NCBI GenBank assembly: GCA_021608145.1
Contig: JAKIHM010000003.1
Location: 1-64,000 of the forward strand
Source of the DNA: Thermovorax subterraneus
GTDB taxonomy: Bacteria > Bacillota > Thermosediminibacteria > Thermosediminibacterales > Thermosediminibacteraceae
Reading direction: 5' to 3'
DNA: 64,000 bases
Part shown: piece by piece, positions 1 through 64,000 of the stretch
How positions within the stretch are numbered: the first letter of the stretch is position 1
How the letters are laid out: each line of letters opens with the position of its first letter
Notes under the pieces: generated by a model
What the model was told of the DNA's origin: nothing
Database searches by the model: none
What the model saw: the letters and a program-made list of their open reading frames with translations, nothing else
Made by a program: the position numbers and the translations under genes

Positions 1-224
1 TTTTCTCTAAATCCTACCACTTCCCATGTCTCTCGATCCCGGGCATTCATTAAATTGAGGTCCATTTGTTCCAATACCCATTCTAGCATTTGACTACTTA
101 CTTTTTGACATAACTCACTTACCCTTTTTTCAAGTTCATAAAAGTCTTCGCTCTCGGTTAAAATTTTTATTAATCCATTGTGGAAAAGAAGGATTGCGCC
201 TACTAGGTGTCGAATATTTAACAT
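1..224 (-). CDS. ISLre2-family transposase, N-terminal part (cut by window edge)
   Basis: Reading leftwards from an ATG at 222-224 the frame stays open to the window edge. It begins MLNIRHLVGAILLFHNG and contains ELCQKVSSQMLEW and RDRETWEVVGFREK, which I recognise as the N-terminus of ISLre2-type (UPF0236) transposases. The catalytic part lies outside the window, so it cannot be said whether the copy is intact. It lies next to decayed genes, which fits an insertion in a degraded region. Confidence 0.75.
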   Translation of the reverse strand, partial: MLNIRHLVGAILLFHNGLIKILTESEDFYELEKRVSELCQKVSSQMLEWVLEQMDLNLMNARDRETWEVVGFRE

Positions 225-270
225 AAGACCTCACACTCCTTTTGGTGTTTTGTGTTGTGTTTTGGGTGGT

Positions 271-400
271 GAGGTCTTTTTTTCTACATTTGCAAGCCTT
301 CTTCCTTCTTGGCACCTACTTAAATTTTACACTGCCTAGGTCTTTTTTTCTACGTTTAAATGCCTTTTTCTCCCCTGGAAACCCACTTGAATTTTACACT
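271..400. repeat. two imperfect ~66-bp tandem units beside the transposase start
   Basis: AGGTCTTTTTTTCTAC occurs at 272 and again at 338, and AATTTTACACT closes both units (323-333 and 390-400). The pair lies between the transposase start and the LysR relic, so it probably belongs to the end of the insertion element. The exact terminus cannot be fixed from one end. Confidence 0.5.
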
Positions 401-403
401 CTC

Positions 404-470
404 AGGGTAGCGGCACTCGCGAGGCGTCCGAGGCAGCAATGAAAGCATATGGCACAAAACATCAAAGCTT
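404..470 (+). pseudogene. relic of a LysR-type regulator gene
   Basis: Bases 404-452 closely match 9852-9900 inside the intact LysR gene of this window, including AGGGTAGCGGCACTCGCGAGG and GAAAGCATATGGCA. The translation GSGTREASEAAMKAYG parallels GSGTREVFEAATKAYG of the intact protein. Similarity fades after about 455. The match starts exactly where the repeat units of the element end, suggesting the transposon landed in a paralogous lysR gene that then decayed. Confidence 0.6.
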
Positions 471-651
471 CCAAATAGGCTGTTTTCAAAAGATCCACCC
501 TGGCTGATATCGTTGTCAAAGGCCGGTATAGGTTTCCAGTTAATCTTGGTAACTTATCGAAATCAATTTTGCCTGTCTCAGCATTATAGAAAAAATTGGT
601 AGATTTTTGCTACAATATAAATAGTCAATATTAGGAGGGGTTCTGGGTCTC

Positions 652-868
652 TCGATCATATTTAATTTCTTCCCTGATGGTATTGGTTATGCTGGCCATA
701 TTCGGCGTTATCACTGGGTTTGTGGTTAGCAAGTTCACCGGCATCGACCTTTATATCTCATTCTTCGGCACGTGCCCGGAGGTATGCAGGAAATGATAGT
801 GCTTTCCCTGTCCCAAGATGTGAACCATTCGGCCGTAGTGGTAATACAGACAGCATTCGAAGTCCAGT
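652..868 (+). pseudogene. relic of an AbrB-family membrane protein
   Basis: The plus frame reads a hydrophobic segment VLVMLAIFGVITGFVVSK and then FTGIDLYISFFGTCP. One base appears missing near 776-781, after which the next frame continues GGMQEMIVLSLSQD and HSAVVVIQT. The block FFGTxPGGMQEM is typical of the C-terminal half of AbrB (COG3180) transporters. Only this segment remains, so it is a broken fragment. Confidence 0.5.
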
Positions 869-886
869 TCCATAAAAACGACTTTA

Positions 887-917
887 AGCCGCCGATACAT
901 TGGTGGCGGCTTTTTAT
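887..917 (+). terminator. rho-independent terminator after the AbrB relic
   Basis: AGCCGCC (887-893) pairs with GGCGGCT (905-911) and is followed by a T run. Confidence 0.7.
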
Positions 918-1480
918 GTTTATTCCTTTTTCGCTTCTTCGACAACCTCTACGAAAAGCTTCATGCTGAAAGGTGGAATCTTTTTATCTTTTATTTTTCT
1001 TGGATACCTCTTGATATTTATAAGGGATTTCCGGGTTTTCCTTCAGCAAAAAAATCACGGGAGATTTCTTTGTCCTTCATCCTCCAGAAACCATCTGAGC
1101 GGTTTCCCATCAACGTAAAGATGACAAAAAATCTAAAAAATTCTTTCATGGGGCACTTTACGAGCAGGCGAAAGCTTCGAAGGACCTAATGATATCAAGA
1201 TACCCGGCGAGCATACTGCCTGCGGGCGACTATAACGAGCTTGTTAACCGCCCAAGTCAAAAACACTGAGACCTGGTAGGAGTTTGCCCCCGGATTACGG
1301 GAACAGAACCCAGGCAATTGTGTACCTCATAAGGCTCGATAATGTGGTTCCTTGCTGACTTCCTTTTCAAAAAGTTGCATGAACTGCTGAAAAGGATAAA
1401 TCCGGTTTAACATTCTGTTAACAGAAAGTATTATTAAATTTTACAAAATACCAGTATAATTTAGATAGCGCTGCGATAAC
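918..1480. other. gene-free stretch, probably decayed coding DNA
   Basis: No convincing gene is present. Short open stretches occur (for example around 1150-1280) but are broken by stops, and I could not match them to a family. A TATAAT at 1455-1460 with TTATTA 18 bases upstream may be the promoter of the EAL gene. Confidence 0.4.
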
Positions 1481-1498
1481 GAGGTGCATTATCAGATT

Positions 1499-2449
1499 AT
1501 GGAGGATTTAAAAATTTTAAAGGAAATAATAGAGAATAAAGAAATAAGGACGTTTTTTCAGCCCATTGTTGATGTAAACAACCTAAAGATTATAGGCTAT
1601 GAAGCGCTGTCCCGGGGTCCGGCGGGGTCGCCGCTGGAAAGGCCAGACGTTATGTTCGATGTGGCCGCCAAATACAATTTGCTCTGGCAGCTGGAATACC
1701 TCTGCAGAGTGCTGGCTATCGAGAATGCAAGCAGGCTGGGGCTGAAGGATTTGCTTTTTTTGAACGTGGATCCTAGGATACTCAAGGACGAAAGGTTCAC
1801 CGAGGGTTTCACTTATGAGTTTTTAAAGAAGTACAACATAAGGCCCGAGCAGATAATCTTTGAGATCACGGAAAAGACGGCGATTACGGACTATGTTTCT
1901 TTCAGAAGAATACTGGAACACTACAGGAAACAGGGCTATAAGATAGCCGTAGACGACACTGGCAACGGCTATGCAGGAATCATGCTCATTGCAGAGATAA
2001 GGCCCCAGTTTATAAAGCTCGATATGGGTCTTATCAGGAACATCGACAAAGACGAATTAAGGCAGATGGTGTGTCAGATGATGGTGAACTTTAGCAAGCT
2101 AACAAATATGAAGATAATCTCTGAGGGTGTAGAGACCGAAGATGAATTGAATACCCTTATCAAAATAGGTTGCGAATACGTTCAGGGCTATTATCTGGGG
2201 AGGCCCTGCGAAACTCTTAGCGATATTTCTCCCAATATCATGGAAAAGATAGAAAATAAGAAGAGGGAAAACGGCAGGATTATTTTCAATACATCGAAAA
2301 CCTTTCCGATTGGCAATATAGCGAGGCTGGACAAGGGCGTTCCGGCTGGGACAAAATCCCGGGATGTAAAGCAGATAAAGGAGATATTTTCGAAACGATA
2401 CACCATTGGGAATGGTTCTTGCAGCAGAACTTTGCAGTTTCCATCATAG
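1499..2449 (+). CDS. EAL-domain cyclic-di-GMP phosphodiesterase
   Basis: Predicted cytoplasmic enzyme hydrolysing c-di-GMP to pGpG. The EAL domain fills roughly residues 15-240. Key blocks are present: GYEALSRG (EAL signature), FLNVDP, FEITE, VDDTGNGYAG (variant of DDFGTG), IKLDMGLIRNID, SEGVE and QGYYLGRP, so catalysis is likely. No sensory domain precedes it. I prefer the ATG at 1499, preceded by GAGGTG, over the in-frame GTG at 1484. After about residue 265 the sequence resembles no domain I know and stops early, while another frame stays open to 2595, so the C-terminus may be frameshifted. Confidence 0.85.
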   Translation: MEDLKILKEIIENKEIRTFFQPIVDVNNLKIIGYEALSRGPAGSPLERPDVMFDVAAKYNLLWQLEYLCRVLAIENASRLGLKDLLFLNVDPRILKDERFTEGFTYEFLKKYNIRPEQIIFEITEKTAITDYVSFRRILEHYRKQGYKIAVDDTGNGYAGIMLIAEIRPQFIKLDMGLIRNIDKDELRQMVCQMMVNFSKLTNMKIISEGVETEDELNTLIKIGCEYVQGYYLGRPCETLSDISPNIMEKIENKKRENGRIIFNTSKTFPIGNIARLDKGVPAGTKSRDVKQIKEIFSKRYTIGNGSCSRTLQFPS

Positions 2450-2595
2450 GACAACAGCATCACGTCAAGTCCGTGGGGCTGTATCCGGGCGAGGACATGG
2501 AAATTTTTAAATTCAGAGTAGTTAAGGAACTAGTGAAGGCTGTAAAAAACCGCCGAGACTGCGTAATGAGCTACTCGGGAATGCTGAAAAAGTAA
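2383..2595 (+). pseudogene. out-of-frame continuation after the EAL gene
   Basis: A different plus frame is open for 70 codons across the end of the EAL gene (DIFETIHHWEWF to SYSGMLKK) and stops with TAA at 2593-2595. It has no start codon with a ribosome site. It may be the original C-terminal domain of the EAL protein displaced by a frameshift. I do not recognise its family. Confidence 0.25.
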
Positions 2596-2680
2596 AAAAA
2601 GTAAAAAGTGGGGGCACTGGGGGTGGCCTATGCCCCGTGCCTCTTCGAGAAGCCTAATAGTAAAGAGGAGGGTTAAAGAA

Positions 2681-2752
2681 TTACGGGTGATATTTCTCCA
2701 CCAGATTCTTCACAACCGAGCAGGTCGTAGTACGGTTACAGTCTGGGCACAC
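2681..2752 (-). other. in-frame 23-codon cysteine-rich stretch after the hydA stop
   Basis: Directly after the TAA of hydA (2756-2758) the same frame continues GAG then GTG and reads MCPDCNRTTTCSVVKNLVEK and a few more residues before TAA at 2681-2683. It has a C-x2-C pair and a third Cys. It could be a tiny gene, a lost C-terminal extension of HydA, or chance. No ribosome site precedes the GTG. Confidence 0.25.
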
Positions 2753-2755
2753 CTC

Positions 2756-4717
2756 TTACAAAAGCTGGTCAATCAGCCTCTCTATCCTTTCCGCGTCAGC
2801 ATTTTCTACTATATTGCCGTTTACCTCCACTGCCGGACTCGAAGTGCAGTTTTCCAGGCAGAAAGTAGCCTCCAGACTCACCTTGTCTTCCAGGTTACGC
2901 TCTTTTATCTTCCGGTCCACAGCCTTGAATATATCATAAGACCCTTTGAGATAACAAGACGTACCTATGCATATTTTTACGTTTACCTTGCCCTGCTGGC
3001 CGCCAAATTTTATATCCGTCCCCTCAATCCTGCGCCTGGACCTGTAATGGGTATGGAGGTATTTATGGGAAACCTCCGAGCCGGGACTGCCCAGCCATTT
3101 CTCGTAGAGCATCCTGACCATCGGGTTTTCATCGGCCCGCCCAAGCTGCATCCTGTTGTCGAGGATGTAGAGGCCTTTTGCCCTCTTTTCCCTTATTCCG
3201 GCGTCCGCGGGTACCGGTTGCCCAGCACCGCCGACACATCCTCCCGGGCATGCCATAACCTCCACTAGATCGTACTTAGCCTTGCCCTGTTTTATCATTT
3301 CCAGAAGTTCCCGGGCATTTTTCAGGCCGTGCACTACCGCCACCTTGATTTCTCTGCCGTCCTTCAATACCGCTGCTTCCTTTAGTCCCTCATTACCTCT
3401 TACCTCTTTGAACCGCTTGTGCCCGCCGTCCAGCATTCTCACCACGGCTTCGGTTACCCCGCCCGTGGCGCCGAAGATAATCCCCCCTCCGGTGGCGAAC
3501 CCGAAGGGCATGTCGAAGGACTCTTCCTTCAGTTCTTCAAAGACAATACCGGCTTCCCTCACCATCCTGATGAGCTCCTGAGTTGTAAGTACCGCATCCA
3601 CATCCGGGTTTCCGTCCACCGCAAACTCTTCCCTGGCCGCTTCCGCCTTTTTGGCGGTACAGGGCATTATCGACACCACAAACACATTGTCTCTTGAAAG
3701 GCCCACCTCCCCGGCATAGTAGTTCTTAATAAAGGAACCGAACATCTGCTGAGGTGAACGGCAGGTGGAAAGGTTATCCAAGAACGAGGGGTAATTGAAT
3801 TCCACGAATTTTACCCAGGCCGGACAGCAGGAGGTGAAAAGGGGCAGGTTCTCTCCCCTATCAAGCCTTTCCATAAATTCCCGGACCTCTTCCATAACCG
3901 TGAGATCCGCGGCTAAGCAGGTATCAAACACCTTATCGAAGCCCATCGCCTTGAGGGCCGAGACGATCAGATATTCGGTGGATTCCCCAGCCTTAAGGCC
4001 GAAGGCCTCCCCGAAGGCCACCCTCACTGCAGGGGCTATCTGGGCTATTACGACCTTGCTGTCGTCGTTGAGAGCTTGCCATACCTTTTCGATATGGGGT
4101 TTTACGACAATGGCGCCAGTAGGGCATACCGAAGAGCACTGGCCGCAGTCAACGCAGTCGACTTCGGAAAGTTTTTTGTTGAAAGCCGGTGTTACGGTAG
4201 CCCGGGCTCCCCTGTAGGCAAAACCTATAACTCCTATGCCCTGGACTTCCTCGCACATCCTTACGCAATCGCCGCAGAGTATGCATTTATTCGGGTTCCT
4301 TATTATGGCGGGGGAGCTGTCATCTACGGGCAGCCGTTTTTCCTTTCTGCCGAACCTTATCTCCTCGATCCCCATGTCGTGGGCCAGTTTCCTGAGCTTG
4401 CAGTCGCTGTTTTTATAGCAGGTGGTGCACTCCCTGTCGTGTGCGGCCAGCAAAAGCTCCAGGGTCATCTTCCTCTGCTTCAGCAGTCTCAGGGTATGGG
4501 TCTTAATCTCCATTCCTTCGCGAGGAGGTGTGCAGCAGGCTGCTATAAGGTTCCCCTTTTTGTCTTCCACAAGGCACATCCTGCAGGCTCCGTAAGTGCT
4601 CAGCTCCGAGTGGTAGCAAAAGGTGGGCAGCTGTATGCCCGCCTTCCTTATCACTTCCAGAAGGTTTTTCTCATCGGAAAAGGCAACCTCTCTGCCGTTG
4701 ATCTTCAGCGTCTTCAT
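2756..4717 (-). CDS. hydA: NADH-linked [FeFe]-hydrogenase catalytic subunit HydA
   Basis: Catalytic subunit of a cytoplasmic trimeric hydrogenase that couples H2 to NAD(H), and in bifurcating members also to ferredoxin. Domains in order: [2Fe-2S] ferredoxin (Cys near 34-62), His-Cys3 [4Fe-4S] site (ECTTC, residues 96-106), two [4Fe-4S] clusters (CILCGDC near 145, CVDCGQC near 188), and the H-cluster with FTSCCPAW (294-301), MPCTAKK (351-357) and EVMACPGGCVGG (486-496). A thioredoxin-like [2Fe-2S] domain (CIGTSC near 585-590, CLENC near 620) ends the 653-residue chain. It follows hydB with no gap, so it is the last gene of hydC-hydB-hydA. Confidence 0.95.
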   Translation of the reverse strand: MKTLKINGREVAFSDEKNLLEVIRKAGIQLPTFCYHSELSTYGACRMCLVEDKKGNLIAACCTPPREGMEIKTHTLRLLKQRKMTLELLLAAHDRECTTCYKNSDCKLRKLAHDMGIEEIRFGRKEKRLPVDDSSPAIIRNPNKCILCGDCVRMCEEVQGIGVIGFAYRGARATVTPAFNKKLSEVDCVDCGQCSSVCPTGAIVVKPHIEKVWQALNDDSKVVIAQIAPAVRVAFGEAFGLKAGESTEYLIVSALKAMGFDKVFDTCLAADLTVMEEVREFMERLDRGENLPLFTSCCPAWVKFVEFNYPSFLDNLSTCRSPQQMFGSFIKNYYAGEVGLSRDNVFVVSIMPCTAKKAEAAREEFAVDGNPDVDAVLTTQELIRMVREAGIVFEELKEESFDMPFGFATGGGIIFGATGGVTEAVVRMLDGGHKRFKEVRGNEGLKEAAVLKDGREIKVAVVHGLKNARELLEMIKQGKAKYDLVEVMACPGGCVGGAGQPVPADAGIREKRAKGLYILDNRMQLGRADENPMVRMLYEKWLGSPGSEVSHKYLHTHYRSRRRIEGTDIKFGGQQGKVNVKICIGTSCYLKGSYDIFKAVDRKIKERNLEDKVSLEATFCLENCTSSPAVEVNGNIVENADAERIERLIDQLL

Positions 4718-6595
4718 TTATTTCCCCTCCTTTACGGCTTTAAAAGGACACGCATCCACGCAGGCACCGCATTTGATGCATTTGTCCGCATTTATTATGA
4801 AGGGCTTTTTTACTTCTCCCGAAATGGCACCGGCTGGGCATACCCTGGCGCATTTACTGCAGCCCCTGCAGAGGGCCGGGTCTATCACGTACCTCTTCAG
4901 GGCCTGGCAGACACCTGCGGGACACCTTTTATCCCTTACGTGAGCCAGGTATTCATCCCTGAAGTACTTGAGGGTCGTAAGCACCGGATTGGGCGCCGTC
5001 TCGCCCAGGCCGCACAGCGAGCCGTCCTTCACCGTGATGGCCAGCTCTTCTAAAAGCTCGATATCGGCTTCGGTGCCTTCGCCCCGGGTTATCTTTTCTA
5101 GCAATTCCAGCATCCTCCTGGTGCCTTCCCTGCAAGGGACGCATTTGCCGCAGGACTCCCTCTGGGTGAAGTCCATGAAGAACCTAGCCACTTCCACCAT
5201 ACAGGCGTCCTGGTCTATTACCACCATTCCGCCGGAACCGATCATGGCCCCTACGCTGTCCAGCGAATCGAAATCCAGCGGCAGGTCCAAGTGTTCTTTG
5301 GTGAGGCAACCGCCCGAAGGACCCCCTATCTGCACCGCTTTGAGCTCTTTGCCGTTGGGAATACCTCCGCCTATCTCGTAGATTATCTCCCTGAGGGTTG
5401 TGCCCATGGGGACTTCTATAAGCCCTGTATTAACGATATTTCCAGTCAGGGCGAAGGCCTTGGTCCCGGGACTGTTCTCGGTGCCGATGCTTAGGTACCA
5501 GTCCGCCCCTTTCAAAATTATCATAGGCACATTGGCGAAGGTCTCCACGTTGTTGAGCACCGTCGGCTTGCCGAAGAGTCCCTTTTCCACGGTCCTGGGC
5601 GGTCGCGTCCTGGGCATACCCCTGTTTCCTTCAATGGACGCTATAAGGGCGCTGCCTTCACCGCATACGAAGGCTCCGGCACCCTTGTTTATTTTTATAT
5701 CGAAATCGAAGCCCGAACCCAGTATGTTCCTGCCCAGAAGGCCGAACTCTCTGGCCTGCTCTATGGCTATCTTGAGCCTCCTGACCGCCAAGGGATACTC
5801 CGCCCTCACGTAGATGTACCCCTCTGTGGCCCCGGAGGCGTACCCTGCTATGATCATCCCCTCTATCACTCGGTGAGGGTCGCCTTCCATAATGCTCCTG
5901 TCCATAAATGCTCCGGGGTCGCCTTCGTCACCGTTGCATATCACGTATTTCACGTCCGCCTTCTGTTTCCTTACCGAGTCCCATTTGACGCCGGCCGGAA
6001 ATCCCGCACCGCCCCTGCCTCGCAGTTTCGCTTTCAGAATAACCTGGCATATTTCTTCGGAGGTCATCTGAAGGGCTCTAACCAGGGCCTGATATCCCCC
6101 GACGGCGATGTATTCCTTGATATTTTCGGGGTTGATCTTACCGCAGTGTTCCAGCACGATCCTGCTTTGCTTGCCGTAGAAGGGGATACTTTCTTCGGTC
6201 ATGAAGACTTCGCCGGTTTCGGGGGATTTATAAAGCAGCCTTTCTACCACCTCTCCCCTTTCAACCGTCTTCTCCACTATTTCCCGAGCGTCTTCCTCCT
6301 TCACCCTTACGTAGAAATACCCCTGGGGTTCTATCCTGACAATGGGGCCCATCTCGCAAAAGCCGTGGCAACCGCTGGGGGACACGTTTACCCCTTCTTT
6401 ACCATGGGTATAAAGGTCTATGTCAACATAGATATTTTTTTCTTCGAGAAGCTTTTTAATCGCTTCATATACCTTCAGCGAACCGCCGGATACGCAGCCG
6501 GTCCCTGCGCACACCAGTATCTTCATTTTTTCTCTGGCAAGGGCTTTACTGTATTCCTCTTTCAGCCTTTTGAGCTCCTCAACGCTCTTAATCAT
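4718..6595 (-). CDS. hydB: hydrogenase NADH/FMN subunit HydB (NuoF-like)
   Basis: Flavoprotein subunit that exchanges electrons with NAD(H). An N-terminal thioredoxin-like [2Fe-2S] domain (CAGTGCVSGG, SGCHGFCEMG) precedes the NuoF core with LRGRGGAGFPAGVKW and NGDEGDPGAFMDRS for FMN and NADH binding. Next come an SLBB region and the CVPCREGTRRM cluster motif, and the C-terminus has two [4Fe-4S] motifs (CRGCSKCARVC, CIKCGACVDAC). At 625 residues it has the full architecture of HydB in HydABC enzymes. It overlaps hydC by 8 bases, indicating translational coupling. Confidence 0.95.
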   Translation of the reverse strand: MIKSVEELKRLKEEYSKALAREKMKILVCAGTGCVSGGSLKVYEAIKKLLEEKNIYVDIDLYTHGKEGVNVSPSGCHGFCEMGPIVRIEPQGYFYVRVKEEDAREIVEKTVERGEVVERLLYKSPETGEVFMTEESIPFYGKQSRIVLEHCGKINPENIKEYIAVGGYQALVRALQMTSEEICQVILKAKLRGRGGAGFPAGVKWDSVRKQKADVKYVICNGDEGDPGAFMDRSIMEGDPHRVIEGMIIAGYASGATEGYIYVRAEYPLAVRRLKIAIEQAREFGLLGRNILGSGFDFDIKINKGAGAFVCGEGSALIASIEGNRGMPRTRPPRTVEKGLFGKPTVLNNVETFANVPMIILKGADWYLSIGTENSPGTKAFALTGNIVNTGLIEVPMGTTLREIIYEIGGGIPNGKELKAVQIGGPSGGCLTKEHLDLPLDFDSLDSVGAMIGSGGMVVIDQDACMVEVARFFMDFTQRESCGKCVPCREGTRRMLELLEKITRGEGTEADIELLEELAITVKDGSLCGLGETAPNPVLTTLKYFRDEYLAHVRDKRCPAGVCQALKRYVIDPALCRGCSKCARVCPAGAISGEVKKPFIINADKCIKCGACVDACPFKAVKEGK

Positions 6596-7097
6596 TCTGG
6601 CTTCTCTCCTTCTTTATAATTTCATCGATTATCTGTTCTGCTTTTTCGGGAGTCACCTTTCCGTGGACCTCCTCATTTATCACCATAACCGGAGCCAGCC
6701 CACAGGCCCCGAGACAGGATACGGTTTCAAGGGTGAACAGCAAGTCCCCGGTGGTCCGCTGCCCCTCTTTCAAACCCAGTTTCCTGGTGAGCATGTTTAA
6801 AAGGCCTGTGGAGTTCTTCACGTGGCACGCAGTACCGTCACATATACGGATTACATACTTCCCTTTGGGCTCCAAGGAAAAGTTTTCGTAAAAGGTGGCT
6901 ACGCCGAAAACCCTGGAAGGAGATATGTTCATAGCCGTGGCGATGTAGTTCAGGATTTCCTGCGGCAGGTACCTGTACTCGTTCTGTACTTCTTGCAAAA
7001 TGCTGATGAGGTGTACCGGATCCCTGCCGTGAGTTTCTATGATTTCATTGACCCTCTGAAAGCTCCTTCTGGAGTCGTGCCCCGTGGCTGTGGCCAT
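6588..7097 (-). CDS. hydC: hydrogenase [2Fe-2S] subunit HydC (NuoE-like)
   Basis: Small electron-transfer subunit, 169 residues. A helical N-terminal part (VHLISILQEVQNEYRYLP) is followed by a thioredoxin-fold [2Fe-2S] site with CDGTAC and CLGACGLAP, as in NuoE. It is the first gene of the operon. AGGAGG lies 9 bases before its ATG at 7095-7097, and two Rex-like operators lie just upstream, implying control by the NADH/NAD+ ratio. Confidence 0.93.
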   Translation of the reverse strand: MATATGHDSRRSFQRVNEIIETHGRDPVHLISILQEVQNEYRYLPQEILNYIATAMNISPSRVFGVATFYENFSLEPKGKYVIRICDGTACHVKNSTGLLNMLTRKLGLKEGQRTTGDLLFTLETVSCLGACGLAPVMVINEEVHGKVTPEKAEQIIDEIIKKERSQND

Positions 7098-7117
7098 AAG
7101 CCCTTCCCTCCTATATA

Positions 7118-7135
7118 TTGTTAATATTTTGACAA
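7118..7135. promoter_or_regulatory. Rex-type operator 1 of the hyd operon
   Basis: TTGTTAATATTTTGACAA differs at one base from the clostridial Rex consensus TTGTTAANNNNTTAACAA. It sits 21 bases upstream of the hydC start, where bound Rex would block transcription when NAD+ is high. Confidence 0.75.
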
Positions 7136-7151
7136 TTATGGTTAAAAATAA

Positions 7152-7169
7152 ATGTTAATTTATTAACAA
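7152..7169. promoter_or_regulatory. Rex-type operator 2 of the hyd operon
   Basis: ATGTTAATTTATTAACAA matches the Rex consensus at all but the first base. Its centre is 34 bases from that of operator 1, about three helical turns, so both would lie on similar faces of the DNA. Confidence 0.75.
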
Positions 7170-7222
7170 TCTGGTTTAATTATATATTATGCATACGATA
7201 TATGTCAACAATTTAAAATAAA

Positions 7223-7370
7223 TTAAACAATGTCTTCAACGACTTTTTCATCTTTGTTCAAATATAATTTCATTTTTTCGCCATTACTTAATTTGTAACC
7301 TATTTTATCAAAATATAGTTCGACTCCTTCATAACCGTAAAGGATTTTTACTCCTCGGGGGTAAAAGGAC
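7223..7370 (-). other. open minus-strand remnant after the Uma2 gene
   Basis: Just past the stop of the Uma2 gene a shifted frame reads FKSFYPRGVKILYGYEGVEL and on to a TAA at 7223-7225. The shift falls in a run of six Ts at the Uma2 stop. It has no normal start codon, so it may be a frameshifted tail or a decayed small gene. Function unknown. Confidence 0.25.
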
Positions 7371-7955
7371 TTAAAAAATACCCTTCAGACTTATTATAAG
7401 GTCAGGAAATATACTTACTTTTATCTCATCGCCTTCTGTATAAATGTCCGGCCTGCCGTATTTATTGTTGGCGCCCAGTACAAATACGCTCACCAGCTTT
7501 TCCTCAGGCTCTACAATCCAGTACTCTCTCACGCCAGCTTTTTCATATTTGTAAAATTTTTGCAATCTGTCCTTCCTGACCGAAGACGGCGAAGTAATCT
7601 CAATGATCATGTCAGGGGCCCCTATACATCCCTGCTCGTCTAATTTGGATTGGTCACATACAATGCTTATGTCGGGTTCCACCACTGTTTTGATATCCTT
7701 ATCGCTTTTTTCGTCACCATCAGGCAGCCTCACGCAAAAAGGCGCGGGATACACCTTACACGGCTTACCGGCCAGATAATTTGCTATCTGCCTTGAAAGT
7801 TCCATCAAGATTTCCTGGTGAATTCTGGATGGAGCTGCCTGCATATACAGCACGCCGTCGATGATTTCACACCTTTCTTCTTCTGGCCATGAAGCATAAT
7901 CCCTGTAAGTATATATTTTAATTTGTCTTTTATGCGGAAGCGGCATAGAAGGCAC
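7371..7955 (-). CDS. Uma2-family (DUF820) PD-(D/E)XK endonuclease-like protein
   Basis: A 194-residue protein with the nuclease-fold core of Uma2 proteins: EPDISIVC, then APDMIIEITSPSS, then YEKAGVREYWIVEP. The PD...EI-T arrangement supplies the metal-binding acidic residues. Family members are common and mostly uncharacterised, so the biological role is unknown. It stands alone between hydC and yeiH. Confidence 0.85.
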   Translation of the reverse strand: MPSMPLPHKRQIKIYTYRDYASWPEEERCEIIDGVLYMQAAPSRIHQEILMELSRQIANYLAGKPCKVYPAPFCVRLPDGDEKSDKDIKTVVEPDISIVCDQSKLDEQGCIGAPDMIIEITSPSSVRKDRLQKFYKYEKAGVREYWIVEPEEKLVSVFVLGANNKYGRPDIYTEGDEIKVSIFPDLIISLKGIF

Positions 7956-8034
7956 TCCCTTTCTGCAATTTTACCGCAAGCTTAATAAACATGATATCAA
8001 TTTTCAGACATTTTGTAAATGGTCTCGGTCAACC

Positions 8035-8070
8035 AAAAAAAAAAAAAAAAAAAACGGCCTTGAGCAGGCC
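8035..8070 (-). terminator. terminator of yeiH
   Basis: On the minus strand GGCC-TGCTCAA-GGCC is followed by G and 20 Ts (8035-8054). The very long T tail is unusual. Confidence 0.8.
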
Positions 8071-8104
8071 AATTCTCTTTTTCATCTAATTTTTTCCCAG
8101 CAGA

Positions 8105-9136
8105 TTAGCCTAACAGGATTCCGATAACCACAGCACTGAGGATGGAAATAAACGCCGAAGAAACAGCACCCAGGATGACAGCACGGCTGCCAATTTTCGT
8201 CATTGCACTGAAGGACAAATCAAGACCTAACCCCGCCATGGCGGCGGTCATGAGCCAGTTATCGAAAATTATAAGGCCGGCGACGACATTTTTTGGCAGT
8301 CTGGCGAAGGAGTTGACCAGAACCATCACGAAAAAGAATATAGCAAACCATGGGATTGTAATTTTGCCCTTGTCTCTTACATTGTCGTCCCACGGGATAA
8401 AGGTCAGGATAAGGGTAAGCGGAATTATAAAAAGTACCCTTATCATCTTTACGGTAGATGCTATTGCTTTGAATTGGCCGCTAACCACAACGCTTGCTGC
8501 CGCGACCTGTGCAACCTCATGAATCGAACTTCCTGCCCACAACGCGTAGAACATGTCGGGCATATGTAGAAGACCATGCAGTGCCGGGTAAAGAAACATG
8601 AAAATAGTGCCGAACAAGGTTACAGCGCCGATGGCGAATGCGGCATCTTCCTCATTGGATTGAATGACTGCATCTACTGCTGCTACCGCTGATGCTCCGC
8701 AGATGGATACACCACTACCCAAAAGCAGGGTCCTCTTAAAGGGGATGCCCATGATACGGCCAAGCCATATAGTGAAAATGATGGTTGAAGTAGAAGCAAC
8801 GAGGATAGAGATGAGGGCATAAGGACCTACCTCTAAGACATGGGATATGCTGAGCTTGAAACCAAGAAAGATAATGGCAAGTCTTAAGATATTTTTAGCG
8901 CTGAAACGTATGCCCTTTTGTGTGCTTGATGGCAGGGGGATAAAATTTTTTATTAACATGCCTATGATTATTGCGATTATGAGCGAGCTTAACGGTAGCA
9001 CCTTTGAAAAAAGCGTTGTGGACTGAAGCAGCACTGATATGACAGTAACTGCAGATACAAGTATGAGGCCGGGAAGATGTTCGGTGGTCCACAGTACCGC
9101 GACTCTAATAAAACTCTGAATATGACTTTTCCCCAT
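8105..9136 (-). CDS. yeiH: YeiH/UPF0324 family putative sulfate exporter
   Basis: A 343-residue inner-membrane protein with about ten hydrophobic helices, including LIIAIIIGMLIKNF, LAIIFLGFKLSI and LLGSGVSICGASAVAAV. The motif GSGVSICGASAVAA and the later HEVAQVAAA are typical of UPF0324. Family members are annotated as sulfate or sulfonate exporters, but transport evidence is thin. It is divergent from a LysR regulator with which it shares a 135-base promoter region, the usual arrangement of a LysR and its target. Confidence 0.88.
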   Translation of the reverse strand: MGKSHIQSFIRVAVLWTTEHLPGLILVSAVTVISVLLQSTTLFSKVLPLSSLIIAIIIGMLIKNFIPLPSSTQKGIRFSAKNILRLAIIFLGFKLSISHVLEVGPYALISILVASTSTIIFTIWLGRIMGIPFKRTLLLGSGVSICGASAVAAVDAVIQSNEEDAAFAIGAVTLFGTIFMFLYPALHGLLHMPDMFYALWAGSSIHEVAQVAAASVVVSGQFKAIASTVKMIRVLFIIPLTLILTFIPWDDNVRDKGKITIPWFAIFFFVMVLVNSFARLPKNVVAGLIIFDNWLMTAAMAGLGLDLSFSAMTKIGSRAVILGAVSSAFISILSAVVIGILLG

Positions 9137-9200
9137 TTTTATATCTACCCCTCTTCTTAATCTCTCATTTTAAGCTTGCATGCTCTAATATACTACTTGC

Positions 9201-9254
9201 ATTACATAAATGTAAAATACTAAAATAAAATAAAAACGATATGTAATTACATAT
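9201..9254. promoter_or_regulatory. palindromic sites between yeiH and lysR
   Basis: ATATGTAATTACATAT (9239-9254) is a perfect 16-bp palindrome 17 bases before the lysR start. TTACATAAATGTAA (about 9202-9215) is a near palindrome of related sequence. They are good candidates for binding sites of the LysR protein controlling itself and yeiH. Confidence 0.55.
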
Positions 9255-9271
9255 GAATTGAAGGTGCAAGC

Positions 9272-10192
9272 ATGACTCTGCGACATTTAAGAATATTTCT
9301 CATAGTGTGCGAAACTGGCAGCGTGACCGCAGCAGCAAAACAATTGCACATGACCCAGCCACCGGTTAGCCAGGTCATCCGTGAACTTGAGAAATACTAT
9401 GGCGTAAGGCTTTTTGAACGTTTTGGTCGCAGGATTTATCTTACAAAAGCAGGAGAGGAGCTATACTCTTACGCCTCGCACATACTAAGCCTGTTGGCCG
9501 AGGCTGAAAAACGGTTATCAGACATGTCAAAAAGCGGCATTCTGCGCGTGGGTGCCAGCATGACCATAGGCACGGCAATTCTACCTACCATCATGAAGGA
9601 ATTTTTCGCTTTTCATCCGACTGTTCAAATGCATGCTGTAGTCGACAATACGGCTACCATTATAAAAATGCTGTATGTGGCTAAGCTTGACATAGGACTG
9701 GTGGAGGGCATAGGCAACTGGCCAGACATAGTTAAGGTGCCAGTTTACGACGATGAGCTTGTGCTTGTATGCCCACCGAAGCACGAATGGGCAGGAGCAA
9801 AGAGCATTGACGCCGCACAGCTTGAAGATCAGTGCTTCGTTATCCGTGAGGAGGGTAGCGGCACTCGCGAGGTATTTGAGGCTGCAACGAAAGCATATGG
9901 CATAAAGTGGAAACCTGTTGGAGTGTTTAACAGTACCGAGGCTATAATCAATGCTGTTCATTGTGGTCTAGGACTTTCCTTTATTTCGCCGCTTGCGGTC
10001 CAGAACGCGGTGGCAACCGGCAAGGTTGCAGTAGTAAAGGTTTCTGGATTAGATATTAAGCGCAAATTTAACCTTGTTTATCATAAAAACAAATTTTTTA
10101 CTAACGTGATGAAAGAGTTTATAGCTTTCTGCCTTGAGTTTTTCAAGCAGATCAGGCCGGACTTAGCTTCCGCACCGGAAAGAAATCCTTAA
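9272..10192 (+). CDS. LysR-type transcriptional regulator (CysL-like)
   Basis: A 306-residue LysR protein. The N-terminal winged helix-turn-helix contains SVTAAAKQLHMTQPPVSQVI and RLFERFGRRIYLTKAGEEL, followed by a linker helix and a periplasmic-binding-like effector domain from about residue 90 (ILRVGASMTIGTAILP). Divergent yeiH is its probable target; this LysR-yeiH pairing is widespread. Start ATG has AAGGTG upstream. A degraded paralogue piece lies at 404-470. Confidence 0.9.
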   Translation: MTLRHLRIFLIVCETGSVTAAAKQLHMTQPPVSQVIRELEKYYGVRLFERFGRRIYLTKAGEELYSYASHILSLLAEAEKRLSDMSKSGILRVGASMTIGTAILPTIMKEFFAFHPTVQMHAVVDNTATIIKMLYVAKLDIGLVEGIGNWPDIVKVPVYDDELVLVCPPKHEWAGAKSIDAAQLEDQCFVIREEGSGTREVFEAATKAYGIKWKPVGVFNSTEAIINAVHCGLGLSFISPLAVQNAVATGKVAVVKVSGLDIKRKFNLVYHKNKFFTNVMKEFIAFCLEFFKQIRPDLASAPERNP

Positions 10193-10249
10193 CCCCGGAT
10201 TCAAGACACGGGCTGGCCTCATAATTAGAGTTTTACGATAAAATTTTAG

Positions 10250-10306
<57 letters not shown>

Positions 10307-10390
10307 GATTTTAATTTTTTTTATAGAATAAATTCATAATAAAACTATTGCTTTATTTTCACATTGTTTTATAATGGAGTGACACCAAGA

Positions 10391-12058
10391 ATGCTTACAT
10401 ATTTTGATTTTAATACCAAAATTAATTTAGATTTGCTTGAAAGTCTTTCAAACTTTAAAGAAGAATTCAATATAAACTCTTTAATTATTTATTTGATTGA
10501 CAATAAAAGAATATATAACGTTGAAGAAGTTGGTGCTGAAATTATTGATACTGCCCTCTCTTTAAAAATCCTACAAAATAATAATATTGTGAGTCTTGCA
10601 TGTGACAGCCTAAAACCTGTTTATCATCTTATCGAAGACGATGATGCTGTTGCTCCAATGAACAAAAATTTTATGGAAGAAGTATGTATCCCTATAAAAG
10701 TAGAAAAACATAAGGATATTAAGGATATTATTGTTTGCGTGTATTTTGGATTCACTAATAAAATTAAAGATATTGCAGAATTACTATCTTTATTCTTCAG
10801 TAAATTTAACCTATTTGAAATATATTCTTATGCATTTTCGAAATACAGCCAATTAATCGGTATCGAAAGAATTTCAAAACTTCTGATGGTGCTTGAAGAT
10901 AATATAAAATTTAACCAGCCGTCTTTAAGACTGCACGCCTTCAATGTAGCATTCTGGTCCGTTGAAATAGCCAAGAAACTGAATTTCTCAAAGAGCGACC
11001 TTGAAAAACTCTACTACGCGGCTTTATTCCATGATATTGGGAAAATAAGAATCAAAAGCAGTATAATTAATAAAGAAGGTTCATTGACAGAAGAAGAATA
11101 CGAGGAAGTTAAACGCCATGCAGAGTATGGATATATAATTACAAAGGAATTGTTGGGTGATGTATATCCTGACATCCCCTCATGGGTAAAATACCATCAT
11201 GAAATGTATGATGGAAGCGGTTACCCCACCGGATTGAAAGGTAATGATATCCCTCTCCCAAGCAGGATTATTAAGGTTGCAGATGTAATAGATGTCTTGC
11301 ATTCTCCAAGAAGCTATAAACAAACCGTTTCCGTTGACAAAATAATTGCCGAACTAAAAAGATGCAGCAAAAAAGACTTTGATCCAGAAGTTGTAAATGC
11401 AGCACTAGAAGTAATTAACGAAAGAATTATATTACCGATGGATATATTAAAGTCAGAGGGCGAAAAAATTTTGCCAGCATACCTTTCACTACAAACTTAC
11501 AAAGATATAATTAATTTGGAGGGATATTTTTACCTTAATGAAGAAAAAAGTTATTTCAAATCTACTAATACTATTAAAGGCATAGAAGACTTGTGGAATT
11601 TAATCTCAGCATCCCTTGTGATAGAAAAATTTAATTCTATACATGAGTATGAAGTTGATGTAGTTCCAATAGATGAAAACAATTATCTAATTTCAAATAT
11701 AAGACTTCTTGAAAAAAAGAGCTATGTATCCATATTATGGGAGTTAGATGCATATTTAATTACACAAGACGGTAAAAATATAAACGTTAAAGTTAAAAGA
11801 CTGTCGGATGATTATCTGTTATTTGTATGTGATAACTCCTACACTTTCAATATGGCAAATCCTTACAAACTGATGCTTCAATTTGAAGATGGTGAAGTAT
11901 TAATTTTAAACGGGCGAATCACCTACAGTTACCCTGTATCCGATAATTACATTTATTGTAAATACACCTTTGCAAATATTCCAGAGGCAACAAGAGATAA
12001 ATTGTTCAGGCAGATTTTTAGAAAACAAATTGAGTTAAGGAAACATGTAAATCTTTGA
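10391..12058 (+). CDS. HD-GYP domain protein with C-terminal PilZ-like domain
   Basis: Predicted c-di-GMP phosphodiesterase. Residues 1-155 form an uncharacterised sensor-like region. The HD-GYP domain (about 160-345) shows FHDIGKIRI, RHAEYGY, HHEMYDGSGYPTGL and KVADVIDVL, so the metal site and the GYP motif are intact. The C-terminal ~110 residues end in DKLFRQIFRKQIELRK, the typical tail of PilZ domains, but the arginine motif and NxSxxG that bind c-di-GMP are not evident. The ATG at 10391 with GGAGTG upstream is preferred over an in-frame TTG at 10364. AT-rich compared with its right neighbour. Confidence 0.85.
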   Translation: MLTYFDFNTKINLDLLESLSNFKEEFNINSLIIYLIDNKRIYNVEEVGAEIIDTALSLKILQNNNIVSLACDSLKPVYHLIEDDDAVAPMNKNFMEEVCIPIKVEKHKDIKDIIVCVYFGFTNKIKDIAELLSLFFSKFNLFEIYSYAFSKYSQLIGIERISKLLMVLEDNIKFNQPSLRLHAFNVAFWSVEIAKKLNFSKSDLEKLYYAALFHDIGKIRIKSSIINKEGSLTEEEYEEVKRHAEYGYIITKELLGDVYPDIPSWVKYHHEMYDGSGYPTGLKGNDIPLPSRIIKVADVIDVLHSPRSYKQTVSVDKIIAELKRCSKKDFDPEVVNAALEVINERIILPMDILKSEGEKILPAYLSLQTYKDIINLEGYFYLNEEKSYFKSTNTIKGIEDLWNLISASLVIEKFNSIHEYEVDVVPIDENNYLISNIRLLEKKSYVSILWELDAYLITQDGKNINVKVKRLSDDYLLFVCDNSYTFNMANPYKLMLQFEDGEVLILNGRITYSYPVSDNYIYCKYTFANIPEATRDKLFRQIFRKQIELRKHVNL

Positions 12059-12198
12059 TATTATTCATTCTTGTTAAATTTATCACAGGGCAGATTACCT
12101 GAGAATGTAGGAAATTTAGTACCCTTGCAGTTCCCATATATTTTCATTAATGGTTGTGCTTTGTTAAGCATGGAGGGTTACTTTCCCCTTTCCTGCCT

Positions 12199-13848
12199 TT
12201 AAAGATTGCGCGCATCACTCAGGCGGTTGTCCTTAAGTACCGTCTTCTTTGCCGGGGGAGCGTAAGTCCGTATGATCTGTTCGGCTACTTTAATCCCATC
12301 TACGGCGGCCGAGACAATACCTCCGGCATAGCCGGCTCCTTCCCCCGCGGGATACAACCCTTTTAGCGATACGGACTGAAAGTCTTCTCCCCTTAAAATC
12401 CGCAGAGGAGCCGAGCTGCGCGTTTCTACTCCTGTCAATACCGCCTCCTTGCCCGCAAAGCCGGGCATCCGACGATCGAAGTCAATGAGCGCTCTTCTCA
12501 AGGGCTCGGCAATGAAGTCGGGAAGTATCCGATCCAGATTTGTCGGTATCACCCCCGGACGGTAAGTGGGTTGCAACTTATCAAAGCTTGAGGATTCCTG
12601 GCGCATGAGGAAGTCGACGACCTTCTGGGCCGGGGCCCTATAGCCACCTCCTCCCATGAGGTATGCAGCCTTCTCCATCTTTTCCTGCAGGGCAACTCCT
12701 CCCAAGATATTTTCATCCCAATCTTTAGGGCTCACCGTAACCAAGAGTGCGCTATTGGCCACTCCGGAATCACGGGCGCAGTAGCTCATGCCGTTTACTA
12801 CCACCTGATTCTCTCCCGAGGCACTGGCAATCACGTAGCCTCCCGGGCACATGCAGAATGAATAGACATTCCTTCCAGTTTCCTCGTCCTGATAGGTAAT
12901 ACGGTACTCAGCCGCCGGAAGCCGCGGATGCCCAGCATATTTACCGTACTGGATCCTATCGATCAGGGCCTGCGGATGCTCGATCCTCACCCCAACAGCA
13001 AACGCCTTGGGAGTAAGGCTTACCCCTTTGCGGTAAAGCAAGCGATAAACATCACGAGCCGAATGCCCAACCGCCAAAACCAGTACCTCTGCATCGACCT
13101 CGATGGCGTCGTTTATAACCGCCCCCTTTATATGCCCACCTTCGGCAATAAGATCCGTGAGCCGCGCTTCGAAATATATCTCGCCGCCCAGTTCCAGGAT
13201 ACGCCGCCTCATATTATAGACTATCTCCCTGAGTCGGTCGGTACCAACGTGGGGGTTTTTCACGTATTCGATCTCGGGAGGTGCACCCATGGACACCAAC
13301 GTTTTAAGCACCTTTTCTACCCGTACATCGCCGATGCGCGTGGTCAGTTTACCATCGGAAAACGTTCCCGCTCCTCCCTCACCGAACTGTACATTCGATT
13401 CGGGATCGAGCTCGCCATACTGCCAAAAACGGTCGACATCCTCGACCCGGCGTCTCAGGTCTCTGCCCCTTTCGACTACCACCGGCTTATAGCCGTATTC
13501 AGCCAGCGTAAGGGCGCAAAAAAGCCCGGCCGGTCCAGCCCCCACGATCAACGGTGAATACGTTAACCGTTCACTTCCCAAAATAAGCGGTTCTTCCTTG
13601 ACCGGCTCCACCACGGATATGTCTGGGGCCCTAAAGATCGAACGGGGAAGCCGCATACCCCATTTTAGCTTGACATCCACGTGGTAGGTGAAATACACCT
13701 CAGTCCGCCGGGCATCGATGGCCTTGCGTGCGATCTTCAGATCCTCGATGGCCACCGGATTTACCCCTAGCCGCTGCGCCGCTTTTTTTACGAGCAGCGC
13801 TTCTTCTTCGTCAACGTGCAGCCGTAGGTTGCGCACTCTTACAATCAT
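12199..13848 (-). CDS. FAD-dependent oxidoreductase (COG2509 family)
   Basis: A 549-residue flavoprotein of the NAD(P)/FAD-dependent dehydrogenase type. After an N-terminal domain of about 90 residues, the dinucleotide-binding motif PLIVGAGPAGLFCALTLAEYG appears near residue 100, followed by VERGRDLRRR. QFGEGGAGTFSDGKL and the C-terminal GLYPAGEGAGYAGGIVSAA (FAD contact) are family hallmarks. Physiological substrate unknown. Its GC-rich codon use contrasts with both AT-rich neighbours. Confidence 0.85.
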   Translation of the reverse strand: MIVRVRNLRLHVDEEEALLVKKAAQRLGVNPVAIEDLKIARKAIDARRTEVYFTYHVDVKLKWGMRLPRSIFRAPDISVVEPVKEEPLILGSERLTYSPLIVGAGPAGLFCALTLAEYGYKPVVVERGRDLRRRVEDVDRFWQYGELDPESNVQFGEGGAGTFSDGKLTTRIGDVRVEKVLKTLVSMGAPPEIEYVKNPHVGTDRLREIVYNMRRRILELGGEIYFEARLTDLIAEGGHIKGAVINDAIEVDAEVLVLAVGHSARDVYRLLYRKGVSLTPKAFAVGVRIEHPQALIDRIQYGKYAGHPRLPAAEYRITYQDEETGRNVYSFCMCPGGYVIASASGENQVVVNGMSYCARDSGVANSALLVTVSPKDWDENILGGVALQEKMEKAAYLMGGGGYRAPAQKVVDFLMRQESSSFDKLQPTYRPGVIPTNLDRILPDFIAEPLRRALIDFDRRMPGFAGKEAVLTGVETRSSAPLRILRGEDFQSVSLKGLYPAGEGAGYAGGIVSAAVDGIKVAEQIIRTYAPPAKKTVLKDNRLSDARNL

Positions 13849-14000
13849 ATACCATTCCCTTCCGTTGTCGGTTCTACATCCACCGTAACCAGTACGGTGC
13901 CAATATTAAAACCATAGGTAGGCGAATACAGCTAGAGTTTGTTGAGCTCATATTATTGCTATAGACCGGTGATGCCGGGAAGTACAAACCATGTTCTACT

Positions 14001-14513
14001 TTAAGAAAAAGATGTTGTTGGACATATCTCCATGGACCCTTGTCGGCAGGAACCTCCTGCCAGGTCCTGGAGCCTTTTGGTATGGTATTCGGAAGTGGCA
14101 ATGGGCACTGCTATCTGGCTCCTGCCGGAGGAGACGGGGAACTTGATGACCCATGTGCCTGACGGCAACTGATGTATTGAATAGCAGTCCTGCCGCACCA
14201 TTACCGGAACTATCCGGTCAAATTTGGGCAGGCTGGATTTCTTGCCATTTTTTGTGCGTGAAAGATATGAGCGATAAGCTGAGAGTGCTTTGAGCATGGC
14301 GCACTGGAGTGTAGCTCGATTGAGGTCGAATAGTTCACAGGCTTTGTGGTAGGTTTCGCGGTTTAACTTTGCCCTGCTGGTAGTTTTCAAAGTTTCAGCC
14401 TGTTCCAGGGACCAGGCGCAGGCTTTTCGATATGTTTCCAGCATGAGAGCCATCTTCTCCAGTTTGCCTTTGTTTGGGAATAGGAGTTTTACCTTTAGTG
14501 TTACTGTCTGCAT
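14001..14513 (-). pseudogene. truncated IS200/IS605-type TnpB (OrfB)
   Basis: The N-terminal 150 residues (LKVKLLFPNKGKLEKM, YRKACAWSLEQAE, LSAYRSYLSRTKNGKKSSLP) are those of a TnpB-like RNA-guided nuclease or OrfB. The reading frame shifts after KRLQDLAGGS, and the RuvC catalytic domain with its DED residues and zinc finger is missing. The element is therefore dead. No TnpA is nearby. Confidence 0.75.
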
Positions 14514-14523
14514 ATAGTATCTC

Positions 14524-14617
14524 CTCCGGTTCGCTTAAATTTTAGCACGACCGGAGAAAAATTACAACCCGCCATTCATCCCCCGATTAAAATTGGGGGC
14601 ATTCTGGCGGGATTTTT
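14524..14617 (-). mobile_element. left end of the dead IS200/IS605-type element, with hairpins
   Basis: Upstream of the tnpB start, CCCGCCA (14568-14574) pairs with TGGCGGG (14605-14611) around an inner CCCCC/GGGGG stem, and CTCCGGT (14524-14530) pairs with ACCGGAG (14550-14556). Subterminal hairpins are the recognition structures of this family. TTAC (minus strand, 14618-14621) directly borders the end, matching the tetranucleotide used as target by IS608-type elements. Confidence 0.6.
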
Positions 14618-14748
14618 GTAAAAAATTCTTCGCCTCCCTTGCCTTCTTTTTGTGCAAACATGGAAAGAAAATATTCATAAAACCTACCCAAAATATCTTT
14701 CTCTTCGTTTTTACCAAAATTAATGCTGCCAATTAAGGTAACAATTTC
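14618..14748 (-). pseudogene. hsdM fragment abutting the IS605-type element
   Basis: The minus strand reads EIVTLIGSINFGKNEEKD and continues LGRFYEYFLSMFAQKEGKGG EEFFT, nearly identical to the segment of the intact HsdM in this window (EIVNLIGSINFGKNEELD...). It ends exactly at the transposon boundary. This is a remnant of a second type I methylase gene. Confidence 0.75.
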
Positions 14749-14811
14749 AAATAAAACCAGGCCATTAATGACGATTTTTTGGTTAATCCCTTACCACCAT
14801 TAGATCCTAAA

Positions 14812-15600
14812 TTAACGGTAAAATCTCCGAGTAAAAGGAGAATTAAAATAATTATCTTTGATATATTGGATCCACTGTTTATATATATCTTCTTCAGATA
14901 CGCCAAATATTTCTTCATACGCTGAAGGATTTTTTATTAAATCCATAATTTTATTCATACCATAATTCTTATCGAGAAATTCTATATATGTGTAAGAAAA
15001 AGCATAGAGTCCTTTGTTGCCAAATTTAATAGGATTACTTATTTTTGTATCTTCTATATCAGGTACATTTTCCAACGGATAATTTGGTTTAGCATTGCCC
15101 GATAAATAACCCGCCAATCCTTCATTTAAAAATTTTGGCGCTTTTTTATTTATCTGATAAATTACCGTGTGGACATATTCATGCACAACAGTCTGAACTA
15201 CAATATTATAATCATGTACTGGCCCTGGATTTAACGGCGAAACTATAATCACTTTATCTTTTATATTATCTCCAATATACCATTCGGGACCTAAAATCCT
15301 ACCTAAATAACCATACTTTTTTGTCTGAAAGGTTTGGAGGTTAGGATAAATATATATTTCTGTTTTTTTCGTTCGGGTAAAATTCATAGCGGAGTTAATT
15401 TTTTTGTACGTTTTCTCCAAAATTTCTGCCATATCTATTACAGCGTTTTCATCTTGTTTTTCATAATAAAAAACAAAATTATCTGTTTCTTTAGATATCA
15501 TTTTATTTGTCTTCAGATTGAATGTAGGTAGAAATATAATTATTAACATAAATATTAATGCCATGATAATGATTAATAAAATTTTTGCCTTTTTTTGCAT
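14812..15600 (-). CDS. membrane-anchored zinc metallopeptidase-like protein (peptidase MA type)
   Basis: A 262-residue protein starting with a lysine-rich signal anchor (ILLIIIMALIFMLIIIFLP), so the rest is probably extracytoplasmic. It carries VVHEYVHTVIYQ, an HExxH zinc site, with a downstream glutamate in FLNEGLAGYLSG, the gluzincin arrangement of the peptidase MA-like superfamily. The ATG at 15598-15600 with AAGGAG six bases upstream is chosen over an upstream start. Substrate unknown. The hsdM relic directly follows its stop. Confidence 0.75.
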   Translation of the reverse strand: MQKKAKILLIIIMALIFMLIIIFLPTFNLKTNKMISKETDNFVFYYEKQDENAVIDMAEILEKTYKKINSAMNFTRTKKTEIYIYPNLQTFQTKKYGYLGRILGPEWYIGDNIKDKVIIVSPLNPGPVHDYNIVVQTVVHEYVHTVIYQINKKAPKFLNEGLAGYLSGNAKPNYPLENVPDIEDTKISNPIKFGNKGLYAFSYTYIEFLDKNYGMNKIMDLIKNPSAYEEIFGVSEEDIYKQWIQYIKDNYFNSPFTRRFYR

Positions 15601-15673
15601 AATGTTCTCCTTTCTTTTTATTAGGAATATCTTTGGCATCAATTGTAAAAATACTTATGGCTTTCAACTTCGG

Positions 15674-15831
15674 TTAAATACATTCTTAAAAGCCTAAGCA
15701 TTAAAGTACCGGCGGTGGTGATTCAAACCTTCACTTTACCGCAGCTTTTCACAGCTTTGCTGGGCGGAATAATTGGCAGTATGGTAATTTTACTGCTTCA
15801 GCGTTACTTCGCTAAGACAGAAAATTCATGA
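15674..15831 (+). pseudogene. C-terminal remnant of a membrane protein
   Basis: An open plus frame without a good start reads KSLSIKVPAVVIQTFTLPQL and a hydrophobic GGIIGSMVILLLQRYF before TGA at 15829-15831. It looks like the last transmembrane helix of a small transporter such as an ECF-type substrate-binding subunit. Family not certain. Confidence 0.3.
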
Positions 15832-15839
15832 AAAGCTGC

Positions 15840-16490
15840 TCATCGATCAGTTCCTTGATTTTTAAAAAAATACAAAGCAATTTGGGTCCTATGCTTAAAT
15901 CCCGTTTTATCTAAAATAGACGTGATGTAATTTTTAACCGTACCCTTGGATATAAATAATTTTTCTGCAATTTCTTTATTCGATAAACCCATAGAAATAA
16001 GTTCAATTATCTCTCTTTCCCTTTTTGAAAAAATGGATAAGTCAATTTCATTGGTTTTATTTTTTTGCTTCTTTACTTGAAGTCCCTCTTTTATTTTCTC
16101 AAATACCACATCCTGCAAAACAGAGTTACCTTCATATACCATTTTTATTGCATTTTTTATTTTATCAGGCGGATTATTTTTAAGTAGATACCCTTTTGCT
16201 CCGTATTTTATTGCATCAAATACGTATTCATCGTCATCAAAGGTCGTGAGAATTAATACCTTTATATCCGATTTACTGCATATTTCCTTAGTTGCTTCAA
16301 CACCATTTAATACCGGCATTCTTACATCTAATAAAGCTACATCTACCGGATTTTGGGCTGCGTATTCAACTGCCTTTAACCCATCTTCTGCGCAGAACAC
16401 AACTTCAAAATCATCATCCATATTGAAAATTATTTTAAGACTTTCTCTTATTAAAGGGTCATCATCTGCTATCAAAAGTTTAATAGCCAT
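15840..16490 (-). CDS. NarL/LuxR-type response regulator
   Basis: A 216-residue two-domain regulator. The receiver (residues 1-120) has LLIADDDP, the phosphoacceptor in VALLDVRMP, and KGYLLKN. The C-terminal LuxR-type helix-turn-helix reads FSKREREIIELISMGLSNKEIAEKLF (shown in part) and ISKGTVKNYI. The ATG at 16490 overlaps the 3' end of the kinase gene and has GAAGGTG upstream. It probably controls the adjacent ABC exporter. Confidence 0.9.
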   Translation of the reverse strand: MAIKLLIADDDPLIRESLKIIFNMDDDFEVVFCAEDGLKAVEYAAQNPVDVALLDVRMPVLNGVEATKEICSKSDIKVLILTTFDDDEYVFDAIKYGAKGYLLKNNPPDKIKNAIKMVYEGNSVLQDVVFEKIKEGLQVKKQKNKTNEIDLSIFSKREREIIELISMGLSNKEIAEKLFISKGTVKNYITSILDKTGFKHRTQIALYFFKNQGTDR

Positions 16491-17601
16491 TTTTTTCACC
16501 TTCTAATGGCAACAATACTATTACAGAAAAGCCGTTTGACCCGTCTATTATAACTTTTCCACCTATGCTTTCGCTTCTTTCCTCAATCCCCTCTAGTCCA
16601 AGACCTTTTTTAATTATAGTAGCTCCTATACCATTATCTTTTACTTCTATTTTAATGAACTTATTGAGTACATTTATGCTTACCGTCACTTTTGTTGCTT
16701 TTGAATGTTTTAACACATTTGTCAAAGCCTCTTTTATATTTTCAAAAATAACATTCCACTTAAAATACGTTATTTTATCAATAGGACCGCTGTAAACAAA
16801 ACTTACATCTATATTGGACTTTGCGCTAAATTCATCCACCATAAGCTTTATTCTGTTTATTCCCATTTGCTCTGTCGTTGGTTTCATGGTATTTAAAGCA
16901 ATTCTTATGCTCTCATACCCATCTCTTAAAACATCAATGGTATTTTGTATTAATTTTTTAGCATGTTCGCTATTCTTATCTATTAAAATTTTTGCAGCTT
17001 CTAACTGCATCAAACTCCCCGATATAACATGGCCAATATTGTCATGTATTTTCTGCGAAATTTTATTTCTTTCTTCAAGCTGTGCAGTGTATTTTACCTG
17101 TTTTTCATATTCAGTATTTTTATGTATCTTGTTGTAAAGAGAATATATACTTTTTCTAAGTTCATCATTTTGATTTTTTAACCTTTCCATTTTTTTATAA
17201 GAAAAAACGGAAATATTGTAGATTACACACCCCATAAACGAAACTAAAATATATTCGGGAAGTATGGATTTATACAAAAATATTGTTACTAACAGTATAA
17301 AAGCAGCCCCATAGAAGGGCGAACCAAAATTTATATTAGAAAATTCGTATAAATTAAAAGGCAAAAGTAATATAAATTGTTCGTTTACGTAAACATAACT
17401 TACTATTAAGATGGCCATTGAAAATAACAATAATAAACTTTTTACGACTTTATTTCCCACTATATAGTACAAAATATTTATACAAATGAAGAAAAGAATA
17501 AAAAACACAAAGGATGCGGGATATTCCAATTTGTAGAGGAAAATTTTTACTATAAGATACAAAATAGTAAAAAACTCACTTAATATAAGCCAATTTTCCA
17601 T
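16480..17601 (-). CDS. sensor histidine kinase (HisKA_3/DesK-like)
   Basis: A 373-residue membrane kinase. About five to six N-terminal transmembrane helices are followed by a coiled linker (MERLKNQNDELRKSIYSLY) and a HisKA_3 domain with the phosphorylated histidine in RNKISQKIHDNIGH. The ATPase domain shows FENIKEALTNVLKHS and VKDNGIGATI, GLGLEGIEER. It is paired with the overlapping response regulator gene. The signal is unknown; location beside an ABC-2 exporter suggests antibiotic or envelope stress. Confidence 0.9.
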   Translation of the reverse strand: MENWLILSEFFTILYLIVKIFLYKLEYPASFVFFILFFICINILYYIVGNKVVKSLLLLFSMAILIVSYVYVNEQFILLLPFNLYEFSNINFGSPFYGAAFILLVTIFLYKSILPEYILVSFMGCVIYNISVFSYKKMERLKNQNDELRKSIYSLYNKIHKNTEYEKQVKYTAQLEERNKISQKIHDNIGHVISGSLMQLEAAKILIDKNSEHAKKLIQNTIDVLRDGYESIRIALNTMKPTTEQMGINRIKLMVDEFSAKSNIDVSFVYSGPIDKITYFKWNVIFENIKEALTNVLKHSKATKVTVSINVLNKFIKIEVKDNGIGATIIKKGLGLEGIEERSESIGGKVIIDGSNGFSVIVLLPLEGEKNGY

Positions 17602-17644
17602 ATCAATTCTCCAACAGAATATTTTGTAGTTTTAACTACTTATA

Positions 17645-18784
17645 TTATACAAAATCACTCATTTTTTCGCTTCTATTTATTTTATATATAGCAATGAGCA
17701 TAAATACCCCTGCAAAAGCTAAAAGCGTTGCTATATTTATATATATATCACTAAATCCACTTCCGGTTTGAAGTTTATCTATAGCGTCAATTGCCCATTT
17801 TTGCGGCATAAAATCTGACAATTTCTGGAGCAGTTTGGGCATCATATTTACCGGCCAAAAAACGCCGCCAATCATGCATGTTGGAGTTACAATTAATGTA
17901 GTGAGATTACTTGCATAATTTGTAGATGGAGAAAAAGAAATTATCATCATACTAAGGCTAATAGATACAATTGCAAAAGAGACAAGCACCAAAAATATCT
18001 CAAAAAGGGATTTGTTTAAATTTAATCCTAAAAGCAATGCCAAAAGTAATAAAATAATTACTATTTGCAAAAGGGCCACAAAAACGTTTAATAAAAAATT
18101 GCTCAACAAATAAGTTTTAGGTTTAACAGGGGATGCAAGAACTCTGTAAAAGGTTTTATCTCTTTTTTCCTGTAATATTAGATTTGCTATACTTGTTGTG
18201 TTGACCATTAAAAACATTATAAAAAAACCAAGGCTTCTCCTGGTCGCAAGAATGCTTTTAGTTTCATCTTTTACAAGCTCCGTCTTTAAATTAAAGGGGT
18301 AGTTTTTATATGCTTCATACATATTATTAAAAATTTCTCTATTACCTTCAGAGGCAAAAGCTAAACCTAAAAGGTTTGCTATTTCTTGATTTAAATAATT
18401 TTTTAAAAGTATTGTGACATCTTCGCCTTTTATTGAAATAATTTCAATTTTTTCTATATCATTTTTAATTAAACCTTCTCCGAAACCGTAGGGGATAATT
18501 ACGGCGCTGTCCACATTTCCCCTTGAGACTTTTTCAATTATCTCTTTTTCATCAAGAAAAATAATTTTAAATTTATCTGTTTTTTGAAGTGATTTTATTA
18601 AATCTTTTGATATTTCACTGTTATCTTTATTGACAATTCCTATCTTTAACTGCGAATTATCTGCAAAACCGAGAAATAAAAATATTAAAGACACTGCTAT
18701 AGTCATTAACAATAAAAAGACATTGCTTTTTTTCCTTATAAATAATTTCAATGTATTATTAATAAGCAAAGCTAAATTACCCAT
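17645..18784 (-). CDS. ABC-2 type transporter permease
   Basis: A 379-residue permease of the ABC-2/YhgE-like type: one N-terminal helix (VFLLLMTIAVSLIFLFLGF), a large extracytoplasmic domain, then five helices (LGFFIMFLMVNTTSIANLIL onwards) with RDKTFYRVLASPVKPKTY between them. The ATG at 18782-18784 follows AAAGGAGG by nine bases. It is a partner of the neighbouring permease, since the two differ in sequence but share topology, suggesting a heterodimeric export channel. Confidence 0.88.
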   Translation of the reverse strand: MGNLALLINNTLKLFIRKKSNVFLLLMTIAVSLIFLFLGFADNSQLKIGIVNKDNSEISKDLIKSLQKTDKFKIIFLDEKEIIEKVSRGNVDSAVIIPYGFGEGLIKNDIEKIEIISIKGEDVTILLKNYLNQEIANLLGLAFASEGNREIFNNMYEAYKNYPFNLKTELVKDETKSILATRRSLGFFIMFLMVNTTSIANLILQEKRDKTFYRVLASPVKPKTYLLSNFLLNVFVALLQIVIILLLLALLLGLNLNKSLFEIFLVLVSFAIVSISLSMMIISFSPSTNYASNLTTLIVTPTCMIGGVFWPVNMMPKLLQKLSDFMPQKWAIDAIDKLQTGSGFSDIYINIATLLAFAGVFMLIAIYKINRSEKMSDFV

Positions 18785-18785
18785 T

Positions 18786-19913
18786 TTAAAAAGCCTCCTT
18801 TTTAAATAAATAAGCAGACAAAACAATAAAAAACAAAGCAGGTATTAAGTTTACTAAAACCGCGGTTAATATATATTTGTAATCATTGTTTAATATTACG
18901 TTAAATATTGCAGTATTTATCCAGGTAATTGGAGAAGCATTTGAAAGCTTTATAAGTAGTTTACTGTTCATGCTACTTATGGGAAAATAAGAACCACCTA
19001 AAAATGCAATAAATGGTATTATTGCGTTTACTAAACCCTGAGCTGCTCTTCCGTTTTTTATGATAAATCCCAATCCAATGCCTATACTTACTGAAAACAA
19101 TATTTCACTTGTTATAAGTAAAAAAACTGTAATTATATCGTGACCCCAATAAGCCCCGTAGATATATTTACTGAATGCAAAAATTATAACGGATTGTATA
19201 AATACTGAAAAAGCGGTGCCTAAAAGTTTTCCTGTCAATATCTCGTACTTTTTAGTTGGGCTTGCTAAAATTCTCATTCCTGTTTTTCTCGTCCTTTCAT
19301 CATCTATTGCAAATACTCCACCAATAGAGCCATAAAGTATTATTAAAGTAAGCATTGTTACAGAATAATAATCAAAGGAGGTCAGAGCCTTTTTTCTATC
19401 AAGAGAAACAATTTTAGTGAAATCCCTTTCAATATTTGTTATATTTTTTAAACCCAAAGGATTGACCTTGGCAATTGCATCTATGGTTTTATATCTATCC
19501 ACAAAGACGCTAACCATGTTTTCTATTATGTTTGCTTCAAGGTCATTTCTTTCGTTTTTATATAAAATGATGCCTTCATTATTTAAAAGAATATAAGCCG
19601 AGTATTTTCCATTTTTTATATTATTTATGCCTTCGTCAATTTTTTCGACTTCCTTAAACTCAATCCCGATCTTCTTTCCCGCTTTTATAAATTTTTTAAA
19701 ACCCAAAGAAATACCTTCATTACCGCTTTTATCGGTATAAACTACTTTTATATCCTGAAATTTAAAATTGGTATTAAAGTTGTTTGAAAAAGCAAATCCC
19801 AAAATGGCAATTATCACTATTGGGAATAAAATCATTAAGAGCATTACCTGCTTATTGGCAAAATTCTCTTTAAACTCCTTCGTCATAATACTTAAGATTC
19901 TCATATAGTCCAC
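18786..19913 (-). CDS. ABC-2 type transporter permease
   Basis: A 375-residue permease with one N-terminal helix (QVMLLMILFPIVIIAILGFAF), an external domain of about 150 residues, and five C-terminal helices. DDERTRKTGMRILASPTKKYE is the cytoplasmic motif that contacts the ATPase. The stop of the ATPase gene is two bases before its start region, so the three genes are one operon exporting an unknown, probably hydrophobic, substrate. Confidence 0.88.
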   Translation of the reverse strand: MDYMRILSIMTKEFKENFANKQVMLLMILFPIVIIAILGFAFSNNFNTNFKFQDIKVVYTDKSGNEGISLGFKKFIKAGKKIGIEFKEVEKIDEGINNIKNGKYSAYILLNNEGIILYKNERNDLEANIIENMVSVFVDRYKTIDAIAKVNPLGLKNITNIERDFTKIVSLDRKKALTSFDYYSVTMLTLIILYGSIGGVFAIDDERTRKTGMRILASPTKKYEILTGKLLGTAFSVFIQSVIIFAFSKYIYGAYWGHDIITVFLLITSEILFSVSIGIGLGFIIKNGRAAQGLVNAIIPFIAFLGGSYFPISSMNSKLLIKLSNASPITWINTAIFNVILNNDYKYILTAVLVNLIPALFFIVLSAYLFKKEAF

Positions 19914-19915
19914 CT

Positions 19916-20851
19916 CTAATCTCTTAACTTTCTACCTGTAAGTGTGAGAAAAACTGTCTCTAAATCGGGTATTTCGCTTTTTATATTTTTAATAGGAATA
20001 TCCTTTGATGTAAAATACTGTATTATTTTGTCGAGATTGCAAACATCTCGAGAACTTATTATTTTAACCACATTTTCGTTTATCTCAACGGCTTTTACAC
20101 CAGTTATTTCTTTTAATTTTTCCTCGTCTATACCTACAACACTACCCACTGTTATAAAGGTTGTATTAGTATCGGTAACCATAGATATAAGTTCCTCTTT
20201 TGTCCCTTCTGCTATAATTTTTCCATGGTCCATTATAGATATTTTCGTACAAATAGCTTCAACTTCTTCCATATAGTGGCTCGTGTAAATTATTGTACTT
20301 CCCATTTTATTTAATTTCTTTACGGATTCGAGGATGTGATTCCTGGATTGCGGGTCGATTCCTACGGTCGGCTCATCCATTATTATTAATTTTGGCTTAT
20401 GGGCGATGGCACAAGCCACATTTAGCCTTCTTTTCATACCTCCCGAAAATCTGTTTGGCATTTCCTTAGCTTTATCTATAAGACCTACAAATTCCAACGC
20501 CATTTCAACACTTTCTTTAAGTTCCTTGCCTTTTAATCCGTATAAACTTGCAAAAAAACAGACATTTTCATAAGCCGATAAATCCCCGTATATTGCAATG
20601 TCTTGCGGAACGATTCCTATGTTTCTTTTTATAAAATCAGGGTCCTCCCTTATTTCCTTTTCAAATACGTATATTTTTCCCTTGTCTATGTTCAAAAGAC
20701 CGCAGATTATATTTATAGCTGTAGTTTTTCCTGCACCGTTTGGTCCTAAAAGTCCGTAGATTTCCCCTTCTTCTATTTCGAGGTTTATATTGTCAAGTGC
20801 TATAATGTCTCCAAACCTCTTTGTTAGCCCTTCGATTTTAACAATTTTCAT
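19916..20851 (-). CDS. ABC transporter ATP-binding protein
   Basis: A 311-residue DrrA/CcmA-type ATPase. Walker A is GLLGPNGAGKTTAIN, the Q-loop lies in GIVPQDIAIYGDLS, the signature is FSGGMKRRLNVACA, Walker B is LIIMDEPTVGID and the H-loop lies in IIYTSHYMEEVE. The ATG at 20851 follows GAGAGGTG. As first gene of the exporter and two-component operon it drives the two ABC-2 permeases downstream. Confidence 0.92.
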   Translation of the reverse strand: MKIVKIEGLTKRFGDIIALDNINLEIEEGEIYGLLGPNGAGKTTAINIICGLLNIDKGKIYVFEKEIREDPDFIKRNIGIVPQDIAIYGDLSAYENVCFFASLYGLKGKELKESVEMALEFVGLIDKAKEMPNRFSGGMKRRLNVACAIAHKPKLIIMDEPTVGIDPQSRNHILESVKKLNKMGSTIIYTSHYMEEVEAICTKISIMDHGKIIAEGTKEELISMVTDTNTTFITVGSVVGIDEEKLKEITGVKAVEINENVVKIISSRDVCNLDKIIQYFTSKDIPIKNIKSEIPDLETVFLTLTGRKLRD

Positions 20852-20860
20852 ATTAAACAC

Positions 20861-21641
20861 CTCTCGTATATTTTAAATATCAATTATATTTTGATTATTA
20901 AGATAAAGCTATTGTCTTAGCACAGCGTTGAAAAAAACTTATTTCATTATTAATAATAAAAAAAATGGTGAAAATATTGCAGTACATAAAGTCACCCTTT
21001 CAACATGACTAAAGTCATATATTTTTATTAGTTTTTTTACCTTCCGACAAGTATATAACCCAGATTTCGCACTCTTTCCTATAAAACCAATACATTTTCA
21101 TATCCCATAAAATGGAAATAATAACCTAAGGTGGGTCTGTCTTTCCAAAAATACAGGAAAAAAATACAGGAAATAAACAGCTGCCAGTGCTAACAGCTGC
21201 TCGGATTCTACCATACAAAATTTGAAATTTCAGTCCAAGTTATCTATAGGTAAGATGTTTCATACACGCTTTTACAAAAACTCTATTTTTAAAATCGAAA
21301 AAGCACAAAACTAAGAAATAAGTATTTAAAACGGCCTTAGCTATAATCTTTCGTAAAAAAATTTCTTTGTCAAATCGACTCGCCCCCCACTCCCTCTATG
21401 AGAAATATTGCTTTAAATTATATGACATGATAAGTAACATATTTTCTAAGGTGAAGTTATCTATAACAAGTTATTTTTCTTTCCTCTCTTTTGTAAGATC
21501 CGATTCCAAAATTTTGGCTTAATTATATTATTGGGTTAGTAAGGTTGATTCTGAAGATAACAATACAAATCTTTATTATCTTATTTTTCTCTATACAGTT
21601 TCAGAAGAAAATGAATTTTGTCTCTTTTAAAATTCTTCATT
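20861..21641. other. 780-bp AT-rich intergenic region
   Basis: No gene is supported. Visible items: ATGACT-AA-AGTCAT palindrome (21005-21018), a CAGCTG...CAGCTG inverted pair (about 21178-21205), and TTTTTAAAATCGAAA (21286-21300), which matches half of a palindrome repeated at the other edge of the defence island (36.3-36.6 kb). Confidence 0.5.
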
Positions 21642-22346
21642 CTATGGCAAAAGAGTGCGAAGTTTACCTGTTTCACTGTATCCAAGAGTCTTCCCTTTAA
21701 GATAGCGTAATAATATTCTTTTATCAACTGAATTGCCCTCATTAATTTTTTCAATAAATGAATACAATTGATTCCAAGTTAGGCGATAGTAAAATCTTCT
21801 TGAATCGAGATGAACAGAATCATTAACGCATTTTACCAAGTCATCATCTAAATCGTCTTGAGTTATTGATACTATAACTAAAGCCACTTTACCCAACTGC
21901 TCCCGCAAAGCTTCACCTAATATGAAAAACCGCATAAGTTCATAACCAATTCCATCACTGCTTGCTACATGTTCAATATCATTTTTGAAAATACCCTTTT
22001 TATCATTGTAATAAGTTGGAATTTGAGAAGGAGCTGGTGTTACAGATGGTGAATCCAACTTTGCCTCAATCAATACTACCACATTTTTAAATACTGCTAT
22101 TATGTCTGGCTCAGATCCATGTGAACGGCTTTCTCCAATTGAATTCCTTGCTTTCAGCAAATCCTCCCATTCTGTCATTTTTTCCATGTCAACAGACCAA
22201 TACACAACTTTTTCTACAGGCCCCCATGAGAAAAGAGTAGCTTTTTTCCCAATGTTATCCTCAAAAAGCTTGTTTAATAAACCCTCTCGCTCTAAGAATC
22301 GGAATACATTCCAAACTAAAGAATCTTCATCCCTTTCTCGCCCCAT
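21642..22346 (-). CDS. PD-(D/E)XK nuclease-like protein
   Basis: The chain from the ATG at 22344-22346 begins MGRERDEDSLVWNVFRFLER. GSEPDIIAVFKNVVVLIEAKL has the PD-x(n)-E-x-K pattern of restriction-endonuclease-fold nucleases. The frame extends further upstream and overlaps the end of the preceding gene by up to 116 bases. The conserved-looking region continues from the neighbour's C-terminus into this N-terminus, so the two may be one gene split by a frameshift. Role inferred as defence from its neighbours; not proven. Confidence 0.6.
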   Translation of the reverse strand: MGRERDEDSLVWNVFRFLEREGLLNKLFEDNIGKKATLFSWGPVEKVVYWSVDMEKMTEWEDLLKARNSIGESRSHGSEPDIIAVFKNVVVLIEAKLDSPSVTPAPSQIPTYYNDKKGIFKNDIEHVASSDGIGYELMRFFILGEALREQLGKVALVIVSITQDDLDDDLVKCVNDSVHLDSRRFYYRLTWNQLYSFIEKINEGNSVDKRILLRYLKGKTLGYSETGKLRTLLP

Positions 22347-23055
22347 TCTGCTCCCATGTGCGCTTTCCTGCCTTTGATAATTTAAGTGCTGTTTTTTTAT
22401 CTTCAGGCCATAGTAACGATGTGGTAGGTTCTTCATATTCAAAAGTTGAGGGAGATATATAAATTCTGTGTTTCGGACATAAGTAACTTGACAGTTTTTC
22501 CTTACTGCTATTAAGATTTAATCCGTCAGCAGTCATCCTCGGGGAAACAAAGTCACATCCTATAACGGGGCAGGGAATATTTTCGTCTGTTATTACCCTT
22601 TCTGGTTTGAGTGTCCATCTGTCGAGCATAAGCGGACTTTTGCTTTCAGCCTGTCTTTCAAATAAGGCATAGTAAGCAATCGTGCCAGGGCCCGCTTCGT
22701 CTTTCATAAATGCGTCTATTGGAATTAGAGCCGTAAGGTTAAAACCGATAGAATTTTCATATTCTATCAGTCTATTTAGTTCTTTTTCAAGTGAGTTTTT
22801 TATAGATTGATAGCCTATGCGCCATGCATGGAATAACGATCCTCCTGAAGCAGGATTTAGCCAAAAAAGACAATTATCAGTGTAGACACCATAATTTCGA
22901 ATATATATAGCACCGCCACCTACCTTCATCTGAGTGGCATGACCCCCATAGCAGTAGCCGTCAGATGCAGCAGTGGTCAGAAAATGTGCAGTTTGCTCGG
23001 GAGAATCCATTGAAATATTCATCTTTATTAGCTTTTGTTTCACGCTATCACTCAT
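22327..23055 (-). CDS. hypothetical protein with zinc-ribbon-like Cys/His motif
   Basis: A 242-residue protein I cannot name. IPCPVIGCDF followed by YLCPKHRIYISPSTFEYE makes a plausible CxxxxC...CxxH metal site near the C-terminus. It ends NGARKG where the nuclease frame is already open, with the nuclease start inside its last 20 bases. It may be the N-terminal half of a longer nuclease. Starts with ATG a few bases after a weak purine-rich site. Confidence 0.55.
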   Translation of the reverse strand: MSDSVKQKLIKMNISMDSPEQTAHFLTTAASDGYCYGGHATQMKVGGGAIYIRNYGVYTDNCLFWLNPASGGSLFHAWRIGYQSIKNSLEKELNRLIEYENSIGFNLTALIPIDAFMKDEAGPGTIAYYALFERQAESKSPLMLDRWTLKPERVITDENIPCPVIGCDFVSPRMTADGLNLNSSKEKLSSYLCPKHRIYISPSTFEYEEPTTSLLWPEDKKTALKLSKAGKRTWEQNGARKG

Positions 23056-23076
23056 TTAAATTTTTTGCTCCTTTCT

Positions 23077-23778
23077 TTAAATTTTTAAAACATAGCCTTT
23101 TAATTTCTTATCAAAGACAACCTTGCCTTCTTCAATTTCATTAATTATCCCAAGGTCTCTGTAAAACATTCTTTTTGAAATTATATCAGGATAAAGCATT
23201 TCGTCTAACCTTTCCTTTGTTAAAATCTCCCCTTTCAGTAACCATTTATACATTAATAACACTCGCCTCAAGCGTATGGAATTTTCACAGGCTCTCCTTC
23301 CAATTCCTTCATTATCTTTAATTACCGACAAAATAGCTAATCTCAGCTTTTCTCTATCGCTAAAAATATTATCCTTAAAATATATATTCTGTATATTGTA
23401 TTCTGGCACTTCAGAAGAGTTTAAAATATATATAGTCGGATTCTTTAAATCTTTCAATTCATCTTCAAACTCGGCTAACTCTGGCGGCAAGGGTTCTTCG
23501 CATTCTTTCCAAAATCGAAACAACATTTGTTTATCCTTATGATCAACAGCTGCAAAATTGATAAATGCCAAAAAGTGTGGAATTACAAAAATATCTTCAA
23601 CAACATCAGTAAAATATAGTTTTATTTTTGTTTCTTTCCCTTTTAATTTGTCATAAACCCTCATGTTTTCTATACATTTGTTAAGAGTTATCAATTCTTG
23701 CCCATTTAGATCATAGGCCAATATGGTAGAATAGTAAGAATAATACAAATCCTCTCCTGGATTGTCATATACTCTCAT
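23077..23778 (-). CDS. hypothetical protein with winged-helix-like C-terminus
   Basis: A 233-residue protein. The C-terminal part (EMLYPDIISKRMFYRDLGII, then VVFDKKLKGYVLK) resembles the HTH of WYL-type regulators, in which the recognition helix is followed by a wing ending GYxL. The N-terminal 150 residues match nothing I know. It sits just upstream of the zinc/nuclease pair on the same strand (22-bp gap) and could be its regulator. Function is inference. Confidence 0.5.
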   Translation of the reverse strand: MRVYDNPGEDLYYSYYSTILAYDLNGQELITLNKCIENMRVYDKLKGKETKIKLYFTDVVEDIFVIPHFLAFINFAAVDHKDKQMLFRFWKECEEPLPPELAEFEDELKDLKNPTIYILNSSEVPEYNIQNIYFKDNIFSDREKLRLAILSVIKDNEGIGRRACENSIRLRRVLLMYKWLLKGEILTKERLDEMLYPDIISKRMFYRDLGIINEIEEGKVVFDKKLKGYVLKI

Positions 23779-24070
23779 GCTACCCCCATCCTTTCTATTC
23801 TACCGTTTTAAGCTATTATAATATTCATACAATGAACAGGGGCTGTCATTCATTGGCTTTAACCGTTAAATTTCTATTTCTTTGCCAGATTGACTTTAAA
23901 AAAATTTATTTACTAAAACCCTAAAAGTTTTCCTTTGTCTGGTATATTAACGCCCCATCTTTTCTCCATAAATTTTATATGAGTTTTCTCTTTCCAAAAT
24001 CTTTCATTATGCTAATTCATAATGCGATATTTTATCTGCTGCAAGCTTTAGCTAAACCAAAAGTTGATAT
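23779..24070. other. intergenic stretch with a short coding remnant
   Basis: The minus strand contains a 31-codon open stretch HNERFWKEKTHIKFMEKRWG continuing to GKLLGF, without a start. It could be debris of a former gene. Nothing else was recognised. Confidence 0.3.
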
Positions 24071-26047
24071 TCAAACACTAACACATCCCTGCCTACAGCC
24101 ATCTGATGTTTCAGATGTGTGAAAGATCCCATCAAGAAATTCTTTTATTTCTACAACATTAAATATACTGGAAATTTTACACCCCTTGTTCAATATAGAA
24201 TTTATCTCAAAGATTTTTTCTATTGATAATTTATGGGTTTCGCTAACTAATTGAAAGTCTTTATTAAAAAAGCTTTCAATATCCCCAGAAAGAATGCATA
24301 TGCCGTTCGTTCTTAATGTCCTTAAAATGGCTTCTAATCTGTCAAACTTTTCTTCACCTCTAAAATCTTCTATGCTTTTTGCTGTATAAAACTTCTCTTC
24401 ATAATTTTGCTTTATAATATTTCTAACTTTTGACACTAGCCCAAATATCTTCTTTCCCTCTTCTCCAAAACGACTAATAAAGAACCTTTCTCCTAAATTT
24501 TCGATACTCTCATGACACTTAGCACCTTTGTCTTTGTACTTTCTAACTTTCTCTTCATCTTTATCCCTTAAAAAATAATCAAAATCAGCTACGATATAAG
24601 TGTCAATTCTTAATTTCAAAGTTAAGTCAACAAATTTACTTATATTATCCTTGCCTCCAACACTTATAACCGATATGTTTTCTTCATTAAGTTTGTTGCC
24701 ATACAGTTCCTCTGCGACCCATTTGATTATGTAGTTATCATATCCCTCACAAACAATTACTTTATCTGCAAAAAACACCTCATTTTGATTGTTATCAACC
24801 AATACATCTTTAAACTTTTTCACATTTAATTGATGTATAGCAGTTTTTCCTTCATTCTTTCTTGCAAGGATTATATTCATATTTGGTTCTATTGTTTTTA
24901 AAAATTCTGGACTATGTGTGGTAATTATAACCTGGTTTTTGCCGTCATTTAAAAACTCGTCCAACTTGTAATTAATAGTTCTGCAAGCATTAGGATGTAA
25001 ATAAAGTTCTGGTTCTTCTAAACATAGTAAAGCAGATGATTTTGTATTAACATAATTTATATAATAGCTAAATAAACCTATAATCGTAGCACTTTGAATG
25101 CCTGAACCTTTATCCGTAATTAATGATTTGTATCCATCGTCGATATATATGACCACATTTTTGTAAATATCTGGTTTTTCATCGGCACTAAATTGAAACA
25201 ATATCTCAGTTCCAGGAAAAGCCGCATTAAAAGAACCGTTACTAATTTTTTGTTTTACATCACTAAATACTTCGTCAGCGATTTCTTTAACTCGTAAAAA
25301 AGCTTTCTTCAACTCATCATCTTTATTGTGGTTTTTAGTTAGATGCCGCAATAGTTTCCCATACCAGCTCCACTGGTTAATTCTTAACTGCACCATTGGA
25401 TCTCTAAAAGAGGGTATTATCGCACTTTGGAGGAATTCATTGCGAATTGGTGCTGAAAATGCCATCGTCCAATTTGAATTTTCATCTTCTCTATAAAAAA
25501 ATCGCAAATCTTTCTTTACATCTCCATCTTCATTTCTATATGCTTTCAAAACAAATGCAAATATATATTTATTTTCAAATTCCTCTATAACCTGGTCAAT
25601 ATTTTTCTTTGGACTTATATACTGTTTTTCCTCATATCTTAACTCATCAGGATCTATTAAAAATTCATTTTCAAAACAATTTTTTATAGCATCCTTATAT
25701 ATCGATCGTGAATACTTATAAAACCCCGAGCACTTAAGCATCATATCATAAGGAATATCTTCTCCTTCATCTCGCCTCAATTCACAATAAATAAAAATAT
25801 CATTAGTAACTACAATTTCCTCTTTCGTTTCATCCTTAATTTTGTATGTGAAAAAATCTTTCTCTGTTATATTCTCATTTTTCACATATGCTGGATTACT
25901 TTCCCCTAAAACCAAATCTACTGCTTTAATAATATTGCTCTTACCACAATTGTTTTTCCTAACAATAATGTTTTTACCCTTAGCAAAAGTTATATCGATA
26001 TATTCAATGCTTCTAAAATTCTTAATAATTACCCTATGTAAATACAT
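24071..26047 (-). CDS. OLD-family ATP-dependent endonuclease (AAA ATPase plus TOPRIM)
   Basis: A 658-residue SMC-like ATPase with a C-terminal TOPRIM nuclease. Walker A is VRKNNCGKSNIIKA (the usual first glycine is Arg), the signature region is TDKGSGIQSATIIGLFSYY and Walker B is LLCLEEPELYLHP with H in TTHSPEFL. The TOPRIM starts at KVIVCEGYDN and has YIVADFDYF. OLD proteins act in phage defence by cutting DNA. There is no UvrD-like partner next to it, so it is not a Gabija pair. The ATG at 26047 follows GGTGGAG. It lies directly downstream of hsdR. Confidence 0.85.
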   Translation of the reverse strand: MYLHRVIIKNFRSIEYIDITFAKGKNIIVRKNNCGKSNIIKAVDLVLGESNPAYVKNENITEKDFFTYKIKDETKEEIVVTNDIFIYCELRRDEGEDIPYDMMLKCSGFYKYSRSIYKDAIKNCFENEFLIDPDELRYEEKQYISPKKNIDQVIEEFENKYIFAFVLKAYRNEDGDVKKDLRFFYREDENSNWTMAFSAPIRNEFLQSAIIPSFRDPMVQLRINQWSWYGKLLRHLTKNHNKDDELKKAFLRVKEIADEVFSDVKQKISNGSFNAAFPGTEILFQFSADEKPDIYKNVVIYIDDGYKSLITDKGSGIQSATIIGLFSYYINYVNTKSSALLCLEEPELYLHPNACRTINYKLDEFLNDGKNQVIITTHSPEFLKTIEPNMNIILARKNEGKTAIHQLNVKKFKDVLVDNNQNEVFFADKVIVCEGYDNYIIKWVAEELYGNKLNEENISVISVGGKDNISKFVDLTLKLRIDTYIVADFDYFLRDKDEEKVRKYKDKGAKCHESIENLGERFFISRFGEEGKKIFGLVSKVRNIIKQNYEEKFYTAKSIEDFRGEEKFDRLEAILRTLRTNGICILSGDIESFFNKDFQLVSETHKLSIEKIFEINSILNKGCKISSIFNVVEIKEFLDGIFHTSETSDGCRQGCVSV

Positions 26048-26102
26048 TCTTCCCACTCCACCTTAAGACAGTCATATTTCACTAAAAACAAATACTTATC
26101 CA

Positions 26103-29100
26103 TTAAGCAGCATCTTCAAAGAGAGATACAGCCTGTTCAATGACCAGTTTAACTACATTATCCAGCTTTTGTGGATCTTTGAAGCCCTTTCTTCTTAGTA
26201 ATCTTTTTACAGTTGCCCTGATGGATGCCTTAATGTTTTCTTTTATAGTCCAATCTACCTGCCCCTCGGTTTTACTTTTTATAATTCGCACAAGCTCTCT
26301 TGCAATTTCCTTTGCTTCTTCGTCATTTAAAATAGCCTCTTCACCCTGACATACAATGTCGTAAAAAGCCATTTCTTCTTCCGTTAAGTTCATTTCTTTT
26401 GCCCGTTTGTCCATATTCTGCATTTCTTTTGCCAAATCAATAAGGTGTTTTATAACCTCAGCAGATGTAATAGCACGATTATGATACTTATTCAAAACTT
26501 TTTCTATCATTTCTTTAAAAGAAGCATACTTTACATGATTCTTCCTGATCTTAGCCTTAATCTCATCATTAAGCAGTTTGCGCAAAACCTCAATCTGCAA
26601 GTTTTTATTCTCTTGCCCCATAAGTTTATTTAAAAATTCCTCACTCAGAATAGACAAGTCTGGCTTTTTAAGCCCCGCCGCATCGAATATATCAATTGGT
26701 TTGTCGCTTGCAGCAACACCCTCGGAAATAATATGCTTTATGGCACTGTCCAGCTCTTCGATTGATAACCCTTTAGGCGGCGTGTATTTGACAATATTGC
26801 TTCTTACTGCCTGGAAAAAGGCAACATCTGAACGAATACGCATCGCTTCTTCTCTTGGTACTACAAGGGCAAAAGCCTTGCACAATGCCATGCACTGATC
26901 CAAAAAATTTTTCTTTGTGGTCTCATCCTTATTTATTAAGTCCATAGCCTGCTTTAAAAGACTTAATTTGTCCTCTGCACTTTTCTCTTCCCAACCCGAA
27001 AAATCAATGCCGTGGAAATATGAACAAACAATATCGTACTTCTCCTGCATAATCCTTATGGCTTCATCAATGGGTAAGGTAGCAGCCTCTTTGCCCGTGC
27101 TTCTTGTGTAATTTGCCAGTGCCAGTTTTAAGTCATCAGCAATACCGATGTAATCTACAACCAATCCTGCAGGTTTGTCCTTAAAGACCCTGTTTACTCT
27201 GGCTATAGCCTGCATTAAGTTGTGGCCTCTCATGGGCTTGTCGATATACATCGTATGCAAGCACGGCACATCAAAGCCAGTAAGCCACATATCCCTTACA
27301 ATTACCAGTTTAAGAGGATCGTTGGGGTCTTTCATCCTTTTTTCAATCTCTTTTATTTGGGACTTCGTATACAGGTGGGGCAAAAATTCTTTCGGGTCTT
27401 TCGAAGGATTTCCTGACATTACAATTTTAATTACGCCTTTGTCTAAGTCATCGCTGTGCCAGTGCGGTCTTAACTTAATTATTTCGTTGTAAAGGTCAAC
27501 GCAAATCCTTCGGCTCATACATACTATCATGCCTTTGCCCTCAAGAACCTTACACCTTTCTTCAAAGTGCTCTACAATATCCCTTGCTATGGTTTCAAGC
27601 CTTTCTTTGGTCCCCACTAATGCCTCCAAAGCTGCCCATTTTGTCTTAAGTTTGTTCTTTACCTCTTCTTCCTCGCCTTCTGTCACTTCTTCAAAGTCCC
27701 TGTCAATGTTTTCGTTTATCAAATGAAGCTTTACCAACCTTCCCTCATAATAAATGGGCACAATGGCTTTGTCTTCCACTGCTTGTTTCATATCATAGAT
27801 GCTGATATAGTCTCCAAACACCTGAAGGGTGGACTTGTCTTCAAGATCGATAGGCGTCCCCGTAAAGCCAATAAAGCTGGCGTTAGGAAGCGCCTGCCTT
27901 ATATACTTCGCAAACCCATCGATAAATTCATAGTGCGACCTGTGCGCCTCGTCGACAATGACAATAATGTTGCTGCGGTCCGAAAGAAGGGGATAGGTTT
28001 TGCCCTTCTTTAAAGCTTTTTTAAGTTTTGGATCAACAACCCCTGAAACCTCTTCTGCTTCCGCCTGAAATTTCTGTATTGTTGTAAAGAATATGCCGCC
28101 TGCTGCAACCTGTGAGAGCTTTTCTTTTAAATCTTCAACGCTCTCTGCCTGTTTTGGATATGGAATTAGGTCGCTTGCATTGCAAAAGGTTTCATACAGC
28201 TGGCCGTCAAGGTCGTTGCGGTCGGTAATGACTACAATTGTAGGATTCTGAAGTTCTTTAAGCTCTATTATCTTTCCCGTATAAAACACCATGGAAAGGC
28301 TTTTGCCGCTGCCTTGAGTGTGCCAGAATGTACCTATTCTTCTGTCACCGCCAGGAGATGTGGCCCTGATTGTTTCTTCTACTGCTTTATTTACACCGTA
28401 ATACTGGTGATACATAGCCATAATTTTAATCACTTCATCCTTAGCAGTGGAAAAGGTGATAAAGTTTCTTATTATGTCGAGAACTCTTCTTTTATCAAAC
28501 ATGCCCTTTATCAAAACTTCAAGTTCTGGCATTCCTTCTACGCTGCTAACACCGTCAATGGATTTCCATGCAGAAAACCTCTCCCAGGGTGCGGTAATCG
28601 TTCCTGCTTTTGCTTTATTTCCATCAGATACAACGCAGATCTCATTGTAAGCAAAAATGTCGGGAATATCCCTTTTGTACAGCTCAAGCTGCCTATATGC
28701 CCCTTCTATTGTAGCCGCCTCATCTAATGGATTTTTCAGTTCGAATAACCCTACTGGCAGGCCGTTAATATAAACAACAATATCAGGGATTCTTACACCT
28801 GCACCTTTGATTTTTACCTGGTTGCACACAAGAAAATCGTTATTTTCTGGGTTTTCATAGTCAAATATCTTTACTATTTCTCCAACCTCTTCGCCTTCGC
28901 TGTTGCGTCTTGTAACTTTCGCACCATTGCGGTATACTTTATGTATCTCTCTGTTGTTCAACTCTATCCTCGGATACTGGAGGTTCTTCAGCTGGCGTAC
29001 CGCTTCCTCAACGCACTCCAGCGGAAGTTCGGGATTCAATCTTATTAAGGCCTTATAAAGCCTATTTTTTAAAATGACCTCTCTGTAGTCTTTTCTGTCT

Positions 29101-29204
29101 TCAACGGGTATTTCGTTGCCGTGCAGGTATTCGTAACCTATATCTTTAAACCATTTGATGGCCGCCTGCTCTACCACACTCTCAAAATTTTGATTGAGAT
29201 TCAT
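26103..29204 (-). CDS. hsdR: type I restriction enzyme R subunit HsdR
   Basis: Translocating endonuclease subunit, 1033 residues. The N-terminal nuclease domain contains the PD-(D/E)XK residues in [20 protein letters not shown]. The SF2 helicase motor has [15 protein letters not shown] (motif I), [12 protein letters not shown] (II), IGFTGTPI (III), and [16 protein letters not shown] to QAIARVNR (IV-VI). The C-terminal helical part contacts HsdM. Complete and in the usual place downstream of M and S. Without a functional HsdS (disrupted here) it would be inactive unless another S gene exists. Confidence 0.95.
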
Positions 29205-29239
29205 TGACTATTCACCTTTTTTACACAAAATCTATTTTT

Positions 29240-30973
29240 TCAAGATACCAAAATCTGCCTAAGCCTATTCTTCATCATTTCTCTGCGCTTGCAGAAAAAT
29301 TCTTTAAAATTAACAATAGAAAGATCCAACCCTGTCAAATAATGAAGTTCTTTATATTGATTTTTGGCAGTGTCATCTTTGTAGTTTTCATCAAGCCATT
29401 CCACAAAGGGCTTCGCACTTTTAGACATATTTATGTTGCCTTCTAAAAGTTGCAAATTTGGGATCTTATTATAATTTTCAAGGCAAAAATCAATATCTTC
29501 TGGTTTTACTCCTAATTTAAGGAGTTTTTCTCTGCTTGTAAAAAAGCTTTTAGGATGTATATGATCCTGGTGAAAGAGGTTGTTATAGTCCAGTGTGGGA
29601 TATAAAAGAGCCAAAACTGAAAAAGTATACTTTTTGCCATACTCGTATTCCAGCAAATTTTCTATTTCCTCGTCTCCAAAGTCAAGTGATTTTGGAGTCC
29701 CTCTCAGCCTTTGCTTCATAATTTCAACAGGGAAACCATTTAAGTTTTGTCTTATAATGTCCCTTATAATGCTCAAAATATAGTCTGAATTGCCGCCAAA
29801 AGTCTGCTTTAGTAGAACAATGTGCAACCATTTTTTTATTTTCTCTCGCTCGTCTCTAAAATTCACAGAGGTTACAAAATTGTTTCTTAAGTCCTTTTTA
29901 TACAAGTAGTAAGATATCGGTATAATGGCGTTATTCGAAGTCAATGTCTGATAATCAAATCCGAATGTATTTATCAATTCCACAGTTGTCCTTATGCTTT
30001 CTTTTATCTTGTCCCAATTGTCCTGAATAACAGACATATTCTGTTTGTTAAAATTGTCAACTTTAAATTTGATATCATTAAAATCACAGAGGACGAGGCA
30101 TGTCTTTAAAACAAAATCCTTATTAAAGCTAAATCCTCTGCCTACACTATTAATTTCATCTACAAAATTTATAATTTCTTCGCGAGCGTCTTTTTCATCC
30201 CACTGGGCAGTAGCAATGGAAAGAAGCAAATCGGAATAGCTCAATTGCGTGCCGCCGCTGTTTACTCGAATAAAAACATTCAACACCTTATCAAGTTCTT
30301 GATCTTCTTCAAGATAGTAATTTATTATTGGCCGTTTAAAAATCACATCTGATAATCTGAAAAGGGTTCTGGATGCAAATTTATTTGTGGCAAGCTGATT
30401 TTCGATCAAATAATCATTGATCTGTGAAGGGTCCTGAGGATCAAAATTAAGAATATCTCCAACTTTGAACCAGAATGTATTTTCATCCCTTTTCTTAGCA
30501 TCTTCTTCTGTGAGAAATCTAAAATCGTAACTCAAATCTTCATCATCAGCTTCTTTAAGCAAATTCAAATAGAGATACTTCTTAGGGAAAGCGGCAGGGT
30601 CATTCCATCGCCTGTAAGGAACTTTTGAGGCGTAACTCCCCTTTAAAGCGATATAAAGGGAAGTTAGCCTCTGCTGTCCATCAAGCACTGATATTATCTC
30701 TTCATCTCCCAGCAAAACTGCTTTCTGATTGTGGGTCTTGCCTTGATGATAGTGGCAGATAAATTCGTAGAACTGATATTTTTTTACGCTTTCTTTTGAA
30801 ACTTTCCAAAATAGAAAAGAACCAATTGGGTAGCCCCTCATAATTGAGTCAAAAAGGCGCTCTATTTGTTCTTCGCTCCAAACAAATTCCCTCTGTATTG
30901 CAGGCAGCAGATATTTTCTGCTGCTTATATTTTTTATGGCATCATATATAGTAATCGGTGTTTGAAATGACAT
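29240..30973 (-). CDS. DUF262/DUF1524 (GmrSD-like) protein inside the type I locus
   Basis: A 577-residue protein. The N-terminal DUF262 has LLPAIQREFVWSEEQIERLF, YPIGSFLFW and SVLDGQQRLTSLYIALKG, a ParB-like/NTP-binding fold. The C-terminal domain has HQDHIHPKSFF followed by NLQLLEGNINMSK, the HNH-like nuclease core of DUF1524. Fused DUF262-DUF1524 proteins include the type IV modification-dependent enzyme GmrSD. It lies between hsdS and hsdR, the slot often occupied by an extra defence gene in type I loci. It appears intact. Confidence 0.85.
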   Translation of the reverse strand: MSFQTPITIYDAIKNISSRKYLLPAIQREFVWSEEQIERLFDSIMRGYPIGSFLFWKVSKESVKKYQFYEFICHYHQGKTHNQKAVLLGDEEIISVLDGQQRLTSLYIALKGSYASKVPYRRWNDPAAFPKKYLYLNLLKEADDEDLSYDFRFLTEEDAKKRDENTFWFKVGDILNFDPQDPSQINDYLIENQLATNKFASRTLFRLSDVIFKRPIINYYLEEDQELDKVLNVFIRVNSGGTQLSYSDLLLSIATAQWDEKDAREEIINFVDEINSVGRGFSFNKDFVLKTCLVLCDFNDIKFKVDNFNKQNMSVIQDNWDKIKESIRTTVELINTFGFDYQTLTSNNAIIPISYYLYKKDLRNNFVTSVNFRDEREKIKKWLHIVLLKQTFGGNSDYILSIIRDIIRQNLNGFPVEIMKQRLRGTPKSLDFGDEEIENLLEYEYGKKYTFSVLALLYPTLDYNNLFHQDHIHPKSFFTSREKLLKLGVKPEDIDFCLENYNKIPNLQLLEGNINMSKSAKPFVEWLDENYKDDTAKNQYKELHYLTGLDLSIVNFKEFFCKRREMMKNRLRQILVS

Positions 30974-31008
30974 ATTCTCATACTCCTTTCAAGGTCTTTA
31001 ATCAATTT

Positions 31009-31844
31009 TCACATTACCCTTATTTCGCCTGATATAAGTTTGGGAAGCAAGGTATCGCGAAGTTGGGATAAATAATAATTTTCAAATGTATACTTTTTGT
31101 CAAAAATTGGCTCTACCAAATTAATAAATTTTTCCTGTATCTCTATTGGAGCTACTGCAAGCTTCTCATTTTCGAAAAAATATTTCAATTGAAAGTTACT
31201 TATACCTGTTGATTGTATTTCATACTGTGTCATTTTACCTTTGTTATAAATAAACTGTAAATATAAAAACAAAATTATTGAATTTAACATATTATTCACC
31301 CTTATTAGCCTACAAAAGTTAGAAAAAACCAATGATTCATCAAATTGTTTTATTAAATTTCGATGTACAAATACAGTTCTTCCTGTAGGTCGCCCTTTTG
31401 TTCCACCAGAAACTTCAATAAGAATATCTCCATGTTTTAGTCTTCTCTTTTCAAAACTACTTCGCTTCAAAAATCTTACAGGAATATTTGTTTTATCTCC
31501 CCTTAGTATTGGCGGAAAATCAGCTCCTCTTATACAAAAACACTTTTTATCATAATCTTGTGATCTTTCATCATTTCCCCAATCTCCACTTATAGTAAAA
31601 TCTACCAATTCGCCTATACTTTTCACTTTCCACCCCTTCGGTATCGGTCCCAATTCACTGTCTACAAATTCTCCCCCGCTGGATTTATAAGGTTCTCCAT
31701 TTTCGTTTGGAAATTCAAAATCAATAAACCAGTGCTTGAATATAGCCTGTGCTATTTCTTCAAGGGTTTTGTTCATCTCGTTGTTTAGTTCGATTTTGTC
31801 GTCAAAAGCGGAAAGGATAGAGGCAATTTTTTGTTGTTCGGATA
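31009..31844 (-). pseudogene. hsdS: hsdS 3' part, separated by IS110 insertion
   Basis: Specificity subunit, C-terminal two thirds. It opens with SEQQKIASILSAFDDKIELN, the central conserved helix of HsdS, then ELGPIPKGWKVKSIGEL and a second target-recognition domain, ending LLPKLISGEIRV. In the interrupted reading it has no proper start; an apparent frame running into the IS is accidental. Joined with the 5' part it would make a normal two-domain HsdS of about 440 residues. Confidence 0.88.
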
Positions 31845-31909
31845 AAGACGTGCTATGAAAAGTCAATAGGTTATAGCAAAAATTTTTGACAATCACATAG
31901 AAATTCTGT

Positions 31910-33133
31910 TCATGCATTGTTGCCGGGTGGAGACCATTGATAATCCGCGTCATACGGCCGATTATCCTTCCAGAGAGAATAAATCAAGTGAACAAGTTTT
32001 CTTGCAACAGCTCCTGTAGCAACATTCGAGTGCTTTCCCTGGCTGCGTTTTAACTCATAATAAGCCCTCAGCTCCGGGTTAAATCGGCGGGCTGAAATAG
32101 CGGCTAACCACAAGCTGTTCCTTAAAACAGGGGAACCGCGTTTGGACATACGGTTACGAGTACCCTCAAACAATCCAGAGGCCCTTACGGTAGCATCTAA
32201 ACCAGCATAGGCAACAAGAGCCCGGGGATTAGGAAACCGAGAAATATCACCTATCTCGCCGATAATTGCGGCGGCCAGGATGGAGCCAATGCCTGGAATA
32301 GTTTCAATTACGTGGCGATAAGGTGTCTCCTTACTGGGACGAAGCTCCTCCATAACCTCGTTAATAGCGTCCTCGATAACCTTTATCTGTTCTTCAATAA
32401 ATTCAATTTGCTCAATCAGCAAACGCAGCTGGAGGGTAAAAGCGTCTAGAGCCATGGTAATGCCGAAGGTGCCTTTAGCCAGAGATTGAATCTTTTTAGC
32501 TCTTTCTTCACCGAACCTGCCGCGGGAATGTTCTTTAAGGAAAGCAGATAACTCTGAAAGGTCCACTTCGGCTAATTCTTCCGGCTCCGGGTAAGATTTT
32601 AGCAGCTCCCTTGAAGTCCGGATAAACACATCGGAGAAGCAGTCTGGATATTCAGGGAAAATCCTATCCAAAATACCAAGCACCCTGTTCTTAAGGCCAC
32701 CGACCTGGCGAACGAACTCAAAGCGGAGTCGGGAGAGCGACTGTAATTTAAGGGTTGTTTCTGAAGGAAGCCTGGTTGCAGGGGCTCTTCCCAATCGTAA
32801 CAAATCGGCAAGGAGCAAAGCATCTTTTTGGTCGGTTTTAGCTTTACGCACATAGAGATTCCGCAGAGCATCTGACTGAATGGGATTGATGACATGAAGT
32901 TCGAATCCTTGGTTAGTGAGGTAGCAGTAGATAGGGAGCCAGTAATGGCCGGTAGCCTCTAAGCAGAACTTTACGTCATCAGGCTTTAAACCGAGTCTTT
33001 CCAATGCCTGCAAAAGCTTATTCATCCCTTTATGGTTATTATCTAGATGCATCCTAAGAACTATATCACCGGAGTCGTTTACGAGGCATACTTCGTGACT
33101 GTGTTTAGCCACATCAATACCGCCATAGAACAT
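31910..33133 (-). CDS. IS110-family transposase (DEDD recombinase)
   Basis: A 407-residue recombinase. The RuvC-like N-terminal domain has FYGGIDVAKHSHEV (first Asp), CLEATGHYW (Glu) and AKTDQKDALLLADLL (last Asp residues). The C-terminal Transposase_20 domain has ETIPGIGSILAAAIIGEIGD, FPNPRALVAYAGLD and SKRGSPVLRNSLW with the catalytic serine region. Full length and apparently functional. The upstream 287 bases are its presumed bridge RNA region. Confidence 0.93.
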   Translation of the reverse strand: MFYGGIDVAKHSHEVCLVNDSGDIVLRMHLDNNHKGMNKLLQALERLGLKPDDVKFCLEATGHYWLPIYCYLTNQGFELHVINPIQSDALRNLYVRKAKTDQKDALLLADLLRLGRAPATRLPSETTLKLQSLSRLRFEFVRQVGGLKNRVLGILDRIFPEYPDCFSDVFIRTSRELLKSYPEPEELAEVDLSELSAFLKEHSRGRFGEERAKKIQSLAKGTFGITMALDAFTLQLRLLIEQIEFIEEQIKVIEDAINEVMEELRPSKETPYRHVIETIPGIGSILAAAIIGEIGDISRFPNPRALVAYAGLDATVRASGLFEGTRNRMSKRGSPVLRNSLWLAAISARRFNPELRAYYELKRSQGKHSNVATGAVARKLVHLIYSLWKDNRPYDADYQWSPPGNNA

Positions 33134-33178
33134 GATTTACATCCTCGCTTTCACTGAATTAGGCAGGGTTCCCGCAAT

Positions 33179-33328
33179 CCTCTATAAGTCTCAACCTTGC
33201 GCGTAACTCGAGGCATGCAGCAAGCTGCATCCACAACGTGCTCATTCGAGACATCTCATAGAGGAGGGGTTTCACTCTTATCTTCGGGACAGCAAAAGAG
33301 CTTCCCAAGGGGGTAGATCGAAGTCCCC
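33179..33328 (-). ncRNA. candidate IS110 bridge RNA
   Basis: The non-coding segment before the transposase folds, in transcript order, into GGGGAC (33323-33328) with GTCCC (33286-33290) around a loop containing CCCCCTTG (33306-33313), then CCTCTAT/ATAGAGG plus GTCTC/GAGAC (33258-33264, 33179-33192) enclosing ATGCAGC-TT-GCTGCAT (33215-33230). Target loop before donor loop before the recombinase is the order described for IS621-type bridge RNAs. The first loop repeats the target flank and the second contains AGCACGT, also found at the element's right end. Confidence 0.6.
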
Positions 33329-33418
33329 TGCCGCTACGAGAAATATTTAGCTAAGTTTTATCAGAATTCCTGTGTGGTTGTTAAAAAAATTTTATTAGTT
33401 AAAGCTAACTATATTGTA

Positions 33419-33901
33419 CAAGGGGGGAAGTTTTACTTTAATTTTTTTTAAATCTTCAATAGTTACATGACCTAATCCTGTAGTTTGTTTGTTTTTTGCT
33501 ATGCATATTAAATAGGGTTTTAAGTACTTTAACAAATAGTAAAGATACTCTTTTGTAATAATTTCTTCTTTTGTATATAACTTAAATATATGCTGATTAA
33601 GCCACCCCTTCTCCATATTAAACCAAAAAACATCTATTGAGGTATCAGGACTCCCTGACCATGAAAAGAGCAAATCTTTCCTTTTAAGATAATACTTCTC
33701 TTCAAAAATCCCGTTTGTAAAATTGGTATTACTTGTTATCCCATTTTTTAACTCTGCTATCTTTATGATCGGTATTCCTCTATCACTAAAATCTTTCTTT
33801 TTAAAGGCAAACCCATTTTGCCATTCTGCTAAATCAAATAATATGTAATCTTTCCATTCTTTATAATAGAAAAATGGTGTATATAAGTCATTACTCCCCA
33901 T
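33419..33901 (-). pseudogene. hsdS: hsdS 5' part, truncated by IS110 insertion
   Basis: N-terminal target-recognition domain of the specificity subunit, starting MGSNDLYTPFFYYKEW and reaching DLKKIKVKLPPL, the sequence that precedes the central helix in HsdS proteins. It then runs into the IS110 element and stops at 33395. The start overlaps the end of hsdM (ATGGGGAGTAA), typical for hsdM-hsdS. Confidence 0.88.
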
Positions 33902-35435
33902 ATCCCAATTCCTCCAGATTTGCCTTTATAATTTCATCAAGCCTTCTTGCTTCTTTCATCTGCTGATATAGTTTTTCAGTTAGCTCAACCATTTTTTCTT
34001 CAAAAGGTATATCGTCTTCTTGTGTATCTTCTACACCTACATATCTTCCTGGTGCAAGGACATAATCGTTTTGTGCAACAACATCTACAGGAACCGAAGC
34101 ACAAAAGCCTTTTACATCTTCATACCCATTTTTATTTCTCCAGTTGTGATAAGTCTGGGCAATCTTTTGAATCTCCTCATCAGTAAGTTCTCTATGTGTC
34201 CTGTCTATCATAACCCCCATCTTTCTGGCATCAATAAAAAGAATTTCTTTCGTTTCCCTGCCTTTGCGGATGAACCACAAACATGCAGGTATCCCCGTTG
34301 TGTAAAACAGCTGTGGCGGCAGGGCAACCATACAATCCACCAGATTATCCTCTATGATCCTTTTCCTTATCTCATACTCCGCATTGTTGCTGGTAGTCAT
34401 AGAACCGTTAGCAAGTACAAAACCAGCAATACCTTTTGGCGCAAGATGATAAATAAAATGCTGTATCCATGCATAATTTGCGTTGGAATCTGGCGGCAGC
34501 CCGTATTTCCACCTCACATCATTCGCTAACCTATCTGCTCCCCAGGCACTGTCATTGAACGGCGGATTTGCTAATATATAATCTGCTCTCAAATCCTTAA
34601 ACTGGTCATCTGTGAAGGAATTCCCCAACCTTATATCCGCCTCAATGCCCCGAATTGCAAGGTTCATTTTACACAGCCTGTAAGTGGTCGGATTGGATTC
34701 CTGCCCATAGATTGAAATATCACCTTTCTTGCCTGCATGAGCCTCTACAAAGCGTATGCTCTGGACAAACATACCCCCAGAACCACAGCATGGATCAAAA
34801 ACCCTACCATGTAAAGGCTGAATCATTTCAACAAGAAGTTTAACAACACTTGGTGGCGTAAAAAACTCGCCACCTCTCTTGCCCTCTTTTCGGGCAAATT
34901 CGGAAAGAAAATACTCATAAACTCTCCCTAAAACATCCAGTTCCTCATTTTTACCAAAATTAATGCTGCCAATCAAATTGACAATTTCACCAAGAGTGTG
35001 CGGATCCAGGGGCGCTCTGGTGTATACTTTCGGCAGTACACCTCTTAACTGCTTTGGATTTTCTTTTTCAATCAAATCCATAGCATCATCAATAAGTTTT
35101 CCTATATCGCTTCGACGAGCATTTGCCATTATGTATTCGTACCGTGCCTCCTGTGGCACATAGAATACATTTGCTGCGATGTATTCATCTTTGTCTTCCA
35201 ATACAAGCTGCGCTTCCTCTTCAGTTTCGCAATAATATTCTTCGTTTTCAGGGTCTTTTACTAAGCGCTCTAACTCTTCCCTTCGATATTTGAATGCATC
35301 AGAAATGTATTTCAAAAATATAAGTCCAAGCACAATGTGTTTATACTCTGAGGGTTCCATGTTGTTTCGCAATCTATCGGCTGCTGCCCAAAGAGTTGAA
35401 GCAAAGTTTAACACTCCATCGTTATTCTGACCCAT
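33891..35435 (-). CDS. hsdM: type I restriction enzyme M subunit HsdM
   Basis: Adenine-N6 methyltransferase subunit, about 514 residues. The N-terminal HsdM_N helices (LWAAADRLRNNMEPSEYKHI) are followed by the N6_Mtase domain with FDPCCGSGGMFVQS (SAM binding), GQESNPTTYRLCKMN and the catalytic ILANPPFN. Complete. I favour the ATG at 35435 (GGGGAG upstream); an in-frame GTG at 35447 is also possible. With hsdS broken, it cannot form a specific methylase from this locus alone. Confidence 0.95.
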   Translation of the reverse strand: MGQNNDGVLNFASTLWAAADRLRNNMEPSEYKHIVLGLIFLKYISDAFKYRREELERLVKDPENEEYYCETEEEAQLVLEDKDEYIAANVFYVPQEARYEYIMANARRSDIGKLIDDAMDLIEKENPKQLRGVLPKVYTRAPLDPHTLGEIVNLIGSINFGKNEELDVLGRVYEYFLSEFARKEGKRGGEFFTPPSVVKLLVEMIQPLHGRVFDPCCGSGGMFVQSIRFVEAHAGKKGDISIYGQESNPTTYRLCKMNLAIRGIEADIRLGNSFTDDQFKDLRADYILANPPFNDSAWGADRLANDVRWKYGLPPDSNANYAWIQHFIYHLAPKGIAGFVLANGSMTTSNNAEYEIRKRIIEDNLVDCMVALPPQLFYTTGIPACLWFIRKGRETKEILFIDARKMGVMIDRTHRELTDEEIQKIAQTYHNWRNKNGYEDVKGFCASVPVDVVAQNDYVLAPGRYVGVEDTQEDDIPFEEKMVELTEKLYQQMKEARRLDEIIKANLEELGYGE

Positions 35436-35477
35436 TTCCTTTTTCACTCCCCTAAATATTATTCCGCCTTAATAAAA

Positions 35478-35801
35478 CTACGCTTTCTGTCTTTCCTTTT
35501 CTATACTCTGGAAATAAGTATAAACTATGTTTCTCAGCAATCGGCTAATAGTTACATTGTAGCATTGTGCAAGGCTTTTGATATACTCAAGCTCTACATC
35601 GGAAACTTTTATATTAACCATTTTTCCTACCCTCGATTGAAAAGTATAGTCTTCCAATAGCTGGTCGGGATGGAAATTATAAAGTATATACATAATCATC
35701 TTGGCACGGGTAGAAGCTATTTGGTTTTCAACTGCATATTCCTTTAGTTTCTTATGCATTGCTGGACTCACTAAAGCCCATATTTGATGAGGCTTTCTCA
35801 C
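35478..35801 (-). CDS. ribbon-helix-helix-like putative DNA-binding protein
   Basis: A 107-residue basic protein. The segment MVNIKVSDVELEYIKSLAQ and NVTISRLLRNIVYTYF has the strand-helix-helix pattern of RHH/CopG-type binders; a first, weaker unit may occupy the N-terminus (ALVSPAMHKKLKEYAVENQI). It is the first gene of the minus-strand hsdM cluster and may regulate it. The 10-bp phased TTAA array about 330 bp upstream is a conceivable target. The fold is inferred from sequence pattern. Confidence 0.5.
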   Translation of the reverse strand: MRKPHQIWALVSPAMHKKLKEYAVENQIASTRAKMIMYILYNFHPDQLLEDYTFQSRVGKMVNIKVSDVELEYIKSLAQCYNVTISRLLRNIVYTYFQSIEKERQKA

Positions 35802-35876
35802 GAAACAAATCCCTCCTCCTCTTTAATCATAGCACAATGTATAATAAAATTCATCAAGTTTTTTTTAGATTTTTCT

Positions 35877-36088
35877 TTAAACTTCATGTGCAAAACCAAG
35901 ATTATACTGCAGTATTTGAAAATTACCTTTTAAAACTGACTTTGGCAAATTATTTTGTTTTATCACAAATATACTTTGTTTTTCTCGCAATACTAATGTT
36001 TTTAGCGTTGAATTCCTCTTATTCTCTAATGCTTGATTTGTTTTTAAAATCGTGCCCAATATCTTTCCCCATTGTTATTTTCAAGCAT
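35877..36088 (-). pseudogene. small broken gene with strong ribosome site
   Basis: AAGGAGGT lies just before an ATG at 36086-36088, but that frame stops after 14 codons (MLENNNGERYWARF). A shifted frame from 36059 stays open to 35877 (LGTILKTNQALENKRN to NLGFAHEV). Together this looks like a gene of about 70 codons with a frameshift. Family unknown. Confidence 0.35.
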
Positions 36089-36128
36089 AGTACCTGACCT
36101 CCTTGGCTTTGATGTATTGATACGAAAA

Positions 36129-36217
36129 TTAATTAATTGCTGTTAATCTCTATTAATTTCCATTAACAGACATTAATACGGATTAATAAAAATTAATAGA
36201 AATTAACAGACATTAAT
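36129..36217. repeat. 10-bp phased TTAA(T/C) array
   Basis: TTAAT or TTAAC starts at 36133, 36143, 36153, 36163, 36173, 36183, 36193, 36203 and 36213: nine units at exactly 10 bp. The 16-mer TTAACAGACATTAATA recurs at 36163 and 36203, a 40-bp higher-order repeat. No coding explanation. Probable protein-binding array or curved DNA. Confidence 0.9.
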
Positions 36218-36290
36218 AAAGCTGCCTCATCCAAAAAAATAGCCTTGGAGCTACATAAACTAATACCATCGGAATGCAGTCTTATAATTT

Positions 36291-36614
36291 TAAATTCGAT
36301 TTTGAAAACCAAAATAGTTTTAGAAAAAAGAGAATGCTTATAGTAAAGCGTTTTTAAAAATGTATTGCTTACTATATCAAGTTTTTATCTTATATTCAAC
36401 AGTGTTGAAATAGCAACTCCGAACATGAATGGAAAGCTTGAAACTGTTTTGTTTACAGAAAAACATTCTATATACTATTCAATATGTTCATGGTCTTCAG
36501 AGTGAAATTGGCTGAAACCCTTGTGATATAAATACAATTTCGATTTTAAAAACGAAAATCTTTGATTAAGGTTTCACATATTCAAAATCGTTCCGTTCAT
36601 TTTTAAAAACGAAA
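36291..36614. repeat. three copies of a CGTTTTTAAAA-type palindrome
   Basis: TTTCGATTTTAAAAACGAAA (36539-36558) is palindromic with one mismatch. Related copies are AATTCGATTTTGAAAACC (about 36293-36310) and CATTTTTAAAAACGAAAA (about 36598-36615). A half copy lies at 21286-21300. The stretch also holds TATAGTAA/TTACTATA arms (36339-36346, 36369-36376). No gene is visible between 36241 and 36617. Confidence 0.6.
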
Positions 36615-36617
36615 AAT

Positions 36618-36652
36618 AAAGCCTCTACTCTGAGAACCAGGGTAGAGGCTTT
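36618..36652. terminator. bidirectional terminator
   Basis: AAAGCCTCTAC (36618-36628) pairs with GTAGAGGCTTT (36642-36652), followed by Ts on the plus strand and preceded by an A-rich run. Confidence 0.75.
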
Positions 36653-36695
36653 TCATTTTATAGTTCTATTTGTTCTAATAACCACTTAGTAAAAT

Positions 36696-37040
36696 TTGAC
36701 TTTAAAATCCCTTTTTAACATTTATCAAATTTCTGCTAATTTTCCTGTATTTGAGACTTATGTAACAAAATCCCAAATAATAAGAGCCGTCACCTCCATT
36801 GGTGCCAACATCTCGGAGGGCAACGGCCAGCTTTACAAGAAAAAACAAATTAACTTTTTCAACAATGCATTAGGAAGCGCATCGGAAACAAGACACTGGC
36901 TTGTAACAGCACTTGATAATAAGTATATTACCCAAGAAGATTACGATAAGCTTGAACAAAAAACAGTTGAAATAATTAGGATGTTGATCGGCTGCATCCG
37001 AAAACTGCAATATCAAGCAGAGGACGAGGAAATAGCATAA
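36696..37040 (+). CDS. four-helix bundle protein (S23-type), N-terminus uncertain
   Basis: A protein of about 114 residues matching the S23/four-helix bundle family: QIIRAVTSIGANISEGNGQ and INFFNNALGSASETRHWLVTA are the conserved helices 2 and 3, and TVEIIRMLIGCIRKL is helix 4. The N-terminal helix is poorly conserved, and the only start is a TTG at 36696 without a ribosome site, so the gene may have lost its 5' end. Family function unknown; such genes often mark variable regions. Confidence 0.65.
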   Translation: MTLKSLFNIYQISANFPVFETYVTKSQIIRAVTSIGANISEGNGQLYKKKQINFFNNALGSASETRHWLVTALDNKYITQEDYDKLEQKTVEIIRMLIGCIRKLQYQAEDEEIA

Positions 37041-37181
37041 CTTTTGCCTTGTTTCTGCCATTTATATGTGAATAAGTGTATACACTTTTTTTATCATAAG
37101 CTCTACACTTATTCCCATTTCTTAATTTTCTTTCTTTTTCACCTAAACCCTTAATCTGCTCTTATCTATCCCTTATACCAC

Positions 37182-37388
37182 TTATATTATATAAACCTGT
37201 TCCTGCACTTCATCTATTATTATACTTTTTTCCGTAATATAGAACCTGATAAAAATTCGTTCGTTAATATCAGTAATTCTGCCAACATCTCCTTCTTCGA
37301 GTTGCCTGAGATAGTTTTCGCTTTTACTGATTATTTCAACGACCTTTTGTTCTAATGCCTTCGTGTCAGTATCATAGCATTCTATCAT
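37182..37388 (-). CDS. small hypothetical protein
   Basis: A 68-residue acidic protein (ECYDTDTKALEQKVVEII, ending DEVQEQVYII), no family recognised. The ATG at 37388 has no ribosome site. In the same frame a CTG at 37421 is preceded by AAGGAGG at ideal spacing and adds 11 residues (LERRIVFRNGC), so translation may begin at this rare codon. Confidence 0.5.
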   Translation of the reverse strand: MIECYDTDTKALEQKVVEIISKSENYLRQLEEGDVGRITDINERIFIRFYITEKSIIIDEVQEQVYII

Positions 37389-37457
37389 ACAGCCATTTCT
37401 AAAAACTATTCTTCGCTCCAGTTTCTGTCCCTCCTTATCTTTCTTGCCATAATAATA

Positions 37458-37661
37458 TCAAATTTTTATATCTATTAAAAGAAGATATTTTTTCAAGAAA
37501 TTTAAGAAATACAGGAAAAACTTTTTTCCCCTTTGGAACGACTTTATTATTTTTTTTCTTAAATCCTCATCTTTTTTCCTTTGCATTTGGCTCATCTTCT
37601 TTCTCTTTAACACAACAATTAACCCAACAAAAAGATGCTTAGAATTGGCCAGTATCTTCAT
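37458..37661 (-). CDS. doubtful small ORF coupled to the anti-sigma gene
   Basis: A 67-codon basic, hydrophobic frame whose ATG overlaps the stop of the anti-sigma gene (TAATG). It contains one copy of a repeated 38-bp sequence (see 42.48 kb), which argues that it may not be a true gene. Confidence 0.25.
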   Translation of the reverse strand: MKILANSKHLFVGLIVVLKRKKMSQMQRKKDEDLRKKIIKSFQRGKKFFLYFLNFLKKYLLLIDIKI

Positions 37662-38626
37662 TAATATCTTGTTCCTAAACCTAACACTGCACCTGTTATT
37701 ATTTGATTAGAAGAAAGTTTTAAAAGGCTATCTGGACTCCCTACCACAACAATACCATAATATTTAATGCTATTCTCTTTTAAATAGCGTATAGTCCTTT
37801 TCAGATTGTCTGAATGATTGCTTGGAATATCACTAAGTCGTTCAAGTTCTTTTATAAATTTCTTTTCACCATTGATGTTATCAAGGTAAGGGTTCCCAAC
37901 CAGCTTTTCAGAAAGATAGCTGTTCTTCTCATAATCTTTATCAGCAAAAACTGACACCGCTCCCCACATTAACTTTAAGTCTCCAGGAATAATAGCTTTT
38001 ATTTCATCAAGAGTTAAAGGTTTTTTGAACGATACAGCCATTTCAACAAGATTATCGTTGGGTATCTTTTCTAAAGCATCGAATTCTCTAAGGATTTTTT
38101 CGTAATTTGCTGCTGGATGGTAAAATTCTAATTTTGGCACAGCGTAGGGAACCAGGAATTTTTTAGCTCCTTCTGGAATGACAGTAGATAGTTTAGAGTA
38201 TGCATCCGAAGGTCCATTAATACTTGGCTCATTAACACAGAAAGAAGTGTTCCCCTTAGTTTGTTCCCCACCCCACACATCAAAATCGACGGTTATAATA
38301 CCAGCAGGATATGGTTTATTACCAATCAATCTGAATAAGTAATATTTTTTCTGGCGGCCAAATAATCTAACATTATAACTCTCTCCAGGTATTGCATAAG
38401 TGTTGGGTTGACTGAACTTGACGAGATCTGGGTAAAAACTATCTATACGGTTTTCTTGATTCTGTAAAACTACTTCTGGAATTACAAAAAGCAATATAAA
38501 AATACTTAATGTAATTCCTAAGGAAATTAATACTATCCGAAGAACGCTCTTAAAACGGGCTTTTCGCAAAAAAGCCCTTTCATCAAAAAACATATCATCA
38601 TTTTTTACATTTTTATCTTCTAACAT
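37661..38626 (-). CDS. anti-sigma factor-like membrane protein (Sigma_reg N/C type)
   Basis: A 321-residue protein with one transmembrane helix near residues 28-52 (VLRIVLISLGITLSIFILLF), a short cytoplasmic N-terminus that would hold the sigma factor, and a large external domain of the type found in Sigma_reg_N/Sigma_reg_C proteins (KFSQPNTYAIPGESYNV, MWGAVSVFADKD). Its ATG directly follows the TAG of the ECF sigma gene, the standard sigma/anti-sigma operon. Signal unknown. Confidence 0.7.
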   Translation of the reverse strand: MLEDKNVKNDDMFFDERAFLRKARFKSVLRIVLISLGITLSIFILLFVIPEVVLQNQENRIDSFYPDLVKFSQPNTYAIPGESYNVRLFGRQKKYYLFRLIGNKPYPAGIITVDFDVWGGEQTKGNTSFCVNEPSINGPSDAYSKLSTVIPEGAKKFLVPYAVPKLEFYHPAANYEKILREFDALEKIPNDNLVEMAVSFKKPLTLDEIKAIIPGDLKLMWGAVSVFADKDYEKNSYLSEKLVGNPYLDNINGEKKFIKELERLSDIPSNHSDNLKRTIRYLKENSIKYYGIVVVGSPDSLLKLSSNQIITGAVLGLGTRY

Positions 38627-39085
38627 CTAATTTTGTCCCTCCTCATCTAAGTATTCCTTTATCTTTTTTCTTAGTCTCCAAAGCATTGTTTTAACTGAGT
38701 TAGGATTAGTTTTAAGCAAAATTGCTATGTCAACATTAGTCATCTCTAAACGGTATTTCAAATAGAATAGCTTTTTTTCAGTTAAACTAAGTTTTTTAAT
38801 TGCTCTTGTAATCGCCTCTCTATTTTCTATATTGTGAATTTCTGAAAAATTACTTATATCTTCAAGGTAAGATATTGGAATTTCCCTTTTATTCTTTCTT
38901 AAGAGGTCGATGTATTTATTTTTTGCCGTTACAAGGACATAGGATTTTAATTTTCCATCTTGGATACCATCAAGATGCAAATATGTAGACAATAAAGTTT
39001 CTTGTGCCAGATCTTCCGCATCAGCCTTTGATATCCCAAGACTAAGCAAGTAATGAAACACAAGTCTGTATAAATCCTGCCACAT
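38627..39085 (-). CDS. ECF-family RNA polymerase sigma factor
   Basis: A 152-residue sigma factor with region 2 (DLYRLVFHYLLSLGISKADA, EDLAQETLLSTYLHL, VTAKNKYIDLLRKN) and region 4 (LTEKKLFYLKYRLEMTNVDI, TNPNSVKTMLWRLRKKIKE). The ATG at 39085 follows GGGGGAGG. An ECF-like promoter 33 bp upstream suggests autoregulation, with the membrane anti-sigma factor encoded next in the operon. Confidence 0.88.
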   Translation of the reverse strand: MWQDLYRLVFHYLLSLGISKADAEDLAQETLLSTYLHLDGIQDGKLKSYVLVTAKNKYIDLLRKNKREIPISYLEDISNFSEIHNIENREAITRAIKKLSLTEKKLFYLKYRLEMTNVDIAILLKTNPNSVKTMLWRLRKKIKEYLDEEGQN

Positions 39086-39117
39086 TAATCCCTCCCCCTT
39101 ATAATTGATCTCATTAA

Positions 39118-39148
39118 TAATGACGATTTTGAAGTAAAAAGGTAAACA
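39118..39148 (-). promoter_or_regulatory. candidate ECF-sigma promoter of the sigma/anti-sigma operon
   Basis: On the minus strand TGTTTAC is followed after 16 bases by CGTCAT, resembling ECF promoters with an AAC-type -35 and CGTC -10. It ends 33 bp before the sigma factor start. The -35 is not a perfect match. Confidence 0.4.
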
Positions 39149-39353
39149 AAAAACCAAAATTCTCTATAAATATTTCCCTGATTTTTAATCTTTTCATAAG
39201 AAAATTTCTTTATATGTTGATTTGTAAAAAATCCTTTCCATATTTCTGTTAAACTTTTTCTATGCACGCCCTGTCTGAGGAAAATAAGGCTTTCCAAAAG
39301 AGATAAGCATTTGTTCATGCTTAAGGTGTAAATTTTCGTCTTAACTTTTAGAT

Positions 39354-39393
39354 ATAAACCATCAATTATATCAATAAACCATCAATTATATCA
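39354..39393. repeat. perfect 20-bp tandem duplication
   Basis: ATAAACCATCAATTATATCA occurs twice back to back (39354-39373, 39374-39393) between the sigma operon and the permease operon terminator. It has the look of a replication slip. The rest of 39158-39461 shows only the sigma promoter and the terminator. Confidence 0.85.
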
Positions 39394-39407
39394 GCAGAAA
39401 AGAAATA

Positions 39408-39440
39408 GGCTATCCCATAAAATAACTTTTTTGGATAGCC
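39408..39440 (-). terminator. terminator of the ArsR-permease-CCC operon
   Basis: GGCTATCC (39433-39440 read on minus) pairs with GGATAGCC (39408-39415), followed by TATTTCTTTT on the minus strand. Confidence 0.6.
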
Positions 39441-39461
39441 CCTTTCCGTAGTTAAAAAATT

Positions 39462-39599
39462 TTATTTTGACTCCTTTTCTTTTTCCTCTTTATTATCTGC
39501 CGTCTTTTCTTTATCTTCATCTACAATTTCCATGGAACAACAACAAGATTTAGATGGTTTAAACAGCTTTGAGAAAATTGACTCCTTTTTTTCTGCCAT
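39462..39599 (-). CDS. small CCC-motif protein
   Basis: A 45-residue protein: MAEKKESIFSKLFKPSKSCC then CSMEIVDEDKEKTADNKEEK and a short acidic tail. AGGAGG precedes the ATG at 39597-39599 with good spacing. Three adjacent cysteines suggest metal or metalloid binding. It is the last gene of the ArsR-permease operon, and I know similar small cysteine proteins beside permeases of this type, though the role is unknown. Confidence 0.75.
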   Translation of the reverse strand: MAEKKESIFSKLFKPSKSCCCSMEIVDEDKEKTADNKEEKEKESK

Positions 39600-39617
39600 T
39601 TCAATCACCTCCTGATC

Positions 39618-40541
39618 TTACATAAGTATATTAAACACATATCCTGTAATAACGGCTACAGCAAATATAGATGCAACAAAGGCAATCATCATCTTTTTCT
39701 TAAAAATGGAATTTAAAAGCAATAGTTCTGGTATGCTGGCCCCTGCTCCACCTATGATCAGCGCCATTATTGTACCGTAACTCATACCCTTTGAAACCAA
39801 CACCTGTGCAATAGGTATCATCGTCTCAGTTCGGATATACATTGGAATACCAATAATTGCAGCAACAGGCACTGAATACAAATTAGATTTCCCCGCAAGT
39901 TTAATTATTAAATTTTCTGGAACAAATCCATAAATGAATGCCCCAATACCTGCTCCAATTAACAGATACGGAAATACCTGCCTAAATAATCCTACGGCAT
40001 CAGATAAGGCAGACATAATCACTATTTTGTTCTTTTCAAAAAATGAACCTTGAAGTTTGTCATATGTCATTTCTTCCTGCATTTCTCCTTTAATCGTTAC
40101 TCTTTTAACTTCCTTTTCCATGCCAAACTTATCAAGGAAAATACCTATGATTACGGAAAATATAAAGGTAAATGCTGCATAAACAACTGTTACCTTAAGT
40201 CCAAAAAATGTCAAAAATAATATTATTATTCCAGGGTTCAGTATAGGGGAAGAGATAAGGAAAGATATTGCCCCGCAAAACGGAGCTTCACTTTTAAATA
40301 ATCCTACCAAAATAGGTATTGTTGAGCATGAACAAAAAGGCGTCACAGCGCCCAGTGCCGCACCAAGTATGCTGTTTAATCCCTTTCTTGGTGCCGAAAG
40401 AATCATTTTTATTTTTTCCTTCGATAAATATCTTTGAATAAGAGCAACGAGAAAACTTATAACAATAAAAAGAATTATAAGCTCCCCCATTATAGTGATA
40501 AATACTTTCCCTGTATTGAGCAAATTAGCTGTTTGAAACAC
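39618..40541 (-). CDS. ArsP/DUF318-family permease
   Basis: A 307-residue membrane protein with about eight helices. TPFCSCSTIPILVGLFKSEAP with its cysteine cluster and SSPILNPGIIILFLTFFGLK are family hallmarks, repeated in weaker form in the second half (PMYIRTETMIPIAQVLVSKG). ArsP members export trivalent organoarsenicals; the cargo of this one is not known. It begins with GTG inside the end of the arsR gene (17-bp overlap), so the two are co-translated. Confidence 0.85.
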   Translation of the reverse strand: MFQTANLLNTGKVFITIMGELIILFIVISFLVALIQRYLSKEKIKMILSAPRKGLNSILGAALGAVTPFCSCSTIPILVGLFKSEAPFCGAISFLISSPILNPGIIILFLTFFGLKVTVVYAAFTFIFSVIIGIFLDKFGMEKEVKRVTIKGEMQEEMTYDKLQGSFFEKNKIVIMSALSDAVGLFRQVFPYLLIGAGIGAFIYGFVPENLIIKLAGKSNLYSVPVAAIIGIPMYIRTETMIPIAQVLVSKGMSYGTIMALIIGGAGASIPELLLLNSIFKKKMMIAFVASIFAVAVITGYVFNILM

Positions 40542-40854
40542 TTTCCTTCAATTCCTCCTGACTTATAGTTTTAAATATTTCACACAGATAAGGATAAAGG
40601 TTATTCTCGGTATTTAAAGAATAATAATTCCACACTGCCACCTGTCTTTTGTTAATTATATTTGCATCGTAAAGCAGTTTTAAGTGATACGAAATATTTG
40701 ATTGACCGATATTAAAAAAATCGCAAATATCACACACGCATTTTTCCCCGTTTAAATATAAATACAAAAGAATCCTTAAGCGGAATTCATCGGAAAGAGC
40801 TTTAAATTGATTGGCTTGCTGGGTTAACAACTTATTTGTCATTGATGTATTCAC
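40525..40854 (-). CDS. ArsR-family transcriptional repressor
   Basis: A 109-residue winged-helix regulator: LSDEFRLRILLYLYLNGEKC-type N-terminus, the metalloid-site motif KCVCDICDFF, and the recognition helix IGQSNISYHLKLLYDA. CVC matches the ArsR cysteine site. It is the first gene of the permease operon and almost certainly binds the 18-bp inverted repeat 20 bp upstream. Confidence 0.9.
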   Translation of the reverse strand: MNTSMTNKLLTQQANQFKALSDEFRLRILLYLYLNGEKCVCDICDFFNIGQSNISYHLKLLYDANIINKRQVAVWNYYSLNTENNLYPYLCEIFKTISQEELKESVSNS

Positions 40855-40873
40855 TCCTTTAGTTCCATTTTAT

Positions 40874-40915
40874 ATATCAAATATTTTTGATGTCAATATC
40901 AAAAATATTTGATAT
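40874..40915. promoter_or_regulatory. 18-bp perfect inverted repeat, ArsR operator
   Basis: ATATCAAATATTTTTGAT (40874-40891) and its exact reverse complement (40898-40915) are separated by six bases, and each arm contains its own ATCAAA-TTTGAT type dyad. It lies immediately upstream of arsR, where ArsR repressors bind. Confidence 0.8.
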
Positions 40916-41018
40916 TATTGTTTTAAATTTGTAAATAATTCCCTCAATGGGAAATGCTTCATTTAGTGTGAAAAAGTAGCTTTATCATAGGGCAGCAAAA
41001 AATAGAACAAAGGAGTAA

Positions 41019-41061
41019 ATAAAAAAGGAAAAGGTCTGCTTTTTTGGCAATCCCTTTTCCT
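41019..41061 (-). terminator. terminator of the DUF2703 gene
   Basis: On the minus strand AGGAAAAGG pairs with CCTTTTCCT (41053-41061 with 41026-41034) and is followed by TTTTTT. Confidence 0.7.
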
Positions 41062-41132
41062 CTACATGCCGTTGATAATCAGGGTTTCAGCCATGTTTAT
41101 GTCTCAAAAAACATATCTCTTTTTCTTCTTTG

Positions 41133-41699
41133 TTATTTTTTGCCTTTTTGCCGCATGGATTCGAAAAATTTTTTAAGATTTTCAGGGAGCTCATACTTCT
41201 GCTCTTTTATATTTTCATCATTATCTGATGAGTCTTTATTGCCATATATTTCTCTAAGTATCGCGTCAATTATCATTGCTTTAGGTGGAACATTATATTC
41301 TTTGCCATTATATATCCATACTCGGCAGTCAACTTCATCTCCACATAAGTCACCACATGATTCACAAAGGGATTCTTTCGCTTCCAATTGTATATCTTTT
41401 CCATTAATTCGAATAGTAGGTGAACTTACAAATCGATACTGTATGGCCTTTCCCTCACTATCAATGTGAATTTTATTTACAACAACTTCAATACCTGTAA
41501 GTTCAAGCACTCTTTTAACTTCAGCAATGGCTTCTTCAAGGCTATCTTCTGTCCCCTGGCATCTGTCACATACGCTTAAATCCAGATACATAAAGTCAAT
41601 TACAATTTTTTTCTTTTTAACTACATCATTATTTTGCTCTTCACATCCGCAAATTGGGATGCAACAATTATTATTTGCTTGAGTTTCACAACACCTCAT
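41133..41699 (-). CDS. DUF2703 family protein
   Basis: A 188-residue cysteine-rich protein. After a variable Cys-rich N-terminus (MRCCE, CCIPICGCEEQ) the DUF2703 core reads DFMYLDLSVCDRCQGTE, VSSPTIRINGKDIQ and ESCGDLCGDEVDCRVW, a thioredoxin-like fold with a CxxC pair. Members often occur with arsenic or mercury genes, so a metal or metalloid role is likely but unproven. The ATG at 41699 follows GGAGG. Downstream of the SigZ-like gene, possibly its target. Confidence 0.8.
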   Translation of the reverse strand: MRCCETQANNNCCIPICGCEEQNNDVVKKKKIVIDFMYLDLSVCDRCQGTEDSLEEAIAEVKRVLELTGIEVVVNKIHIDSEGKAIQYRFVSSPTIRINGKDIQLEAKESLCESCGDLCGDEVDCRVWIYNGKEYNVPPKAMIIDAILREIYGNKDSSDNDENIKEQKYELPENLKKFFESMRQKGKK

Positions 41700-41782
41700 A
41701 ACAAAAACCTCCATCCATAAACATTATCTTCATTATTTATAGACGGAGACTTTTTAAAAAGGACGCAAAATACTTATATAAT

Positions 41783-42334
41783 TCAGCAATATTTACAGCT
41801 GTTTTCTTTATGTTGATATTCAATTATATTCCCATATCTATCTAATTGAAATTTGCAACACTCAAAAAACTTTTCTTTCAACATGGCTCTACCGCGTTGA
41901 ACCCTCGATTTAGCCCCTGATATTGATATGCCAAGTTTTCGGGCTAATTCTTTTTGTGTTAAACCTCCCAATTCTGTCAGCATAACAGCCTGCTTATATT
42001 TATCTGGAAGGCTCTCGATCATATTTTTAAGGCATAAGACTAATTCATTTATTATTTCATCTTCATCATTACTGGCACCTTCTTCAGGTAAATCCGAAAT
42101 CTTAGCCCTAATTCTTCTCATTCTATAATAGTCATTAATGGTGTTTCGTGTTATCTGATAAATCCATGCATATATTCTATTGTCGTCCTTTAGCTGGTCT
42201 AAATTTGTAAATATTTTTAAAAATACATCCTGTAATATATCTTCCGCATCATGCTCATTCCCCACTTTTTTCAAGATAAAAGTTTTTAGGTTTGAACTTA
42301 GTTCTTTCCACAAAGCACCGATATCATCCTTCAT
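41783..42334 (-). CDS. sigZ: SigZ-like ECF RNA polymerase sigma factor
   Basis: A 183-residue ECF sigma factor. Region 2 is ALWKELSSNLKTFILKKVGN, EHDAEDILQDVFLKIF and IYAWIYQITRNTINDYYR. Region 4 is ESLPDKYKQAVMLTELGGLT and ARKLGISISGAKSRVQRGR. A Cys-containing C-terminal tail (ECCKFQLD, ENSCKYC) as in SigZ relatives may sense metals or redox. No anti-sigma gene is adjacent; DUF2703 follows on the same strand. Confidence 0.85.
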   Translation of the reverse strand: MKDDIGALWKELSSNLKTFILKKVGNEHDAEDILQDVFLKIFTNLDQLKDDNRIYAWIYQITRNTINDYYRMRRIRAKISDLPEEGASNDEDEIINELVLCLKNMIESLPDKYKQAVMLTELGGLTQKELARKLGISISGAKSRVQRGRAMLKEKFFECCKFQLDRYGNIIEYQHKENSCKYC

Positions 42335-42478
42335 GGCCTTACCCCCTTAAGATGCAGTAAAAACCTATTCGTGCTAAATTGAATCCTTACTTGTCCCTAA
42401 TCTAAATATTACAAACTGTTATTCTTCATAAAAGATCTTACTCCCTTATAAGATTATTCCCTTCTTCACTTACTTAAT

Positions 42479-42904
42479 GGAAAAACTTTTTTCCCTTTTC
42501 GGAATGACTTTATTTTTCACGGCAAAACTTCAGACAAAAACAATTTCCAAACTTGATCCTTATCTACTTTTTCCTTGCCCCTAACTATGTTAATTTAAAA
42601 AAAACCCTTTCCATTTCCAATCCCTCAAACCCGCATAAAATCTACATGGCATTTTCTGGAAGGTAATAAAGTTTTTCCGTAATTAAGCTATATTTCTACT
42701 AAAAATTCCCAATCATGCTCCTATTTTGTGCGAAAAAAGTTCTTCCGAATGGACAGCTTCAAGGGCAAAAGGAAAAAGGGATAAGTGGCGTAAAAACCTC
42801 ATTCCTCAAGGCTTCACCACTCATCCCCTTGCCATTTCTTTATCACTTGAACCTTAAACCCTTTCCCTTTTCCCTACCCAAACGGAACTACTTTTTTCAC
42901 ACAG
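42479..42904. repeat. repeated and inverted CGGAA..ACTTT elements, one MITE-like
   Basis: GGAAAAACTTTTTTCCC plus CGGAATGACTTTATT (42479-42513) closely repeats 37513-37547. CGGAA-NN-ACTTTwTT also appears inverted at 42666-42681 and as terminal inverted repeats of a ~179-bp unit: GTGCGAAAAAAGTTCTTCCG (42726-42745) and CGGAACTACTTTTTTCACAC (42885-42904). That unit also has an inner dyad GGGATAAGTGG / CCACTCATCCC. No gene lies in 42335-42953. Confidence 0.6.
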
Positions 42905-42953
42905 GAAAAAGATTTAAATGAAATATACAAGAATCTCTCTTTTCGAAACGAGC

Positions 42954-44783
42954 TTACTCCACCGTTACGCTCTTGGCGAGGTTTCTCGGCTTATCCACGT
43001 CACAGCCACGAGCAACGGCGGCGTAATATGCGAAAAGCTGCAGCGGAATAACGGCGAGCACTGGCGTCAACATCGGGTGGGTTTTGGGAATATACATTAC
43101 ATGGTCCGCAGATTTTGCAATATCTTCGTTTCCTTCATTTGCAAGGGCAATTACGGCCGCACCCCTTGCCTTGACTTCCTTAATATTGCTCAGGGTCTTT
43201 TCGTACAAATGCTCCTGGGTTACCAGGGATATAACCGGCACACCTTCCGTGACCAGGGCTAGAGTGCCGTGTTTCAGCTCGCCGGCAGCATAAGCTTCCG
43301 CATGGATGTAGGAGATTTCTTTCAGTTTCAGTGCCCCTTCTAGAGCTACTGCGTAGTCCAGACCCCGGCCAATGTAGAATATGTGTTCCCTGTCCGCATA
43401 CTTTTCGGCCATCTTTTTAATATCGTTTTCAGCATCTAGAATGACCTTCGCCTGGTCGGGCAGTTTTTTCATGGCCAGCGCGATTTCGGTGAACTCTTCA
43501 CCGGAAATAGTCCCCAGAAGTTTTGCAAAGTGAAGAGCTATTAAATTCAGGGCAACGAGCTGGGTACTGTACGCCTTGGTAGAAGCAACGGCAATTTCTG
43601 GTCCGGCCCAGGTGTATAGCACATCGTCGGCCTCCCGGGAAACGGAGCTGCCCACGACGTTGGTTATTGCAAGTACCCTGGCCCCTAGTTTTTTGGATTC
43701 GCGAAGTGCCGCTAAAGTGTCGGCTGTTTCTCCGGACTGGCTGATTATTATCACCAACGTGTCCCTGCCGATCATGGGTTCCCTGTACCGAAATTCCGAA
43801 GCCAGGTCGACTTCTACAGGTATGCGGGCAAGTTTTTCTATGACGTACTTACCCACTACGCCCGCATGATAAGCCGTTCCGCAGGCTACTATGAATATCT
43901 TCTTGAGGTTTTCTAATTCCTCTTTAGTTATCTTTATATCATCCAGCCGCACTTCTTCCCTTTCGGGATAGAGCCGCCCGGTCATGGTATCCCGCAGGGC
44001 TTTAGGCTGTTCGTGGATTTCCTTCAGCATGAAGTGGGGGTATCCGCCTTTTTCCGCTGCCACAGCATCCCACTTTACTTCGAATACTTCTTTGGATACA
44101 GGTTTACCTTCAAAGTCCGTAATCTCGACGCCGCCCTTGGTTATCTTCGCCATCTCTCCGTCTTCAAGGATGTACACGCGACGGGTATATTGAAGTATGG
44201 CTGGTATATCCGATGCTACAAAATTCTCGCCGTTTCCGAGGCCAACTATGAGCGGGCTTGACTTGCGAGCAGCCACCAACGTCTCCGGCTCCTTGCTGGA
44301 AATCACGCCCAGAGCAAAGGACCCTTCGAGCTTTTTTACAGCCATCTTTACCGCTTCGAATAAATCTCCTTTGTAAAAATGCTCAATCAGGTGCGGGACA
44401 ACTTCCGTATCGGTCTCGGACTCAAACCGATGCCCCATAGATTCCAGCCATTCCTTTAGCTCCTGGAAATTTTCGATAATACCGTTGTGCACCACAATAA
44501 AATCTCCCGAACAATCGCTGTGGGGATGTGCATTGACATCCGAAGGCCTTCCGTGAGTAGCCCACCGGGTATGACCTATCCCTATATGCCCCTCGGGATA
44601 AGCTCCCCCCAGCCTTTCTTCCAAAACTTTTATCTTGCCCTCGCTTTTTACCACCTTCATGCTGCACGAATTGTACACGGCAATACCCGCCGAATCGTAG
44701 CCCCTGTACTCCAGCCGCTTTAGCCCATCTATCAAAATGGGAGCAGCTTCCCTGTCTCCCACATAGCCGACAATTCCGCACAT
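42954..44783 (-). CDS. glmS: glutamine-fructose-6-phosphate aminotransferase GlmS
   Basis: Makes glucosamine-6-phosphate from fructose-6-phosphate and glutamine, the first step to UDP-GlcNAc. Complete at 609 residues. The N-terminal glutaminase has the catalytic Cys2 (MCGIVGYVGD) and HTRWATHG. Two SIS domains follow (ACGTAYHAGVVGKYVIE, SQSGETADT, GRGLDYAVALEGALKLKE). The C-terminus ends DKPRNLAKSVTVE as in all GlmS. The upstream leader carries a glmS ribozyme that cuts its own mRNA when the product accumulates. Confidence 0.97.
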   Translation of the reverse strand: MCGIVGYVGDREAAPILIDGLKRLEYRGYDSAGIAVYNSCSMKVVKSEGKIKVLEERLGGAYPEGHIGIGHTRWATHGRPSDVNAHPHSDCSGDFIVVHNGIIENFQELKEWLESMGHRFESETDTEVVPHLIEHFYKGDLFEAVKMAVKKLEGSFALGVISSKEPETLVAARKSSPLIVGLGNGENFVASDIPAILQYTRRVYILEDGEMAKITKGGVEITDFEGKPVSKEVFEVKWDAVAAEKGGYPHFMLKEIHEQPKALRDTMTGRLYPEREEVRLDDIKITKEELENLKKIFIVACGTAYHAGVVGKYVIEKLARIPVEVDLASEFRYREPMIGRDTLVIIISQSGETADTLAALRESKKLGARVLAITNVVGSSVSREADDVLYTWAGPEIAVASTKAYSTQLVALNLIALHFAKLLGTISGEEFTEIALAMKKLPDQAKVILDAENDIKKMAEKYADREHIFYIGRGLDYAVALEGALKLKEISYIHAEAYAAGELKHGTLALVTEGVPVISLVTQEHLYEKTLSNIKEVKARGAAVIALANEGNEDIAKSADHVMYIPKTHPMLTPVLAVIPLQLFAYYAAVARGCDVDKPRNLAKSVTVE

Positions 44784-44849
44784 AGCTTTTTCCTACCTTT
44801 CTTTTTAATTTTCAAGGTTCAACGCAATTCAATCCTGCTGAAGACCCCT

Positions 44850-44985
44850 TTGTCCCGGCGATCGCTCGCCGGTTTTGTAGGCCTCTTACGGTGGCAGGTC
44901 ACCGTGGGGCATCCGCCGAAAGTTCGATAAACCCCATCCTCGTCAGCTCCCGAAGAAAATTCCTCCGAGAGCTCAGGCGCTTTTA
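44850..44985 (-). ncRNA. glmS ribozyme (glucosamine-6-phosphate riboswitch)
   Basis: The minus strand contains AAAAGCGCC (cleavage before the G near 44980), GCTGACGAGG, GGGTTTATCGA and TTCGGCGGATGCC in the order of the glmS ribozyme core, then a CCGGCGAGCGATCGCCGG stem (44855-44872). It lies in the leader of glmS about 70 bases before the start codon. Binding of GlcN6P triggers self-cleavage and mRNA decay. Confidence 0.93.
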
Positions 44986-45112
44986 AGATTTCATATCCTT
45001 TAAACTTCGGAGTTACTACTTTGTAGCTTTCTATTAATCACCCCTTTCCCTTTTTACTTGCCGTCTCGAGCGGCATTATCCGACTTCACCACCCCCTTCC
45101 ATAGGATTTATT

Positions 45113-46453
45113 TCAAGACAGTTCTTCTCTTATTACATCAGCCAGCCGCAAGGCCAGTTCGTTTATAATTTTCTCGTCCTCTCCCTCTACCATCACCCGG
45201 ATTAGAGGTTCGGTGCCCGATGGCCGAACCACGACACGGCCGTTTTCGCCCAGCAGGGCTTCGGTTTCTTCAATCGCTTCCTTTACTTTTCTGTTTTCGA
45301 TGTATCCAGACTTGTCCTTCACTTTTACATTTACAAGTACCTGCGGATATACTTTCATTATATTCTTCAATTCCGACAATGGTTTTGCAGATTCTTCCAT
45401 TACCGAAAGCAGTTTTACCGCCGTTAATATGCCGTCCCCCGTAGTATTGTGGTCTAGAAAGATTATATGCCCCGATTGTTCTCCTCCCAGATTGTAGCTT
45501 CCTTTCAGCATTTCCTCCAGCACATATCTATCTCCCACTTTAGTCCTTAACGTCTTTATCCCCCTGTTTTTCAACGCCACCTCGAATCCCATGTTGCTCA
45601 TTACCGTTGCTACCACGGTATCGTTCTTCAAAATCCCGCGGCTTTTCATGTAATCCGCATTTATAGCCATTATGTGGTCTCCGTCAACTACCTGCCCTTT
45701 TTCGTCGCAGGCAATGAGCCGGTCGGCATCGCCGTCAAAAGAAAGGCCCACATCGGCCTTAACATCTCTTACAAATTGCGATATAACGTCAGGATTGGTA
45801 GAACCGCAATTAACGTTGATATTGCACCCATCGGGACAGTCGTTTATTACAAAGACTTCCGCCCCCAGCTCTCTGAATATCAAGGGAGCTACCTTATATG
45901 CTGCGCCGTTTGCACAGTCCATTGCTATCTTAATACCTTTAAATTCACGATTGGCTATGGATTTTATAAATTCCGCATAAGTGCGAATACCATCCTCGCT
46001 GAAAGCCTTGCCCACCTCCGGCCCTATTGGGCTTTTTATCCGATCATCGCAATCATCCAGCAAAGCCTCGATTTCGTCTTCCATCGCATCGGGCAGTTTA
46101 AAGCCTTCACTGTTGAAAAATTTAATTCCGTTGTATTCTACGGGGTTATGGGAAGCGGAAATAACCACTCCCGCGTCAGCGCCAAAATGGCGGGTCAGGT
46201 ATGCTACCGCCGGCGTTGGGACAATACCAACCTTTACAACGTTGGCCCCGGTAGAACAAATTCCGGCTATGAGTGCAGCTTCCAGCATATCTCCGGATAT
46301 GCGCGTATCCTTTCCAACCACTACGGTCGGCTTTCTGTTATTTTCCGAAAGAACATAAGCCCCTGCCCTGCCGAGCTTAAAGGCCAGCAAGGGTGTGAGT
46401 TCTTTATTTGCAATGCCCCTCACTCCGTCCGTGCCAAAAAGCCTTTCTCCCAT
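45113..46453 (-). CDS. glmM: phosphoglucosamine mutase GlmM
   Basis: Converts glucosamine-6-phosphate to glucosamine-1-phosphate for peptidoglycan synthesis. Complete at 446 residues: LFGTDGVRGIANKELTP at the start, the phosphoserine loop VISASHNPVEYNGIKFF, the metal site SFDGDADRLIACDE, the sugar loop GGEQSGHIIF and the phosphate-binding VRPSGTEPLIRVMVEGE. It sits in the classic cdaA-cdaR-glmM-glmS order, where GlmM also modulates CdaA in relatives. Confidence 0.97.
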   Translation of the reverse strand: MGERLFGTDGVRGIANKELTPLLAFKLGRAGAYVLSENNRKPTVVVGKDTRISGDMLEAALIAGICSTGANVVKVGIVPTPAVAYLTRHFGADAGVVISASHNPVEYNGIKFFNSEGFKLPDAMEDEIEALLDDCDDRIKSPIGPEVGKAFSEDGIRTYAEFIKSIANREFKGIKIAMDCANGAAYKVAPLIFRELGAEVFVINDCPDGCNINVNCGSTNPDVISQFVRDVKADVGLSFDGDADRLIACDEKGQVVDGDHIMAINADYMKSRGILKNDTVVATVMSNMGFEVALKNRGIKTLRTKVGDRYVLEEMLKGSYNLGGEQSGHIIFLDHNTTGDGILTAVKLLSVMEESAKPLSELKNIMKVYPQVLVNVKVKDKSGYIENRKVKEAIEETEALLGENGRVVVRPSGTEPLIRVMVEGEDEKIINELALRLADVIREELS

Positions 46454-46497
46454 GGAATTCTCCTCTCCGTACTCTTTTCCAGATTTCTATTGTCTTT

Positions 46498-47703
46498 TTA
46501 TTGTCTTTTTATAGTTACTTTAACAGTATCGGGTTCTATGTTTACCAGCTCATAAGGTTCCGGAACCTCGGCTTTTACCTTCAGAATATATTCACCCTCC
46601 GGGAGTCCTGCTGCATCAGCATAGATTTTAAACGAATCTACGTCCACCTTTTCTATGATACTGTTAGGCCCTTGAACTGTCAATAAAAATTCTCTATCCT
46701 CAGGAATTGCCCTCAAATCGGCCTGTAGATTCCTGAAACTAATATCATGGCCGGTGAATCTTAATGCCTTCATATCGGTCTTTTCGATTTCCACCAGCAC
46801 CCTTACCTTGCTCAATGCCTCATCGAAAGGCTGAATTCCTGATGGCATCTTGAGCCCAACTTCTACCGACACGTTTTGCGAAAGACCCTTTACACTTACC
46901 GGCTCTGTATAAATTTGCTTGATATTTTTTAAAACCTCAACATTGCCGGTAACCATAACCACCGAAGGCTCAATTTTTACTTCTTTAACCACATATCCTT
47001 CTTCGGGATTGCCTCTTATATCGGGCACGACCGGTAAAGTAGCCACCGGCACTATAGGTATTCTTACTTCGACCGTTTCGGGTCTGTAAGTAATCCCCTT
47101 TTGTTCATTGCCCCTTGCATCAACGACCTTTACCGGAAGCGACGCAATGACAGTACTGTTTTTTTCGCTGACATTAGCTTCTACTACAGCCCTTCGAGAG
47201 GAGTTCACAAGGCTCCTTGGCCCTCTTACCAAAACGGCCTGTGGAGTAGCTGCAGGCGACTTGGCTGCAAAGCCTTCAGCGGGAACCCCTTTAACTTCCA
47301 CGTAAACCGGTATTTGCTCCTCAATTACGGCCTCCAGGACCACCACGATTTCTTTCGGGGAAAAATCCAGCAATTCAACGTTGGGAGGCACGCTCACGCT
47401 AACAGGCACCATATTTTCTCCTTCCATTCGGCCCCGCAGGTTCACCTCAGCTACGATATCCTCCGGTTTAAGGCCGGTTATTATGCTTCGCCGCGCCCTA
47501 ACTTTCACGTTTACAAAGTATTGCTGCGAGGGTTCTTTTAACGCGAGGCTCGTGTCATCCAAATTTTTTAACTGGATCGGCACATTCCTTACCACATAAG
47601 TAACTTGAGGATTTTGTTCGTTCATCACATAAAACCAGAGCACAAAGGCCACCAGCACCGACAATATCTTTAAAGCTACATCACCGGAGAAATACTTACC
47701 CAT
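46498..47703 (-). CDS. cdaR: CdaA regulator CdaR (YbbR-domain protein)
   Basis: A 401-residue membrane-anchored protein with one N-terminal helix (LKILSVLVAFVLWFYVMNEQ) and tandem extracytoplasmic YbbR domains, seen as repeats of VPVSVSVPPNVELLDFSPKE and VPVYVEVKG-like units. CdaR binds and regulates the diadenylate cyclase CdaA. Its start overlaps the end of cdaA by eight bases, indicating coupled translation. Confidence 0.92.
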   Translation of the reverse strand: MGKYFSGDVALKILSVLVAFVLWFYVMNEQNPQVTYVVRNVPIQLKNLDDTSLALKEPSQQYFVNVKVRARRSIITGLKPEDIVAEVNLRGRMEGENMVPVSVSVPPNVELLDFSPKEIVVVLEAVIEEQIPVYVEVKGVPAEGFAAKSPAATPQAVLVRGPRSLVNSSRRAVVEANVSEKNSTVIASLPVKVVDARGNEQKGITYRPETVEVRIPIVPVATLPVVPDIRGNPEEGYVVKEVKIEPSVVMVTGNVEVLKNIKQIYTEPVSVKGLSQNVSVEVGLKMPSGIQPFDEALSKVRVLVEIEKTDMKALRFTGHDISFRNLQADLRAIPEDREFLLTVQGPNSIIEKVDVDSFKIYADAAGLPEGEYILKVKAEVPEPYELVNIEPDTVKVTIKRQ

Positions 47704-48517
47704 TTAATCTCCTCCAGTGCAGGAAATTTGATTTTCTATCACCTATCTGATAGACTTCTTTCAGCACATTTTTCAAAGTCTTTACGTCCAGGTACCTGCT
47801 CAATTTTCCTTCTCTAGCCACCGAAATAACGCCCGTTTCCTCCGAAACTATTATTGCAACTGCATCCGATTGTTCGGTGACCCCCAGAGCAGCCCTGTGC
47901 CTGGTCCCCAGTTCCTTGCTTAAGTTTGGATTCTCCGTCAATGGCAAGTAACAACTCGCCGCCATAACTTTATCATTCCTTACTATAACAGCACCATCGT
48001 GCAGGGGAGTATTGGGAATGAAGATGTTTATAAGGAGTTCTGCAGTGAGATAACCTTCAATCCTTATCCCCGTTTCTATATATTCGTTTAGGCCCGTCTC
48101 TCTTTCCAATACTATCAAAGCACCTATTTTGTTTTTCGAAAGCTCTTCCGCTGCCTGGGCCAAGTTATCTATGAGGAAGTTGAGTTCCTCTTCTCCCAAT
48201 CCGAAAAGGGAACTTGAAAAAAACTTGCTCCTCCCGAGCTGTTCCAGTGCCCTCCTCAGCTCCGGCTGGAAAACAACGAGAAGCGCAATTACCCCTACCG
48301 TCATTGCATTTTTCAAAAGCCAGTTAATAGTATAAAGTCCGAGCCATTCGCTCAATTTGGTAAAAACAACGAATACTATAATTCCCCGTATGAGCTGTAC
48401 AGCCCGAGTACCCCGGATGAGCTGAATGGCTTTATAGGATACATAGGCAACTATCGCTATGTCAACAAGGTCCATCAGCCTAAAACCTTTGAAAAGTTCA
48501 AGAACCTGAAAAAACAT
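47696..48517 (-). CDS. cdaA: diadenylate cyclase CdaA
   Basis: Makes c-di-AMP from two ATP; 273 residues. Three N-terminal transmembrane helices (DIAIVAYVSYKAIQL, GIIVFVVFTKLSEW, VGVIALLVVFQPELR) precede the DAC domain with the active motifs NTPLHDGAVIVRN and LGTRHRAALGVTEQSDA. First gene of the operon with its regulator CdaR and GlmM. Controls potassium and wall homeostasis in Firmicutes. Confidence 0.96.
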   Translation of the reverse strand: MFFQVLELFKGFRLMDLVDIAIVAYVSYKAIQLIRGTRAVQLIRGIIVFVVFTKLSEWLGLYTINWLLKNAMTVGVIALLVVFQPELRRALEQLGRSKFFSSSLFGLGEEELNFLIDNLAQAAEELSKNKIGALIVLERETGLNEYIETGIRIEGYLTAELLINIFIPNTPLHDGAVIVRNDKVMAASCYLPLTENPNLSKELGTRHRAALGVTEQSDAVAIIVSEETGVISVAREGKLSRYLDVKTLKNVLKEVYQIGDRKSNFLHWRRLNG

Positions 48518-48601
48518 TTTTCCACCTCATGGATGTAATCTACTCATCACTATTATAACATGATAATTTTTAGTTAATGTTTTTTTGGATAAATAAAATT
48601 T

Positions 48602-49447
48602 CTACGCTCCCCTTGTCCCGAATCTGGAATCAAAGGTTATTCCTAAGGATAATATGAATACCGCCAGGGAAACGATCCATCCTAAGAAAGGCATGAGCTG
48701 TACCAACCCGAGCACCAAAGCTCCAAGGAGATATTCGGTGAAAAGATTTGAAGCTATGCGAACGTGTTCGTTTAACCTTCTCCCCATAAACACACTTATA
48801 GCAACATATCCAAAAAATCCCGCTATAGCTGCCAAAAGAAAAACAGCTGGTATCAAAGGAATGCCTATGAGCGTGAACACCAAAAGCAGCACGACTACCG
48901 GCATGAGCAGCATTAAAACAAGCCCTTTGATTAATTTACCGACAGCGTCTTTATCCACGACATTTGCAGCCACTTCCACATTGTTGGGAAACAGAGCTAT
49001 CGTCAGGGCTCCGAGGGCCAGAATGCATAATAATCGCAAAAAATTAAATACAGTGGATCGGGGACCTAATATTTTTGGGTTCCAGTAAAACTCGTACTTC
49101 CCCGGATTCCTCAAAACTTCGCCGATACCACCTGCTATGCCCACCTGGCTTATCTTCCCCAGCACCCTGCCATTTCCTTCGACCATGACCCTGCCGCCCA
49201 CAGCGGTGGCGTCACCTTCCACTGTTCCACTGACAATCACATCTCCCATTACTGCTACGGCGTCACCCGAAATCCTTCCATCTACAATCACGTCACCCAT
49301 AATCGCCACCGCATCGCCATTTAAAACCTCACCTGCATTTACCACTACATCCTCTCCTATTTGCGTTATATTACCTCCGTCCCCACTGGCAAAGGCCGGA
49401 AAAAGGAAAAAACAACAAAGAGCGCAATAAGATATTTTCGCACCCAA
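48602..49447 (-). CDS. polymer-forming/bactofilin-like membrane protein
   Basis: A 281-residue protein with a signal peptide (YCALCCFFLFPAFASG), then a series of repeats of about 19 residues (GDAVAIMGDVIVDGRISG, GDAVAVMGDVIVSGTVEG, GDATAVGGRVMVEGNGRV) that predict a right-handed beta-helix like bactofilins, and a C-terminal region with four hydrophobic helices (LLCILALGALTIALFP onward). The beta part would face outside. Role unknown; perhaps envelope scaffolding. Confidence 0.75.
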   Translation of the reverse strand: MGAKISYCALCCFFLFPAFASGDGGNITQIGEDVVVNAGEVLNGDAVAIMGDVIVDGRISGDAVAVMGDVIVSGTVEGDATAVGGRVMVEGNGRVLGKISQVGIAGGIGEVLRNPGKYEFYWNPKILGPRSTVFNFLRLLCILALGALTIALFPNNVEVAANVVDKDAVGKLIKGLVLMLLMPVVVLLLVFTLIGIPLIPAVFLLAAIAGFFGYVAISVFMGRRLNEHVRIASNLFTEYLLGALVLGLVQLMPFLGWIVSLAVFILSLGITFDSRFGTRGA

Positions 49448-49591
49448 ATTCCTCCTTCTCCAGAAAATTACAAAAGCTGCTTAATATGATAATAACATTT
49501 ATCGTAGTCGTTCTCAATATGTGATATAATTAACTTGCTCGATCAATTTGCAAAAATCTACAATAATTTTAATAAGAGGGGTCGATGGAAA

Positions 49592-50821
49592 TTGCAAAAA
49601 GCCAGCCTTAACGAAACGCCTACAGCGAGCAGACTCCATATTGCCATATTTGGCCGAAGGAATGCCGGCAAATCAAGTTTAATAAATGCTATAACCAACC
49701 AGGATATAGCCCTGGTGTCCCCTGTAGCCGGCACCACCACCGATCCGGTCTTTAAAGCCATGGAACTTTTACCAATAGGCCCCGTCGTCATAATTGACAC
49801 CGCAGGTATCGACGACGAGGGCGAACTCGGGGAACTTAGGGTAAAGAAGACCTACCAGGTACTCAATAAGACGGACCTTGCCGTTTTGATAATAGACGGC
49901 ACGGCAGGGGTCACCGACTATGACCTGGAAATATTAGGCAGGATCCGGGAGAAAAATATACCCGTGGTGGGGGTAGTAAATAAGAGCGATGTTGCTGGAT
50001 ACACACAGGAAGATAAGAAAAGCTGGGAAAAATTGCTGAATATTAAGCTCATCGAAGTGTCTGCTATGAAAAGGCAGGGCATAGAGGAACTCAAGCGGGA
50101 GATAATAAACAAAGCTCCATCGAGCTTAACGGAAAATCCCCTTATTGGAGACCTGATTTCCCCGGGTGATATAGTGGTACTTGTAGTACCTATAGACAAA
50201 GCCGCACCAAAAGGCAGATTAATCCTTCCCCAACAGCAGGCAATACGCGATGTCCTCGACCATAATGCCATCGCTGTGGTCACCAAGGAGACCGAACTTA
50301 AAAATACATTATCCTCCCTTGCCAGAAAGCCCCGAATAGTCGTGACCGACTCCCAGGCCTTCGCCCGCGTGGCTCAGGATACACCCAGGGATGTCCCCAT
50401 GACCTCTTTCTCGATACTTTTTGCCCGCTATAAAGGCGACCTGTCGCAGCTAGTGGAGGGCGTGAAGGCCATAAAAAACCTAAAGCCCGGTGATAGGGTA
50501 CTGATTGCCGAAGCCTGCACCCACCACAGGCAGGAAGACGACATCGGCACGGTAAAGATACCGAGGTGGCTAAGGCAGATACTTGGCTTTGATGTACAAT
50601 TTGAATGGTCCAGCGGCTTTGGCTTCCCTGAAAACTTGGAGGACTTCAAGCTGGTGATTCACTGCGGGGGATGCATGATAAACAGGAAGGAAATGCTATA
50701 CAGGCTTTCCATCCTGAAGCAAAAAGGAATCCCTGTAGTAAATTATGGGGTATTTATTGCTTATGCATTGGGAATACTGGAGAGGGCATTAGAACCGGTA
50801 AATGTTAAACTATCAAAATAA
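49592..50821 (+). CDS. hydF: [FeFe]-hydrogenase maturation GTPase HydF
   Basis: Scaffold GTPase that assembles and delivers the 2Fe subcluster to HydA. The GTPase domain has IFGRRNAGKSSLINA (G1), IIDTAGIDDEGE (G3) and NKSDV (G4). The C-terminal [4Fe-4S] site has EACTHHRQEDDIG and HCGGCM. Its product serves the hydABC hydrogenase 42 kb away. I place the start at TTG 49592 (MQKASLNETPTASRLHIA), with GAGGGG upstream, matching the usual HydF N-terminus; the frame extends to 49535. A TATAAT at 49525-49530 is the likely -10. HydE and HydG are not in the window. Confidence 0.93.
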   Translation: MQKASLNETPTASRLHIAIFGRRNAGKSSLINAITNQDIALVSPVAGTTTDPVFKAMELLPIGPVVIIDTAGIDDEGELGELRVKKTYQVLNKTDLAVLIIDGTAGVTDYDLEILGRIREKNIPVVGVVNKSDVAGYTQEDKKSWEKLLNIKLIEVSAMKRQGIEELKREIINKAPSSLTENPLIGDLISPGDIVVLVVPIDKAAPKGRLILPQQQAIRDVLDHNAIAVVTKETELKNTLSSLARKPRIVVTDSQAFARVAQDTPRDVPMTSFSILFARYKGDLSQLVEGVKAIKNLKPGDRVLIAEACTHHRQEDDIGTVKIPRWLRQILGFDVQFEWSSGFGFPENLEDFKLVIHCGGCMINRKEMLYRLSILKQKGIPVVNYGVFIAYALGILERALEPVNVKLSK

Positions 50822-50868
50822 ATGCAAAACTATCGTGAAATTGGGCAACAGTCTGGGAAATAAAACTT

Positions 50869-50912
50869 GAGGAGGTGGATTTTTAAGAAATCCCCTCCTT
50901 AAACTTTTTAGC
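50869..50912. terminator. terminator between hydF and acr3
   Basis: GGAGG and GGATTT pair with AAATCC and CCTCC around TTAAG, followed by a T-rich tail. It serves hydF and, read from the other side, acr3. Confidence 0.75.
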
Positions 50913-50919
50913 ACCCCAT

Positions 50920-51999
50920 TTAAAAGCTATGCTTTTTTCTCTCAGGCTCAGGAAACCAGTGTTTCGTCCTGTTGGCTATAGCAACAAGGCTGAGCATTAT
51001 CGGTACTTCTTCCAAAACGCCAACTACCGTTGCGAGGGCAGCTCCCGACTCCAATCCAAAAAGGGAAACGGCCACAGCTACCGCCAGTTCGAAAAAGTTA
51101 CTCGCTCCTATCATAGCTGCCGGTGCAGCCACGGACCTGTCTACCTTCCAAAGTTTCGCCCAAGCGTAAGCAAGAATGAAGATGAAATAGGTCTGTATAG
51201 TCAATGGCACAGCTATCAGGAGGATGTGTATCGGGTTTTCAATTATATACTTTCCTTCAAAGCTGAATATTATAATGAGGGTAAGTAAAAGACCGATTAT
51301 TGTGAAAGGCTTTAACATAGGGAGAAAAGTTTTCTCAAACCATTCCATACCTCTTGTTTTTATCAGGTAATTTCTCGTCAAATATCCTGCTGTGAGTGGT
51401 ATTACTACGTAAAGTATGACAGAAAGTATTATCGTCTCATAAGGAACTCGGAGCTTTGCAAGGCCGAGTTGGAACATGACTATAGGAGCGTAAGCAAAAA
51501 GCAGCACTAAGTCGTTTATGGCCACCTGAACCAGGGTATAGTTGGGATCTCCATCAGTGAGATAGCTCCAAACAAACACCATGGCTGTGCAAGGAGCAGC
51601 TCCAAGGAATATGGCTCCTGCTAAATACTGTTGCGCAAGGTCGGCCGATATCCAAGGAGAAAAAACATTTTTAAGAAAGAGCCACGCAAAAAAGAACATG
51701 GTAAACGGTTTTATGAGCCAGTTAGTAACTAAAGTTATGGCAAGCCCTTTAGGATTTTTTCCAACCCTTAATACGCTTGAAAAATCTATCTGCACCATCA
51801 TCGGGTATATCATGAACCATATAAGAATAGCTACAGGAATTGAGACTTGTGCATAAGTAAATTTCGATAAGAACTCTGGAAAAGCAGGGAGTTTTTGACC
51901 TATTAATATGCCCGCTATTATGCAAAGGATTACCCATACCGTCAAATACTTTTCAAAAAAGCCTAAACCTCCTTTTTTTCTTTCCAGCGTATTTTCCAT
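50920..51999 (-). CDS. acr3: ACR3-family arsenite efflux transporter
   Basis: A 359-residue membrane protein with ten predicted helices that exports As(III). The conserved cysteine helix GAAPCTAMVFVWSYLTDGD and IGASNFFELAVAVAVSLFG are diagnostic. The ATG at 51999 follows GGGGGTGA. The ArsR gene lies directly upstream on the same strand, so the pair is a minimal arsenite resistance operon. No ArsC is present here. Confidence 0.93.
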   Translation of the reverse strand: MENTLERKKGGLGFFEKYLTVWVILCIIAGILIGQKLPAFPEFLSKFTYAQVSIPVAILIWFMIYPMMVQIDFSSVLRVGKNPKGLAITLVTNWLIKPFTMFFFAWLFLKNVFSPWISADLAQQYLAGAIFLGAAPCTAMVFVWSYLTDGDPNYTLVQVAINDLVLLFAYAPIVMFQLGLAKLRVPYETIILSVILYVVIPLTAGYLTRNYLIKTRGMEWFEKTFLPMLKPFTIIGLLLTLIIIFSFEGKYIIENPIHILLIAVPLTIQTYFIFILAYAWAKLWKVDRSVAAPAAMIGASNFFELAVAVAVSLFGLESGAALATVVGVLEEVPIMLSLVAIANRTKHWFPEPERKKHSF

Positions 52000-52021
52000 C
52001 AAATAGTCACCCCCAAATATT

Positions 52022-52363
52022 TTATAATCTTTTTTTAAAAATTGCTGGTCTATCACAGTTAATTATTGGATGTTCTTTAAGATATTCAAGCTTTTCAATT
52101 TCCCTTTCTATCCCTTCATTTGACATGAGTCCGGAAGCAATTATTTTTAATTTTTCACCAGCCTCTTTTAGACATTCTTCATTCAGAGCATAAAATACCC
52201 ATTGTCCTTCTCTGAATTCTTTAACTAAATTCGCTTCTTTTAATATCCTCATGTGTTGTGAAACTGCTGACTGCGTAATTCCGAGGATATATTCCAATTC
52301 ACATGCACATAGTACATTATTGGATAAGAGCATTAAGATCTTAAGGCGTGTACTTTGACTCAT
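52022..52363 (-). CDS. arsR: ArsR-family arsenic repressor
   Basis: A winged-helix repressor with the arsenite site NVLCACELEYIL and recognition helix ITQSAVSQHMRILKEA. The ATG at 52363 lacks a ribosome site. The frame is open further upstream and encodes LERLQRIIKA, the normal N-terminal helix of ArsR proteins, behind AAAGGAGG, where only ATT codons (52400-52405) could start. So the gene may use an ATT start and be about 14 residues longer. It controls acr3. Confidence 0.88.
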   Translation of the reverse strand: MSQSTRLKILMLLSNNVLCACELEYILGITQSAVSQHMRILKEANLVKEFREGQWVFYALNEECLKEAGEKLKIIASGLMSNEGIEREIEKLEYLKEHPIINCDRPAIFKKRL

Positions 52364-52445
52364 TGCTTTAATAATCCTTTGTAATCTCTCCAGACTAGTA
52401 ATAATTTCCTCTCCACCTCCTTTTTAATTAACATTTATTTACAAC

Positions 52446-52527
52446 ATATAAGTATTTTCTTATATTATAAATTACTTAAATGTCCAAGTCAATTATTCTT
52501 GACAAGTATTTTTTTATATGCTAATAT
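52446..52527. promoter_or_regulatory. divergent arsR/permease promoter region
   Basis: ATATAAG-TATTTT-CTTATAT (52446-52465) is a perfect dyad suited to an ArsR-type protein. On the plus strand TTGACA (52499-52504) and TAATAT (52522-52527) are spaced by 17, a strong sigma-A promoter for the rightward ArsR-permease operon. Confidence 0.65.
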
Positions 52528-52575
52528 AGGAATATAGTAAATTACAGTTATTGTTAAAAGGAGGTAAACTAATAA

Positions 52576-52920
52576 GTGTCCGACGAGATTTACGATATGT
52601 ATGCTTCAATTTTCAAAGCTTTATCCCACCCGACGAGGATAAAAATCATAGAGCTGCTTGCCACTAAAGGTGAGATGTGCGTTTGCAATATAAGCGAAAA
52701 TTTAAAAATAGACCAGCCTACCGTGTCTAAGCATCTTAGTATTTTGAAAAATGCAGGAATCATAGAGAGCAAAAAAGAAGGCCTTATGGTGAATTATAAG
52801 ATAAGAATGCCTTGTATAGTAGACTTTTTCAGATGTGCCAATCAAGTCATCCAAGCAGATATAAATGCCAAATTTGCGTTGTCTTTAAAGAAAATTGAAG
52901 TTATGAAGGAGGAAAAATAA
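52576..52920 (+). CDS. ArsR-family transcriptional regulator
   Basis: A 114-residue winged-helix protein: ALSHPTRIKIIELLATKGEM then CVCNISENLKIDQPTVSKHL. CVC is the metalloid site. GTG start at 52576 follows GGAGG. It is the first gene of a rightward operon with a permease, a DGC-domain protein and a small thioredoxin, and is divergent from the acr3 operon. Confidence 0.9.
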   Translation: MSDEIYDMYASIFKALSHPTRIKIIELLATKGEMCVCNISENLKIDQPTVSKHLSILKNAGIIESKKEGLMVNYKIRMPCIVDFFRCANQVIQADINAKFALSLKKIEVMKEEK

Positions 52921-52924
52921 AATA

Positions 52925-54097
52925 ATGAAAGAATGGCAGAAATTCCTCACAATAGTGGTCATCTTTCTATTTGCTTATTATATGCCCCTTTCAAACCCCA
53001 GGTTTACCGGCGCCGTTCTCGAGTCCCTTTACATGCTACAGGACTATGCAAGGCTACACGTCCTGACATGCCTAGTGCCTGCATTTTTTATAGCAGGTGC
53101 TATCGCAAATTTCATATCTCAGGCTGCGGTTATAAAATATTTTGGAAGCGATGCGAAAAAATGGCTATCTTATGCCGTGGCATCTATTTCCGGCACTATA
53201 CTTGCCGTATGTTCTTGCACGGTTCTTCCACTTTTTGCAGGGATTTATAAAAGGGGAGCAGGAATCGGCCCGGCAACAGCCTTCCTATATTCAGGACCTG
53301 CTATAAACGTGCTCGCAATTATCATGACCGCCCGCATCCTGGGATGGAAACTGGGAGTTGCAAGGGCTATAGGAGCTGTAGTTTTTGCAGTTGTAATTGG
53401 ACTCATAATGGAGCTACTGTATGGCAGAGAAGATAGGGAAAGGACAAAAAAGATTAATATAAACTTGTCTCCCGGCGAAGAAAAAGGTAGAAAATTGTAT
53501 CAAGAGGCAATTTATTTTCTCAACTTAGTATTGATACTGATTTTTGCAGCATGGGGAAAACCCGCACAACCAGTAGGTTTTTTTAGTACAGTATATAACG
53601 TAAAGTGGTACATCACATCGTTTCTGTTGATAACTTTAGGGATCATCTTATATAGCTGGTTTAAAAAGGAAGAGCTCGTCTCTTGGATCGAATCAACCTG
53701 GAGCTTTGCAAAACAGATAATGCCGCTTCTTTTCGGCGGAGTTCTTGTTGCAGGTTTCCTCATGGGACGTCCTGACGTAGACGCGGGAATAATTCCTGCT
53801 AAATATATAGCGACAATCGTAGGTGGCAACTCTATTATGGCCAATTTTCTCGCTTCGGTCATCGGTGCGTTTATGTATTTTGCAACGCTCACAGAAGTTC
53901 CCATACTTCAAGGCCTTCTTGGTTCAGGAATGGGGCAGGGCCCGGCCCTGGCCCTGCTACTTGCAGGTCCTGCCTTAAGCCTTCCGAATATGCTGGTCAT
54001 AAACAGCGTGCTCGGCCCGAAAAAGACTATAACCTATGTGTCTTTGGTAATTATAATGGCAACATTGACGGGTTATATATTCGGCACATTGGCATAA
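52925..54097 (+). CDS. ArsP/DUF318-family permease
   Basis: A 390-residue permease with about ten helices. AVCSCTVLPLFAGIYKRGAG and FLYSGPAINVLAIIM are signature segments, with a second half-repeat TLTEVPILQGLLGSGMG and LLLAGPALSLPNMLVI. This clade typically sits with a DGC protein and a small disulfide protein, as here. Substrate not established, perhaps organoarsenical or a thiol-bound metalloid. Start four bases after arsR. Confidence 0.87.
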   Translation: MKEWQKFLTIVVIFLFAYYMPLSNPRFTGAVLESLYMLQDYARLHVLTCLVPAFFIAGAIANFISQAAVIKYFGSDAKKWLSYAVASISGTILAVCSCTVLPLFAGIYKRGAGIGPATAFLYSGPAINVLAIIMTARILGWKLGVARAIGAVVFAVVIGLIMELLYGREDRERTKKININLSPGEEKGRKLYQEAIYFLNLVLILIFAAWGKPAQPVGFFSTVYNVKWYITSFLLITLGIILYSWFKKEELVSWIESTWSFAKQIMPLLFGGVLVAGFLMGRPDVDAGIIPAKYIATIVGGNSIMANFLASVIGAFMYFATLTEVPILQGLLGSGMGQGPALALLLAGPALSLPNMLVINSVLGPKKTITYVSLVIIMATLTGYIFGTLA

Positions 54098-54119
54098 AAA
54101 AAAGAAAGGAAGGATGTTT

Positions 54120-54509
54120 GTGAATAACAGCGAAAAAATTATTGGGATCCTTCCCTGCTCAGGTGCTTGTAATGTAGGAATTATGACGACAAAAGCTACT
54201 GTTAAAGCATGTGAAACGCACGAAAATGTAAATTTTGTCTGCGCCTTAGGGCTTCCCTTAGGTATACCAGGAATAATTGAAAATGCTAAAAAGTCTAATG
54301 TGTATCTTGCATTAAATGGTTGCGAAATAAAGTGTGCCACAAAGGCCTTAGAATCAGTAGGTATTAAACCTGACGGTGAAATTGTAGTCTTGGAAAAATG
54401 TGATATGAAGAAAAACAAGAATTTCTCTGACGAAACCGGACTCGACGTCTTGATGGAAGAAGTTGAAAATTTTATCCAAAAATGGTCTCAAAACTTCTAT
54501 GCATCTTAA
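54120..54509 (+). CDS. DGC-domain putative zinc-binding protein
   Basis: About 129 residues. Cysteine motifs are regularly spaced: ILPCSGACNVGIMTTKA, CALGLPLGIPGI, LNGCEIKCATKALE and VLEKCDM, as in DGC/zinc-binding proteins. I place the start at GTG 54120, with AAGGAAGG at better spacing than for the ATG at 54114. It sits between a permease and a thioredoxin-like gene; a metal or metalloid handling role is inferred. Confidence 0.8.
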   Translation: MNNSEKIIGILPCSGACNVGIMTTKATVKACETHENVNFVCALGLPLGIPGIIENAKKSNVYLALNGCEIKCATKALESVGIKPDGEIVVLEKCDMKKNKNFSDETGLDVLMEEVENFIQKWSQNFYAS

Positions 54510-54584
54510 CCGGCAAATAGAAATAGAATAATTACGCCGGTTTTTAAAAGATAGAGAAATTAAACATTCAGGGAGGTAAAAATC

Positions 54585-54824
54585 ATGGAAATTAAAATTT
54601 TAGGTACAGGATGCCCCAAGTGCAAGGCCCTCGAGCAAAATACGCGGGAGGCTCTTCAGGAACTAGGTGTTAATGCAAACATCGAAAAGGTGCAGGATGT
54701 AAACAAAATTATGGAGTACGATATCATGTTTACGCCGGGACTCGTGGTAAACGGCGAAGTCAAGGTTTCCGGCAAAGTGGCAACAAAGGATGAAATAAAG
54801 GAAATCCTGCAAAAGTATCTTTAA
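54585..54824 (+). CDS. small thioredoxin-like redox-active disulfide protein
   Basis: A 79-residue glutaredoxin/thioredoxin-fold protein with the active site GTGCPKCKALEQ and the cis-proline segment FTPGLVVNGE. Start ATG with GGGAGG upstream. Last gene of the ArsR-permease operon, closed by a strong terminator. Probably the reductant for the permease cargo or the DGC protein. Confidence 0.9.
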   Translation: MEIKILGTGCPKCKALEQNTREALQELGVNANIEKVQDVNKIMEYDIMFTPGLVVNGEVKVSGKVATKDEIKEILQKYL

Positions 54825-54834
54825 TTAATTGAAG

Positions 54835-54868
54835 AACCGCTTTTAGGTTGTTAGGCCTAAAAGCGGTT
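54835..54868 (+). terminator. terminator of the second ArsR-permease operon
   Basis: AACCGCTTTTAGG (54835-54847) pairs with CCTAAAAGCGGTT (54856-54868), then TTATTTAT. Confidence 0.88.
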
Positions 54869-54923
54869 TTATTTATGACTTTGGGCCAATTCATATTTTT
54901 GATAAATATTTTTAATTTACTAT

Positions 54924-55520
54924 TTAGCGTTCAATCTTTTCTCCAAGTTTATGCTCCTTTCCCGCAAAAAGTCTTTCTAAGTTGCTCTTATGTCTGTATA
55001 TGGCGATTGCAGCCATGATTATACCGTATATGACATAAATTGCCGGATATCTCAATAACAAAAGTATTACAGGGAAACTTCCACTTCCCACTATTGACCC
55101 CAACGAAACATACCTTGTCAGAGCTATAGCAATAATCCCTACAGCCGTAGAAAACAACGCTGCTTTTGGAGCAAGGGCGAAGGCAACCCCCATACTTGTG
55201 GCTATACCTTTCCCGCCATTAAAATTAAGGAAAAGCGACCAGTCATGTCCGATAATTACGAATAGTCCGCAAAAAAGTCCCATAGCGTTGCCCCAAATTA
55301 ATTTAGCAAGCAACGCTACGAGAAATCCCTTCATAAAATCTGCCACATATACAATTGCGGCTGCTTTTTTCCCGACCACCCGGAGGACGTTAGTCGTGCC
55401 AGGGTTTCCACTGCCGTAATTTCTTATATCTATTCCATAGTATTTTTTGCATATGAGATGGGCTGAGGAAATAGACCCGACAATATAGCTTATTATTCCA
55501 CCAATTAAAAATTTAACCAA
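54924..55520 (-). CDS. plsY: glycerol-3-phosphate acyltransferase PlsY
   Basis: Adds an acyl chain from acyl-phosphate to glycerol-3-phosphate, first step of phospholipid synthesis. A 198-residue membrane protein with five helices. The three conserved motifs are seen: GSISSAHLICK, GSGNPGTTNVLRVVGKK, and NGGKGIATSMGV. Complete. Confidence 0.95.
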   Translation of the reverse strand: MVKFLIGGIISYIVGSISSAHLICKKYYGIDIRNYGSGNPGTTNVLRVVGKKAAAIVYVADFMKGFLVALLAKLIWGNAMGLFCGLFVIIGHDWSLFLNFNGGKGIATSMGVAFALAPKAALFSTAVGIIAIALTRYVSLGSIVGSGSFPVILLLLRYPAIYVIYGIIMAAIAIYRHKSNLERLFAGKEHKLGEKIER

Positions 55521-55590
55521 CAGGCTTCACCTCCTTTTGCTATTTTATTTAATTCTACCATAAATCAATATAGAAAATTTAAGTAAAATA

Positions 55591-55625
55591 AAAATGGGCT
55601 TCATTCTTAATATGCCCATTTTATT
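55591..55625 (-). terminator. terminator of selD
   Basis: AAAATGGGC and GCCCATTTT (55591-55599 with 55614-55622) form a stem overlapping the selD stop, followed by TTTATTTTAC on the minus strand. Confidence 0.8.
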
Positions 55626-56661
55626 CCACTATAATGTCAAATTCCGATTTTTTTTGGACCTGACCTATTCTCTCTGCAAATTCTACACCTTTTTTTTCGA
55701 GCTCCTTTATCAAAATTTCGCTCTTTTCTTTAGGACAGGATATCAAAAGTCCTCCAGAAGTCTGCGGGTCAAATAGGACATCCTGCAGTTCCTCTTTAAC
55801 CTCATTTAAAAATACAACTTTTTTCTCCAGATACCTCCGGTTTGCGTAAAGTCCCGCCGGCAAAAGCCCCATGGACGCGTATTCAAAAATCCCTGCTATG
55901 ACAGGAACTTTTTCAGCTTCTATTTTTATCGTCACTCCCGACGCTTCTGCCATTTCATACGCATGACCCAGCAGCCCGAAACCCGTAATATCGGTAACAG
56001 CGTTTACCCCTACTTTGATAGCCGCCTCGGAAGCCTCCTTGTTCAGGGTGTTCATAATCCCTATCGCTTTTTTAAAGGTCACTTCGTCAACCATCCCAGC
56101 CTTCATGGCCGTTGTAAAAATTCCCGTCCCCAGGGGTTTTGTGAGTATAAGCACATCGCCGGGCTTTGCACCAGCATTAGTAAGCACTTTTGCCGGGTGC
56201 AGTGTACCTATAACCGAAAGGCCATAGATAGGTTCCGGCGTCTTTATGGAATGGCCTCCCGCTATTATAGCCCCTGCTTCGATTACTTTGTCCGCCCCGC
56301 CCTTTAACACCACAGGAAGCACATCCTCCACCAAATCTTCCGGAAAGCCGACTATATTCAGGGCAAGAAGAGGTCTTCCACCCATTGCATAGATATCGCT
56401 CAAGGCATTGCAGGCTGCAATTTGTCCGAAAATGTAAGGGTCGTCAACGACGGGTGTAAAAAAATCGACGGTATGGATAATGGCAAGGTCGTCGGCAATC
56501 TTATACACCGCAGCATCATCGGAGGTCTCAAGGCCCACCAGCAGATTTTCGTGTTTCATTACGGGTAACTGCCGCAGCACCTGCGACAGAGCCAAAGGCG
56601 AAAGTTTAGCCGCTCAACCCGAACTGCATGTAAGTTCTGTGAGCTTTACTTTTCTACCCAC
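55621..56661 (-). CDS. selD: selenide, water dikinase SelD containing selenocysteine (in-frame UGA)
   Basis: Makes selenophosphate from selenide and ATP. Taken only from its first ATG-type start the gene looks truncated, but upstream the same frame reads KLTELTCSSG, UGA (56614-56616), then AAKLSPLALSQVLRQLP, the exact N-terminus of SelD with selenocysteine at the catalytic position. The chain from a GTG at 56661 (AGGTG upstream) is 346 residues, with Sec at 16. Other hallmarks: ETSDDAAVYKI, AGGHSIKTPEPIYGL, NAVTDITGFGLLGHA and FDPQTSGGLLIS. It starts a divergent selenium cluster. Confidence 0.92.
56566..56593 (-). promoter_or_regulatory. candidate bacterial SECIS hairpin of selD
   Basis: Starting 24 bases after the UGA, CTGTCGCAG can pair with CTGCGGCAG (one G-U) around a GTG loop. 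The apex lies about 34 bases from the UGA, within the range known for bacterial SECIS elements. Loop details should be tested by folding. Confidence 0.45.
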
Positions 56662-56677
56662 GTTTTACACCTGGTCA

Positions 56678-56775
56678 TCTAAACTGGGACAAACTTCTCA
56701 GTTTAGACGGCTGGGCTATTTTTATTCCGCCCTTTCAGAGAGTGCTCATTCCCAGCAGGCGGTATTTAAGCACTC
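56678..56775. other. structured intergenic region between selD and yedE
   Basis: TCTAAACTG/CAGTTTAGA (56678-56686, 56699-56707) is a clean stem. Next come three interleaved pairs: GCTGGG/CCCAGC (56710-56715, 56751-56756), CCGCC/GGCGG (56727-56731, 56758-56762) and GAGTGCT/AGCACTC (56740-56746, 56769-56775). They cannot all form as one nested fold, so alternative structures are implied. It may be a leader RNA of selD. Confidence 0.4.
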
Positions 56776-57036
56776 CTTTAGTCAATTTCAATATTACCTT
56801 TTAACTTTCACATACTCAAATATCAGCTATATCAGGTTATCGGTAAGACAATTATACCAAATAACCCAAATCTTTAACAGTTTGGCGTTGAAAAACTGGA
56901 TATTATTTGACTATAGAATTTCTCTATTGTTACCTTGCGTTAAATTTTTATTTTCAATTGGTATTCTTGAAATATTTCTAATATAATTTACATGAAAAAG
57001 TGAATATCATCACAATTATAAGAGGAGGTGCATAAT

Positions 57037-58134
57037 TTGAATTTGGATCAAAAGAAAGTGGTCATTTTTTCCGGCATCGCTGTAGGAGCTTTAGCCGTGA
57101 TGCTAACCGTATTAGGAAATCCGCCAAATCAAGGCATCTGTGTGGCGTGTTTCATAAGGGACATCGCAGGAGGATTGGGACTTCACAGAGCTGAAGCAGT
57201 GCAGTACATAAGGCCCGAGGTGCCTGGTTTTATCCTCGGCTCTTTCATCATCTCTCTAATATCGGGTGAATTTAGGGCTCGCGGCGGCTCTGCACCACTC
57301 GCCCGCTTTGTTATAGGCTTTTTCGTCATGGTAGGGGCACTGACCTTTCTCGGATGTCCCCTTCGCATGGTATTAAGGCTTGCAGCTGGTGACTTAAACG
57401 CAATCCCAGCTTTTTTCGGCTTTTCTCTTGGCATTTATTACGGGCTTTTTTTCATCAAGAAAGGCTATTCACTCGGTAGAAGTTATAAAATCCCACAAGG
57501 CAACGCTTATTTGATGCCTGCCATCTCGGTTTTTTTGCTCCTATTAGTTGCATTTTCGCCTTCCTTCATCTTTTTTAGCCAAAAAGGTCCCGGCTCTATG
57601 AAGGCTCCGTTTATCGCGTCCCTCGCAGCCGGGCTAATTGTCGGGATGCTTGCCCAAAGGTCGCGCCTCTGTATGCAGGGAGGCATAAGAGACATTTTCC
57701 TTCTCAGAGACTTCCACCTCTTTTCCGGATTCGTCAGTATCTTTATCACTGCATTAGTTCTAAATATAGCACTGGGTAAATTCCATCCGGGTTTTGCCAA
57801 TCAGCCAATAGCCCACAGCATGCATCTTTGGAATTTTCTCGGGATGTTCCTCGCCGGATTTGGTTCGGCACTCCTGGGCGGATGCCCTCTGAGGCAGTGC
57901 ATCCTGGCGGGAGAGGGTGATGCCGACGCCGCGGTAGCTTTTCTTGGGATGCTTGTTGGCGCGGCCTTTTCGCATAATTTCGGCCTTGCTGCATCCGCAA
58001 ATGGGGTGGGATCAAACGGCAAAGTAGCAGTGGTTTTGGGAATAGCCCTGCTCACCATTATCGCTGCTTTTAACGTCTCCACCGACATTTTCCAAAAGAA
58101 AGGAAGTGAGCTTTCTAATGCCCAGGAGGCTTGA
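57037..58134 (+). CDS. yedE: YedE-family putative selenium transporter
   Basis: A 365-residue membrane protein of the YeeE/YedE type with about ten helices. Duplicated motifs with cysteine are visible: GICVACFIRDIAGGLGLHRA and LGCPLRMVLRLAAGD in the first half, RLCMQGGIRDIFLLRD and LGGCPLRQCILAGEGDADAA in the second. This subfamily travels with selenium genes. I place the start at TTG 57037, eight bases after AGGAGG; a GTG at 57028 is too close. TATAAT at 56982-56987 with TTGGTA 18 bases upstream is a probable promoter. Confidence 0.9.
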   Translation: MNLDQKKVVIFSGIAVGALAVMLTVLGNPPNQGICVACFIRDIAGGLGLHRAEAVQYIRPEVPGFILGSFIISLISGEFRARGGSAPLARFVIGFFVMVGALTFLGCPLRMVLRLAAGDLNAIPAFFGFSLGIYYGLFFIKKGYSLGRSYKIPQGNAYLMPAISVFLLLLVAFSPSFIFFSQKGPGSMKAPFIASLAAGLIVGMLAQRSRLCMQGGIRDIFLLRDFHLFSGFVSIFITALVLNIALGKFHPGFANQPIAHSMHLWNFLGMFLAGFGSALLGGCPLRQCILAGEGDADAAVAFLGMLVGAAFSHNFGLAASANGVGSNGKVAVVLGIALLTIIAAFNVSTDIFQKKGSELSNAQEA

Positions 58135-58330
58135 TGCTCGCGGTCTTTCATGCCCGATGCCAGTAGTATTGACAAAAAAAGCTCTTGAAGAATCTCCCGG
58201 AGAAAACCTGGAAGTCCTGGTGGACAATCCCACAGCAAGGGACAATGTCTTCCGACTTGCAAGGAATTTAGGATATAATGTGGAAATAATAAATTCGGGT
58301 GGGGAATTTACAATAAAAATTGCGAGGTAG
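58118..58330 (+). CDS. TusA/SirA-family sulfurtransferase-like protein
   Basis: A 70-residue protein with the family motif LDARGLSCPMPVVLTKKALE, where Cys in CPxP carries sulfur or selenium. It resembles the N-terminal domain of YedF. The ATG at 58118 overlaps the end of yedE by 17 bases. In a selD-yedE cluster it probably ferries selenium. An in-frame start at 58106 is less likely. Confidence 0.9.
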   Translation: MPRRLDARGLSCPMPVVLTKKALEESPGENLEVLVDNPTARDNVFRLARNLGYNVEIINSGGEFTIKIAR

Positions 58331-58336
58331 GTATTA

Positions 58337-58612
58337 ATGGAAAAATACCCATATTTCATGATAACCTTCCCCTCCGTCCACCATGCCTTGAGGTTCGAGT
58401 CCAAGATGAAAGAAACCGGAATTTCTTTTCAGCTTGTCCCGGTGCCGAGGGAGATTAGCTCAAGCTGCGGGGTTGCAGCAAGGGTTGATTTTGTAGAGGA
58501 GGACACTTTAGTCGATACCGTTGACAATTTAAAGCTGGAATACGACTCGATTTACATTTACGACCGCCCCAAAGAAAAGCCCAGTCTGGTAAAAAGGTGG
58601 GAAATTCGCTAA
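58337..58612 (+). CDS. DUF3343 family protein
   Basis: A 91-residue protein matching DUF3343: PYFMITFPSVHHALRFES, then PVPREISSSCGVAARVD with a conserved SSCG motif. In many genomes DUF3343 follows yedE and yedF in selenium clusters or is fused to them, supporting a selenium-handling role. Function not biochemically proven. Confidence 0.85.
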   Translation: MEKYPYFMITFPSVHHALRFESKMKETGISFQLVPVPREISSSCGVAARVDFVEEDTLVDTVDNLKLEYDSIYIYDRPKEKPSLVKRWEIR

Positions 58613-58643
58613 AAAGGGCAGCTCTCGTTAGGCTGCCCTTTTT
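58611..58643. terminator. bidirectional terminator of selenium operon and trmI
   Basis: AAAAAGGGCAGC and GCTGCCCTTTTT form a long perfect stem around TCTCGTTAG. Confidence 0.9.
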
Positions 58644-59409
58644 ATTCGCCCAGTTTTCTCGCAAAAATAAGGTAGCCCGTGTGCCCCACCATCAGGTCCT
58701 CCGGACGGAGCCTTTCCGGGACCAGCTTGTATTTTCTCATCATGATTTCTACGACTTCGGCAATGTAAAAACCGCCCTTTTCCAGCGATTCCATGGTTTG
58801 CGTCACCTGATTCGTAGTGGGGACTATAATCCCAAGATGCCCTGCTGGCTTTAAGGCCTTTCTTATTTCGCCTAAGACCTCCCACGGCTCTCTAACATCC
58901 AGGAAAAAGGCGTCCAAGTCCTCTTCTTCTATTCCATCGGCAATGGATTTATTGTGCATTACTACATTGTCGAATTCAGCAAAATTCCTTATATTCTTGT
59001 CGGCAAGTTTATAAAATTCCTCTCTCTGTTCGTAGGTATAGACCCGCCCTTCTGGTCCCACCGCCCGGGAAAGGCATACTGTAAAAGCTCCCGAGCCTGT
59101 CCCAGCTTCTCCTACTCGTTTCCCGGGAAATATATCGAGCCGCATCATTATGTAAGCCCCTTCTTTAGGATAGACTATTTGGGTTCGGCGCTTAAGATAA
59201 TGCATTACATAATCGAACGTATCACAACTAAGAACATGGTAAACAGTGCCTTTTACTTCGAAACTACCCCCTGGTCTAATTTCAGCAAGTTCTTTTGAAT
59301 TTATCTGGCCGTTCGGCAATCCTATTTTATTCGGCGATGCCACATCGACCACCTTTTTGAAGCCTTCCGGTCCAATTATTACTCTTTTTGTCGAAAATCC
59401 TGACTGCAA
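58642..59409 (-). CDS. trmI: tRNA (adenine-N1)-methyltransferase TrmI
   Basis: Methylates A58 (and A57 in some species) of tRNA, important in thermophiles. A 255-residue protein: an N-terminal beta domain, then KRVGEAGTGSGAFTVCLSRA (SAM motif I), YEQREEFYKLADKN, and DAFFLDVREPWEVL with the catalytic Asp. TTG start with AAGGAGG eight bases upstream. Confidence 0.92.
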   Translation of the reverse strand: MQSGFSTKRVIIGPEGFKKVVDVASPNKIGLPNGQINSKELAEIRPGGSFEVKGTVYHVLSCDTFDYVMHYLKRRTQIVYPKEGAYIMMRLDIFPGKRVGEAGTGSGAFTVCLSRAVGPEGRVYTYEQREEFYKLADKNIRNFAEFDNVVMHNKSIADGIEEEDLDAFFLDVREPWEVLGEIRKALKPAGHLGIIVPTTNQVTQTMESLEKGGFYIAEVVEIMMRKYKLVPERLRPEDLMVGHTGYLIFARKLGE

Positions 59410-59426
59410 TTTTGGGGCCTCCTTTC

Positions 59427-59786
59427 TTACTCGAATAGTCCTTCGTACCGGCCTAGTCTACCACCTCTCACCATATTGAGGGGTACCGAAAACATTATAC
59501 CCAACTTGCTGTCTTCAGTAAAACTACCTATTTCACTTTCTATGGCATCTGCTATTTTATGCAGAGTCTCTGCATCTTCAATCACAGAAAGTACAGTCTT
59601 ATTTACAAAAAGCCCTTCTTCTTTTAATTTTTTTATGCTGGCTATCATGGGTCTTTCCTCTTCAAAACTTTTCATGATTACTCCTTGCCCCATAGAGTCG
59701 AGTACTGTCGCACCTTTAGCACCATTTTTCTTCATGACCCAGAGCAGCTTTTTTAAAAGTTCGGGTCTATTGAGAATTATCACCAT
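59427..59786 (-). CDS. PII-like nitrogen-regulator-fold protein
   Basis: About 119 residues of the PII/DUF fold with beta-alpha-beta repeats: VIILNRPELLKKLLWVMKKN, GATVLDSMGQGV and KTVLSVIEDAETLHKIADA. It overlaps the end of the antiporter gene by 20 bases, so it is probably a signalling subunit of that transporter, as known for other PII-like/transporter pairs. Ligand unknown; adenine nucleotides or c-di-AMP are possibilities. The start is either ATG 59786 or GTG 59795. Confidence 0.75.
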   Translation of the reverse strand: MVIILNRPELLKKLLWVMKKNGAKGATVLDSMGQGVIMKSFEEERPMIASIKKLKEEGLFVNKTVLSVIEDAETLHKIADAIESEIGSFTEDSKLGIMFSVPLNMVRGGRLGRYEGLFE

Positions 59787-60930
59787 TAAGTACACTGCCT
59801 ACCCTCTCCTTTTTGAAAAATAATTTTATCAATGGCGGTGCCAACAATGTGGTCACAAGTACCATCATAACCGAAGCGCTAAATATCGAAGGAGAAACAA
59901 TCCCTTTGTTCAGGCCTATATTTACTATGATCAAAGCCACTTCTCCCCTAGGCACCATCCCTGCGCCGACCGTGAGGCTTTCCCTCCAATCAAATCCAGA
60001 TAGCCTTGCCATAATGCCGCAGCCGATTATTTTCCCCAGGACTGCTAGGATTATGACGACTACACTAAATCCTATTCCCCCCACCATAGTCCTTACGTCA
60101 ACTTTCAATCCTATACTTGCAAAAAAAATCGGGGTAAAGAACAAGTACGCCAGGTCTTCTATTCCCTTTGCAATCTTATCTTTCGATTTATAATTTGAAA
60201 AAATCAAACCGGCTGCATAAGCTCCCGTAATTGCCGCAATTTCAGCTTTTTCAGCCAAATATGCTACAGCAAAGCAAATTACCATGCTAAATGTTATAAA
60301 CCGATTGCCGGGCCTCATAAACATTGTTATCAAATTCTCATACCTGCTAAATACTATTGCAAGTCCAACTACAAAAATTGTAAATCCGCCAATCTTTTCA
60401 ATAAGCGGCAGGATATTGGTCCCTCCCGCTATATAACCTGTCACGAAAGTTAGAAGAAGAATGCCCAAAACATCGTCGATAACCGCTGCAGCCAGGATAG
60501 CTATCCCTTCTTTGGAATTAAGTTTCCCCATTTCTCTTAATGTCTGGACTGTTATGCTGACTGAAGTCGCAGTAAGCATCGTCCCTAAAAACAACGACTC
60601 AGGCAGGGAAATTCCTGCGGCAAGCCCAACTGCAACCCCTGATAGAAAAGGAAGCACTACTCCTCCCAAAGCTATAACCGTGGAGGAGAATCCAGATGCT
60701 AAAAGGTCGGACGTATCGGTCTCAAGGCCAGCCAAAAACATTAAGAGCACCACGCCTATCTCGGCCATAAACTCAAGGGTGTGTTCAGAATGAACAAGGC
60801 CTAATAGCGAAGGACCAATGATAAGTCCTGCCACTATCTGCCCCAACACATTGACTTGTCGTAGCCTTGCCGCTACGTAACTTCCAATCCTAGCCACTCC
60901 GAGAACTATAGCAAGTTCTAGTAAATTCAA
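59767..60930 (-). CDS. CPA2-family monovalent cation:proton antiporter
   Basis: A 387-residue membrane protein with about eleven to twelve helices. GQIVAGLIIGPSLLGLV, LMFLAGLETDTSDL, GTMLTATSVSITVQTL, AAVIDDVLGILLLTF and AAITGAYAAGLIFSNY are typical of the KefB/NapA type. No C-terminal RCK/TrkA domain is attached; the adjacent PII-like protein may fill the regulatory role. It exchanges Na+ or K+ for protons. Confidence 0.9.
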   Translation of the reverse strand: MNLLELAIVLGVARIGSYVAARLRQVNVLGQIVAGLIIGPSLLGLVHSEHTLEFMAEIGVVLLMFLAGLETDTSDLLASGFSSTVIALGGVVLPFLSGVAVGLAAGISLPESLFLGTMLTATSVSITVQTLREMGKLNSKEGIAILAAAVIDDVLGILLLTFVTGYIAGGTNILPLIEKIGGFTIFVVGLAIVFSRYENLITMFMRPGNRFITFSMVICFAVAYLAEKAEIAAITGAYAAGLIFSNYKSKDKIAKGIEDLAYLFFTPIFFASIGLKVDVRTMVGGIGFSVVVIILAVLGKIIGCGIMARLSGFDWRESLTVGAGMVPRGEVALIIVNIGLNKGIVSPSIFSASVMMVLVTTLLAPPLIKLFFKKERVGSVLNGDNSQ

Positions 60931-60937
60931 ATGTAAA

Positions 60938-61555
60938 TTACCCCCTTACTTTATCGAAAGTATATTCTGCTTGCAATACCAACTTTGCCTTTTCATAGTC
61001 TTCCCAAGTGTTTATGTTAAAAAATCCTAGATGAAATTTGTCAGGCGGTACATCAACGTAACGTGTACTTACTAAAGAAAAAAGGTCCCTTACTCTTTTT
61101 GTCCCCTTCTTCTTTATAATATACTCAATGGGAGCAATGCATTTTTTTGAATATAGTGCATGGAGCGGTTCTATAAACTCACCAAACCGTGGACAAGCCA
61201 CATCAAATCCATAAGATTTTTCGAGCAAAAGAAGTATTAGCTCGGGATTCAAGAAAGGCATGTCACATGCCACAAAAAAACCCATCTCGCATTGCATTTT
61301 TTTAAGGCCTGTATATATCCCTCCTAGGGGGCCTAGACCTATTATATCATCTTTAAATAAAAGGCACCGATCTTTTAAAAAATCCAGATGCTCGGAATGG
61401 TTGGATATGACTAAGACTTCACAAAAAAGAGGTTCTAATACGTTTACGATCCTTTCTAATATTGTAACTCCCCCGAGTTTCAATAACCCTTTGTTTTGCA
61501 TTGACATGCGCGATGATTCCCCACCGTTCAACACAACCGCCGAATATTCCTTCAT
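60938..61555 (-). CDS. mobA: molybdenum cofactor guanylyltransferase MobA
   Basis: Transfers GMP to molybdopterin to make the dinucleotide cofactor. A 205-residue protein with the nucleotide loop VVLNGGESSRMSMQNKGLLKL (variant of LAGGxSxRMG), LGPLGGIYTGLKKM and the metal-binding VACDMPFLNPE. An Mo/W enzyme such as a formate dehydrogenase would use it, in line with the selenium cluster nearby. ATG start with GGAGGGG upstream. Confidence 0.85.
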   Translation of the reverse strand: MKEYSAVVLNGGESSRMSMQNKGLLKLGGVTILERIVNVLEPLFCEVLVISNHSEHLDFLKDRCLLFKDDIIGLGPLGGIYTGLKKMQCEMGFFVACDMPFLNPELILLLLEKSYGFDVACPRFGEFIEPLHALYSKKCIAPIEYIIKKKGTKRVRDLFSLVSTRYVDVPPDKFHLGFFNINTWEDYEKAKLVLQAEYTFDKVRG

Positions 61556-61623
61556 CCGCTTTTTCCCCTCCGCAATGGCACTCGCGATAGTGCTCTACTA
61601 TATTATAGCAGAAATTCACAATG

Positions 61624-61652
61624 GCAAAAGGCGGGTTTTTGCCCGCCCTTCA
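61624..61652 (-). terminator. terminator of the Xaa-Pro peptidase gene
   Basis: GGCGGG-CAAAAA-CCCGCC followed by TTTTGCC on the minus strand. Confidence 0.8.
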
Positions 61653-61677
61653 ATTGCTCAAGAAATTAATTTTAATA

Positions 61678-62751
61678 TTATTCTATTATGGTAAGATTCT
61701 TATCGCAAACCGTCAATACTTCACACCCATTATCAGTTACCACAACCAAATCCTCTATCCTTACCCCAAGCCTTCCGGGTATATATATCCCTGGTTCTAT
61801 CGAAAATATCATGCCCGGCTCAACCCTTTCCATGTTCGCTGCAGAGACATCACCAAACTCATGCACCTCTATCCCTATGGAATGCCCTGTCCGGTGGGTA
61901 AAATATCGACCATAGCCGGCACTTTCGATGTAATTTCTTGCAGCCACGTCTATATCGCAAAATCTCACACCGGGTCTTACCGCTTCAATCGCCTTCATAT
62001 TGGCCTCCAGCACAATGCTATATATCTTTCTGGCCTCTTCCGAAGCTTTTTTATAAAACACAGTTCTGGTCATATCAGAGCAATAGGAATCCTTTACACA
62101 ACCGATATCTATTACTATTGAATCTCCTTCCTTAACGGTAAAGTCCCCTGGAACATGGTGGGGGTCTGCAGCATTCGCACCGTAGGCGATGATGGGCTCG
62201 AAGGAAAAGCCATCAGCCCCTAAATCTTCGTAAATTTCAAGTAGCATCCGACCAATCTTCTTTTCTGGATATCTTTCTGGTATCAATTCTAAAATTTTCT
62301 TTACAGCTTCGCTGTTTATCTTAGATGATTTCCTCATCAAGTCAATTTCCGACGGATCTTTTTTCATTCTCACCTTTTCGACAATATCCGAGGTGACAAA
62401 TTTGCAGCCCTTCTTAAATTCCATTAACCTCAGCAAAAACCTCGCAGGCCAGTTTTTGTCCACTCCTAAAGTTTCTCCATCCTTTACGTGCTCCGAAAGT
62501 AGCTTCACGGGGTCTGCCATGTCGTTAAAAAATATTTTTTCTAGTCCCAAATCCTCATCGACCGGGAAAAGTTCGTTCACAAAAAGCTTGCATTCACCAC
62601 CGGCTTCGATATAAAGTACAAGCATCCTTTCGCCCGGATGTATCCATTTTCCCGTGAGATAAAAAATCGAGGCAGGGTCGGAAATTACAAGCTGCGGTAT
62701 GTTTTGCCTTTCCATTTCTTGCCTAATTTTCTCGAGTCTATGTTTGTTCAA
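61678..62751 (-). CDS. pepQ: Xaa-Pro aminopeptidase/dipeptidase (M24B)
   Basis: Cytoplasmic metallopeptidase cutting X-Pro bonds, 357 residues. An N-terminal creatinase-like domain (residues 1-125) precedes the pita-bread domain. Metal ligands lie in VIDIGCVKDSYCSDMTRTVF (two Asp), THRTGHSIGIEVHE (His), FSIEPGIYIPG (Glu) and VRIEDLVVVT (Glu). Complete. Whether it is a dipeptidase or aminopeptidase cannot be told. Confidence 0.9.
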   Translation of the reverse strand: MNKHRLEKIRQEMERQNIPQLVISDPASIFYLTGKWIHPGERMLVLYIEAGGECKLFVNELFPVDEDLGLEKIFFNDMADPVKLLSEHVKDGETLGVDKNWPARFLLRLMEFKKGCKFVTSDIVEKVRMKKDPSEIDLMRKSSKINSEAVKKILELIPERYPEKKIGRMLLEIYEDLGADGFSFEPIIAYGANAADPHHVPGDFTVKEGDSIVIDIGCVKDSYCSDMTRTVFYKKASEEARKIYSIVLEANMKAIEAVRPGVRFCDIDVAARNYIESAGYGRYFTHRTGHSIGIEVHEFGDVSAANMERVEPGMIFSIEPGIYIPGRLGVRIEDLVVVTDNGCEVLTVCDKNLTIIE

Positions 62752-62848
62752 AAAATATCCCTCCTTATACTTTTCCTTCTTTTCTCACTTTCCCGACAGT
62801 TTAATTATATCAGAATCCTGCCTGCCAGCATCAATTTTTTTATTAACT

Positions 62849-64000
62849 TCAATCTATTCCTAACATCTGATATATAGGCCTTCCGGGAGGGACTATCGGG
62901 ACTGCCTTTTCATCCTTATCTATCACTACCTCGACGACAGCCGGTTTTCCTTCATTTATCGCCCTTTTTATCGTCTCACGCACTTCGTCTCTCCTCGCAA
63001 CTCTGTACCCTGCAGCACCGAAACCTTCGGCAATTCTTGCATAATCGGCTTCATCCCCCAAATCCGAATGGGAAAACCTGCCCCCGTAAAACATTGCCTG
63101 CCATTGCCTGACCATTCCAAGGCTTCTGTTGTTAAAAACCACCACTACTACTGGTATATCGTACCTCAGGGCCGTCAAGAGCTCATGGCAGTTCATCTCG
63201 AAACTTCCATCACCCGCTATATCCAAAACAACCTTATCAGGCCTTCCTACTTTTGCACCTATAGCTGCAGGGAGACCGAAGCCCATCGTACCGAGGCCAC
63301 CCGAGGTTATAAAACTCGAAGAATCTTCAAATTTGTAATATTGAGCAGCCCACATCTGGTGCTGTCCCACTTCCGTCGCTATTATTGCCTTGCCTTCTGT
63401 GAGTTTGTTTATTTCCTCTATTACAAACCTTGGGGTCAAGTCATTCTCAGAATCTTTTAAAATATACTTGCTTTTAAAATGTCCAATCCTCTTTAACCAA
63501 TTATCGTGACGTTTTTCCGGAATAACCTCAGCAAGCGCGGCAAGCAATTCTTTCGCGTCTCCATGCATGGAAAGGTCCGCCCTCACGTTTTTGCCTATTT
63601 CTGCAGAATCTATGTCGATATGGATTATCTTGGCGTTTTTTGCAAACTCGTCGGTCTTCCCCGTCACCCGGTCGTCGAACCGGGCCCCTACCGCAATTAA
63701 AAGGTCGCACTCACTAACCGCAAGATTTGCCCATGGGGTGCCGTGCATACCCAGCATCCCAAGGTAAAGCTCGTGGTCGTGCGGAAAACATCCGATACCC
63801 ATAAGGGTGGTTGTGACGGGACAGCATATTTTTTCTGCAAAAGTTTTCAAAACCGAAGAAGCGCCTGATAATTTCACACCGCCGCCGGCATAAATTACCG
63901 GTCTTTCCGACTTCATTATCATTTCCACAGCTCTTTCAATGTTCTCTTTTCCAAATTTGGAATAATTTATTTTCTCTGAAAGCGCTTTAAAAGATGGGTT
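62849..64000 (-). CDS. ilvB: acetolactate synthase large subunit IlvB, C-terminal part (cut by window edge)
   Basis: Catalytic subunit of branched-chain amino acid synthesis, thiamine-diphosphate dependent. The frame is open to the right edge (NPSFKALSEKINYSKFGKEN at the edge), so the N-terminal third is missing. Visible: RPVIYAGGGVKLSGA (central domain), VTTTLMGIGCFPHDH, TEVGQHQMWAAQYYKF, GGLGTMGFGLPAAIGA, and the ThDP/Mg motif DIAGDGSFEMNCHEL with NNRSLGMVRQWQ. Ends VPPGRPIYQMLGID. Confidence 0.95.
   Translation of the reverse strand, partial: NPSFKALSEKINYSKFGKENIERAVEMIMKSERPVIYAGGGVKLSGASSVLKTFAEKICCPVTTTLMGIGCFPHDHELYLGMLGMHGTPWANLAVSECDLLIAVGARFDDRVTGKTDEFAKNAKIIHIDIDSAEIGKNVRADLSMHGDAKELLAALAEVIPEKRHDNWLKRIGHFKSKYILKDSENDLTPRFVIEEINKLTEGKAIIATEVGQHQMWAAQYYKFEDSSSFITSGGLGTMGFGLPAAIGAKVGRPDKVVLDIAGDGSFEMNCHELLTALRYDIPVVVVVFNNRSLGMVRQWQAMFYGGRFSHSDLGDEADYARIAEGFGAAGYRVARRDEVRETIKRAINEGKPAVVEVVIDKDEKAVPIVPPGRPIYQMLGID

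Follow-up and report, generated by a model that had tools for sequence, protein, structure and literature searches.

The window, a 64,000-nucleotide stretch of the Thermovorax subterraneus genome, carries an array of TTAA palindromes repeated every 10 bp upstream of a restriction operon whose first gene, RHH1, encodes a small protein. The question raised by this locus is whether the array is an operator, which protein would bind it, and what would be controlled from it.

The array and its surroundings

Nine TTAA units (at 36133, 36143 and so on to 36213), each being TTAAT or TTAAC, follow one another with a 10-bp period and zero slips, just as the earlier note had described, and the 16-mer TTAACAGACATTAATA, which it reported to recur at +40, was found at 36163 and again at 36203. 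The repeat unit is composed of a 6-bp palindrome RTTAAY (consensus ATTAAT) and a loose 4-bp spacer; since RTTAAY is palindromic, both strands carry the identical array. An extra tenth TTAA exists at 36129, out of phase with the others. Other TTAA runs in the whole window, at any period from 5 to 24, had at most three units. In 2,000 Markov resamplings (surrounding 1 kb, periods 8-13) the longest run was four, obtained once, and a four-unit pattern searched in the whole 2.45-Mb genome returned the array as its sole match. The nine-unit array is real, far beyond chance and unique in the genome. The features around it are collected in Table 1.

Table 1. Features of the locus in the window (a dot stands for no strand)
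Feature	Position	Strand	Remark
OLD-family ATPase/TOPRIM nuclease	24071..26056	-	
hsdR	26103..29204	-	
GmrSD_N protein	29240..30973	-	PADLOC HEC-05
hsdS, second part	31009..31953	-	
IS110-family transposase	31910..33133	-	between the two hsdS parts
hsdS, first part	33395..33901	-	interrupted by IS110-type element
hsdM	33891..35447	-	first restriction gene past RHH1
RHH1, 107 aa, GTG start	35478..35801	-	C-terminal RHH motif, residues 61-97; probable N-terminal RHH repeat, residues 2-43
Likely promoter of RHH1 and restriction operon, TTGATG-N17-TGCTAT	35829..35857	-	alignment reading of consensus
Leader, promoter to array	35860..36128	.	holds one P site; a further block could be aligned in every array locus compared (multiple alignment)
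P site TGTTTTTAAAATCG	36039..36052	.	RHH side of array
Candidate multi-site operator array, nine RTTAAY palindromes, exact 10-bp period	36132..36217	.	pattern; conservation in six RHH-bearing loci plus G004
P site CGATTTTGAAAACC	36297..36310	.	
P site CGTTTTTAAAAATG	36349..36362	.	
Remnant of divergent ~68-aa sORF	36398..36528	+	frame broken here; tblastn
P site CGATTTTAAAAACG	36541..36554	.	
P site CATTTTTAAAAACG	36598..36611	.	
Intrinsic terminator past sORF	36618..36652	+	present in T. wiegelii too
Four-helix-bundle gene (23S rRNA IVP-type)	36696..37040	+	5'-truncated here, intact in related loci; Pfam PF05635

The RHH gene was placed about 330 bp from the array by the earlier note, and its start codon (35801) is indeed 328 bp from the array edge. 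Residues 61-97 of RHH1 matched the DUF6290, NikA-like and RelB-type profiles weakly, each under the curated cut-off, and the PutA RHH also gave a weak match. From these weak profile hits a strand-helix-helix motif is recognisable, and RHH1 can be classed as a putative ribbon-helix-helix (RHH) protein. A low-confidence model contained helices at residues 13-25, 30-42, 68-80 and 85-106 and a strand at 61-66, without an N-terminal strand (pLDDT about 30-50 there). The N-terminal half was aligned with the C-terminal half by hhalign (E 7.7e-5, probability 62%), so RHH1 is probably a tandem RHH protein. Foldseek with the model (pLDDT 56) gave no informative match. A plasmid or phage origin was dropped, since tblastn of RHH1 against 72,556 plasmids and 50,697 phages gave zero matches and no relative was confirmed in IMG/VR.

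RHH1 heads a restriction cluster, as had been proposed, and is followed by hsdM, hsdS, a GmrSD-type gene, hsdR and an OLD nuclease gene. As hsdS (31009-33901) is split by the IS110-type element (31910-33133), the specificity of this type I R-M system may be lost or altered. An uninterrupted 409-aa ORF was observed at the hsdS position in the related genome G290. The promoter candidate was not returned by the consensus scan and is known from alignment, in which its counterpart TTGATA-N17-TACTAT precedes RHH1 in G068, G065 and G010.

A second element, the P site, is a dispersed 14-bp palindrome CGWTTTTAAAAWCG with five copies in the window (36039-36611). In all, 35 P sites were counted in 27 kb around the loci vs 7 in 114 kb of flanks, about 21-fold denser; the enrichment was strong at most related loci, and the layout around the array was partly conserved. 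P sites were often paired, 50-57 bp apart. The ~68-aa sORF, divergent from RHH1, is intact in Thermoanaerobacter wiegelii and G068, and both P palindromes and sORF belong to the module. The ~68-aa family (window 36398-36528; L038 5489-5692) had no Pfam match and is divergent from RHH genes. The four-helix-bundle gene adjoins the module in several loci. Elsewhere in the window, a run of 52 T (10252-10303) is unusually long for a bacterial genome.

Arrays and RHH1 in related genomes

Among nine genomes of the family, a five-unit pattern gave one further array, in G004 of the same genus, with an RHH homologue (34% identical) nearby, and the RHH1 protein search of the same genomes returned G004 and the window genome only. 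In a 398-genome sample of the phylum the pattern search added G079, where a 71%-identical RHH1 adjoins the array. T. wiegelii (83%), G068, G065 and G290 (92%) were discovered by protein first, with the array seen afterwards. Upstream of RHH1, the array has seven units in T. wiegelii, seven with one TTGA in both G068 and G290, and four degenerate units in G065. Phased scores against ATTAAT at period 10 were 28-36 out of 36 in seven array loci, with a shuffle maximum of 24-26, and the phased-palindrome score of RHH2-type paralogue loci (L058, L076 and L103) equalled background. In one of these, L058 of G068, imperfect ~13-bp repeats around GCTTAAG were observed upstream of the RHH2 paralogue (8213-8278, reverse-complement coordinates).

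The earlier note had proposed testing whether phased TTAAY arrays and RHH homologues occur together in related genomes, and in the survey they did. The survey pattern (RTTRAY five times, period 10, one mismatch permitted) matched 5/398 genomes; RHH1 was present in 7/398, and TTAA-core arrays in four, all of them RHH1-positive. The hypergeometric value for four arrays within seven RHH1 genomes was 3e-8 (2e-6 without the window), for an association made of few loci, in which the window, G290 and T. wiegelii are close RHH1 relatives at the same chromosomal site (glmS). Pattern matches in G371, G407, G261 and G168 were set aside for having no palindromic core or no RHH1 homologue. The fifth survey match, a 10-bp TTGATATCA-like TTGAT array in G195 (L096 8600-8760), is flanked by two XRE-type repressor genes in phage-like surroundings without RHH and was treated as a separate, unrelated case. 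RHH matches in G045, G131, G224, G151 and G187 were remote or fragmentary, with the phased array absent at the three inspected.

Sequence comparison thus gives conservation of the array with the RHH gene and of its position: it is upstream of RHH1 in 6/9 loci with intact RHH1. Its distance from the start codon is 327-397 bp at four loci, and at G079 it is 579 bp. Unit numbers and spacers differ among these loci. A logo over 43 units had 1.5-2.0 bits per position in the six core positions and 0.35-0.8 bits in the four spacer positions, so core and phase are held and spacers drift. Slippage would not predict such persistence of core and phase under varying unit number and spacers, whereas selection to keep proteins arrayed along a single face of the DNA would.

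Three genomes have an intact RHH1 and no array. In G394, RHH1 is alone on a 6.5-kb contig with another gene 240 bp upstream; in G010 the contig ends about 400 bp upstream of RHH1, with BREX genes downstream; in G437 an integrase is about 440 bp upstream and an N6_N4_Mtase-type methylase follows RHH1. Homologous loci keeping the RHH gene without the array had been named by the earlier note as evidence against the link, and this holds in part: the protein can persist array-free in these genomes, but in all three the native 5' flank stops within about 240-440 bp, where foreign sequence takes over or the contig ends. Two further loci are decayed. G418 has an RHH1 pseudogene with two stops beside glmS, and it lacks the array, the sORF and the restriction operon. 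G004 has lost RHH1 together with its promoter by deletion, and the 3' tail of the gene is left as a scar; a perfect six-unit array survives upstream of the operon, and the divergent RHH2 (34%) is about 0.9 kb off.

The operon downstream of the module differs from genome to genome. Type I R-M genes were identified in the window, G065 and G290 (Pfam/PADLOC). T. wiegelii, G079 and G004 have DUF499/DUF3780/DUF1156 genes, which make up the type-2 BREX-related system (PMC12839542); the G079 operon was assigned by ORF sizes and its 72% nucleotide identity to that of T. wiegelii. In G068 the module is followed by BREX-1 (BrxA, BrxB, BrxC, Eco57I-type methylase), and RHH1 without array also precedes a type III-like methylase. 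From these comparisons, the best reading, which is fairly probable as a whole, is that array, RHH1, P palindromes, sORF and four-helix gene constitute a portable regulatory head for varied defence operons in Clostridia and related Bacillota.

As the module lies near glmS in four genomes (window, T. wiegelii, G290, and G418 with its decayed RHH1), a glmS-linked insertion site is suggested. A conserved repeat-rich segment directly downstream of glmS was observed in the window (42480-42954) and in L038 (4290-4760). A tRNA gene as shared integration site was rejected: tRNAs adjoin the G004 island only, and none was found in the window, G079 and T. wiegelii loci scanned.

Candidate binder of the array and competing explanations

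Since array-bearing genomes are RHH-bearing and the pair moves between unrelated operons, an RHH protein on phased palindromes is the best reading, and the array is rather likely to be a cooperative multi-site operator for RHH1, controlling the defence operon. RHH1 binding, its cooperativity and the direction of control are inferred as follows. Each RTTAAY palindrome would be one candidate RHH1 binding site, and the one-turn spacing would put neighbouring RHH units side by side on the same DNA face; with sites one helical turn apart, cooperative, switch-like binding would follow. When occupied, the array would set the transcription level of the defence operon from its place about 270-330 bp upstream of the RHH1/hsdM promoter, with the divergent sORF on its other side, and a position between divergent genes would suit control of operon and sORF alike. 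By analogy with the regulator RptR, the direction would most likely be autoregulatory repression or silencing, which at a promoter distance of ~300 bp might proceed by spreading or looping, or through control of an upstream start site. The loss of the array together with a broken RHH1 in G418 counts for this reading. Counting against it, the array lies clear of the RHH1 core promoter, in contrast to RptR repeats; as a candidate target the P palindromes are no less conserved; and the G004 array is intact though RHH1 is deleted.

The same G004 array, having outlived RHH1, would fit a genuine operator with another binder, either a xenogeneic silencer or nucleoid protein of the host or the sORF product, and RHH1 would then act at the P palindromes or its own promoter. 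This is unlikely. The density of P palindromes around the loci favours it, as does the model of the sORF product (four strands plus helix, beta4-alpha, pLDDT 78), whose best PDB matches were Pur-alpha and a PC4 homologue, non-significant at E 0.04-0.2. However, P sites also flank the array-less RHH2 loci L076 and L103, so it is the array that accompanies RHH1 and not the P sites; the window sORF is a pseudogene, yet the array is intact; and a general silencer site should not be limited to RHH1 genomes. Doubtful as well is a transferable immunity switch with two codes, in which tandem-RHH would polymerise on the array and a second factor, possibly a Pur-alpha/PC4-like sORF product sensing single-stranded DNA, would read the P palindromes, the two jointly timing R-M, BREX and BREX-related systems.

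It is improbable that the array works as a transcribed hairpin or cruciform (an RNA attenuator or processing signal) and not as a protein array. The window array does form a 38-nt inverted repeat, 84% complementary, with a DNA fold z of -5.8, and permuting the spacers with the cores fixed gave weaker folds in the window and G068 (p about 0.02), with marginal support from a combined p of 0.03-0.04 over five loci. But an array built of palindromes will fold in any case, no excess over permuted spacers was seen for T. wiegelii and G004, and an exact 10-bp period would be needless for a hairpin. A known RNA element was likewise discarded, as the Rfam search gave zero hits near the array.

One head before unrelated operons in different genomes might also come from a recombination or exchange site that lets defence operons swap their regulatory head. 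This has little probability: the change from one operon to another falls downstream of RHH1 and not at the array, the sequences of T. wiegelii and G004 can be aligned across array and leader, and array-less RHH1 also precedes different operons.

A centromere-like site, which the earlier note had raised, or a replication iteron of a mobile element is very unlikely. RHH-based ParMRC is the parallel, in which ParR proteins of RHH type sit on ~10-11 bp direct repeats in some plasmids (PMC9426499), and several loci have integrases or a serine recombinase next to them. ParR/parC, however, serves plasmid segregation with a ParM motor, whereas Pfam searches of the genes inspected beside arrays gave restriction and defence genes and no partition gene, neither a ParM/ParA/TubZ-like motor or ParM-type ATPase nor a replication initiator; moreover, three loci are beside the chromosomal glmS, and the recombinases vary by locus.

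A slippage-made tandem repeat or curved DNA without a dedicated binder has a negligible chance. In its favour, the array is a short A+T-rich 10-bp repeat reported by TRF. But its spacers differ per unit with the core kept (the opposite of recent slippage), it is conserved across families beside the same gene, a pattern that already speaks against this explanation, and the curved DNA suggested earlier was not supported, predicted curvature (dinucleotide wedge model) being minimal in the window array (1.5th percentile of its own window) and average to moderate elsewhere (36th-89th).

Comparison with known regulators and meaning for defence operons

MetJ, Arc and omega are RHH repressors whose dimers bind adjacent short palindromic or repeated boxes cooperatively; their boxes differ from the array in length and sequence, and they are not known to be linked to defence operons. 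Among defence regulators, RptR, from Gammaproteobacteria, is an all-helical protein of 79 aa acting on 9-bp TAGCTA repeats, each with a 6-bp palindrome; 0-5 repeats per promoter overlap the -10 box, and full repression takes at least two of them (PMC12255303). Like RptR, RHH1 is small and its gene opens a type I R-M operon (window, G065 and G290), the candidate sites of RHH1 are short direct repeats with 6-bp palindromes, and protein and sites are conserved together. Unlike RptR, RHH1 is of ~107 aa and RHH-type with a probable internal duplication, set apart by size and profile matches, and a profile search of PDB sequences with RHH1 gave no RptR match. Here 4-9 units recur at a 10-bp period, in contrast to the 9-bp repeats of RptR, and the array is ~300 bp upstream of the promoter, with 327-579 bp between its edge and the start codon of RHH1, so that it does not overlap the -10 box. 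The RHH1 module also heads BREX-type operons.

BrxR/CapW regulators, multi-domain WYL proteins on inverted repeats (PMC9122601, PMC9122588), are similar in that the regulator gene stands ahead of many different defence systems, which BrxR/CapW control. They differ in having neither an RHH protein nor a phased array, and wHTH and WYL domains were absent from RHH1 in domain searches. CapK/CapS, in which a wHTH-STAS protein is partnered by a kinase, binds sites that contain TTAA, and at one of these the binding is cooperative (PMC13373217); unlike the array, it has two palindromic sites with TTAA half-sites, and no CapK/CapS-type gene was found among the genes inspected here. With RptR as a close precedent, the array is best read as an operator for RHH1, which would work in an RptR-like way through an unrelated protein. 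A search of the open-access literature for RHH regulators acting on R-M or BREX operons found none.

Defence systems are costly and potentially self-harming, and few regulator families have been described for them (BrxR/CapW, RptR and CapK/S). If the reading of the array as an RHH1 operator is true, an RHH-based regulator family would be added in Clostridia and related Bacillota. The operator architecture, in its unit, period and number, would predict cooperative control, and the array may provide a searchable signature for defence operons.
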